From a virus, in the IMG/VR virus record IMGVR_UViG_3300033388_006103, positions 1 through 34,567 of that record: a stretch of 34,567 bases of DNA. One strand, 5' to 3'. Shown piece after piece: positions 1 through 34,567 of the stretch (positions within the stretch are counted from its first letter, which is position 1; each line of letters begins with the position of its first letter). The notes beneath the pieces were generated by a model. That model was not told the origin of the DNA, searched no databases, and saw only the letters and a program-made list of their open reading frames with translations. The position numbers and the translations under genes were made by a program.

Positions 1-782
1 CTTAACTCAGATAATCTTGATCTTAATTGGTCTTGTTGGGCCTCCATAGGGGGAACTGCGCCAACTTCAGGTCCTGGAATAGGGCTATAATTATGCTCAT
101 GCATCAAAGATGTGAAGGCGCGAATAGCCTCTGCATTGTTGAGATTATCTAATAGAACATTTAAATCGGCTCTTTCCACATTAGGATTGTTAGCGGCCAT
201 CATAATAGCTGACTCAAAAGCCTCAGTGTCGCCCATTGATAGTTTGTTCATTTCCCCATCAATGACTTCTTCTTGACGCATCGTGTTGTGTTCGCTTTGT
301 CGGTTAGTATTTTCAACAAGCATGTCGGTTAATTCAGTCACCAACTCTTGTGAAAACCCATTGTCCCTGGCCAAATGCAAGAAGTCTTGGTAACCAGGAT
401 CATCAGTATTATACTTCCAATCTTGCGAAACATATTCTTCAGGCATTTCATATTCGTACCCCTCATCAGGAGCCCCCGAAAGTCCTTTTACTTTTTCGGT
501 GTAAAGTTTTCTTAATTCAGGATGAGCTTTGGCTTGTTCTTCAACTGATTTAAAAGTCTTGCCATTAAACCAATCAGGGGGTTGTCCTGACCCTGGAATT
601 GAGCTGTTATCATTATTAACCCAAAACCATTCTTCCCTAGAACCTGACTGACCATGAACATTATTATTTGTTTCAGCTATTGGGTCAACTTCGGATTGAA
701 CCAAATCTGTTAAGGATATCCCTGGGTCATCATTCAATGAAGAATGTTCTCCTACACTACCTAAAGCTTCTTCGCTCATCAT
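1..782 (-). CDS. Capsid assembly (scaffolding) protein, 3' end cut by window edge
   Basis: An open minus frame of about 260 codons runs to the left edge without a stop. Translation shows an acidic protein with a WFNGKTFKSVEEQAKAHPEL stretch, a GAPDEGYEYEMPEEY segment and a helical C-terminal half, the usual look of podovirus scaffolding proteins that shape the procapsid and leave during packaging. It lies directly downstream of the portal and a small Bbp19-like gene, the normal scaffold position. The first ATG (782) overlaps the previous stop as TGATG. A second ATG three bases on (779) is better spaced from AAGGAG at 785-790, so either may be used. If the window ends join, the frame continues six more codons and stops at 34546-34548. 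The assignment rests on composition and position; I see no catalytic motif. Confidence 0.8.
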   Translation of the reverse strand, partial: MMSEEALGSVGEHSSLNDDPGISLTDLVQSEVDPIAETNNNVHGQSGSREEWFWVNNDNSSIPGSGQPPDWFNGKTFKSVEEQAKAHPELRKLYTEKVKGLSGAPDEGYEYEMPEEYVSQDWKYNTDDPGYQDFLHLARDNGFSQELVTELTDMLVENTNRQSEHNTMRQEEVIDGEMNKLSMGDTEAFESAIMMAANNPNVERADLNVLLDNLNNAEAIRAFTSLMHEHNYSPIPGPEVGAVPPMEAQQDQLRSRLSEL

Positions 783-1057
783 CACTCCTTGTTTTGACGT
801 TTAATTGTTTCGGCATAACCTAATAAAGTCCGAATCATATCTTGTTGTCCTTGGACGTACGCGAAGTTACTGCTATCACCACAGAGATACTTTAAAACTT
901 TTTCCAGCCATACTCTTAGCTCTTCACCATGAGGGTTTTTATAAAAGACCTCATAAGTACACCGTGATATCTTTTCGTAGGCATCTGTATATTGTCGATT
1001 TACTTTTAATTGACTTTCTTCTGCTTCAGTTAAGTACTCATTTAATACATTGGTCAC
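782..1057 (-). CDS. Small Bbp19-like phage head protein
   Basis: This 91-residue protein has a C-terminal half with the pattern HGEELRVWLEKVLKYLCG, then FAYVQGQQDMIRTLLGYAE. That resembles the Bbp19-like domain (G-R-x-VL-x-x-L... eGrR-x-x-x-x-il) found in small proteins between portal and scaffold genes of many podoviruses. Their role is not established. The start is GTG, overlapping the portal stop as TAGTG, so translation is probably coupled to the portal. The downstream scaffold start overlaps its stop as well. The family match is from memory of the pattern and would need a profile search. Confidence 0.62.
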   Translation of the reverse strand: MTNVLNEYLTEAEESQLKVNRQYTDAYEKISRCTYEVFYKNPHGEELRVWLEKVLKYLCGDSSNFAYVQGQQDMIRTLLGYAETIKRQNKE

Positions 1058-2682
1058 TAGATATTGCCTTCTGCTGTTTGATTATCTGTTGATTGCGCTT
1101 GGTCTTGAAGTTGTTTAGCTTGAGCTTGAACTGCGCCAGATTGTTGTTGCTGTACTTGGGCTTGTTGTTGCATGTATTTCATTTGCTGTTGTCTAGATTG
1201 TTCATCTCTTATTATCTTCGGATCTACATTGAGTTTTTCTAAAATCCAGGTAGCTACATCTTCAGTTTGATATCCATGAGCTATTCCTGCCGCGGCTCCT
1301 TGAGGACCTAAAACTTGAACCATCATTTGAGATGCTTGGGCAGCTTTTTGAGCTTCTTGAAGTCCTTGCATATCTTTTATTGCTGATTCGAATTCAACAC
1401 TGATATCTTTATCATTGATTTCTGGAACAGGAACCAATCCAAATGAATGAAGAATTCGCCAGCATTTTTCTACTACCTGTCTGCATAATTCTTTTTCTAA
1501 CCGTCCTGCCATCGCCTGATTCTGTCTTAACCACTCTGCTTGTCTGGCTGAAATTTCTGTAGCAGTCTTGTCGGCTGAAGTGTTTGGTACGATCGGATTT
1601 GTATTTAACGCATCATTGACAGCTTGCACCAGCTCTTGGCGAGTAAGTTGGCTATAAGTAGGAGTGCCCTGAATCTGCAATTGCTGGATGGGCGTAACTC
1701 CAGGGGCAATTTGCTGTACCGGAATGATTGATCCAGGGCTGATTCGAGCAGTATAAGGATTAACCTCACTTCCCGCCGCTACTAAAAATATGGGATTAGC
1801 ATTGTAGCTAGCCGCTTGCAAATCAAATTGAGCTAATTGATTTAATTCTCTAATAAATGGAAGGAGATCTAGGATAGGGCCTCGTCCGAAGGTTTCGGCG
1901 GCGTACACGTTCCAGCGAAACACGACCCATGGCGACCAAGCCCTATATTCTTTTATTATGAATTCATCATGACCTTCAATAGTAACAAAGAAACAATATT
2001 TCTTTTTACCAGGCAGGCTAGGTTCATAGACGCAACCTTCTATTAGTTCTAGTTCATCATTTGCGGCATCTTTAAATAGTTTTAATTGAGAAGGAGTGTA
2101 ATTCCCATTTGGCCAAGTCTCTCGAATCGCTCTAGCGTGGAGTCTATATTTTCTAAAAACATTTTCAACGCTATCATGAGCCCCTGCTTCAACAGAGACT
2201 TGATGAAGAGGAACGCCTTTAAATATAAATGGATCTTCTTTTGTACCTGGCTGGATTAATAAGACACCAGTACTGATGCCCATTTCCATAATACTTTGAT
2301 AGGCCGCATTCGAAAAGTTGGACTTATTTAAAGAATTAAAGAAGAGTTTCTGCCATTCGTTACATTCAATCTGAGCTTCTCTCTCACTTATTCCCGAACC
2401 TTCAAGAATTTTGTGACCAGGTTTGAATTTAGCCCAATAAGTCGTATTCGGCATCAACATTTGTTGGATATTTGCAGCAAATCTTTTAAGACCTGTGATA
2501 GCTGTGGCATCAAAAACCTTCTGAGTTCGTGGCCCACCTTCTATCCGTCTAAAGATATTGAATTCAGCTTTATTAGGCATGACAAGCTGATAAGATTGCT
2601 GAAGTTGCGACATCCACTTGTCTGATTGACTCTTGGCACTGTAATACCTAGCCAATAATTCCTGCTGAGTTAGTTGTTTCAT
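1057..2682 (-). CDS. Portal protein (T7 gp8-like head-tail connector)
   Basis: The product has 541 residues, close to T7 gp8 (536). It forms the twelve-subunit ring at one capsid vertex through which DNA is packaged and ejected. Recognisable features are the N-terminal helical region with RYYSAKSQSDKWMSQL, the KVFDATAITGLKRFAANIQ segment, the WNVYAAETFGRGP-x-LDLLP block and the later TATEISARQAEWLRQN motif, which together are typical of head-to-tail connecting proteins of T7-like phages. The C-terminal 50 residues are very Gln-rich (QQQMKYMQQQAQVQQQQ), probably flexible. The start overlaps the stop of the upstream 65-residue gene by ATGA, and the stop overlaps the next gene, so it is part of a tightly coupled head operon. 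Confidence 0.94.
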   Translation of the reverse strand: MKQLTQQELLARYYSAKSQSDKWMSQLQQSYQLVMPNKAEFNIFRRIEGGPRTQKVFDATAITGLKRFAANIQQMLMPNTTYWAKFKPGHKILEGSGISEREAQIECNEWQKLFFNSLNKSNFSNAAYQSIMEMGISTGVLLIQPGTKEDPFIFKGVPLHQVSVEAGAHDSVENVFRKYRLHARAIRETWPNGNYTPSQLKLFKDAANDELELIEGCVYEPSLPGKKKYCFFVTIEGHDEFIIKEYRAWSPWVVFRWNVYAAETFGRGPILDLLPFIRELNQLAQFDLQAASYNANPIFLVAAGSEVNPYTARISPGSIIPVQQIAPGVTPIQQLQIQGTPTYSQLTRQELVQAVNDALNTNPIVPNTSADKTATEISARQAEWLRQNQAMAGRLEKELCRQVVEKCWRILHSFGLVPVPEINDKDISVEFESAIKDMQGLQEAQKAAQASQMMVQVLGPQGAAAGIAHGYQTEDVATWILEKLNVDPKIIRDEQSRQQQMKYMQQQAQVQQQQSGAVQAQAKQLQDQAQSTDNQTAEGNI

Positions 2683-2876
2683 CCCAGAGTATCTCTATCC
2701 CCGCTGAACCCTGAACCACCGCCTGCTGAAGTTCTGATATTCTTCAAGGTTTTGGCTTGAGCTAATTTGTTTTTGCGTTTTTCTTCTTCTTGCATCCGGT
2801 CTAAATCTTCTTGCTGCTTTCTCATTGCTTCTTGCATTGCACTATCATCGCTACCCATTGGAACCCCCCATAGCAT
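2679..2876 (-). CDS. Small charged protein upstream of portal, unknown function
   Basis: The 65-residue product is highly charged and helical in the middle (MRKQQEDLDRMQEEEKRKNK), followed by a Gly/Ser-rich tail (SAGGGSGFSGDRDTLG). There is no membrane segment or Cys. It overlaps the upstream gene by about 26 bases and the portal start by four, as expected for real genes in a packed operon. Small coiled-coil proteins at this position are common in podoviruses, but I cannot assign a role. An internal ATG six codons in (MGSDD) is an alternative start. Confidence 0.6.
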   Translation of the reverse strand: MLWGVPMGSDDSAMQEAMRKQQEDLDRMQEEEKRKNKLAQAKTLKNIRTSAGGGSGFSGDRDTLG

Positions 2877-3387
2877 TTTCTAACGCTAGATATTTATAAA
2901 GTTGTTTAGGTGTGATTACTGTAGGCTTCTTTACTCCTAGATAATGCTTAACTAAAGAAACACAGTTATAAGGTAAAACCCCAGGCCATAACTTTCCTAT
3001 AACTTTTTTCCTGCTTCCTGGTTTAACTTTCACAATCAGTACCCCAGCTTTTCTTAATTCTTGTAAATAAACTTCTATTGAGGCGACAGGTAAATGACGG
3101 GTATTTATATGTGAGTATAAAAATTCCGTTTGTAATAACCCTGTCCCATACTGCTGATCGACAACATCTGACAACATAAACACATGCGTAAATCTATAAT
3201 CTAAGAACCTTTGCCACTGCGCTCGTACCCCTCCTCTAAAGCACACATATATTGTTTTATACGGGAGGCTTGTTTCTTGGTGTTCCTTCTGGTCCTTATA
3301 TATTTGTATGGTGCGACTACATATATCCAAGCAGTTTTGGTACCATGCTTTTGCTCTAAGTCGCGTAATTCTTGCTTTCTTAAACAT
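2851..3387 (-). CDS. Conserved podovirus head-region protein, unknown (CVSLVKHYLG motif)
   Basis: As drawn from ATG 3387 the protein has 178 residues. The conserved-looking part begins at YVCFRGG (residue 47 on) and includes FTHVFMLSDVV, QTEFLYSHINTRHLP and, near the C-terminus, YNCVSLVKHYLGVKKPTVITP. Proteins with this C-V-x-x-V-K-x-x-L-G pattern recur near podovirus portal genes. A Cys-protease-like or NlpC-like fold is conceivable but I would not assert it. The first 46 residues overlap the upstream gene in another frame and look less protein-like. GTG at 3246, just at YVCF, could be the true start, although neither start has a strong Shine-Dalgarno. Coding is confident; start and function are not. 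Confidence 0.65.
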   Translation of the reverse strand: MFKKARITRLRAKAWYQNCLDICSRTIQIYKDQKEHQETSLPYKTIYVCFRGGVRAQWQRFLDYRFTHVFMLSDVVDQQYGTGLLQTEFLYSHINTRHLPVASIEVYLQELRKAGVLIVKVKPGSRKKVIGKLWPGVLPYNCVSLVKHYLGVKKPTVITPKQLYKYLALENAMGGSNG

Positions 3388-3485
3388 TCACTACCCACAA
3401 CGATCACTTCCACACAGCTATTGGCCCCATCTAATGCATCTTTAACTCGACCCAATTCTCTGCGTAAAGCTTTTAAAGTTAGCAA
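3201..3485 (-). CDS. Small basic protein in head operon, unknown
   Basis: The 94-residue product starts with TTG immediately after the upstream TAG stop. Its first half has a sensible alternating pattern (LKALRRELGRVKDALDGANS, then VEVIVVGSECL and TKTAWIYVVAPYKYI), suggesting a small alpha/beta protein. The last 60 residues share DNA with the start of the next gene in another frame, so one of the two genes is probably shorter than drawn. The TTG start lacks a good ribosome site, and translation may depend on coupling to the upstream gene. Confidence 0.5.
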   Translation of the reverse strand: MLTLKALRRELGRVKDALDGANSCVEVIVVGSECLRKQELRDLEQKHGTKTAWIYVVAPYKYIRTRRNTKKQASRIKQYMCALEEGYERSGKGS

Positions 3486-3812
3486 CTATAATTCACCACG
3501 AGTTTCAGGCGGCATATAGTCATTTCCGTGAGTCCCACCGTGTATAATCCTGCGTTTTCTGCGGTGTTCAGCACTGTGTCTATCTACTCTATTCTCAACC
3601 ATATGCTTACGATGCATATCTGAAGCTTTTTCGCTTACTTTGTGACCTTTAGTAGCCCAACGTTGAGGCTTATCACTAGGTTCGTTTAATCTTTCACCAG
3701 TATCATTCCAAGCTTTTTTATTACTTGCTGAGACACCAGTTCCTAGGGCGTTCTTTTCAGGGTAAGCTGACTTTTTACGACGACGTTCAATCAATTTTCG
3801 TGCTAAAGACAT
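3486..3812 (-). CDS. Basic His/Arg-rich small protein, unknown
   Basis: The 108-residue product is strongly basic, starting SLARKLIERRRKK and carrying several His-containing runs (HRKHMVENRVDRH, EHRRKRRIIHGGTHGND). No Cys, membrane segment or known motif is visible. The ATG has a good ribosome site (AGAGAGGA, five bases upstream). It is the second gene of the leftward head operon, between a small Gly-rich protein and the TTG-started 94-residue gene. Nucleic-acid binding is a guess from charge only. Confidence 0.65.
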   Translation of the reverse strand: MSLARKLIERRRKKSAYPEKNALGTGVSASNKKAWNDTGERLNEPSDKPQRWATKGHKVSEKASDMHRKHMVENRVDRHSAEHRRKRRIIHGGTHGNDYMPPETRGEL

Positions 3813-3823
3813 AGTTTTCCTCT

Positions 3824-4114
3824 CTAACTTTTTTTGGTTTTAGATAAAATACGTCTTGCTAAACTTGCATTACCATCCTTCTTAACAATTCTAGCCACGC
3901 CGCGTCTGACGCCAGATGGATTTGGTGCATTGTGTGCATAAGCTAACGCTGCCCTCACTCTCCCTGGATCTAATTTGCCTGCTGAGTTGGTAACTGGATA
4001 AGTTCTAGCCGGAGCTCCACCACTTGGACCTGCGAATTGCATGGCCTTTCCTTTATACTTCCCATAATTACTGCCACCTGCACGACTTCGAATCTTTTCA
4101 AGTCTAGTAGTCAT
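3824..4114 (-). CDS. Small basic phage protein with FAGP-APARTYP motif, unknown
   Basis: The 96-residue product contains KAMQFAGPSGGAPARTYPV followed by a helical RVRAALAYAHNAPNPSGVR segment and a basic tail. Short proteins with an FAGP...TYPI...A-x-x-ALAR pattern are seen in many tailed phages and in unrelated genome annotations, with no agreed role. It is the first gene of the leftward head operon. No clear Shine-Dalgarno precedes the ATG; only 14 bases separate it from the CTTAAG pair at 4129-4145, so a very short leader or control directly at the start is implied. Confidence 0.7.
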   Translation of the reverse strand: MTTRLEKIRSRAGGSNYGKYKGKAMQFAGPSGGAPARTYPVTNSAGKLDPGRVRAALAYAHNAPNPSGVRRGVARIVKKDGNASLARRILSKTKKS

Positions 4115-4128
4115 AACTAAGCCCGTAT

Positions 4129-4145
4129 CTTAAGAATGCCTTAAG
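4129..4145. promoter_or_regulatory. PmrA-box-like element A (CTTAAG-N5-CTTAAG)
   Basis: Two perfect CTTAAG sites with starts 11 bases apart lie between the divergent genes at 4114 and 4244. The arrangement fits the published PmrA box, YTTAAK-N5-YTTAAK. On the minus strand a weak promoter can be drawn with ACGACA and TAAGAT 17 bases apart, so a protein bound here would sit on the promoter for the head operon. Confidence 0.6.
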
Positions 4146-4243
4146 TATATGTCGTTTCTGTGGATTTTGAAAGTCTGTTTTTTGGGATTGACTAACTGTT
4201 GATATTTCTGCAAATTTAATAAACGAATTATAAGGACTTAATT

Positions 4244-4444
4244 ATGCAAATAACGCAAATGCACGCTCAATTAACAGAGCTTTCCCGCGAATACGAACGA
4301 GTTGCCAAGATTGGACCTCAACTTCAGGCAGTTCTTCAACAAATCACAGCAAGTCAGGCCCATTTGAACAATCTGAAGTACAATATCGAGCGTCAAATTG
4401 AGGTCTTTGAGCAAATCTCACCTCGCAAAGAAGACAATCTTTAA
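4244..4444 (+). CDS. Small coiled-coil protein, unknown
   Basis: The 66-residue product is almost entirely helical with heptad-like spacing (AQLTELSREYERV, LQAVLQQITASQAHLNNL), so a short coiled coil is likely. An AAGGAC ribosome site precedes the ATG. It is the first rightward gene, opposite the head operon, downstream of CTTAAG box A. No enzymatic or DNA-binding motif is visible and I do not recognise the family. Confidence 0.6.
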   Translation: MQITQMHAQLTELSREYERVAKIGPQLQAVLQQITASQAHLNNLKYNIERQIEVFEQISPRKEDNL

Positions 4445-4465
4445 ACTTTTAGGTATTATGTGCTG

Positions 4466-4505
4466 GAGATCGTTATATCCACTATCCTTGGCTTGTGGCG
4501 ATCTC
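4466..4505 (+). other. Intergenic hairpin, with possible 22-codon ORF
   Basis: GAGATCG (4466-4472) pairs with CGATCTC (4499-4505) between the first two rightward genes. The same stretch is open from ATG 4458 to TAA 4526 (22 codons, ending in NPRA). It could be a structured leader, a tiny peptide or both; nothing decides. Confidence 0.3.
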
Positions 4506-4551
4506 ACCAAAAATCCACGCGCATAACCTATTTCCATCATAAGGACATGAT

Positions 4552-4905
4552 ATGAACGTAGATTTAGCGTCATTAGAACACTTAACTCGGCCAATAAAGG
4601 AAATCAAGCAACAGCTACTTACCTACCTAAACGGAAAACATGCTGACGACATTAAGATTGCCTGTTTTGGAGCAATTCCACTTGATGAGTTATTAACTGA
4701 GCAGGTTCAGGAGGAAGTTTGCAGCTTATTAAAGTTAGTGAACAGATTTAAAGAGGAATTAGCCATGACTTACACGTCATTACAATACGGAGAGCCCCAA
4801 ATGGATGAAGAAGACACCTCAGAAAAGACCGACGACCACGCGCCTGAGTGTAAAGAGGACTCTAAGCACTGGGAAGGTGTGGATTTGGAATTAAAACATG
4901 ACTGA
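4552..4905 (+). CDS. Small acidic-tailed protein, unknown
   Basis: The 117-residue product has a helical N-terminal two-thirds (LARPIK-type start, then TEQVQEEVCSLLKLVNRFKEEL) and a very acidic tail (MDEEDTSEKTDDHAPECKEDS). An AAGGACATGAT sequence directly upstream supplies the ribosome site. It overlaps the next gene by eight bases. The acidic tail is reminiscent of DNA-mimic or host-takeover proteins, but that is composition only and I assign no function. Confidence 0.6.
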   Translation: MNVDLASLEHLTRPIKEIKQQLLTYLNGKHADDIKIACFGAIPLDELLTEQVQEEVCSLLKLVNRFKEELAMTYTSLQYGEPQMDEEDTSEKTDDHAPECKEDSKHWEGVDLELKHD

Positions 4906-5125
4906 GATCGAAAAATGGCAGGATACTATGGCATTTATCAGGAGTAATGTGGTGGATTATTTCGGGAAATACAGTTCTGAGGTAATTGAAGAGGCTATCA
5001 GTGAAAATGCGGATAAAGAAAAAGTCGCTCAACTTATCGAGGATATTGAGTGGACTATCTCATGCATTAATTCGATGAAGACTGACTTGCGGGAATTGGC
5101 AAAATGTCTAGCCCGTGGCAGTTAA
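4898..5125 (+). CDS. Small acidic helical protein, unknown
   Basis: The 75-residue product is acidic and helical throughout (EIEKWQDTMAFIRSN, SEVIEEAISENADKEKVAQL, IEWTISCINSMKTDLREL). Its start overlaps the end of the previous gene, suggesting coupled translation. It has a single pair of separated Cys residues, no CxxC, and no membrane segment. It belongs to the first tract of small early or accessory genes. Confidence 0.6.
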   Translation: MTEIEKWQDTMAFIRSNVVDYFGKYSSEVIEEAISENADKEKVAQLIEDIEWTISCINSMKTDLRELAKCLARGS

Positions 5126-5130
5126 CAATC

Positions 5131-5188
5131 AGGCCGGTATTATAGGTGAATATCATGCTGGAGATATATTGTCATGGAGCACCGGCCT
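5131..5188 (+). other. Long-range inverted repeat in intergenic gap
   Basis: AGGCCGGT (5131-5138) is complementary to ACCGGCCT (5181-5188) around a 42-base loop that shares TGCTGGAGAT with the intergenic hairpin near 4461. It lies right after the 75-residue gene. It may be an RNA structure or a weak terminator; no T-run follows. Confidence 0.35.
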
Positions 5189-5284
5189 CATTGAATCACT
5201 TACACTAAACCATGGAAGTTGAAGCTTAATGTACAATCAGTTTAGCAATACCACGCGCCCAACTCAAGTAGTGAGCCATAAGGA

Positions 5285-5725
5285 ATGCCTAAGAGGGTAA
5301 AAAAAGTCAAAAAGCCGCCTGTAGATCTTGGTAAGATAGAAATTGAGCCGCCATGGGAGCTATTTGCTAAATTTCAGAGGGATGTAGAGGCAGATATCAA
5401 GGATATGGAGGAGTCAGGCTTCAAAGAGCGCATGTTTAAGGTCAAGTCGGATAACTTAAAGCGGATAGAAGTACTTGATGTTAAGTTAAAGGCTTTCTCT
5501 CGCAAGTATATATGGGATCACTACGGCAAACCTAACGCGTTATATCCCCCACAAGACGAGATAGATAAAGACCAAGTCCTCTTCAAGGAGAAAAATCGCC
5601 TATATAAGGAGTACCAGTCCATGGCTAGCAAGTATTTCGGGCGGTTGAGAGCTAGAAAGGTCTGGATAGAGATAAACGCAAAACGGCCACGCGCACAAGG
5701 AGGGAAAGATGACAAGGCTAAGTAA
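5285..5725 (+). CDS. Lysine-rich helical protein, unknown
   Basis: The 146-residue product is basic with a Lys-rich start (KRVKKVKKPP) and long charged helices (FKEKNRLYKEYQSMASKYF). It ends in KRPRAQGGKDDKAK; the PRAQ is encoded by the CCACGCGCACAAGGAGG sequence that also supplies the ribosome site of the next gene. The ATG has AAGGA immediately before it, too close for normal use, and a stop just upstream, so translation may be coupled to a small frame (5229-5300) that overlaps it. Function unknown. Confidence 0.6.
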   Translation: MPKRVKKVKKPPVDLGKIEIEPPWELFAKFQRDVEADIKDMEESGFKERMFKVKSDNLKRIEVLDVKLKAFSRKYIWDHYGKPNALYPPQDEIDKDQVLFKEKNRLYKEYQSMASKYFGRLRARKVWIEINAKRPRAQGGKDDKAK

Positions 5726-5858
5726 ATTTAATAAGGGCTGCAAATCACGAGATAGCTCATTTCATATGCTCACAGAATATCTGGCGGGTCAGGGAATTTC
5801 AGGAGTCAGGCCATCAAAACATCGAACCAAATTATGCAAGAAGAAAAAGAAGAGATAA
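5709..5858 (+). CDS. 49-residue basic protein, unknown
   Basis: A short frame begins at ATG 5709 behind a strong ribosome site (AAGGAGGG) and ends at TAA 5856-5858. The product starts MTRLSKFNKGCKSRDSS and ends with a run of Lys (CKKKKKR). It overlaps both neighbours, at its 5' side by 17 bases and at its 3' side by 25. The strong ribosome site is the main evidence. It is not recognisable, and its Lys-rich end may partly reflect the overlap with the next gene's Glu/Lys-rich start. Confidence 0.5.
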   Translation: MTRLSKFNKGCKSRDSSFHMLTEYLAGQGISGVRPSKHRTKLCKKKKKR

Positions 5859-6139
5859 AAGAAGGCACCTACATTGTAACGCTGCGTTTGTTTAGAGAAT
5901 TGAGCGAACGTATTAGCGACTTTATGGGCTATATTGAACATGCGGAATACAAACATCCTGAGCTATTAAAGTTAAAAGATATTGTGGCCAGATTTACAGT
6001 TATGGCTATGGAGATAATCGAATTTTACAGGAAGGATATCAACCTCAGTAAATTAGGAAAGGCATCAAGACGAGAACATAAAATACCACGCGCACAAGAG
6101 GATAATAATGGGCATATTAAAAAGACAACATCTCGATGA
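5834..6139 (+). CDS. Small helical protein ending in IPRAQ-type tail, unknown
   Basis: The 101-residue product is helical (TLRLFRELSERISDFMGYIEH, then LKDIVARFTVMAMEIIEFY), with a hydrophobic helix near residues 50-66 that does not look like a true membrane anchor. The tail HKIPRAQEDNNG is encoded by the same CCACGCGCACAAG leader sequence found at the end of the 5285 gene, here giving the ribosome site AGAGGA for the next gene. No known family. Confidence 0.6.
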   Translation: MQEEKEEIKEGTYIVTLRLFRELSERISDFMGYIEHAEYKHPELLKLKDIVARFTVMAMEIIEFYRKDINLSKLGKASRREHKIPRAQEDNNGHIKKTTSR

Positions 6140-6275
6140 ACAGGGCGTATTCGATCAACATGAAGAATCACTGTGCGAAAAGTGCATGCATTTAGGCGAT
6201 GAAGAGCTAATGACAGAACTCTTAGGTGAGCGGATTTGTCAGGATTGCTTTTGGAAATTGGCAATAGTCCTGTAG
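6108..6275 (+). CDS. 55-residue zinc-ribbon-like protein
   Basis: The frame starts at ATG 6108 with ribosome site AGAGGA at good spacing and ends at TAG 6273-6275. The product contains two CxxC knuckles, CEKC (residues 23-26) and CQDC (44-47), with acidic residues between them. This is a treble-clef or zinc-ribbon layout seen in many small phage regulators and adaptor proteins. It overlaps the previous gene by 32 bases. Zinc binding is inferred from spacing only; the target (nucleic acid or host protein) is unknown. Confidence 0.6.
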   Translation: MGILKRQHLDEQGVFDQHEESLCEKCMHLGDEELMTELLGERICQDCFWKLAIVL

Positions 6276-6311
6276 TTAAAGAACTTTTTTATGTAATTAC
6301 AGAACTTTCTT

Positions 6312-6344
6312 GGGCAATTGTCCATTTATTTGTGGCAATTGCCA
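6312..6344. promoter_or_regulatory. Paired palindromic operator candidates
   Basis: GGGCAATTGTCC (6312-6323, near-palindrome) and TGGCAATTGCCA (6333-6344, perfect) share CAATTG cores whose centres are 21 bases apart, two helical turns. They lie about 20 bases upstream of an extended -10 (TGGTATACT), so they are good candidates for cooperative regulator binding. Confidence 0.5.
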
Positions 6345-6512
6345 ATATCCGAGAATTAGATGTGGTATACTCGGCGAGTTTAAGTCGATCAACTTATCTT
6401 ATTCGAATTCCAACTTTTTTTGGCATAATTTTTTCGAGTGGATCGGGAGATGGAAGTGGTCGGCCCCATCAGCCCCCCTCACCCCTCCTTTATCATGAGA
6501 TTTTTTTCTAAC

Positions 6513-6529
6513 CTTAAGACTTTCTTAAG
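6513..6529. promoter_or_regulatory. PmrA-box-like element B (CTTAAG-N5-CTTAAG)
   Basis: Two perfect CTTAAG sites with starts 11 bases apart. A possible -10 (TACACT, 6537-6542) follows seven bases after the box on the plus strand, compatible with a regulator bound over the -35 region. Confidence 0.6.
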
Positions 6530-6641
6530 AATAGTCTACACTTAACTTATGACACCTTAATAATAAAGCCTCACAATTCTGTGGCAAAACTATGAAGTCA
6601 TTCCCAATGATGCAAGTTAAACGACTAACTTATAATATAAC

Positions 6642-6674
6642 CTTAAGATAACCTTAAGAAAGACCCAATATAAT
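6642..6674 (+). promoter_or_regulatory. PmrA-box-like element C with perfect -10
   Basis: CTTAAG-N5-CTTAAG at 6642-6658 is followed ten bases later by a perfect TATAAT (6669-6674) on the plus strand. There is no good -35 hexamer; the box covers the -35 area. That is the geometry of a promoter activated by an OmpR/PmrA-type response regulator. Confidence 0.65.
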
Positions 6675-6717
6675 GGTATAAATGTTATACCCGTGATAAT
6701 CGCAATTATCACGGGTA
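6675..6717 (+). promoter_or_regulatory. Two overlapping palindromes at the start of transcript C
   Basis: GGTATAA-ATG-TTATACC (6675-6691) begins right after the TATAAT. A longer perfect inverted repeat, TACCCGTGATAAT (6688-6700) with ATTATCACGGGTA (6705-6717), starts in its right arm. The two hairpins share TACC and cannot form fully at once. They may be operators or a switchable RNA leader; no T-run follows. Confidence 0.5.
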
Positions 6718-6777
6718 CGGAATGGGGCTTCTTTTAAGTGAACTGACTGATAAAACAGGTAAAATCGGTGGTATTTG

Positions 6778-6891
6778 ATGAACTCGCGCGAAAAAATCAA
6801 CTTCAAAAATCCTCGATGGAGCACGCACATTGATTGGAAGTCATTAAAGCAGGTTTTTCTAGCCATTTCAAGAGGTAGTAAACGCTTATAA
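6778..6891 (+). CDS. Possible 37-residue basic peptide
   Basis: An ATG frame with a modest ribosome site (GGTGG) encodes a basic peptide (MNSREKINFKNPRWSTHIDW at its start, ending SRGSKRL). It lies downstream of promoter C. Its short length and the lack of recognisable homology make it uncertain; it could be a remnant of a larger gene or chance. Confidence 0.3.
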   Translation: MNSREKINFKNPRWSTHIDWKSLKQVFLAISRGSKRL

Positions 6892-6925
6892 AAAAGATAA
6901 AAGTGTGATTTAACTATTAATACTG

Positions 6926-6953
6926 TTGACTTTGGTGAGAGTGATGGTATTAT
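6926..6953 (+). promoter_or_regulatory. Sigma-70 promoter for the second small-gene tract
   Basis: TTGACT (6926-6931) and TATTAT (6948-6953) are separated by 16 bases and point into the gene starting at 6989. This is the best-matching vegetative promoter I found in the window. Confidence 0.7.
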
Positions 6954-6988
6954 GTGGCCAGTGAAGTCAATTAAGCCAAGGAAAATAA

Positions 6989-7213
6989 ATGAATAAAGAA
7001 GTATTTGAACTGTATAATTTTATAACTGAATTTGAAGAAACTATTTTAGGATCTGTAGATTTGGACAAGAAAGGATACACTGATTATGAGGGTGCAATAT
7101 GGGAGATAGTTATAGAGTTTTTAGAACGCTGGCAACTAAATTACAGAATTATAGATAGAAAGCGCGAGCTACTTGAAGTTCAGGGTATGGATATGTTACG
7201 CCGCCAACATTAA
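6989..7213 (+). CDS. Small acidic protein, unknown
   Basis: The 74-residue product is acidic in its first half (VFELYNFITEFEETILG), with an aromatic-rich middle (WEIVIEFLERWQLNY) and basic end. It follows a sigma-70 promoter and the first copy of the AAGCCAAGGA leader, which supplies the ribosome site. Start of the second tract of small genes. No family recognised; fold is likely helical. Confidence 0.65.
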   Translation: MNKEVFELYNFITEFEETILGSVDLDKKGYTDYEGAIWEIVIEFLERWQLNYRIIDRKRELLEVQGMDMLRRQH

Positions 7214-7223
7214 CTACCAAACA

Positions 7224-7242
7224 AAGCTCCTTAATGGGGCTT
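7224..7242 (+). terminator. Weak intergenic hairpin
   Basis: AAGCTCC (7224-7230) pairs with GGGGCTT (7236-7242), including one G-T pair, around a five-base loop. No T-run follows, so it is at most an attenuator or RNA-processing site between the first two genes of the tract. Confidence 0.3.
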
Positions 7243-7279
7243 GTCTGGGTATAAGAATTAAATAGTCAAGGATAAAAAA

Positions 7280-7489
7280 ATGAAGAATTACACAAAAAAT
7301 GAAGAATCTTTCATCGGTAGGTTATTGAAGCTGATTTTCTTAGATGATGCAGAGGAATCTCTAAGAGACTTACATGAAGTAGCTTTAGAAAATGGAGTAC
7401 GTATAGATAGATGTACAAATGTAGTTGAATTTTTGATAGATAATCAGGAATGCCTAGATGTCTGGCTTAAATCAAAAGAGAGCTGTTAG
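7280..7489 (+). CDS. Small paralogous protein family, copy 1
   Basis: This 69-residue protein is related to the products at 8004 and 8255. The shared core is L-R-D/E-L-H-E-x-A-L-x-N/R-G-V-R/H-x-D/E-x-C followed by V-V-x-F-L-x-D/N-N-x-E-C and WL. The core looks like a compact helical domain with one conserved Cys and an ECL segment. Compared with the 8004 copy, it stops earlier (TAG 7487-7489), leaving the duplicated 38-base tail non-coding. Function unknown; tandem copies suggest dose or diversification, as in phage arms-race genes. Confidence 0.65.
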   Translation: MKNYTKNEESFIGRLLKLIFLDDAEESLRDLHEVALENGVRIDRCTNVVEFLIDNQECLDVWLKSKESC

Positions 7490-7495
7490 GAAGAA

Positions 7496-7533
7496 TATTA
7501 ATTACGATATATGATTAAATAAGCCAAGGATAA
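7496..7533 (+). repeat. 38-base direct repeat, copy 1 (leader module)
   Basis: Bases 7496-7533 match 8213-8250 at 36 of 38 positions by hand alignment. The repeat includes TTACGA, ATATGATT and the AATAAGCCAAGGATAA leader. It shows that gene plus leader were duplicated as one module. Confidence 0.8.
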
Positions 7534-7537
7534 AAAA

Positions 7538-7861
7538 ATGAAAAAACAATTACAAAAAATATTAGATAATTATACAGATAGTTTAATAGATAAAGGCTTT
7601 AAGGAAATGCCGACATCGTGCCATAAATTGTCAAAAGACTGGCACAGGCTACTACGAACTTGGACACATGAAAATTTTCATCCCGAATTCGTGATCGCAG
7701 ATTATGACGTAATCTACCGGAATAATGAAGAGAAGGGAGAGCTAGGGACTTTGAGAACTTACACACCAGTAAATTGGATACAATTGCAATCTATGCAAAA
7801 GGCAGTTGATATGGAGTGTCCGTGTTGCGAGAGCGAAGACCCTAATACCTGTAAACATTGA
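7538..7861 (+). CDS. Small protein with Cys-rich C-terminus, unknown
   Basis: The 107-residue product has a basic, aromatic N-terminal two-thirds (HKLSKDWHRLLRTWTHENFHP) and ends with CPCCESEDPNTCKH, four Cys and one His in 14 residues, which could bind a metal. The ribosome site is the repeated AAGCCAAGGA leader. It sits between copies 1 and 2 of the paralogous family. No known match. Confidence 0.65.
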   Translation: MKKQLQKILDNYTDSLIDKGFKEMPTSCHKLSKDWHRLLRTWTHENFHPEFVIADYDVIYRNNEEKGELGTLRTYTPVNWIQLQSMQKAVDMECPCCESEDPNTCKH

Positions 7862-7886
7862 AATTAATAAGCCAAGGATAAATACA

Positions 7887-7985
7887 ATGAGTGAACAAGA
7901 AATAGTACGGTGCGTGGCATTAGATGATTTGCTTAAAGACGAACCATTAGATGAAGAGCATTTACGTGAACTAATTTTTGATTAA
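7887..7985 (+). CDS. 32-residue acidic micro-protein
   Basis: A short frame starts at ATG 7887, seven bases after a full AAGCCAAGGATAA leader, and its stop codon lies inside the next leader copy. The product is acidic (SEQEIVRCVALDD, then EPLDEEHLRELIFD); the LDEEHLRELI segment is weakly like the L-R-E-L-H core of the neighbouring paralogous family. The standard leader on both sides is the reason to accept so short a gene. Confidence 0.55.
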   Translation: MSEQEIVRCVALDDLLKDEPLDEEHLRELIFD

Positions 7986-8003
7986 TAAGCCAAGGATAAT
8001 AAA

Positions 8004-8231
8004 ATGAATAAAGAAACTTGTATAAGTAAGTTATTGCACCAGATTGAGAGAGACACGCCCTCTGAGTCCACACTGAAATCCCTAAGAGAACTACACGAAG
8101 CAGCTTTAAGAAATGGAGTGCACCTGGATAAATGTGAAGATGTAGTGGGATTTTTGATGAATAATCACGAATGCTTGATGTTGTGGCTTAAATTAAAAGA
8201 TGAGTTGCAGAGTATTAATTACGACATATGA
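8004..8231 (+). CDS. Small paralogous protein family, copy 2
   Basis: The 75-residue product is the closest relative of copy 1: SLRELHEAALRNGVHLDKC and VVGFLMNNHECLMLWLKLK align with no gap. Its last residues (SINYDI) are encoded inside the 38-base repeat that is non-coding after copy 1, so the two copies have diverged by a small indel near the 3' end. It has the repeated leader for a ribosome site. Function unknown. Confidence 0.65.
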   Translation: MNKETCISKLLHQIERDTPSESTLKSLRELHEAALRNGVHLDKCEDVVGFLMNNHECLMLWLKLKDELQSINYDI

Positions 8232-8250
8232 TTTAATAAGCCAAGGATAA
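8213..8250 (+). repeat. 38-base direct repeat, copy 2 (leader module)
   Basis: Second copy of the repeat at 7496-7533, with two mismatches. Its first half codes the C-terminus of the 8004 gene and its second half is the leader of the 8255 gene. Confidence 0.8.
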
Positions 8251-8254
8251 AATA

Positions 8255-8476
8255 ATGAGTAAAAATTATACGAAAGAGGAAGAAATATGCATAGTAAAGT
8301 TGCTTGGTCTGGTTACTCCAGGGGTTTCATGTCAAACGCGACAAGAAATAGAGGACGAAGCTTTAGAAAGAGGCGTGCGTTTTGAAGAATGTAAATGTAT
8401 AGCTGCGTTTTTGTTGGATAATGAAGCTTTTTCGATAAACTGGCTTGCATCACTAATCTTAGTACAAAAAGGATAG
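8255..8476 (+). CDS. Small paralogous protein family, copy 3
   Basis: The 73-residue product keeps the family frame (EIEDEALERGVRFEECKCIAAFLLDN) but is more diverged: H-E-x-A becomes D-E-A, ECL becomes EAF, and there is an extra Cys. The N-terminus (KNYTKEEE) is closest to copy 1 (KNYTKNEE), so N- and C-terminal halves may have recombined among copies. The leader is the standard repeat. Function unknown. Confidence 0.65.
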   Translation: MSKNYTKEEEICIVKLLGLVTPGVSCQTRQEIEDEALERGVRFEECKCIAAFLLDNEAFSINWLASLILVQKG

Positions 8477-8489
8477 TATAGATTAATTA

Positions 8490-8515
8490 AAGCCCATCTT
8501 ACGCGGGTGGGTTTT
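8490..8515 (+). terminator. Weak terminator candidate after the paralogous genes
   Basis: AAGCCCA (8490-8496) pairs with TGGGTTT (8508-8514), one G-T pair, with a short T-run within the right arm (8512-8515). It may lower transcription into the 8542 gene. Confidence 0.35.
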
Positions 8516-8541
8516 GGTGAATTAATAACAGGAGCACGCAG

Positions 8542-8814
8542 ATGCTAGTAACAATAAATGATGAAGGAGCGGATTTATGGGTTGTTATGAGGGGGAATAA
8601 AACTGCAATAGGGAGATTATCAGAGCAATACAGGCCAGCCCACATTGGAGTGCGTTGTAGTCATCCAGATCAGATCTCATTAGTTAAGGACTGGATTAAA
8701 ACTTTGCATGAAGATGGGTATTGGGAAAGAACACGGGCAAAAGACCCAAAACGAGTTGTTAATATCAAGCTCTCAGAAGTGAGGGCAAGAATCAGTGAAC
8801 TAGACTTAAAATAG
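8542..8814 (+). CDS. Small protein, unknown (WVVMRGNKTAIGRL)
   Basis: The 90-residue product begins with a beta-rich stretch (MLVTINDEGADLWVVMRGNK) and ends with a helix (SEVRARISELDLK). The ribosome site AGGAG is a regular one, unlike the repeated leader of the genes before it. It sits after a hairpin, so it may be the first gene of a sub-operon with the two genes that follow. Not recognised. Confidence 0.6.
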   Translation: MLVTINDEGADLWVVMRGNKTAIGRLSEQYRPAHIGVRCSHPDQISLVKDWIKTLHEDGYWERTRAKDPKRVVNIKLSEVRARISELDLK

Positions 8815-8828
8815 CCAAGGAGATAACA

Positions 8829-8981
8829 GTGTGTGATTTATTTGGGAAGAAGAATCCCGATCATTTAATTCATGATGAGTACTTAGAAGAGTGTAAACGC
8901 CATCGGCGCAAATACATAGGCAGAGTCATCGGCGTGGTATTAGCTATGATTTTGGCTCACTACTTATGGGGGTTAACATAA
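8829..8981 (+). CDS. 50-residue single-membrane-segment protein
   Basis: The GTG frame 8829-8981 has an AAGGAG ribosome site inside the last copy of the repeated leader. The product has a charged N-terminal half (EYLEECKRHRRKY) and one clear membrane helix near residues 31-47 (GRVIGVVLAMILAHYLWG) with positive charges before it, so the N-terminus probably stays in the cytoplasm. It could be a small membrane regulator, exclusion protein or lysis accessory; nothing in the sequence decides. Its stop overlaps the next start as TAATG. Confidence 0.55.
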   Translation: MCDLFGKKNPDHLIHDEYLEECKRHRRKYIGRVIGVVLAMILAHYLWGLT

Positions 8982-9379
8982 TGAAGTTAGTAGAAGATCC
9001 ATCAGTAAAAGGTGAAATGCCTTTAGAAAATTTAAATTTAAAGATATCAGATAAAGATGTAGCCGATTACCAGCGACACGTTAACGCATATTATGAAAGA
9101 GCCCAGGAAATATACAAAACTGATTTTCATGAGGTCAAAGGAAGTCTGCTAGACGTAAGTGCAAAAATCAGAATCCTAGTCAAAGAATGGCTCAAATTCA
9201 AGCAAGATTGGCGCAATACCTTAAAATTCGACAAGATGGTATGGACGGATAATGACAAAGCTTCAGCAATCGCATTAAAAAGCATCCATACATCGCAAGT
9301 TCTTAGGTCGTTGCAATCAATATCTGGATCTATTGAGTTACAATCAGCTTCAGGAGGGGATATCCACTCCAAGAGCTAG
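8981..9379 (+). CDS. Helical protein, unknown
   Basis: I place the start at ATG 8981, overlapping the preceding stop as TAATG, which gives 132 residues; ATG 8966 would add five. The protein is helical and charged, with VADYQRHVNAYYERAQEIY and LVKEWLKFKQDWRNTLKFDK. No motif is known to me. Its 3' end overlaps the convergent small-terminase gene by 30 bases, which marks the end of this rightward tract. Confidence 0.6.
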   Translation: MKLVEDPSVKGEMPLENLNLKISDKDVADYQRHVNAYYERAQEIYKTDFHEVKGSLLDVSAKIRILVKEWLKFKQDWRNTLKFDKMVWTDNDKASAIALKSIHTSQVLRSLQSISGSIELQSASGGDIHSKS

Positions 9380-9976
9380 TGTTGCTCGTTCTCTAAGCTC
9401 AGTCATCTCCCTTTCCATTTTGGGTAATTGGCTGAGTTCCTCTAATTTAGCCATCGACTCAAGCAGTTTATTGGTCTGGCTCACAGAAACTTGCCCTTTA
9501 GCCATGAGATTTATAATGCGCGCGACCTTCTCTTCAGTATTTAATTGCCCGAACAGCTTAATATCTACAACATCCTCATTAAAATACGTGGGGGCGTTAT
9601 GCCTCATCTGCAACTTGATCGCATTTAAATTTATATCTGGTGAAGTGGTGGCTGCTTGGAGCTGCGAATCTAAATGCGCCTTAAATAATAACTTACATGC
9701 ATCATCTAAAAGTCGAATCTCCTCAAAATTCTCTTTGAACTCTTGAAATTTCTTCTCAGACCAGCCAATTTGACACAAGACCTGCTGCCAAGTATAACCC
9801 TTAGCACTCAAAAATAACGCTTGTGAACAGTGCTCTTTCGTAGGTTTGCTCACTTCAAGTCCGCTGCATTTACTCAAATAGGACTCAGCCACTGCCATGA
9901 AACGCTGCCGTTCAGTATTTGTAAGCCCTTGAAGCTCTTTTTTAGAGATTGTAAGTTTTGTGTTAAAAGTTGCCAT
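9350..9976 (-). CDS. Terminase small subunit (probable)
   Basis: The 208-residue product has an N-terminal helical region with a helix-turn-helix pattern (QALFLSAKGYTWQQVLCQIGWSEKKFQEF, residues about 52-80), a central region, and a charged coiled-coil end (LLESMAKLEELSQLPKMEREM). This is the plan of small terminases, which bind the packaging site and load the large subunit. LNAIKLQMRHNAPTYFNEDVVD is also typical of these proteins. It is unlinked to TerL (16549), which is unusual. Its start faces an intergenic region with divergent promoters. A different DNA-binding phage protein remains possible. Confidence 0.65.
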   Translation of the reverse strand: MATFNTKLTISKKELQGLTNTERQRFMAVAESYLSKCSGLEVSKPTKEHCSQALFLSAKGYTWQQVLCQIGWSEKKFQEFKENFEEIRLLDDACKLLFKAHLDSQLQAATTSPDINLNAIKLQMRHNAPTYFNEDVVDIKLFGQLNTEEKVARIINLMAKGQVSVSQTNKLLESMAKLEELSQLPKMEREMTELRERATLALGVDIPS

Positions 9977-9981
9977 TTGTA

Positions 9982-10011
9982 TTGTTATCTCAAGATTAAA
10001 ATTGTATTATA
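9982..10011. promoter_or_regulatory. Divergent promoter pair with overlapping -10 boxes
   Basis: Rightward: TTGTTA (9982-9987), 17-base spacer, TATTAT (10005-10010), leading to the gene at 10056. Leftward: TATAAT on the minus strand (10011-10006) serves the small-terminase gene, with a weak -35 near 10034-10029. The two polymerases could not bind together, so the two directions should compete. Confidence 0.55.
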
Positions 10012-10055
10012 CATTATCACTTACATTAATAGAAATTACAGTTGAAGGAACAATT

Positions 10056-10265
10056 ATGAGAAAAAAACAGTATACACTAACCGAACTTAACGCACTATCT
10101 CATGAAGAAATTCATCAGTTAGCCATCCATGATTATGGGAAGCTACTTCGGGTGAAGAATCGCCGAAAATTGACTACAAACGAGCTGATTTTATTCAATA
10201 AACAGAAACTGACGCTAAAATTGTACGAAATTGCCGAGAAAGAGTTGTCTTTAAGTAAAAGTTAA
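10056..10265 (+). CDS. Small basic helical protein, unknown
   Basis: The ATG at 10056 is chosen because GAAGGA lies six bases upstream; the open frame extends further 5' but only through the promoter region. The 69-residue product is basic and helical (LTELNALSHEEIHQLAIHDY, KLTTNELILFNKQKLTLKLYE). It is first in an operon with the recombinase-like gene, so it may be a partner or regulator of that gene. No known family. Confidence 0.6.
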   Translation: MRKKQYTLTELNALSHEEIHQLAIHDYGKLLRVKNRRKLTTNELILFNKQKLTLKLYEIAEKELSLSKS

Positions 10266-10296
10266 GGTATCATAACAGCCAGCTAAGGATGAACAC

Positions 10297-10989
10297 ATGA
10301 ATACTTTTAACACAAACAAGACTATTGGATTTGTACGTCTTTCTAATATAGAAGACACCAAATTAAGCAACAATTATCAGGTAAGATTGCTCGATTCTTA
10401 TGGGGTTGATGAAATTTTCACTGATAATACAGTGTGCTTAAACTTCAAACAATCAGTGTCATCCAAGTTAGAGGAATTGGGTCTAATGGATAAGCTGATC
10501 ACAAATAGCCGTTTAGTTATAAGTTGCGTATCGAGGCTCATTGGTAAAGATAAGCATTTATTTGATTTCCTGAGTTATTGCAAAGTAGCCAGAATCAAAT
10601 TAATTATCTTAGAGCAGGGTGTAAATTGTGATAAGGATGAGGAAGTGTTCGCATCACGATATACATATCTTGAATCAATGAAGATGCGTAAAGAAGAATA
10701 TGGGATTGCGCGGGAAGAGTTAAGAAGAAATTCTTTGAAAGACATTCAGAATAATGGCCGAAAGGGATTACGATTAATAACGTGCTGGCAGATAGCGACA
10801 ACGTTGCAGCAACCTGGCATTAGTAAGACCGCAGCATCTCAAGCGTTAAATATTCGCCGCGAGTGGATTTATCAAAACAAGCTACACATCAAGAGCGTAC
10901 AGGACAGGTATCTAAGACTCACTACAGAAGAGCTGAGAAAAGACGACCCATTACTTAAACGCCAAATATTACAAGAATTAGGATACTAA
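10297..10989 (+). CDS. Serine-recombinase-like protein with altered catalytic motif
   Basis: The 230-residue product follows the resolvase/invertase plan. There is an N-terminal strand with GFVRLS (Arg14, nucleophile Ser16), a Gln and Leu in helix A (YQVRLL), EIFTDN (36-44), and a region corresponding to the conserved D-R-L-x-R-x motif that here reads SRLIGKD: Arg80 stays, the Asp is Ser and the second Arg is lacking. A helix with many Arg (130-150) is followed by a C-terminal HTH (about 173-197, ISKTAASQALNIRREWIYQN). Possible roles are dimer resolution for the plasmid state, integration, or, if catalytically dead, DNA binding only. Ribosome site AAGGAT. Confidence 0.7.
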   Translation: MNTFNTNKTIGFVRLSNIEDTKLSNNYQVRLLDSYGVDEIFTDNTVCLNFKQSVSSKLEELGLMDKLITNSRLVISCVSRLIGKDKHLFDFLSYCKVARIKLIILEQGVNCDKDEEVFASRYTYLESMKMRKEEYGIAREELRRNSLKDIQNNGRKGLRLITCWQIATTLQQPGISKTAASQALNIRREWIYQNKLHIKSVQDRYLRLTTEELRKDDPLLKRQILQELGY

Positions 10990-11032
10990 TCAGGGATTGG
11001 AGACTGACCAACCGTGGGGGATTGGCCAGCTA

Positions 11033-11254
11033 ATGGACATAATTATGAAAAAAAGAAACATACGCACAAGGTATAGCATGCCTTATTTAAGCTCATCAAC
11101 TCCCTTAGTACACGATCCACCCGTATACATATTGGAATACTGCCCTGGGAAAGCAGTCTGTCTAAAAATTACACATATAAACACACTGGACATAGTGAAA
11201 AATGAACGAAAAGACGAGGAGGATCTACCTCTACAACAGATCAAACGGAATTGA
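11033..11254 (+). CDS. Small protein, unknown
   Basis: From ATG 11033 the product has 73 residues; ATG 11045 (MKKRNIRT) and TTG 10997 are alternatives and none has a strong ribosome site. It contains PVYILEYCPGKAVCLKITHI, a beta-like central stretch with two Cys, and ends in a charged helix. It overlaps the next gene by 53 bases in another frame. It precedes the peptide-modification genes but I see no evidence that it belongs to that system. Confidence 0.45.
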   Translation: MDIIMKKRNIRTRYSMPYLSSSTPLVHDPPVYILEYCPGKAVCLKITHINTLDIVKNERKDEEDLPLQQIKRN

Positions 11255-11453
11255 CACCGTTGCATACATCCAAGAATCAATTCTGACCGCTTTAAATGGC
11301 CAAATTTACGACTTTAAAGATCTAAAGCCACACATATCTCCCTCACAGCGCGAATCACTCTTAAATCGCCTAGGAGCATGTCCGCATAATCCGCCGACAA
11401 TTGAGATAACGCCAAAACACTACACATTAATGAACTGGGAGACATTACGATGA
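11202..11453 (+). CDS. Small protein, unknown
   Basis: The 83-residue product (starts MNEKTRRIYLYNRSNGIDTV) has a mixed alpha/beta look with YIQESILTALNGQIYDF and a Cys-Pro pair near residue 59. Its ribosome site is poor and its first 53 bases overlap the previous gene, so one of the two starts may be wrong. Its stop overlaps the next start by four bases (ATGA), evidence of coupling. Confidence 0.5.
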   Translation: MNEKTRRIYLYNRSNGIDTVAYIQESILTALNGQIYDFKDLKPHISPSQRESLLNRLGACPHNPPTIEITPKHYTLMNWETLR

Positions 11454-11662
11454 CAAAAATACCAAAACCAAAGAAATTCAAATTAAATAAAACTATAGGA
11501 GATCTCGAATATGACTTAAATCAAATCTGGATGTGTCCTCCTCAATCGGACATAAATCTACAAGGCCTTTTTGACATTCATGAGGTGCTGACAACAATTA
11601 AGCACTTTGAAGAGAAAGAGAGCCGCCGAAACAAACGCAGAAATGCGATCTACAAACTTTAG
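11450..11662 (+). CDS. Small basic protein, unknown
   Basis: The 70-residue product is Lys-rich at its start (KIPKPKKFKLNKTIGD) and ends in a basic helix (EEKESRRNKRRNAIY). It overlaps the upstream stop by ATGA and is followed nine bases on by the exported-protein gene with a strong AGGAG site. Possibly nucleic-acid binding from charge; no motif. Confidence 0.55.
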   Translation: MTKIPKPKKFKLNKTIGDLEYDLNQIWMCPPQSDINLQGLFDIHEVLTTIKHFEEKESRRNKRRNAIYKL

Positions 11663-11671
11663 GAGATAAAA

Positions 11672-12199
11672 ATGTCATTAGTCGACAATTTAAGCAGCCT
11701 TTACAACGTAGCTACGATAGTACTGGTGGGAGCTGCGACTTTAACGAGTCCACACGCCCATGCCAAAACGCTAGAACATGCCACGGGAATGCATATGGGG
11801 ATTGGGAATTTGACAATTATGGATTCAAACATGAGCCATGTCTATCAAGTCAGTGATAACTTCACGGTAAAATCAAGCATCATTGACGACCTCAAAGTAA
11901 TAGGAAATGCGTACTTCCATCGGGCTGAGATTGGGGAAGGTTCATTTGTAGGGTCAGTAAACGCTGGCTCATCAACTGTCTTTCATCATGACGTTAACTT
12001 AACGACAGCTCTTTCAACATTCTCAGATAGCTACATTTATGGAAATCTCAATGTCGACCATCACGGCGATATAAAGACCTCTCCGCAAATCTCGCTATCT
12101 AACACAAACATAACTGGTGATATCGTCTGTAAAGATCACTGCTATGTGCACTCGTTCAATAGCTCTTTTAACGAACTAAAGAACGGAACTTTAAATTAA
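11672..12199 (+). CDS. Exported beta-rich protein with CxxxC, linked to the peptide-modification genes
   Basis: The 175-residue product has an N-terminal export signal: hydrophobic core NVATIVLVGAATL and a likely cleavage after AHA (residue 31). The mature part is a series of short polar/hydrophobic turns (NFTVKSSIIDDLKVIGNAY, HDVNLTTALSTFSDSYIYG, NLNVDHHGD), like a bactofilin-type or right-handed beta-helix repeat. Near the end lies CKDHC (Cys153, Cys157), the same CxxxC spacing as in the following peptide. Ribosome site AGGAGAT is strong. It lies just upstream of the peptide and radical SAM genes, so it is a candidate partner, second substrate or immunity factor; that role is inferred from context alone. 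Confidence 0.6.
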   Translation: MSLVDNLSSLYNVATIVLVGAATLTSPHAHAKTLEHATGMHMGIGNLTIMDSNMSHVYQVSDNFTVKSSIIDDLKVIGNAYFHRAEIGEGSFVGSVNAGSSTVFHHDVNLTTALSTFSDSYIYGNLNVDHHGDIKTSPQISLSNTNITGDIVCKDHCYVHSFNSSFNELKNGTLN

Positions 12200-12218
12200 A
12201 AATCAATAAGGAAAAATT

Positions 12219-12434
12219 ATGAAAAATACACCAAAGAAAATAATCAGTTTAATTGCGTTAACAGCTATCAGTGCGCTCAGTATTAATGCTGGAGCTGCAA
12301 CTATCAATAAATATGGCCAATTTGATAGCCAAACCAAGATAGTCAAAGTTAGTTCAGATGATTATTACTCATCCAGCGAGGCTCGATTAGACCAAATCCT
12401 CAGAGGGAACGGTACTTGCGGAATCGGATGTTAA
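12219..12434 (+). CDS. Candidate RiPP precursor peptide, secreted, C-terminal TCGIGC
   Basis: The 71-residue product has a classic Sec signal (KKIISLIALTAISALSINAGA, cleavage likely near residue 26), then a polar mature peptide with DDYYSSSEARLDQILRG and the terminal GNGTCGIGC (Cys67, Cys71). A small peptide with a Gly/Cys-rich end, directly before a radical SAM enzyme, is the classic layout of a RiPP precursor; the C-terminal core is the probable site of modification. The ribosome site is AAGGAA. A strong terminator follows, which should make peptide mRNA more abundant than enzyme mRNA. I do not recognise the family. Alternatively it is just a small exported protein. Confidence 0.62.
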   Translation: MKNTPKKIISLIALTAISALSINAGAATINKYGQFDSQTKIVKVSSDDYYSSSEARLDQILRGNGTCGIGC

Positions 12435-12450
12435 ATATCTAAGTTAACCC

Positions 12451-12476
12451 AGGGGGCGTTCTGTCCCCTTTTTTTT
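12451..12476 (+). terminator. Rho-independent terminator between precursor and radical SAM gene
   Basis: AGGGG (12451-12455) pairs with CCCCT (12465-12469) and is followed by a run of eight T (12469-12476). It lies between the peptide stop and the enzyme start, so partial read-through would set a high peptide-to-enzyme ratio. Confidence 0.8.
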
Positions 12477-12487
12477 AGGATAGAAAA

Positions 12488-13516
12488 ATGAAAAACAGAA
12501 TCAAGTTACATCAAATTGAAGAAAGCACAACTCATGAAGTCATGCGTTTAACCATCCTCCCCACTGAAGACTGTATTCTCAAGTGCTATTACTGCTATGA
12601 ATCCCATATGTGGCTGCCTAGAGGACATTGCGAGTTAAAGCCATTGTCAAGAGATCACATCGAGGGAATTAAAAACCTAATAACTCAAAACGCTTATCGA
12701 GGGCTGAAAATGTTAATCCTGGCCTGGTTTGGGGGAGAGCCTCTCATGTGCATCGACATCATTGAGGAAATCTCGCAACACGCATTGGGGCTGGGTTTGA
12801 ACGTTGTGGGAGATGCTACAACTAATGGCGTGTACTTGAATTTAAAAAACTTTAAAAAATTAATAAAATGTAATGTCCTGGGATATAAAATTTCACTAGA
12901 TGGAGCTAAAGAAGATCATGACAAGACACGAGTCTCGAAGAGTGGCAAAGGTACATATGACAGAATCTGGTCCAACCTGATAGCCATAAAAAATACTAAA
13001 GAAAAATTCCAGATCTCTTTACGCGTGCATGTTCATGAAAAAAATTTCCCACGCATTGAGGGTTTTATTGAATTATTGACTGAGACTTTCTTGGATGATG
13101 ATAGATTTGTTTTAGAATTAGAGCCTATTCGAGATCATGGGGGAGATTCAGTGACTAAAGTCAAACTCCTTAAGCTGATGGAGAAAGGTAATAAATATTT
13201 TAGCATCAAGATTGTAGGCAAAAGAATACGTCTTGAAAATCATCTTCCCACTCAGCATCGAGTCCATATCCAGAAAGACAAAGAGCCATACGTGTGTTAT
13301 GCGGCAAAACCTAACTCATACGTAATTAGGGCAAGTGGGAATATAGCAAAATGTACTATAAAACTTGAACAAATAATTGGCGTACTGATGAATGATGGAG
13401 AAATGAGATTCAATAAAGAAAAACTCGAATACTTTAATCGTGGTTGGGGGGACTTTAAAACCAAAACCATCAACAAGAATCTAGCTCAGTTAGCCTGTCC
13501 GATGTTTGCTTCATAA
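12488..13516 (+). CDS. Radical SAM peptide maturase with shortened SPASM/twitch-like tail
   Basis: The 342-residue enzyme has the radical SAM cluster motif C29-ILK-C33-YY-C36, the GGEP motif (82-85) for SAM binding, and KISLDGAKEDHDKTR (134-148) typical of the anSME/SPASM group. These enzymes use a 4Fe-4S cluster and SAM to make carbon-centred radicals on peptide side chains. The C-terminal domain has C270 and C289 (SGNIAKC), and then CPMFAS ends the protein at C337, where family members normally continue with further cluster Cys. The tail is thus short. Two neighbours (exported protein, small peptide) make peptide modification the likely job. The start ATG follows AGGA; a terminator follows the gene. 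Confidence 0.92.
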   Translation: MKNRIKLHQIEESTTHEVMRLTILPTEDCILKCYYCYESHMWLPRGHCELKPLSRDHIEGIKNLITQNAYRGLKMLILAWFGGEPLMCIDIIEEISQHALGLGLNVVGDATTNGVYLNLKNFKKLIKCNVLGYKISLDGAKEDHDKTRVSKSGKGTYDRIWSNLIAIKNTKEKFQISLRVHVHEKNFPRIEGFIELLTETFLDDDRFVLELEPIRDHGGDSVTKVKLLKLMEKGNKYFSIKIVGKRIRLENHLPTQHRVHIQKDKEPYVCYAAKPNSYVIRASGNIAKCTIKLEQIIGVLMNDGEMRFNKEKLEYFNRGWGDFKTKTINKNLAQLACPMFAS

Positions 13517-13529
13517 AAATCTAAATACC

Positions 13530-13552
13530 GAGGGGCTTGCCCCTCTCCTTTT
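13530..13552 (+). terminator. Rho-independent terminator after the radical SAM gene
   Basis: GAGGGGC (13530-13536) pairs perfectly with GCCCCTC (13539-13545), followed by a short T-run (13549-13552). It isolates the cargo operon from the origin. Confidence 0.75.
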
Positions 13553-13556
13553 AAAG

Positions 13557-13863
13557 TTATCCACAGACCAGTTATCCACAGTCGGCGTATCAGTAATATT
13601 ATTAATATATATAATAATATTTAGTATGTCGATTTTGACCGGGCAGGTTGTGTCGATTTTGACCGGGCACATCCCTTATTCGCGGATTATTTCGGATTAT
13701 TGTGGATAACTACAGTTATAGAGCCACTACTAATACTTATATTATTTAGTATGTCGATTTTGACCGGGCACACTTTTGCCATGGCAAGGAAATGCTTTGC
13801 CATGGCAAACAATATCCAGCTATAAATACTTATATTATTTAGTATGTCGCTTTTGATACGGCA
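13557..13863. other. Plasmid-type replication origin (DnaA boxes, iterons, AT-rich palindrome)
   Basis: Two direct perfect DnaA boxes TTATCCACA (13557-13565, 13572-13580) and one inverted (13701-13709) flank an AT-only palindrome, AATATTATTA (13595-13604) with TAATAATATT (13612-13621). Four iterons follow, consensus TGTCGATTTTGACCGGGCA, at 13627-13645, 13651-13669, 13752-13770 and a diverged copy at 13845-13863. A Rep-like gene reads toward it. This is the layout of iteron plasmids opened by DnaA plus Rep. Confidence 0.8.
13776..13808. repeat. Paired 12-bp palindromes within the origin
   Basis: TTGCCATGGCAA occurs at 13776-13787 and 13797-13808, exactly 21 bases apart (two helical turns), between iterons 3 and 4. 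Likely a binding site for a dimeric regulator of replication. Confidence 0.6.
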
Positions 13864-13872
13864 CATTGTCAA

Positions 13873-14625
13873 TTAGAGAGAAATCTCATTCATTATTTTG
13901 CGTAATCTTACTTGAGAATCTTCAAACGGAAGTATCGGACGAGGAGCGTTAGCTCTGGGAGATAGAGGTAAATCTTCAGGCAAAAACAGCTTGAATTGAC
14001 GCATTTGATGTTGATTCTTGACCTCAGAAAAACCCATAAAACCCTGGGTCTTTAACTTTTGAAGCAACCTAAAGTAGGTCTTTACTGACTGATGAAGGTA
14101 AACCATAACCTCGGTGTTTTTAAATTCTAAATACTCAGGATAACCCTGTAAAACAAATTGCTGATAAAGAAAAATAAAGGCTAATTTTCCCGCGCGTGGG
14201 ATTTTTTTATCTCGAACCCAGTTATTTAGCCAGAAATAAACGGAATGAGGAATAAGAAAACAGGATGTAGTTAACCTTTTTGGCTTAAAAGTATTGACGG
14301 AGTTATGCACTCTACCAGTAGAAATTTCAACTAAATCATAAGTTAATAGCTGGTTTTTAGCGTTGTGATAGGTGTGAGATCGCGTAAAAGCAGTCTTGTA
14401 CATCAGCTCTTTGGCGCTTATCTTGAATTTCTCGTTGGAATTGCTTGAGTACGCTTGAAGAAGAGTTATGTATAAATCGTAAGCATCTATCGTAAGAGAA
14501 GAATAAGTATTTTTTAAGTAATCATAAGAAACAGGAATAGTGAGATAACCTGTGGATTTTAAATCCTGTTTTCTCAAGAATGCTGCTTGACTTGGAGGCT
14601 GGTTGTGGTAAATTGCTTCTTGCAT
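13873..14625 (-). CDS. Probable plasmid replication initiator (Rep), winged-helix type
   Basis: The 250-residue product has a likely winged helix from about residue 45 to 105: IDAYDLYITLLQAY, then KFKISAKELMYKTAFTRSHTYHNAKNQL, then LLTYDLVEISTGR. A second helical region (IFLYQQFVLQGY, YLHQSVKTYFRLLQKLK) may be a second winged helix. That two-domain pattern is usual for iteron-binding Rep proteins. It ends ten bases from the iteron array. Upstream is a pair of inverted repeats that could control copy number. There is no other replication protein in the window. I infer the function from fold hints and position rather than a recognised family. Confidence 0.58.
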   Translation of the reverse strand: MQEAIYHNQPPSQAAFLRKQDLKSTGYLTIPVSYDYLKNTYSSLTIDAYDLYITLLQAYSSNSNEKFKISAKELMYKTAFTRSHTYHNAKNQLLTYDLVEISTGRVHNSVNTFKPKRLTTSCFLIPHSVYFWLNNWVRDKKIPRAGKLAFIFLYQQFVLQGYPEYLEFKNTEVMVYLHQSVKTYFRLLQKLKTQGFMGFSEVKNQHQMRQFKLFLPEDLPLSPRANAPRPILPFEDSQVRLRKIMNEISL

Positions 14626-14644
14626 ATACTTCCTGTATTGCGAA

Positions 14645-14715
14645 GTTACTCATGCTCGACTGCAAATCTGAGTGAGTAACAAACTTCAGCACAAGGCATT
14701 TTTTTTGTCTTGTGC
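14645..14715. promoter_or_regulatory. Two inverted repeats between rep and the recombination operon
   Basis: GTTACTCA (14645-14652) pairs with TGAGTAAC (14673-14680); GCACAAG (14689-14695) pairs with CTTGTGC (14709-14715) around a T-rich loop. They lie between the divergent rep start (14625) and the gene at 14755 and are candidates for Rep autoregulation or an antisense control RNA. Confidence 0.5.
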
Positions 14716-14754
14716 GATTTATCTTCAGCCGTTATCATAAAGACTTAATAATTT

Positions 14755-15087
14755 GTGTCAACTTATATGACGGAATATTTTTCTCACTTAAAAGAGCTGG
14801 CTAGCACCGAACATGATGATTTTTATAACTTTAGTATAATGAATCGTGCTCAAGCCTATGCTTTGAAGATAAAATCTGATACCGCATGGGTGGAAGAGAT
14901 TCTGGTAGGGGAAGGCGAAGATTCGACTGAATTCTTATTACTGTTAACGCAGCAGTTGCTCTCTTTTGTCAGCATCCCCCGTGATAAAGAAGTTCTTCTT
15001 CAGGCTCATTTCTTTGATTTATGTGATAGATATATGCACCCCACGGTATCAAATGAATACGAGCTCATCCGACAATCAAATATCTAA
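14755..15087 (+). CDS. Small protein ahead of the recombination genes, unknown
   Basis: From GTG 14755 the product has 110 residues; ATG 14767 is an alternative and neither has a clear ribosome site. It is acidic with a helix-rich pattern (YFSHLKELASTEHDDFYNF, ILVGEGEDSTEFLLLLTQQLL). Its end overlaps the YqaJ gene by 35 bases. It may assist recombination, as small genes often accompany such pairs, but nothing specific is visible. Confidence 0.55.
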   Translation: MSTYMTEYFSHLKELASTEHDDFYNFSIMNRAQAYALKIKSDTAWVEEILVGEGEDSTEFLLLLTQQLLSFVSIPRDKEVLLQAHFFDLCDRYMHPTVSNEYELIRQSNI

Positions 15088-15943
15088 AGACCGAGCGACA
15101 GGACTTGGAGGGACTGATGCGGCAGCTATCTTAGAAGCAGGAGCAAACCCCTGGAAGAGTGCCGTAGATGTTTATTTAGAGAAAATCCAAGTGAGCCCTA
15201 AGCATAATTCGATGAAATCCAAGTCGTCAGAGTTAAAACTCGATGTAGGAAACAAATTGGAGTCCTTAGTCGTACAACTATTCGAGGACAGGCTTAATCT
15301 TAAGGTAAAAACGGGGATAGAACTGATTCGTCACCCCAAATTCCCGTACTTATTAGCTCATGTGGATGGATTAATTGGAGAAAAGCTCGTATTTGAAGCA
15401 AAAACCTGTGGAATGAATGCGATTTTATCCCGAACCTGGGGGGCTGAGCGAGAAAACTTGAAGGCAGAAATAGGCGATATTCCATATCAATATTATTGTC
15501 AGCTCCAGTGGTACTGCATGATTACAAACCGCGAAGGTGGTTATTTAGCTTGTCTGATGGGAGGTAATGAGGATTTTCGGGTTTATTATTATGCAAGAGA
15601 CTATGAATTAGGCATAAGAATGAGGAAAGCGGCTAAGAATTTTTGGTTAAATCATGTTGAGAAGAAGATTCCGCCCCCTCCTACAACCTTAAAAGATTCA
15701 AGCAACATCCATCAGAAGCATACGGATGCATTTAAGAAAAGTACTCCAGGAATTTCGGCATTAATAGGTAAAGCTAAGAGCGTAAGAGCGCAAATGAAGC
15801 GGCTGTTCTCGCAAAAAGAAGCTTTGGACGCAAAAATAACGGATTATATTGGTGAAAATGAGGGATTAATTAATGACAAAGGCCACACAGAAGCAACTTG
15901 GAAAGAAAATAGAGCAGGCAAACGTCTCTTGCGACTATTCTAA
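15053..15943 (+). CDS. YqaJ-family recombination exonuclease
   Basis: I start at ATG 15053 (296 residues), because the part upstream is read by another gene and lacks family features. Motifs of the lambda-exonuclease/YqaJ fold are clear: GLGGTDAAAI (17-26), an Glu in GNKLESL (70), AHVDGLIG (Asp105), FEAKTC (Glu115, Lys117) and YCQLQWY (Gln150, Gln152). These resect duplex ends 5' to 3', leaving single strands for the annealing partner encoded next. The pair would repair or circularise phage DNA and recombine it with host prophages. Stop overlaps the next gene by 71 bases in another frame, suggesting coupled synthesis. Confidence 0.88.
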   Translation: MNTSSSDNQISKDRATGLGGTDAAAILEAGANPWKSAVDVYLEKIQVSPKHNSMKSKSSELKLDVGNKLESLVVQLFEDRLNLKVKTGIELIRHPKFPYLLAHVDGLIGEKLVFEAKTCGMNAILSRTWGAERENLKAEIGDIPYQYYCQLQWYCMITNREGGYLACLMGGNEDFRVYYYARDYELGIRMRKAAKNFWLNHVEKKIPPPPTTLKDSSNIHQKHTDAFKKSTPGISALIGKAKSVRAQMKRLFSQKEALDAKITDYIGENEGLINDKGHTEATWKENRAGKRLLRLF

Positions 15944-16559
15944 GCTCAATTTGCAACAAAGAAAGCTCAAAGTGATGAAAGAAATCTCTGGAATGGAGAA
16001 AACAGGCCAAAATAGAGCTATGAAATACGCATTTATCACCATTGATGACGTAGTTAATGCAGTGAGAAAGTCTTTTATCAAAAACGGTATATCATTTCTC
16101 ATCGATACGAAGAGCTGGGAATTGCTAGAAGGGAAGTTTTTTATGGATATCACCATGACTTTTATAAATGTTGATAATCCTGAGGAGCGTGAGGAGGTAA
16201 AAGGATTAGGAATGAGCTGCCAGGTTACAGACACTGCGCCAGGAAAAGCCATAGCGTATTGTGTAAAAAACCAGTTGCTTAAAACTCTGCTTATCCCAGG
16301 TGGTAAACACGAGGACGTTGAGCTCGAAGATGCGCCACCACCTCCTCCACAGCCCGTGCCTGTGCGCGTGGAAGTGCCTGCCGAATCTCGTGATAAAAAA
16401 AGAGCTATATTGATGGGGATAAAGGACGAACTAAGCGATTGTCTAGATTTAACTGAGCTGCGAACTGCGTGGGCTCTAATTTCAAGGCAAAATACAAAAG
16501 AGATTCAAGATGCAGCCTATCCGTATTATAAAAAGATGAGAGAGACTTTTATAAAATAG
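15873..16559 (+). CDS. ERF-family single-strand annealing protein
   Basis: The 228-residue product carries the ERF core: MKYAFITIDDVVNAVRKSF (50-68), GISFL, then GLGMSCQVTDTAPGKAIAYC and KNQLLKTLLIPG. ERF proteins such as P22 Erf anneal complementary single strands. A Pro-rich linker (about 153-164) separates it from a basic C-terminal helical part. It starts inside the YqaJ gene and converges on TerL with an 11-base overlap. Together with YqaJ it forms a complete recombination module independent of RecA. Confidence 0.85.
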   Translation: MTKATQKQLGKKIEQANVSCDYSKLNLQQRKLKVMKEISGMEKTGQNRAMKYAFITIDDVVNAVRKSFIKNGISFLIDTKSWELLEGKFFMDITMTFINVDNPEEREEVKGLGMSCQVTDTAPGKAIAYCVKNQLLKTLLIPGGKHEDVELEDAPPPPPQPVPVRVEVPAESRDKKRAILMGIKDELSDCLDLTELRTAWALISRQNTKEIQDAAYPYYKKMRETFIK

Positions 16560-17895
16560 CGTCAAGAACTCCTTCATTGATGTGAAAGCGAGTTTGAGAC
16601 TCATCACGCTTAATTGGAAGCATTCCCTTAGAGTAAGCCTGCCCAATGAGTAAGAAAGCATCAGCTGCATGACTAGCCCAAGAATGCTGAGGGCCTGACT
16701 CAGCTCCATCCCCATGAGTTTTGGATTCATATTGCAACAAAGCATCAAGACCTGTCTGACAATTATGCTGATGAAACACAAACATACTAAACATCGCCCT
16801 AGTGATCTCGATGCTGTCAATTTTCCTTTTGGGCTTAGGCACAACTGTGAAGTTAATACCAAGCCGCCTCGCTCTGACAACTCTTGTCTCACCCGTGGAG
16901 AAGGATTGAACGGCAACGTCATGCGGTCCATAGTGACCACCGTATACTATATTGTGTTTATTTTTAAAATTATTTAAGTATTCAGCGTAATGCTCAAGCC
17001 CATACCGTGAATTTTCATAATAACCAATCAAGATAACTTTGTCAGCACTAAAAGTGGCAAACCAGATAGTGGTTAAATCCGATACCCCTAAATCCCAAAA
17101 CGTAAAAACAGGGCCATCAGGGATAGGGAATATTTTTATTCGGCCGTTTTCTCTACTTTGAGCCAAATACTTAGCAAAATAAGCAGTTTCTAACGCGCTT
17201 TCAAAGTCACAAAAAAATTCTTGCTTTAACATCTCATGAGACATGGCTGCTGACCTGGCTTCTTCTATATCACTGGGTGTTATAATAGCTTTGCCTTTAT
17301 TATCCCGTGTTGTTGCTACAGTTTCTAGGCTACAATGCCAGTTTTTCAGATTTTTTACATCATTGTATAGTCGGTAAAAGTGATTATGTCCTCTAGGAGT
17401 GCCGTTAACAATCAGCCATCCTTTATTCTCAGTCAAAATAGGCATCAAATATGTATAACACAAAGGAGTTTGAAGAGAATATTCTGAGTACACAATTCCT
17501 TGAGGGTTAGTCCCCATTGCGAAGTTATAATTGGCCGCACCAATAATCTGAATAATACTTCCATTAAGTAGGTGAATACGCATTTCAGTGTTGTTCGTCT
17601 TTACAATAAGGCGCGTGGGGATATGCTCTAAGAAACCAATCCCATCACCAGAAATCCCATGCCATAACGCTTTCCGTCCTTGACGCTGAGTGGGAAAGAC
17701 GTAAAAATAATTGCCCTTCCTCATTAAAGCCTTAAGCAAGAGAGTTGCCCAACAAACTTTGTCCTTGCCAGATCTCCTGTGCCATATTAGTAAGGCCCGT
17801 TTTAAAGGGTTGGGCTTGAAGAAGTCATGCATTAAACTAGCTTGGTAAGGTCTAGGCGTAAAATCTAACGGTAAATCATTTGTGATTAGGGGCAT
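16549..17895 (-). CDS. Terminase large subunit (DNA packaging motor)
   Basis: The 448-residue product has an ATPase domain with Walker A HRRSGKDK (39-46), Walker B-type IVYSEY (134-139, Glu138 catalytic) and coupling motif NGTPRG (164-169). The nuclease domain follows, with Asp268 (FWDLG), Asp326 (GPHDV) and Asp412 (HAADAF). It docks on the portal and pumps DNA into the procapsid, cutting it at start and end. It is the last gene of the leftward late operon; its start overlaps the holin-like gene by 20 bases. TerS lies 6.6 kb away. Confidence 0.95.
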   Translation of the reverse strand: MPLITNDLPLDFTPRPYQASLMHDFFKPNPLKRALLIWHRRSGKDKVCWATLLLKALMRKGNYFYVFPTQRQGRKALWHGISGDGIGFLEHIPTRLIVKTNNTEMRIHLLNGSIIQIIGAANYNFAMGTNPQGIVYSEYSLQTPLCYTYLMPILTENKGWLIVNGTPRGHNHFYRLYNDVKNLKNWHCSLETVATTRDNKGKAIITPSDIEEARSAAMSHEMLKQEFFCDFESALETAYFAKYLAQSRENGRIKIFPIPDGPVFTFWDLGVSDLTTIWFATFSADKVILIGYYENSRYGLEHYAEYLNNFKNKHNIVYGGHYGPHDVAVQSFSTGETRVVRARRLGINFTVVPKPKRKIDSIEITRAMFSMFVFHQHNCQTGLDALLQYESKTHGDGAESGPQHSWASHAADAFLLIGQAYSKGMLPIKRDESQTRFHINEGVLDAIL

Positions 17896-18082
17896 TCTTT
17901 AATTCTAATAATCCTCGGATGCCTTGTAGAATATCAGAAGTAGAATCAGATGCCAAAAACGTAGCAATGACCACTTTCAAGTATTGCTGAATTTCGTCAA
18001 TATAAACAGTTTGTATTCCTGAGAGCTCCAGGGCTAAAAGAACCGCTAGCCCTGAGAATATAATTAAAAGTTTTTTCTTCAT
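17876..18082 (-). CDS. Holin-like small membrane protein
   Basis: The 68-residue product begins KKK and a hydrophobic helix (LLIIFSGLAVLLALELSG), and has a weaker hydrophobic stretch later (YLKVVIATFLASD). It lies between the tail fibre and TerL, the place of T7 gene 17.5, a 67-residue holin. Size, charge and position fit a holin that permeabilises the inner membrane at lysis; sequence alone cannot prove it. It overlaps both neighbours. No endolysin is recognisable in the window. Confidence 0.55.
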   Translation of the reverse strand: MKKKLLIIFSGLAVLLALELSGIQTVYIDEIQQYLKVVIATFLASDSTSDILQGIRGLLELKNAPNHK

Positions 18083-19515
18083 AACGCTGGCTTTCTATAA
18101 ATGACACACATGACATCCCAATCCATAGTTGTAGCCGTGATTTTGGTTACGTTAATTATGCCGCCGACCGTGAGCGTAAACAGCAACTGGTTGATGGTTC
18201 CCGCCAAATAATAACACGGATAAAGACCAGTCGTGTTGTTTGTTCCTAAATTAATATTACTTCTCTCGACCGAATACCAGGTGGTGTCGAAAATGCCCGC
18301 TCGTGGGCGTGCGCTCCAAACAACTCGGTCGATAAGGTTGGGGTTCGCAAATAAGTCACCGGGTAGAACTCCAATTTGGTAAGTTGCGGGAAAAAGTGTG
18401 GGTCCTGGAAGGATTGCCTCTAGTCTTAGAGTGTCGCTTATATTGGATAGAGTAGTTTGAACGGAGTTGCTGGCTGTCCCGGTCCACCACTTAACATGCT
18501 CAGCCCCGCTCTCAGTAGTTGAAGTAGCAGCGTCATTCAAGCGATTCAAACACCCTGCCACCGTATTAGCGTTATAGCTCTTGCCATCCGGAGCCACAAC
18601 AGGAGTATTTAATCCCCACCCTGAATAACCAATCCATGAAGCACCAGAATCATAATGCAAATGCGAAGCATCCCCAAAAAAATGTAAACCATTGCAGTAA
18701 GTTTGGACGCTTGTCTCTGCACCAGGCCCAGGAGTATGATAGATATTCCAGTTGCCCGCAAGCTTCATGCAAACACCAGGCCATCCTATTGCGGTATTTT
18801 GTGCACTCCATAATCCAATTAAATGTCCTCCAGCAGTAAGATAGGATGAACAGTCTAGAAGTTCAGCTTTTAACTGAGCAACCGTCCCTCCACCAGTAGC
18901 ACTCTCGATTAAGACTTGTTTAAATACACCTTCCCCCGTAGCCGCATTTAGAATTTCTTTCCCCCATGTATAGACATCATATTGAACCACCGGAGGAGTT
19001 CCCAAGTAAGGTAATCGTAAGTCCGCGGCAGGAAGGGCCGGATTAGAAAATGGAGAAGTAGACGGGTCAGGTATGCCTTTCTCGGCGATTGCAGCTTTGG
19101 AGTACATTGGATTAGCTTTTGATTGATAATATGCCGTATCATTTATACCAAGGTTGTCGAGATCTAAGCGTTGATTTAAAGCTTCAGCACTTAAGAATGA
19201 GCCGACCTGAAAAGGAGCTACCACCCCACGAGTGCGCCGGAAAATGTATAAAGTTCCAGGTCCTGCAGGTGGACTTCCGCTTGTCCAAGTTATTTTGAAT
19301 TCCCAATAATTAGGGATCTGAATGTCAATCGTGAAATCAGCAGCGGGAATGTGGATAGGAGGAGAACCAGGATTGAATGTCCACAACTCGACTTGCTCAT
19401 CCGCTGTAATGACTGAAGTAGTTGCAATTAACATCGGCCATGTTGGATCGGGAGGGGTCAAAGGTAGACTCCTCAGCAAGACGGTATTTGAAATGTTCTC
19501 TGTAGGGACGGTCAT
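18079..19515 (-). CDS. Tail fibre or receptor-binding protein with T7 gp17-like N-terminus
   Basis: Residues about 20-125 resemble the T7 gp17 adaptor that anchors fibres to the tail: a beta-rich start, then TLYIFRRT...FQVGSFLSAEALNQRLDLDNL. The remainder is rich in Gly, Asn, Tyr and Trp with HFFGDASHLHYDSGASWIGY, probably the host-recognition part. The first part is expected to be conserved, the rest fast evolving. It follows the ejection proteins and precedes the holin-like gene, as in T7. The ATG has ribosome site GAGGAG. Confidence 0.75.
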   Translation of the reverse strand: MTVPTENISNTVLLRSLPLTPPDPTWPMLIATTSVITADEQVELWTFNPGSPPIHIPAADFTIDIQIPNYWEFKITWTSGSPPAGPGTLYIFRRTRGVVAPFQVGSFLSAEALNQRLDLDNLGINDTAYYQSKANPMYSKAAIAEKGIPDPSTSPFSNPALPAADLRLPYLGTPPVVQYDVYTWGKEILNAATGEGVFKQVLIESATGGGTVAQLKAELLDCSSYLTAGGHLIGLWSAQNTAIGWPGVCMKLAGNWNIYHTPGPGAETSVQTYCNGLHFFGDASHLHYDSGASWIGYSGWGLNTPVVAPDGKSYNANTVAGCLNRLNDAATSTTESGAEHVKWWTGTASNSVQTTLSNISDTLRLEAILPGPTLFPATYQIGVLPGDLFANPNLIDRVVWSARPRAGIFDTTWYSVERSNINLGTNNTTGLYPCYYLAGTINQLLFTLTVGGIINVTKITATTMDWDVMCVIYRKPAL

Positions 19516-19542
19516 GTTATTCTCCTCTTAAGTGCTCCTGTT

Positions 19543-22245
19543 CTAATGCAACCTGTGCTCTCTTATTTGATTATGCGATTCGAATAATTTAGACGCAAAA
19601 TGATTATAAAGAGCTGAAGTTGGTACTGTTATATTAGCAAATTCCCCCAACAAACGTGACAGGTAATCGCCCCGTGTTAAGCGTTGGCTGGGAGAGACAA
19701 TCCCTTTAATATCTGCACCTAAATGGCCATAAAAGGATAACGCAGCCGCGGCACTTCTAGGGTGGTTAGTAAATTGGTCCGCTAGCAATTTTAACAAACC
19801 TAACTGGTCGACAGTATTTTGAAGTGTTTCTTTAGCTAAGGTCACGGCTAAAGCTTCACGTTTTTTACCAGGGAATTTGCGATTTTGAACTAAAGCTGTC
19901 CAATAATTTAAAGCAGTATAGGAAGCCCCCAATGGAACCAATATCTGAGCCATATCCCAGACCTGACTTTGAATGGTTTTGTGTTCTTGCTGCCAAATTC
20001 GTCTGAGTACCGTAAAAGTGAAATTGCTCATCCAGTTTTTGAACTGCCACATCAAATGAAAGGTAGTTTGGAGCCCAGGAACCTTAGCAATTCCCCCTGA
20101 CCTCATGACGCCTTCCATAAACCGATCAGCAGGCGCATTTAACTCAGGAATCACATATTCTGACTGATACATTAAAAACGAATGCATTTTTACCGCTAAA
20201 TCATGCCGTCTTAAGTCAATAGTCTTTTTACTTGTAGTTTTTACCCCATAAATATCGCCAATCTCTTTGTCAGTCATCTTACCTATCTCAAACGGAACGA
20301 AGTATTTTTCTCCATTTTTTTCGATGACCGCTTTTTTAAATTTGCCGATCCCTTCCCATTCTTCAGGAAGAATCTGGTGAGCATGGAGCTTGTAATAAAG
20401 TTCTTCCGGAACGTCTTTTAGAGCTTTCCCTAAATTTTCAGCCACATTTTGCGAGTAAGTCATGTGTACTGTGGATTTTAAGAGTTCATCAAACCGATGA
20501 ATGCCACCTTTCTCATTTAAATAGTGAGCCAGTTTTCTTATCTTAGCTCCTTTCACTCCCGCTTCTACGTCGGCCCCAAGAGATTGATACATAGCTTCAT
20601 TAGATAGGTTGGTATTGATTCTGCCTAATAATTTTCTTGTCTCGTTATTTTCCTTTTCATTACTTCTTAAAAAATATTCTCCTGCCGTTTTCAATACACG
20701 TGAGGAAGCTGTCCCTGACTTTAGGTTTTGAGCAACCCCGCGTAAGAGCATAAGATCGGGTAAAGAATTCATTCCTAAATTACGCATGACTCGAACCGCT
20801 GGCCCGAACTTAAGCATTAAAGATATTCGTGAGACAGTGGCATCAGGAGAGCTACCCACATGTTTTGTAAAATGGTCGAACCAGTTCTGCATATCCACTA
20901 TAGCATCTGAGGTAAACTTGGGAAGAGCTTCATCTATTTTTTTTCGTATTTTCTGGGGGATAATCTTGTGATAATCACGTTCCATTATGGCTGGGTTTTT
21001 CTCAATAAGTCGCTGCTTTATCTTAGAGAAAACTTCTTCAGGCTTAGGACCCAGCACCGAAAAGACAGCTAAATTCTTTGATGATTTTTTGATAAGTCGT
21101 TCAGTGTGATTGATTAAGTTAGGTGTTCCATAATAAGTTTGATATTTTACATATGAATCGGAGTCTTTCCAAAAGATTTGTCGTCGTTTGCCTTTTACAA
21201 ATGAATAATAATCCCTTGAAACCATCTCTCCAGGACGTTTCCCCGTGCTTGTGTCTTGAATTATATCATTGTACATTTCCTCAAGAACTTTATCGCGTTG
21301 AGCCGCTGTCCCTGTCTCCAGTTCGAGGAAAGATTTATCCCAGTCAATCAAAGAAGTCGTGAATTTTTTCCATAATATTTTTGATAGGTCTGCTTTTTTA
21401 ATCCCGCTCATTTTATCAAAAGACTCAGCACTTAGCCCCATCACCTCATTCATTAAATCTCTATTAACAACCTTCATTTTAACCGCGTCATGGACTTGAG
21501 CTGTGAAATAATAATTTTTTAAATCAGGGATAATCACCCCGTACTTCCTGAATGTTTTTAGAATATTGTCATTGAGCTCTCGATAAACCTGAGCCACATC
21601 AATTGCCACTCGTGCCTCTAAACTAGCTCCTTTAGGTGCTATAGTTGTCTCAGCTTCATACGCGTCTCGCACCATTTTAATTTTTTCAGCCTCAGCTAAA
21701 TAATTGAGGACTTCCTTGGGTTTAAGCTTGTACTTTATTGCTACATTTTCAATTCCTTCATCGTAAGGCTTTTTCATCATGCCAAACGTTATCTTTTCCA
21801 TCTCAGCTATAGAGCCTTTATTTATACGACCAGTATGATGACGCATACTTCCAAAAACAGCTGATATAAAATCCTTAATGTTATAATCTTGCCTTTCTAA
21901 TAGAGCAAACAAATCATTAAGGCGCACATAATGAACGATTAGTTTTTCTTTTTCACCCTTGAACCATTCTGCATGATTTTCCTCAAATCTTTTTAATAAT
22001 TCAGCCGTAGCTTCAGTTTCTGATTGTTTGAATGGTCCGTTGGGATCGGTTTTTTTGTCCAATTCAACAGCCATTTGATGAACCTGTTTTTCGCCCCACT
22101 GTTTGATTTGCTTTTTACTGAATTGCTCCCCCATCTCCTCAGTCAACTCTAAAGCGTCCAATCCATCCAGAAATGCTTTCACACATCCCCTAAGATTCTT
22201 CTTGTTGGCATATATTCGCTGCTTTTTTGTGGGTCTAGCCATCAT
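19543..22245 (-). CDS. Large internal virion (DNA ejection) protein, C-terminal gp16-like part
   Basis: The 900-residue protein is helical and basic, with no signal peptide. It includes GTASSRVLKTAGEYFLRSN, DRFMEGVMRSGG and, near the end, MWQFKNWMSNFTFTVLRRIWQ followed by hydrophobic segments that could enter the membrane, as expected for an ejectosome component that forms a tunnel across the host envelope. Size and place match the last of the T7 internal proteins (gp14-15-16). It overlaps the previous gene by 11 bases. The start is one of two adjacent ATGs behind AGGAG; the second is better spaced. Homology to gp16 itself is not demonstrable by eye. Confidence 0.6.
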   Translation of the reverse strand: MMARPTKKQRIYANKKNLRGCVKAFLDGLDALELTEEMGEQFSKKQIKQWGEKQVHQMAVELDKKTDPNGPFKQSETEATAELLKRFEENHAEWFKGEKEKLIVHYVRLNDLFALLERQDYNIKDFISAVFGSMRHHTGRINKGSIAEMEKITFGMMKKPYDEGIENVAIKYKLKPKEVLNYLAEAEKIKMVRDAYEAETTIAPKGASLEARVAIDVAQVYRELNDNILKTFRKYGVIIPDLKNYYFTAQVHDAVKMKVVNRDLMNEVMGLSAESFDKMSGIKKADLSKILWKKFTTSLIDWDKSFLELETGTAAQRDKVLEEMYNDIIQDTSTGKRPGEMVSRDYYSFVKGKRRQIFWKDSDSYVKYQTYYGTPNLINHTERLIKKSSKNLAVFSVLGPKPEEVFSKIKQRLIEKNPAIMERDYHKIIPQKIRKKIDEALPKFTSDAIVDMQNWFDHFTKHVGSSPDATVSRISLMLKFGPAVRVMRNLGMNSLPDLMLLRGVAQNLKSGTASSRVLKTAGEYFLRSNEKENNETRKLLGRINTNLSNEAMYQSLGADVEAGVKGAKIRKLAHYLNEKGGIHRFDELLKSTVHMTYSQNVAENLGKALKDVPEELYYKLHAHQILPEEWEGIGKFKKAVIEKNGEKYFVPFEIGKMTDKEIGDIYGVKTTSKKTIDLRRHDLAVKMHSFLMYQSEYVIPELNAPADRFMEGVMRSGGIAKVPGLQTTFHLMWQFKNWMSNFTFTVLRRIWQQEHKTIQSQVWDMAQILVPLGASYTALNYWTALVQNRKFPGKKREALAVTLAKETLQNTVDQLGLLKLLADQFTNHPRSAAAALSFYGHLGADIKGIVSPSQRLTRGDYLSRLLGEFANITVPTSALYNHFASKLFESHNQIREHRLH

Positions 22246-24226
22246 TGGCTCCTGTAATGCACGTAATTACTTTATCCATCAGCTTTTTAATCGAAGGATG
22301 ATTTGTCTCTATCTCATTAAGCTTTTTTATCTCAGCTTTAGCTTCATTCTTTATCTCATCAGGTAAACTTGAGAGCTCGGTCACTTCAGCTTCTGACATC
22401 AGTTTTTTCTCTGTTTGCTTGTCGTCTTCCTGAGTTTCTTCTTTAAAATCTTGTTTGGCTGTAGGGTCAACATCTCTCGGAGGTTCATTACTGTAGGCAG
22501 ATGTAAATTCCTCAGCGGCTTGTTTGTCTTCAGGACCAAATTCTGGAGACTTGAGCAATGTATCGGCTGTTCTGCGCTTCAAAACGTTGTCTTCAATTTG
22601 GTCTGTCTTCTCGTTTATTGAGTCTAGGACTTTTGTTAACTCATGAGATTCATCAACGCTGCTTAAGTTGCTCTTTCTCTTTTCTAATAGGTCAATATTC
22701 TTTTGGGATAGCTTTTTTTTCTCACCCAGGGATTTTTCGATAGCATTAAGCTCACTTGCGTGCGTACTTAAAGGCTCGCTTGCCTCTCCTTCTAACTCTT
22801 TACTCATTTTACTAATTGAGACTTGACCTTCTTTATGCCATTTTGTTAATTTAGCCCAATCTCCATGCGCTGGGAGCTTTAAGTCCCCAAGTTGTTTGCG
22901 ATATTCGTCCCACCATTCATATTTATGAGCCCCATCATCATTTAAATGCTTTTGCTCATCCATATATCTCTCAAATTTCTTAAAAACTGACGCAGGAACT
23001 TTTTCCCAATCTTCTTTACTGAATTTCTTCAAACTTTCAATAGATGTGCCACGTGAAACACTCAAATCCTCTATCTCTGTGCCTAAATCACGACTGTGTT
23101 TGCCAAGTTTCTCTTTGATGTCGGGATTTTTAGCTATTTTGCGCCTTACTTTATTTATATTCCCCTTTAATAATGATTTAAGGTCATCATAACCTCGACT
23201 TATCCATCCACCATGAGCAGCTTCACCCATATTTCTCATTTCTAGGGCGTCCATTATTTTGACTGAACCTTTATCCTTCCCTTTCCCAAATACATAATTT
23301 AACCCAGCTGATGTACCCCTTATGCCACCTAAAGTTATAAGTTTAGACGCAGAATGTAGTCCAGCTCCAAATACTCCAGCCCAAACCACATCCATAGCAG
23401 TAGTTGAAGGGTCTTCGGGCTCTTCTCCTGTAATTAAGGCATCATAATTGTTGGCGGCATGAGAAAACATCTCAAAAGAAGCTACTTTAGCTGCATTAAG
23501 TCCAGTATTTACAGCGACTTCTCCCGCAGCTCTAGAAAAAGCACCCAAACCACGCAGAGCAGCCTTATCTCCCAACTTGTAAGCTGGTAATTTTAATAAG
23601 TTATAGAGTTTATCTCCTACATATTTCTGGGCGTAATCAATTTGACCTTCAAAAAGCCTGCCGCTAGATACTGACTTAGCAACTTTCTCGCCCTTTAAGG
23701 TTTGATTTATCATTCGGCTTTCATTTAGAATGTTTTCCCCGCCAGCAGCTTGAAACTGGAGGACATCCCCATACATCTCGCCACCCCACATAAGCAGTCT
23801 ATCTGCTGAATTGTAATTGGGAGGGGTATAATCAACTGCTTCTTTTAACTTTCTCCCCACTCCTCTCAATAAACCAGGGAAATAGCCTGTCTCAGCTAAA
23901 AGGGAGCCTTGTTTTTCTCGATACATCTTCCCAACTTCCCCTAAACCCACGCTATCCAGTACTTTATCTCGGCCTTTTTGGTATAATTCAACCCCTTCAG
24001 CCGCTGAGTCCAAAGCTAGCTTACCGACCCCTCCTACTAAAGAGCGATCTATTCCCCATAAAGGAGCCAGCACTCCATCCATTAGTGTAGGTTGGTTGTA
24101 TCTCGGCAAATCTGAAACTTTTTCTGAATAGTCCTCAAATTTTTGCCCTTCTTGTTGATATTTGTATTCCAGCTCATCATCGGGCTCTGCATTTGGGTTA
24201 TAATTGGAGTCAAGTTCATTTGGCAT
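22235..24226 (-). CDS. Internal virion (DNA ejection) protein, unknown subfamily
   Basis: The 663-residue protein starts acidic (DELEYKYQQEGQKFEDYSE), has an Ala/Gly-rich middle with amphipathic helices (GLGAFSRAAGEVAVNTGLN, DVVWAGVFGAGLHSASK), then long charged coiled-coil stretches to the end. It sits between the gp15-like and gp16-like genes with 11-base overlaps on both sides, so it is probably part of the same ejection core. T7 has no separate gene here; together with the 900-residue protein it may correspond to a split gp16. No lysozyme or transglycosylase motif was found. Confidence 0.5.
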   Translation of the reverse strand: MPNELDSNYNPNAEPDDELEYKYQQEGQKFEDYSEKVSDLPRYNQPTLMDGVLAPLWGIDRSLVGGVGKLALDSAAEGVELYQKGRDKVLDSVGLGEVGKMYREKQGSLLAETGYFPGLLRGVGRKLKEAVDYTPPNYNSADRLLMWGGEMYGDVLQFQAAGGENILNESRMINQTLKGEKVAKSVSSGRLFEGQIDYAQKYVGDKLYNLLKLPAYKLGDKAALRGLGAFSRAAGEVAVNTGLNAAKVASFEMFSHAANNYDALITGEEPEDPSTTAMDVVWAGVFGAGLHSASKLITLGGIRGTSAGLNYVFGKGKDKGSVKIMDALEMRNMGEAAHGGWISRGYDDLKSLLKGNINKVRRKIAKNPDIKEKLGKHSRDLGTEIEDLSVSRGTSIESLKKFSKEDWEKVPASVFKKFERYMDEQKHLNDDGAHKYEWWDEYRKQLGDLKLPAHGDWAKLTKWHKEGQVSISKMSKELEGEASEPLSTHASELNAIEKSLGEKKKLSQKNIDLLEKRKSNLSSVDESHELTKVLDSINEKTDQIEDNVLKRRTADTLLKSPEFGPEDKQAAEEFTSAYSNEPPRDVDPTAKQDFKEETQEDDKQTEKKLMSEAEVTELSSLPDEIKNEAKAEIKKLNEIETNHPSIKKLMDKVITCITGANDG

Positions 24227-26609
24227 TTTTTAGGTTTTCCTGATGACGCACATATGCCCCAGCCATTTGGACTGTCAGCACATCTTTGGTATATTTTAGG
24301 TAGTGGCCAAATTGATCTTTAGTATTTAAATACAAAGGTACACCAGAAGCAGTATAGTAAGACATTTGTCCGAACCCTTCATTACGCCAACCACCATTTA
24401 GCACTTCATCTTTCCACCCCAGAGGATTTGTCTTGAACTGAACAGGTCGATGGTAGTCATTTAGAGTTTTTTGAGTTGGTGTAAAAACTGGAACTCCCTC
24501 ACGAAAAGAAAATTCATCAAAATTAACGGGGCTATTAGGGGTGATTGGGCTGCTTAATTTTTGAGGCACAACCAGATTAACTTCAGTGCCCGATTCCCCT
24601 GTCATTAAGTGAATAGGATCTAACCCATGCTGACGTAGGAGTCCCGTTATGTTGGCATTTATATCTTCTAAAGAAACTTCCTTTGACACCCACCCCTCTT
24701 TGATATCTTTTTTAATGACGGAATGATATAAGTCACTTTTTATCACTTTCTCGAATGGAGCAAAAAACTTGTCGGGCATACTCTTTCTGAGTGAGGCTAA
24801 AAATGGATTCAAATAAATATCCCCGTCAATAGCTTTTTGTGATTCCGGGTACTCGGACTTCATAGTACTAGATAAGTCATCAAAAGCCTCATAGTTGTCA
24901 GATTCGACTTGTCTTGCTGATTCATTATGATTTGACCCGATAAAGGAAGCGGCAATTACATCATTTGAAGCTCCTGAACCCCCTAGTAGGTTCATCGTCG
25001 AGGTGGGAGATAATCCTGTCATATAGTTTTTATGTAAATGAGCAACTTTTGCTCCCATATTTAAAGGAGCCAAATAATTAGCATATGATCTTCCTTGTTT
25101 AATGGTTTGATTTTTTATATTTGAAGGACTTGTTCCCATTTTGCTTTGGAGGAGTGCTTCTTGCTCATTAGCTTGATTTTCAATTCTAGCCCCTCCGTTC
25201 ATAGCTCCAAGTAATGTGGACCGATTTATTAAGTAGTCATCACTATACATGTCGCCCATTAAAGCACTAACGGTGGCTTTGTTTTTAGGATTATTTTGTT
25301 CTAGATAATCAGTTTTAATTTGTCTAAGAGGAGCAGCACCTTGGGTAACTTTCATAGGGTCTTCTTGGATGTTTTGACCTAGTTCAGTGTTATAAAGAAG
25401 AATCCCGCGGTTAACTACTGGCGAGAACTCGTTATTCTTGGCCTTCTGAACTATTTGACCCCACTGAGGAGAGTTTAAAGAACGGGATATAAAAAGCTGC
25501 TGCTTCTTAGATGTTAAATCCAGCTGGTCTTGAGCTCTTGACTTTTGTCTACCAGACATCCCAGTCATAGCATTAGTCAATCTGGCTACATCCTTACTAC
25601 TTGGAATTTCTTTTCGAGCGTTTATATCTTGGACTTTCGTTAATTGTATTTGGGAGTCCTCATTTATACTGGCCAACTGCTTGATTCCGGTATGAGCCTG
25701 ACTAATTAGTGTCTCGACTTGAGCGTCAATCCTTGCGTCCTTCAAAAAAGGATGCTTATCTCTCCATTCATTAACTACTTTTCGCGCTTTATTAGGGTCA
25801 GTTAATCCATACAGTTCTTTTTGCAATATAGATAAATCACGAGCATCTCCTTTATAATCACTAGACCCCATGCTTCTTATACGTGCAGTTATATCGTTGA
25901 CCTTTTTTATCCCTAAAGATACACCTACTCCTTTTATCAGATATTCCCTAGAAGCCTCCTTCGTGCTGCTTGGGTAACTAGAGTTTACATTAGATTCTTG
26001 AGCTAAGAGGATTCCGTCAGTTATGGATTTGTCCGACCCTCCATCAGTGATCTGATTAAATACATTTGTCATTAATTTATGGTTTGAGCTTAAGTCATTA
26101 TATTTCTGAACCTGAAGACTCTGAGCTAAAGCATGTTTTGATATTTGAGTATCATATCGGCTTTTTATTCCCATCATTATTTGCTTAAAGATGGGTTTCA
26201 TTTGAGGGTGCATGGGTGCCTCAGCTTTCGCCCCATAAGCTCCAAACTGCTGACCAAAATTATGGAAAGATTCGTTCGTAAATCCATCTTTAGTTGCATC
26301 GTTAAAAAAGGTTAAAGCTGCCTCACTAGCTTGATTAGTCATAGTCGAGACGGCTGTTGTCATCAATTTCGAATTAAACATCCGATTTGCGGCAGTCGTA
26401 TTATCTACAGGTTGTGCTTCAGTACCTTTGAGTCCTTCCTTCATTCCCTCTATGGCTGCATCAGCTTGAGCTTTTTGCTCTCCTATTTGAGCGAACTGAT
26501 TGCTTGTTTGCCCTAAGACATTTGCCCAAGCACTAGCTCCTTGTCCAGCAATTCCGGTAAAATCGGCCGGATTAAGTTCAGTCTCTTCAGTGTAGGCACT
26601 TTTAACCAT
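24216..26609 (-). CDS. Internal virion protein, gp15-like
   Basis: The 797-residue product is near the size of T7 gp15 (747) and occupies the same place, after the gp14-like gene. It is helical with repeated Gln/Asn/Ala-rich stretches (IGEQKAQADAAIEGMKEGL, KALAQSLQ-type segments) and no membrane segment. T7 gp15 forms a hexameric tunnel with gp16 in the periplasm during ejection. The assignment rests on order, size and composition. Ends overlap the neighbours. Confidence 0.6.
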   Translation of the reverse strand: MVKSAYTEETELNPADFTGIAGQGASAWANVLGQTSNQFAQIGEQKAQADAAIEGMKEGLKGTEAQPVDNTTAANRMFNSKLMTTAVSTMTNQASEAALTFFNDATKDGFTNESFHNFGQQFGAYGAKAEAPMHPQMKPIFKQIMMGIKSRYDTQISKHALAQSLQVQKYNDLSSNHKLMTNVFNQITDGGSDKSITDGILLAQESNVNSSYPSSTKEASREYLIKGVGVSLGIKKVNDITARIRSMGSSDYKGDARDLSILQKELYGLTDPNKARKVVNEWRDKHPFLKDARIDAQVETLISQAHTGIKQLASINEDSQIQLTKVQDINARKEIPSSKDVARLTNAMTGMSGRQKSRAQDQLDLTSKKQQLFISRSLNSPQWGQIVQKAKNNEFSPVVNRGILLYNTELGQNIQEDPMKVTQGAAPLRQIKTDYLEQNNPKNKATVSALMGDMYSDDYLINRSTLLGAMNGGARIENQANEQEALLQSKMGTSPSNIKNQTIKQGRSYANYLAPLNMGAKVAHLHKNYMTGLSPTSTMNLLGGSGASNDVIAASFIGSNHNESARQVESDNYEAFDDLSSTMKSEYPESQKAIDGDIYLNPFLASLRKSMPDKFFAPFEKVIKSDLYHSVIKKDIKEGWVSKEVSLEDINANITGLLRQHGLDPIHLMTGESGTEVNLVVPQKLSSPITPNSPVNFDEFSFREGVPVFTPTQKTLNDYHRPVQFKTNPLGWKDEVLNGGWRNEGFGQMSYYTASGVPLYLNTKDQFGHYLKYTKDVLTVQMAGAYVRHQENLKNAK

Positions 26610-27262
26610 CAGTTATCCCCATATTCCCGCAAGTGTTTACTAAATCTACCTTCCTTACCCATTAATGCGCCAAGCCAATCAGGTTCACCACTCTGGGTGT
26701 CTGCATTGAAATCTCCCCAATAGTTATGTTGACCTACATCGGAATAATTACTCTTATCAACGACCCCTGTCGTGTTTTGAGGGGTTGCTCCTCCTGTACT
26801 CGTGGGTGAGCTCATGCCCGACAACTTCATAGCAGTATCTTCAACCGTACCAAATGCATCGGCCCAGTATTTATCTTCTAGTTCTGCCATATGTTGATCT
26901 ATAGCCAAACTTTGACTTTCTAAGTTAAACTTTCCTATCTCACTGGACTTCGCAAATTTGTTATAGGATGCTTCCTGGAGAGCTCCGAGAGTTCCCGACG
27001 ATAGAGACATTCCTTGTGCTGCTGCCTCAGCTAATTGAGCTGATTGGACATGAAGAAGTTGATCGTCTCTTTGAATTTGGTCTTGAGCGGCTTTTGCTTC
27101 AGCTTGTTTGCGCTTTAACTCAAGAGCTTCTTCTTGCTGATTGAGAGCCTCTCCTTCCATGTACATTTTGCCAGCCGCGCCAGCAACAACAGCCCCGATG
27201 ATGAAAGGTTCCATCCCTGTGCATTTTTCACCAACTCCGTCGCCCGCTATTTTTATAAACAT
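26609..27262 (-). CDS. Internal virion protein, gp14-like
   Basis: The 217-residue product has an N-terminal hydrophobic helix (FIIGAVVAGAAGKMYM) followed by a long Gln/Ala/Lys helix (EEALELKRKQAEAKAAQDQIQ) and SSGTLGALQEASYNKFAKSSEIG, the layout of T7 gp14 (196 residues), which forms the outer-membrane pore of the ejectosome. It precedes the gp15-like gene and follows tail tube B. The ribosome site AGGAG is strong. The first 17 residues may be a long start; a second Met (MEPF) is in frame. Confidence 0.72.
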   Translation of the reverse strand: MFIKIAGDGVGEKCTGMEPFIIGAVVAGAAGKMYMEGEALNQQEEALELKRKQAEAKAAQDQIQRDDQLLHVQSAQLAEAAAQGMSLSSGTLGALQEASYNKFAKSSEIGKFNLESQSLAIDQHMAELEDKYWADAFGTVEDTAMKLSGMSSPTSTGGATPQNTTGVVDKSNYSDVGQHNYWGDFNADTQSGEPDWLGALMGKEGRFSKHLREYGDN

Positions 27263-27270
27263 AATATCTC

Positions 27271-29679
27271 CTAACTTGTTGCTGCTGTAATCCCTTGGAT
27301 GACCATTGGTAAAGGACGATTGTTTGTTATTAGAACGGTAGCCTCTCTAACAAATCCTCTAAAAGCCTTTCCGGACGCAGGTGGTAGATTTAAAAGTTGC
27401 ATCGTAGGTCGCATCCATATACCTGAATAAGGTTCTTCTTCTGCATTGAGAAGAATGCCAGGATTATAACCAGGAGGGTATTGTCCGTTAGCAAAACCAA
27501 GACTTCTTATATCCGCCTCAATCCCATTAACAAAAAACGGATAAGAGTCGATATATTCAATATAGCACTTATAGATTTTCTTCTTTAAAAATAACATACT
27601 TCCCATTTGGGTTTTTACATCTACTGGCATTGTTTGCAGACGTTGCTCGAATCTTAACCCAATCCAATACTGAAATGTACCCCCGCCAGGTGACCACTCA
27701 GGAATATCGGGGGAAACTACCCCTGTATCTGGCACATTTATCTCACCAAGCCACACGCCTTTAGGTGTTGCAGGGTCATCTCCCGTCCATCCGACTATCT
27801 CAACAGTTTTGCCTCTCATACCTACTGGTAAAGTTATCGGCAGTTGAAGTCCTGGATTCGGGGCGGTAAAAGAAATTGCCGAATCTAAACACACAAGCCA
27901 ATTCATTCTCTCTAAAGACCAACGGGTTTCAAGAACTGGAGGAGTTCCGGTAGTTCCTTCTCTCTTCACCATAAAAAAGACATCATCCCCAACACTCTCT
28001 GCATTAGTAAATTCGCCGTCAGTTTCATTAGTTGTCCATGCAGCAACGTTTTGTTCACGCAAGGATTCATAAATAACAAGTTGTCCTGGTTTTGCTATAT
28101 CAGGCTTGTTTATTACAAATAATAGATTAGCGTCATAGGCCACACTTTCAACATAAGAGGTCATATGGATGGGATTATTTATTATTTCCGAACTATATAC
28201 ACTCGCATCTTGTGAATTGTAAGTGTTTCCTCCTGAATTGAGCGACTCAAAAGCCATGATAGCTTTTCCACCCCTCTTTCCATATATAGTCATGTTATCA
28301 AGGATGGCCGGAATACAATTTAACGACCCAATCGAAGTTTGTCTGCGGATAGTTACAGTGGTTGGTGTAAGTCCTTGCTCAGACCAGACAGGTGCTGAAA
28401 ATTCATTAGTCGTAGTGAAGACCTGAAGCGATCTTCCCGATACCATATTTATTATCTCATCCTCAGCCCCAGAAGCTATTGTGTAAGCAATCCCATCAGC
28501 GGGCTCACCTGTGCCTGTATCAAAATTCTCGAACGCTCCTATTTGGCTCATGAATATAGATTGAGGTAGTCCTTCTGAACCAGCAAAACAAAGTCTGGAT
28601 TCATAGAAGCTAACAGTTCGGGGATGACCTCGGCCTGGAAAAGTTGGAGGGGGAGGGGCAGCTGAACTTGGAGAACTAAATGCTGGCTCAGTCAGAACCA
28701 TTTGATCCCCAGTCACTCCTGCTACAGCAGTGGCAAAATCCCAACTGCTATCTATCCTCGTATAAATTCTGATCCTTGCAACTGTATTTGAATCAATGGC
28801 CTCAATGATAGCATAGCCAATCGGGGCCGTCGGATCGTCCACGGGGCCAGCCATTTGAACAACACCACCCACATAATGGCTATCTGCCGTGGAACCATCA
28901 AACCAAAATCCAGGAAAGCTAGGAATCAAGGCACCTGGGTTTAAAATAGACAAGGTAGGCAATGTTGCTGTAGGGACGCTCGCTACCGTTGGTTGGATAG
29001 CTTGCCCAGACACTACACCACCCGTTATAGTATACCTCACAAAAGTTGGAGAATTCCCCACATACCCATTACGTGTAAAATCATGCTGTGGATAGCGGCG
29101 ATATTTTAATTGCGAGACATCAATACCAGCACCAGTCCATTCAAAAATTATAGGTGGCTGAGTTGCTGTGACCAGAACCAATGTAGTCTGATTCTGAGCG
29201 ACTCTATATTTAACCCTGGTGACCTGTAAGCAATCAATCCCTTGGGCAGCAGTAAACCCTGTAGAGAAATCTACTGTGTTAATCGTTCCCTCAATTGGAA
29301 TTGCTGTTTGCTTATTCTCCTCAACATAATATTGGAATCTATGACTCACTGTCGCACCAGTACCGTCAGCAGCTCCTAAAATAATTAAAAGCTTAACCTT
29401 ATCAGAAGGCGAAAAAGAGAACATTTGATAGCCGCGTTCGTTTAAAGGAAAAAGAGGATTAGGCTCAATCAAATTATCAATAGCACCTGGCGCCGCGGTT
29501 GGATGAGACTCAAATAAGAACTCCGTCCCAAATCTCGACTTAGCCGCACCACCTGGGCGCACAACCAAATTTTTTAGCTCTAAAGCACCCTTATTATAAA
29601 CATCCAGGTCACTTCTTGATTTAAGCGTCTTATCTAATTGACCGTGGCAAAAATCATGGAAAGTGATATAAAAAGGCAT
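27271..29679 (-). CDS. Tail tubular protein B (T7 gp12-like nozzle)
   Basis: The 802-residue product (T7 gp12 794) opens with FHDFCHGQLDKTLKSRSDL, ALELKNLVVRPGGAAKSRFGTEF, the hallmark start of tail tubular protein B, and contains RTVSFYESRLCFAG and GAFENFDTG further on. It forms the tail nozzle below the gatekeeper ring. Its ATG follows the TTA stop directly. No truncation. Confidence 0.93.
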   Translation of the reverse strand: MPFYITFHDFCHGQLDKTLKSRSDLDVYNKGALELKNLVVRPGGAAKSRFGTEFLFESHPTAAPGAIDNLIEPNPLFPLNERGYQMFSFSPSDKVKLLIILGAADGTGATVSHRFQYYVEENKQTAIPIEGTINTVDFSTGFTAAQGIDCLQVTRVKYRVAQNQTTLVLVTATQPPIIFEWTGAGIDVSQLKYRRYPQHDFTRNGYVGNSPTFVRYTITGGVVSGQAIQPTVASVPTATLPTLSILNPGALIPSFPGFWFDGSTADSHYVGGVVQMAGPVDDPTAPIGYAIIEAIDSNTVARIRIYTRIDSSWDFATAVAGVTGDQMVLTEPAFSSPSSAAPPPPTFPGRGHPRTVSFYESRLCFAGSEGLPQSIFMSQIGAFENFDTGTGEPADGIAYTIASGAEDEIINMVSGRSLQVFTTTNEFSAPVWSEQGLTPTTVTIRRQTSIGSLNCIPAILDNMTIYGKRGGKAIMAFESLNSGGNTYNSQDASVYSSEIINNPIHMTSYVESVAYDANLLFVINKPDIAKPGQLVIYESLREQNVAAWTTNETDGEFTNAESVGDDVFFMVKREGTTGTPPVLETRWSLERMNWLVCLDSAISFTAPNPGLQLPITLPVGMRGKTVEIVGWTGDDPATPKGVWLGEINVPDTGVVSPDIPEWSPGGGTFQYWIGLRFEQRLQTMPVDVKTQMGSMLFLKKKIYKCYIEYIDSYPFFVNGIEADIRSLGFANGQYPPGYNPGILLNAEEEPYSGIWMRPTMQLLNLPPASGKAFRGFVREATVLITNNRPLPMVIQGITAATS

Positions 29680-30249
29680 TTAGAATCCCCGATAATAATG
29701 ATTGGCGAGCAATGGATTATCCTGGATCGCTACAGCTGAAACCGCGCTGGCATCTCTATTCTGGGCTCTCATGTTTTGAATGGTTGCTTGTTCTTGCCAA
29801 TATTTAGCTATCTCAGGATTTTCAGTCAATAATGTTGCCGACTTAGCAGCTATCTGATGACTGAGTGCTAAAGTAAAATATCCTGGAAAGGCTTTTTCAT
29901 TTACATCATAAATATATCCCCATAACCACGGCGGATTTTGATTCGTATAAACACTTTCCCCAACAATCTCATAGTCACCCCAGAAGTAAGTGTTATAGGC
30001 TGTAATATAGTCTTGAGGAAGTTCATAAGAAAAACTCCATTTCGGATAACTAGGAGAGGAGACAGAAGGTTGCAATTGCTCCCACTTAGTTGCGAAACGC
30101 CACGGATGAAAAGACAAGAGGTTGAGCTTCTCGGCATCATAAATCTGAGACATGGCGTTAACAACTGGATCGGCTATGTTTAACGTATTTATGACTGGAT
30201 TACCTAAGTAGGCAAAAGCTTGGTTTATGACTTCTAGTTTTGTAGCCAT
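29680..30249 (-). CDS. Tail tubular protein A (T7 gp11-like gatekeeper)
   Basis: The 189-residue product (T7 gp11 196) begins LEVINQAFAYLGNPVINTL and contains YDAEKLNLLSFHPWRFATKW, the family signature. It forms the ring between portal and nozzle, and binds the fibres. A GAGGAG ribosome site precedes it. Order TTA then TTB is as in T7. Confidence 0.92.
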   Translation of the reverse strand: MATKLEVINQAFAYLGNPVINTLNIADPVVNAMSQIYDAEKLNLLSFHPWRFATKWEQLQPSVSSPSYPKWSFSYELPQDYITAYNTYFWGDYEIVGESVYTNQNPPWLWGYIYDVNEKAFPGYFTLALSHQIAAKSATLLTENPEIAKYWQEQATIQNMRAQNRDASAVSAVAIQDNPLLANHYYRGF

Positions 30250-30267
30250 CTAAGCTCCTCTTGAGGA

Positions 30268-30981
30268 TTAAGTATTGATTTTGAGCTCATGAATTTCCAC
30301 GTAAACCCAGAATGGAAAATACACTCCAGGAGTACCAGTTACTATGGGTGTAGGACTAATTCCACCCGAAAAATAGATACCAATTGTCTCAGGTGACGGG
30401 AGAGGTATAACCGCGTTGACAAAATGGGTATTGCCAATAGGCCCAGAATTAGGTGGAGAGATAAGCTTACCCCAGCAGTAATCTGTTGTGGCTATATGGA
30501 ATCTTGACGCGCCAATATTTATCTCCCAGTTAGCGGGGGTTGCGCCAGAAAGTGGTTTATACATCACAAATCCTCGATATTTACAGACTGCGTTTTGCAT
30601 AGTTAAATCACTAGCATCTCCCAGAGCCCCGCCGGTGGGGAGAGAATTTACATAACTGGTGTTCGGTCCTATATTTACCCAAATTCGATATTTATCACGA
30701 TATCCAGGAGGGTTTAATTCCTTTTTCCAAACTTGAAAAGTGGCCTGAGTTAAAGTATGAGGATGAGGAAGTGGTAGAGTTCCCTGCGTTCCCAATATTC
30801 CACGCACCGTAATTAAAGACCCTACTTCGAGAGCTTCTCCGGCAGGTGACCAAAAATTAGCCGCTAAAGCATCATTTACATACAAGGTCGGGTCATTATA
30901 AAAATAATTACGTGTAGCTTGGTCCTGACTGACTTCTCCAGGTGTCATTTGAACAAATAAATTATCATGAAAAAGTGTCAT
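30268..30981 (-). CDS. Tandem virion-associated family, member 1 (237 aa)
   Basis: One of five adjacent genes between capsid and tail-tube genes. Its start, LFVQMTPGEVSQDQATRNYFYN, parallels LLAQVTPGELSSDQA of the next gene and LIQISAGECSPDQLAGQRIYS of the 32550 gene. All three then have a GSx-I/F beta-rich body. This member is Pro/Gly rich and beta in character, fitting a head decoration or tail-side adsorption protein. It has its own AGGAG site, as each gene does. I do not recognise a named family. Confidence 0.6.
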   Translation of the reverse strand: MTLFHDNLFVQMTPGEVSQDQATRNYFYNDPTLYVNDALAANFWSPAGEALEVGSLITVRGILGTQGTLPLPHPHTLTQATFQVWKKELNPPGYRDKYRIWVNIGPNTSYVNSLPTGGALGDASDLTMQNAVCKYRGFVMYKPLSGATPANWEINIGASRFHIATTDYCWGKLISPPNSGPIGNTHFVNAVIPLPSPETIGIYFSGGISPTPIVTGTPGVYFPFWVYVEIHELKINT

Positions 30982-30990
30982 CGGACTCTC

Positions 30991-31674
30991 CTAATATAGC
31001 GGACTTATTGGTTTATAAGCTTCCATGTAAAAGTAATATAATGTAGCCACCGTTGGTTGATTCCCAACAGCAAAATGCACATTAATATGGTTTGGGGTGG
31101 GTTCAGAATCTATCTGAGAGATAACAATTGGAGCGGCATACTGAGGCCCTTGCGGTAATTTTAATGTCGAACCCCAACACCAACAGTGTTCATCTACCCC
31201 TGAATCAACCCCCAAATCAATAACCTGATTTTGACCTATCACCCCTTCAGCTTGAATAATCCCCTTATACTGCAAATTCATCCCTGCGACATTCTGGATT
31301 GTCGAATTGCCAACCCCAAATGACTGATTCGAGAATAAAGAGTTAGGCCCAATACTAGTTCTTACTCTATATTTGTACCTGTAGTCAGAATCACGCTCAA
31401 TGGAAGTAACCCTAAAGGTAGCTATGCTTGTTTTAAGACTGGTTTCAGCTTGAGCTTTTCCTAAACAAGTTATGTAAGAGCCAACTTCTAACGAGGTGGC
31501 AACTGAATCCCAAAAACATTCCCCATTGGAAAAAAGCTTATACCCATAATCTAATTTAAATTTGTTCGGATTATCATCTATATAATAAAAACTAGGAATA
31601 GCCTGATCGGAACTTAATTCCCCAGGAGTTACCTGAGCAAGAAGGCTGGGTGAGGCGTAGTATGGTTCAGGCAT
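30991..31674 (-). CDS. Tandem virion-associated family, member 2 (227 aa)
   Basis: The N-terminus (LLAQVTPGELSSDQAIPSFYY) and the block ATSLEVGSYITCLGKAQ match member 1 (AGEALEVGSLITVRG). The rest diverges, with YRYKYRVRTSIGPNSLFSNQ equivalent to RDKYRIWVNIGPNTSYVNS in member 1 and a final YFYMEAYKP against FWVYVEIHEL. So members 1 and 2 are true full-length paralogs. Expected to be exposed virion proteins; function unknown. Confidence 0.62.
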   Translation of the reverse strand: MPEPYYASPSLLAQVTPGELSSDQAIPSFYYIDDNPNKFKLDYGYKLFSNGECFWDSVATSLEVGSYITCLGKAQAETSLKTSIATFRVTSIERDSDYRYKYRVRTSIGPNSLFSNQSFGVGNSTIQNVAGMNLQYKGIIQAEGVIGQNQVIDLGVDSGVDEHCWCWGSTLKLPQGPQYAAPIVISQIDSEPTPNHINVHFAVGNQPTVATLYYFYMEAYKPISPLY

Positions 31675-31683
31675 AATATATCC

Positions 31684-32142
31684 TTAAGGAAAAGCGGCGC
31701 CAATCGTGTCGACCTGATTCATTCCAGGCTTTAATCCATATCCCGTATTCGGGGCTTCAGGATGAGTGTTCACGCGAGTCAACCATCCATTAGTTGGAGC
31801 CCCCAAAGCGTCTGCCGATGCCCAAAAAACTAGAGATCCAAAAGCGAGAGTGGCTCCTAACGATGGATTCCCTTGATTTACAGAGTCTGTTCCATCCCCA
31901 GGCGTATGATAATCAGGTGGTCCAGAAGGGAAAGGTCCGGACCCAATTGACGGTCTCGTTTGTTGTGGCCCAAAGTACCCATCAGTCAACATCTGTCCTG
32001 GAGCCGCGGTTCCTCCTGGGGTATTTGAAGGAATTTTATACCCTCCTAAACATGGAATATTACTGTTAATGTCTGGTAAATTCCCATGAGCAAAATAGCG
32101 AGGTACCCATTGTGGAGATGGGCTTTGTGAAGGTGCTGGCAT
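31684..32142 (-). CDS. Tandem virion-associated gene, member 3 (152 aa)
   Basis: This 152-residue product is Pro/Gly/Ser rich and low in charge (MPAPSQSPSPQW, GSGPFPSGPPDYHTPGDG). It lacks the TPGE-SSDQ start of members 1 and 2 but keeps a G-x-x-LAFGSLVFW block that parallels ALEVGSLITV. Its GQMLTDGYFGP segment resembles GGMLESGYFDS of the 32550 gene. I read it as a diverged relative. No membrane segment or enzyme motif. Confidence 0.5.
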   Translation of the reverse strand: MPAPSQSPSPQWVPRYFAHGNLPDINSNIPCLGGYKIPSNTPGGTAAPGQMLTDGYFGPQQTRPSIGSGPFPSGPPDYHTPGDGTDSVNQGNPSLGATLAFGSLVFWASADALGAPTNGWLTRVNTHPEAPNTGYGLKPGMNQVDTIGAAFP

Positions 32143-32153
32143 ATGACTCTCCC

Positions 32154-32534
32154 TTATGGATAACTGTATACTTGGTTATATTCAGTATCTTTACCTGCTT
32201 CGGACGTGATAACGACATAAAGAACAAATGGATCAGTCGGTGGATTAAGACCTGTCGCACTTCTGCCATTAATCAAAATAATGGAGCCGCGAGTTAAGTG
32301 AGAGGAAGCGCTGGGCTGCAACTTTTGTGCTGGAGTTAAAACAGCACCACTCCCATCAGTACGTAATCCAAAAAAGTGTTGTCCAGTAGTGTGTCCAGGT
32401 CCTATATTTAAAATCTCCTCTTTAGTGGCAAATTCTGCATAATAGCCAAAAGCACAAGGAATTTTTTGAGGGCCACATAATTCATCCCCTGCAATAAAAG
32501 CAAAGTTCTTTGGCGTGAAAATCGTGGTTGGCAT
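32154..32534 (-). CDS. Tandem virion-associated gene, member 4 (126 aa)
   Basis: The 126-residue product (MPTTIFTPKNFAFIAGDEL) contains SSHLTRGSIILING, again the G-S-x-I beta block, and DPFVLYVVITSEAG. It is the shortest of the five and has a clear AGGAG site. Relation to the others is through that block and the position only. Confidence 0.5.
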   Translation of the reverse strand: MPTTIFTPKNFAFIAGDELCGPQKIPCAFGYYAEFATKEEILNIGPGHTTGQHFFGLRTDGSGAVLTPAQKLQPSASSHLTRGSIILINGRSATGLNPPTDPFVLYVVITSEAGKDTEYNQVYSYP

Positions 32535-32549
32535 TGTTATCTCCTAAAT

Positions 32550-33110
32550 TTATGATGGTGTTGCGCTTTTTAATTGAAGCCACATGTTTACGTTTTGCCC
32601 TGCTGTAACAACTCTTGACCAAAACACTTCGATCTGACCAGCTTGGCATTCAACGTGCTCTATTCCTGAGTGAGCAATAGGAGGGCCAATGTCATTTACT
32701 GGAGAATTTAAGGAAAAATTAGCGAACATTCCCACTTCCGCGGCAGCATAAGGAACCACATCAGATTGAGCTCCACCAGTTACAAAAGTTAAAGGTCCTT
32801 CAGCAAGCGTTGCATATGAAGGCGAAGGAGGTTGTGCTAAAGCCAAAGTCAGAACCACAATATCAACTTCAGGGTTGACTGAAATAACTTTATATATTTG
32901 AGTTATGGCTGAGTAAGTCAACACGAAGTATGAACCAATCCTCACGCTTTTTGCTAAACTATCAAAGTACCCACTTTCCAACATCCCTCCAGGCACATCA
33001 GCCAGTGGATCGGTAGTACTCTCATAACTATAAATTCGTTGTCCAGCCAACTGGTCGGGGCTACACTCTCCTGCACTAATTTGAATTAGATTTTCATTTT
33101 CAAAAGCCAT
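32550..33110 (-). CDS. Tandem virion-associated family, member 5 (186 aa)
   Basis: The 186-residue product starts NLIQISAGECSPDQLAGQRI, shares GGMLESGYFDSLAKSVRIGSYF with member 2's FWDSVATSLEVGSYI, and ends in a beta-rich part (QIEVFWSRVVTAGQNVNMWL). First gene after the capsid terminator, its ribosome site AGGAG directly follows the terminator T-run. A decoration role is likely from position next to the major capsid gene. Confidence 0.6.
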   Translation of the reverse strand: MAFENENLIQISAGECSPDQLAGQRIYSYESTTDPLADVPGGMLESGYFDSLAKSVRIGSYFVLTYSAITQIYKVISVNPEVDIVVLTLALAQPPSPSYATLAEGPLTFVTGGAQSDVVPYAAAEVGMFANFSLNSPVNDIGPPIAHSGIEHVECQAGQIEVFWSRVVTAGQNVNMWLQLKSATPS

Positions 33111-33121
33111 CTTGATCTCCT

Positions 33122-33142
33122 AAAAAAGCCCCCGAAGGGGCT
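33122..33142 (-). terminator. UUCG-loop terminator downstream of the capsid gene
   Basis: On the minus strand AGCCCC (33142-33137), loop TTCG, GGGGCT (33132-33127), then a T-run to 33122. A strong factor-independent terminator right after the capsid gene, like T7 T-phi after gene 10, making capsid mRNA most abundant. Confidence 0.85.
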
Positions 33143-33148
33143 ATTGAT

Positions 33149-34132
33149 TTATGCATGAGGGCCAGTTGTGTCATTACAGTCAATGTAGACAATACCGTGA
33201 CCAAGTAAGTTTGAAGCACCCATTCTAAGACGGCTAATTGTTAACCAAGACTGGTGAGTAGGACTCCATTCAACTTCTGTAACAGGATTTAAAGCATAAA
33301 CCGCGCCCAGAGAGTTTTTATGCCAAGCTATTGCAGTTGCATTAACATTAGGGTTGATTGGATCAGGCAGGATTGCAGTATTGTAAGAAGGAGGTCTTAG
33401 TTGGATACCTCCCTCAGTACGGTTTCCTAATGTAATTATCTTAAAGCCCATGAAGGTGTCAACTCCGCCTTGCATGATATTTTTGGTGTTATTGTAGAGG
33501 ATGTTAGTAGGCTTATCTCCATCATTCATCAATGAGCCAATCATGCGAGCATTTACCACGAGGTAGCGATCGTCATGAGGAACGTTTTGCTCATCAAGGA
33601 TCATGGCTGCTCTAACTATTTTCTCTACATTTAAGTTGACAGCAGCAAGAGGAGCTGTCGAAGCAACATCCGCTGCAACTAAACCTGGAGGCTCCTGGTC
33701 AGGTAGTTTGTTACCTTGAGGTGGAGGGTTAGGAATAGGAGGTAAAGGACCTACAGAACCAGCTGCATATTGAGCATTTAATAAGAATTGATCTTCCCTT
33801 CTTCCCGCTGCTTTTGCGTGTACGATACCTAACTGACTCAATGTATCGATAACTAATTCAGATTGCTGAAATATGTCAACTGGCAAGTTTAAAATGTAAT
33901 TTTCGAAGGCAGTTTGAACTTGAGCGTAATCATTACTGGCTACAGGAATTAATGATTGATATGCATTACGTAATTCCATTGCCGCATCACCCTGCAAAGG
34001 CCAGTTGTATGCTGACCCACGAGCTCCGCTAACTGTCTGACATGTGTCGGCCAACTGAGAGGCTGCTTGATATGCATTGGTAAATTGATCATGGAACTGC
34101 TGGATTGCGACGTTACTTAATAAAGCTGGCAT
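33149..34132 (-). CDS. Major capsid protein
   Basis: The 327-residue product begins with SNVAIQQFHDQFTNAYQAAS and SGARGSAYNWPLQGDAAMEL, then NLPVDIFQQSELVIDTLSQLGIVHAKAAGRREDQFLLNA, typical of the capsid family of many podoviruses with gp8-type portals rather than of T7 gp10 itself. The end has WHKNSLGAVYALNPVTEVEWSP. It assembles the icosahedral shell on the scaffold. The gene has a strong AGGAG site, a long leader with its own promoter (box D), and a terminator right behind it, all consistent with a highly expressed late gene. Confidence 0.85.
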   Translation of the reverse strand: MPALLSNVAIQQFHDQFTNAYQAASQLADTCQTVSGARGSAYNWPLQGDAAMELRNAYQSLIPVASNDYAQVQTAFENYILNLPVDIFQQSELVIDTLSQLGIVHAKAAGRREDQFLLNAQYAAGSVGPLPPIPNPPPQGNKLPDQEPPGLVAADVASTAPLAAVNLNVEKIVRAAMILDEQNVPHDDRYLVVNARMIGSLMNDGDKPTNILYNNTKNIMQGGVDTFMGFKIITLGNRTEGGIQLRPPSYNTAILPDPINPNVNATAIAWHKNSLGAVYALNPVTEVEWSPTHQSWLTISRLRMGASNLLGHGIVYIDCNDTTGPHA

Positions 34133-34208
34133 AATTTTCTCCTAAAAAAGATTTTGTTTTGATCTTCTTTAAGAGTTAGTCGCTTACCGCCGAGTCTCTT
34201 TATCCGAT

Positions 34209-34226
34209 CCTTAAAATATATTAAGG
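34209..34226 (-). promoter_or_regulatory. Palindrome in capsid leader
   Basis: CCTTAA (34209-34214) and TTAAGG (34221-34226) form an inverted repeat in the untranslated leader of the capsid mRNA. It could be an RNA-stabilising hairpin or a degenerate half-site copy of the CTTAAG boxes. Confidence 0.35.
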
Positions 34227-34252
34227 TTGGGCATAGTGCGTCCTTTGACTAG

Positions 34253-34281
34253 AGTATAGCTTAAGGTTTGCTTAAGTTACA
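34253..34281 (-). promoter_or_regulatory. Capsid-gene promoter with PmrA-box-like element D
   Basis: CTTAAG sites at 34260-34265 and 34271-34276 are 11 bases apart. On the minus strand TTGTAA and TATACT (34258-34253) flank them with an 18-base spacer, so the box occupies the spacer of a promoter reading into the capsid gene. Binding here would more likely repress, or work with a remodelled promoter. The right half contains the csp stop codon. Confidence 0.55.
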
Positions 34282-34472
34282 AATACCTCTTTAGCGGCCA
34301 ATCCTTTCGGAGTAGTTGTCAGTTCAAAATTTACTTCTTGGTTTTCATTTAAACTTTTAAAGCCATTCATCTTTATATCTGTAAAATGAACATATACATC
34401 TCGCCCTTTTTCATCATCGGTTATGAATCCATATCCCTTGGCATTGGAAAACCATTTAACTTTGCCTCTCAT
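34272..34472 (-). CDS. csp: Cold-shock domain protein
   Basis: The 66-residue product is a complete CspA-type OB fold: KWFSNAKGYGFI with RNP1 (KGYGFI, 12-17), VYVHF (RNP2, 26-30) and a normal C-terminus (GLAAKEVFVT). It binds single-stranded RNA and DNA and melts secondary structure. It lies in the head-gene operon, just before the capsid gene. Possible roles are helping translation of structured late mRNA, or acting as antiterminator, as E. coli CspA-family proteins do. The ribosome site AGAGGT is ten bases off. Promoter not visible; the gene lies near the window edge. Confidence 0.97.
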   Translation of the reverse strand: MRGKVKWFSNAKGYGFITDDEKGRDVYVHFTDIKMNGFKSLNENQEVNFELTTTPKGLAAKEVFVT

Positions 34473-34567
34473 TATAAATGTGACCTCTCATAAGTTGAGA
34501 AGAAATAATTATATCCTGAGACACCAATGGTTTGCTTGTAAGCTTCTATGCATCTATCGAACTGATT

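Follow-up and report, generated by a model that had tools for sequence, protein, structure and literature searches.

Why should a phage encode a radical SAM enzyme next to a short Cys-containing peptide that carries a Sec-like signal? This question is raised by the window analysed here, the complete stretch of 34,567 bases of an IMG/VR virus record, which encodes a podovirus-type gene set: a terminase that is kin to marine podovirus terminases, a head-tail adaptor, a major head protein, a tail protein and YqaJ/ERF recombination genes. Downstream of a run of small plus-strand genes and a resolvase-like gene, a compact three-gene cassette occupies positions 11672-13516 of the plus strand. A first-pass annotation had proposed that this cassette is a peptide-modification cargo of the phage. 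All three of its ORFs were found as described there, namely a gene for a 175-aa protein, a gene for a 71-aa peptide ending in GNGTCGIGC, and a gene for a 342-aa radical SAM enzyme with C29, C33, C36, WFGGEP and ISLDG (Table 1). A ribosome-binding context of about AGGAAAAATT-ATG precedes the peptide gene and recurs in relatives. No RNA family and no tRNA were found in the window.

Table 1. Features of the cassette and their positions in the window
Feature	Positions	Strand	Basis
Exported beta-solenoid protein, 175 aa	11672..12199	+	ORF; homologues at the same place in L087, L088 and L098
Precursor peptide, 71 aa, C-terminal GNGTCGIGC	12219..12434	+	ORF; counterparts in three other phages
Sec-type signal peptide of the precursor, residues 1-26, MKNTPKKIISLIALTAISALSINAGA; predicted cleavage site	12219..12296	+	n/h/c-region heuristic
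Family-type leader motif TINKYGQFDSQ, residues 28-38	12300..12332	+	PSSM
Putative core N64-G-T-C67-G-I-G-C71; Cys71 free or second site	12408..12431	+	NxxC enrichment, NxxcA precedent
Terminator-like hairpin and T-run between peptide and enzyme genes, probable attenuator	12451..12477	+	
Radical SAM peptide maturase with single-cluster twitch-like domain, 342 aa	12488..13516	+	
Terminator-like hairpin ending the cassette	13530..13545	+	Counterparts 3' of the enzyme gene in L087 and L088

An alignment-guided scan of IMG/VR viral contigs revealed L087, L088 and the fragment L098, whose contig ends inside the enzyme gene. In all three, a gene for a beta-solenoid protein, one or two genes for Sec-like Cys peptides and the enzyme gene follow each other in the same order as in the window. 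Thus, in a survey of the neighbourhood as suggested by the annotation, the three-gene set is kept among related phages, and its identical order in divergent contigs shows that the ORFs are more than a chance arrangement. The enzymes of L087 and L088 are 42% and 39% identical to that of the window, and both contigs also keep the Rep-like gene, the recombination genes and the terminase in a window-like layout. L098 harbours two tandem peptide genes, the products of which end in TGCGVNCSC and TACGVNCSC; with a dN/dS of about 0.17, these peptides are under purifying selection. No such cassette is present in L124 and L125, which are related to the phage more distantly (terminase identity about 50%). 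In a tree computed by a quick method without bootstrap, the three phage enzymes that are of full length group in a single clade (SH-aLRT 99), which lies on long branches nearest to beta- and gammaproteobacterial enzymes, and the relatives of the enzyme and of the beta-solenoid protein together give a hint at a gammaproteobacterial host. When IMG/VR was scanned with single-sequence patterns of the enzyme or the terminase, no matches were obtained, whereas the alignment-based scans succeeded; a second phage-specific IMG/VR scan added no further phage.

The enzyme carries the CxxxCxxC motif of the radical SAM superfamily and matches PF04055 with 37.5 bits (cut-off 29.5). Six Cys residues, C29, C33, C36, C270, C289 and C337, are retained in 98-100% of about 90 homologues, the first three without exception. 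The annotation had spoken of SPASM/twitch enzymes. After the radical SAM core only C270, C289 and C337 are conserved, so that the seven-Cys pattern of a full SPASM domain is absent, while a twitch-type pattern (Cx9-15Gx4C plus a further Cys) is present in the form C270-x13-G284-x4-C289 and C337 (98-100%). The three conserved Cys of the C-terminal domain suggest a single auxiliary cluster that is bound by three protein ligands. Streptococcus-like relatives (L161-L164) contain a longer set of Cys residues. A fused N-terminal RRE was not found, as only 28 residues precede C29 and Pfam revealed no further domain. The AlphaFold2 model of the enzyme (pLDDT 84.7, pTM 0.87) is closest to CteB, anSME and ChlB, with Z about 22 (22.8 for CteB), and its matches also include SkfB and EpeE. 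The thioether maturase CteB (PDB 5WGG/5WHY) is the closest solved structure by sequence profile as well as by model; it shares about 21% identity with the phage enzyme in an alignment that starts near CteB residue 90-104, and it is the longer protein, its radical SAM core being preceded by about 100 residues.

In NCBIfam, the best match of the phage enzyme is TIGR04463 (radical SAM/SPASM RiPP maturases, rSAM_vs_C_rich), which covers residues 15-328 with 124 bits against a cut-off of 525. Membership in TIGR04463, PapB or CefB was rejected because the scores are below the curated cut-offs, and the five enzymes examined in full are far under every NCBIfam cut-off. All 51 family members tested match TIGR04463, and it is their commonest match; a literature search for this model found nothing. 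The chromosomal enzymes (L007-L086 and others) constitute a broad family: short radical SAM proteins of the twitch type, with NxxC-type precursors, that occur in many bacterial phyla and in some archaeal bins. NCBIfam 20.0 holds no model that fits this family.

What is the substrate? Many chromosomal relatives of the enzyme are preceded by a gene for a short Cys peptide, and some of these peptides share the core of the phage peptide almost to the residue (Winogradskyella GNGTCGLGC, Nostoc NGVCGINC, Tenacibaculum NGVCGAGC, Chromobacterium NGICGIKC). This bears out the proposed peptide-modification cargo, and we consider it very probable that the cassette modifies a peptide. A crude count of upstream ORFs with any Cys pair gave a modest enrichment (35/80 versus 18%), and therefore leader and core motifs were used instead. 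Precursors were picked by hand according to leader motif and Cys content, not according to NxxC. In their cores, 38% of the Cys residues have an Asn at -3, compared to 2-16% at other offsets. The NxxC motif is present in 28-29 of 37-38 precursors (6 expected) and NGxC in 14 of 38 (0.8 expected), and CxxxC is also enriched (18/38, 3.3 expected). Every phage peptide contains NxxC: NGTC in the window, NSGC, NTIC, NAGC and NISC in L087, NCYC in L088, and NCSC in both peptides of L098. The core of the window peptide is better put as N64-x-x-C67 plus C71. In L088 and L098 the motif has the form NCxC and adjoins a CG[IV]NC motif, and pairing with another residue is possible there.

A precedent for such a core is NxxcA of Streptococcus orisratti, in which the radical SAM enzyme NxxcB joins Cys23 to the beta-carbon of Asn20 (PMC8326336, PMC13361665). 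Based on this precedent and on the enrichment of NxxC in the family, we predict a beta-thioether between Asn64 and Cys67, and we regard a thioether of the NxxC type as somewhat favoured. The streptococcal RaS-RiPP system, a ranthipeptide, resembles the phage cassette in its NxxC precursor core and in having a radical SAM enzyme with an auxiliary-cluster domain. It differs in that its enzyme is described as SPASM-type and that of the phage is twitch-like with three Cys, a comparison made by description; further, the phage precursor has a Sec signal and the phage locus an attached beta-solenoid gene. A search of Bacilli for NxxcB returned enzymes of the SPASM type; some lie close to Rgg-like genes, and NxxC peptides were absent. 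The characterised thioether maturases have a full SPASM domain, in contrast to the twitch-like domain of the phage enzyme. The CxxxD/E core of PapB is not seen in the family, in which 0% of the Cys are followed by D at +4, and the corresponding model NF047865 gave 84 bits against 340.

The Sec-like signal noted in the first-pass annotation is borne out by the sequence, and it is unusual. The phage peptides start with an n-region of 2-4 K/R, which gives way to hydrophobic residues from position 7-8 onwards, and an AxA/SxA-type site lies near residues 23-27; this call relies on a heuristic and on comparison with the non-Sec precursors of the family. The annotation had left the choice that either modification precedes export or the signal doubles as the leader. 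A leader motif of the type [IV][DN]xxG fits 30 of 32 curated chromosomal precursors, and a PSSM was built from 30 chromosomal precursors, with a leave-one-out range and a shuffle p as references. In the window peptide, the motif TINKYGQFD directly follows the signal with a score of 7.2, which is within the leave-one-out range (shuffle p 0.025). Thus, in this peptide the signal seems to have been added in front of the leader instead of replacing it, which refines this choice; in the precursors of L087, L088 and L098 the motif is not significant by the same PSSM, and there a separate leader is undetectable. An Acetobacter plasmid relative with a Sec-like signal has a clearer leader motif (p 0.002). 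This locus (L006:3664-4966, Acetobacter tropicalis plasmid pAtBDGP1A) represents an independent Sec-signal precursor with an NGNC core and an enzyme of the same family, and it lies beside genes for an ABC permease and a TolC-type protein. On a Deinococcus plasmid, a gene for a small Sec-like Cys peptide (L004:5107-5283) is located immediately 3' of a longer relative of the enzyme.

The chromosomal relatives use another export route. A C39 peptidase-exporter is encoded near 26 of 80 chromosomal loci, and 15 loci combine C39 with a curated precursor. A pattern search recognised the double-glycine leader in 13 of these 15, and GG is visible by eye in the remaining two; among loci without a C39 exporter, the double-glycine leader is found at 7 of 22. 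In the window, C39 and ABC queries had no match. Thus the chromosomal loci with a precursor, a twitch-type radical SAM enzyme and C39 (Pseudoalteromonas, Nostoc and others) have a homologous enzyme, the same leader motif and the same core type, but combine a double-glycine leader with a dedicated exporter where the phage has a Sec signal. The simplest reading of the sequences is that the phage directs its peptide to export by the Sec machinery of the host. Modification should precede export, since the enzyme lacks a signal and uses Fe-S clusters, and Sec export after modification appears fairly probable to us; conceivably, the peptide could also be exported by Sec before modification. With similar confidence we propose, for a phage-encoded RiPP system, the mechanism given below as far as Sec export; this grade excludes the biological role. 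A survey of MNIO-modified peptides describes a Sec signal as highly unusual for a RiPP precursor and names bufferins as the only case in which use of Sec was shown in the native host (PMC12452194).

The ratio of peptide to enzyme may be set at the level of transcription. Between the two genes a GC-rich hairpin is present in all four phages, with a T-run in the window, L088 and L098; the hairpin of L087 is strong and has no T-run, and the folding z-scores of the hairpin in the window and in L098 are modest when taken alone. The hairpin is a probable attenuator, at which partial termination would yield the precursor in excess over the enzyme.

The third component, the 175-aa protein, has a signal-like N-terminus (MSLVDNLSSLYNVATIVLVGAATLTSPHAHA), and the four phage homologues share the N-terminal sequence M[SA][LM][VA]D[NK]LS[ST]. 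It had been annotated as an exported CxxxC protein. A C-terminal Cys pair (C153-x3-C157 in the window) is indeed conserved among the phages, with the reservation that the spacing in L087 is CxxxxC, and AlphaFold2 predicts a confident beta-solenoid, with residues 41-175 all beta and mostly at a pLDDT of about 90. A Foldseek search of this model against the PDB gave no match below E 0.001, and pectate lyases and pentapeptide-repeat proteins were discarded as relatives because their resemblance is only weak. A beta-solenoid protein was detectable at only one of the 80 chromosomal loci, the gammaproteobacterial L047, where genes for a precursor (LCGVGC), a beta-solenoid protein of weak homology and the enzyme stand in a row. 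At L047 neither the precursor nor the beta-solenoid protein has a Sec signal, whereas in the phages both are predicted to be exported. This single contrast, drawn between one phage clade and one chromosomal locus, suggests that the peptide and the beta-solenoid protein act together. Exported relatives of the protein are encoded directly 5' of RimK-like ATP-grasp genes (PF08443) in the small-genome gammaproteobacteria G246 and G342 (L142:3848-6015 and L143:3618-5814), hinting at a wider link of such proteins with peptide-modifying enzymes. Another relative lies beside an ABC-transporter ATPase fragment (L144:4053-4979, G032).

Based on these observations, we propose the following mechanism. The 71-aa peptide would be a precursor, produced in excess over the enzyme by means of the attenuator-like hairpin. 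The cytosolic enzyme would recognise the [IV][DN]xxG motif next to the signal and introduce a thioether into the NGTC core at the C-terminus, where the sulphur of Cys67 would most likely be joined to the Asn64 beta-carbon, by analogy with NxxcA; Cys71 would stay available. The modified peptide would leave via the host Sec pathway, which would replace the double-glycine/C39 exporter of many chromosomal relatives, and in the periplasm it may meet the Sec-exported beta-solenoid protein, a putative carrier, receptor or immunity partner. Finally, the system may serve the phage during its residence in the host by altering the envelope. It is from sequences and models that we deduce the modification, the type of bond, the order in which modification and export occur, the partnership and the benefit. 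Taken as a whole, the picture of a viral radical-SAM thioether peptide which uses Sec in place of a double-glycine leader and exporter, has a periplasmic beta-solenoid partner and acts on the envelope as an effector of a resident phage is tentative, and an envelope-directed role during residence is, on its own, rather doubtful; whether toxin, exclusion factor or envelope modifier, the roles named so far are guesses.

The enzyme may modify the peptide with a bond other than the proposed Asn-Cys thioether, such as a sactionine bond from Cys to an alpha-carbon in CGIGC, an epimerisation or another C-H change, with the two Cys forming a disulfide after export. The enrichment of CxxxC, the recurrence of CGxxC and structural matches that include CteB, anSME, SkfB and the epimerase EpeE are compatible with this; however, a link between Asn and Cys agrees better with the sharp maximum of Asn at -3 of Cys, and several NxxC precursors such as those of L034 (NGNCRC) and L020 (NNSCTNSGC) lack CxxxC, so that we consider another bond unlikely, though worth keeping in mind. 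If, on the other hand, the product bound metal and were exported for the protection of the infected cell, it would resemble the bufferins, the precursors of which likewise combine a Sec signal with a Cys-containing core and export by the general pathway (PMC12452194), and the phage peptides would retain free Cys. But bufferins are made by an MNIO (DUF692) enzyme with another partner, and Pfam and NCBIfam scans of the phage cassette recognised radical SAM only, without an MNIO enzyme or partner gene; moreover, the window peptide contains only two Cys and no His, and no metal-related neighbours were seen, which makes such a function quite improbable.

It is slightly less probable still that the beta-solenoid protein is the real or a second substrate and the small peptide a cofactor or regulator. 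Retention of the Cys pair in all four phages and the position of beta-solenoid relatives in G246 and G342 next to ATP-grasp genes speak for this, but the C-termini of the beta-solenoid proteins have no NxxC, the chromosomal enzymes pair with peptides and in only one of 80 loci with a detectable beta-solenoid protein, and the tandem peptides of L098 fit the role of substrate. That the phage carries these host genes as passengers, with no role that is maintained, would agree with the absence of the cassette from L124 and L125. Yet this is largely contradicted by the conserved gene order, the hairpins and the intact active sites of phages whose enzymes share only about 40% identity, and by the low dN/dS of the tandem peptides, and we give it very little credence.

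In the literature searched, peptide-modifying radical SAM cassettes are hardly described for phages. The cassette is kept across divergent phages and is small enough to be cloned as a whole, and it would make it possible to examine directly whether Sec can export a radical-SAM peptide after its modification. Further, since the enzyme belongs to a wide family with NxxC cores, the chemistry learned from it would apply to many bacterial loci.

The annotation had also assumed expression from a plasmid state of the phage. Downstream of the cassette, positions 13555-13865 contain iteron-like direct repeats (four of 21 nt) and two DnaA-box-like repeats, which adjoin a Rep-like ORF on the minus strand (13873-14625) that belongs to no known family and had no match in plasmids. 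At the equivalent place, repeats of other sequence are present in L087 (7140-7218) and L088 (7247-7291). The case for a plasmid state of the phage is thus circumstantial.
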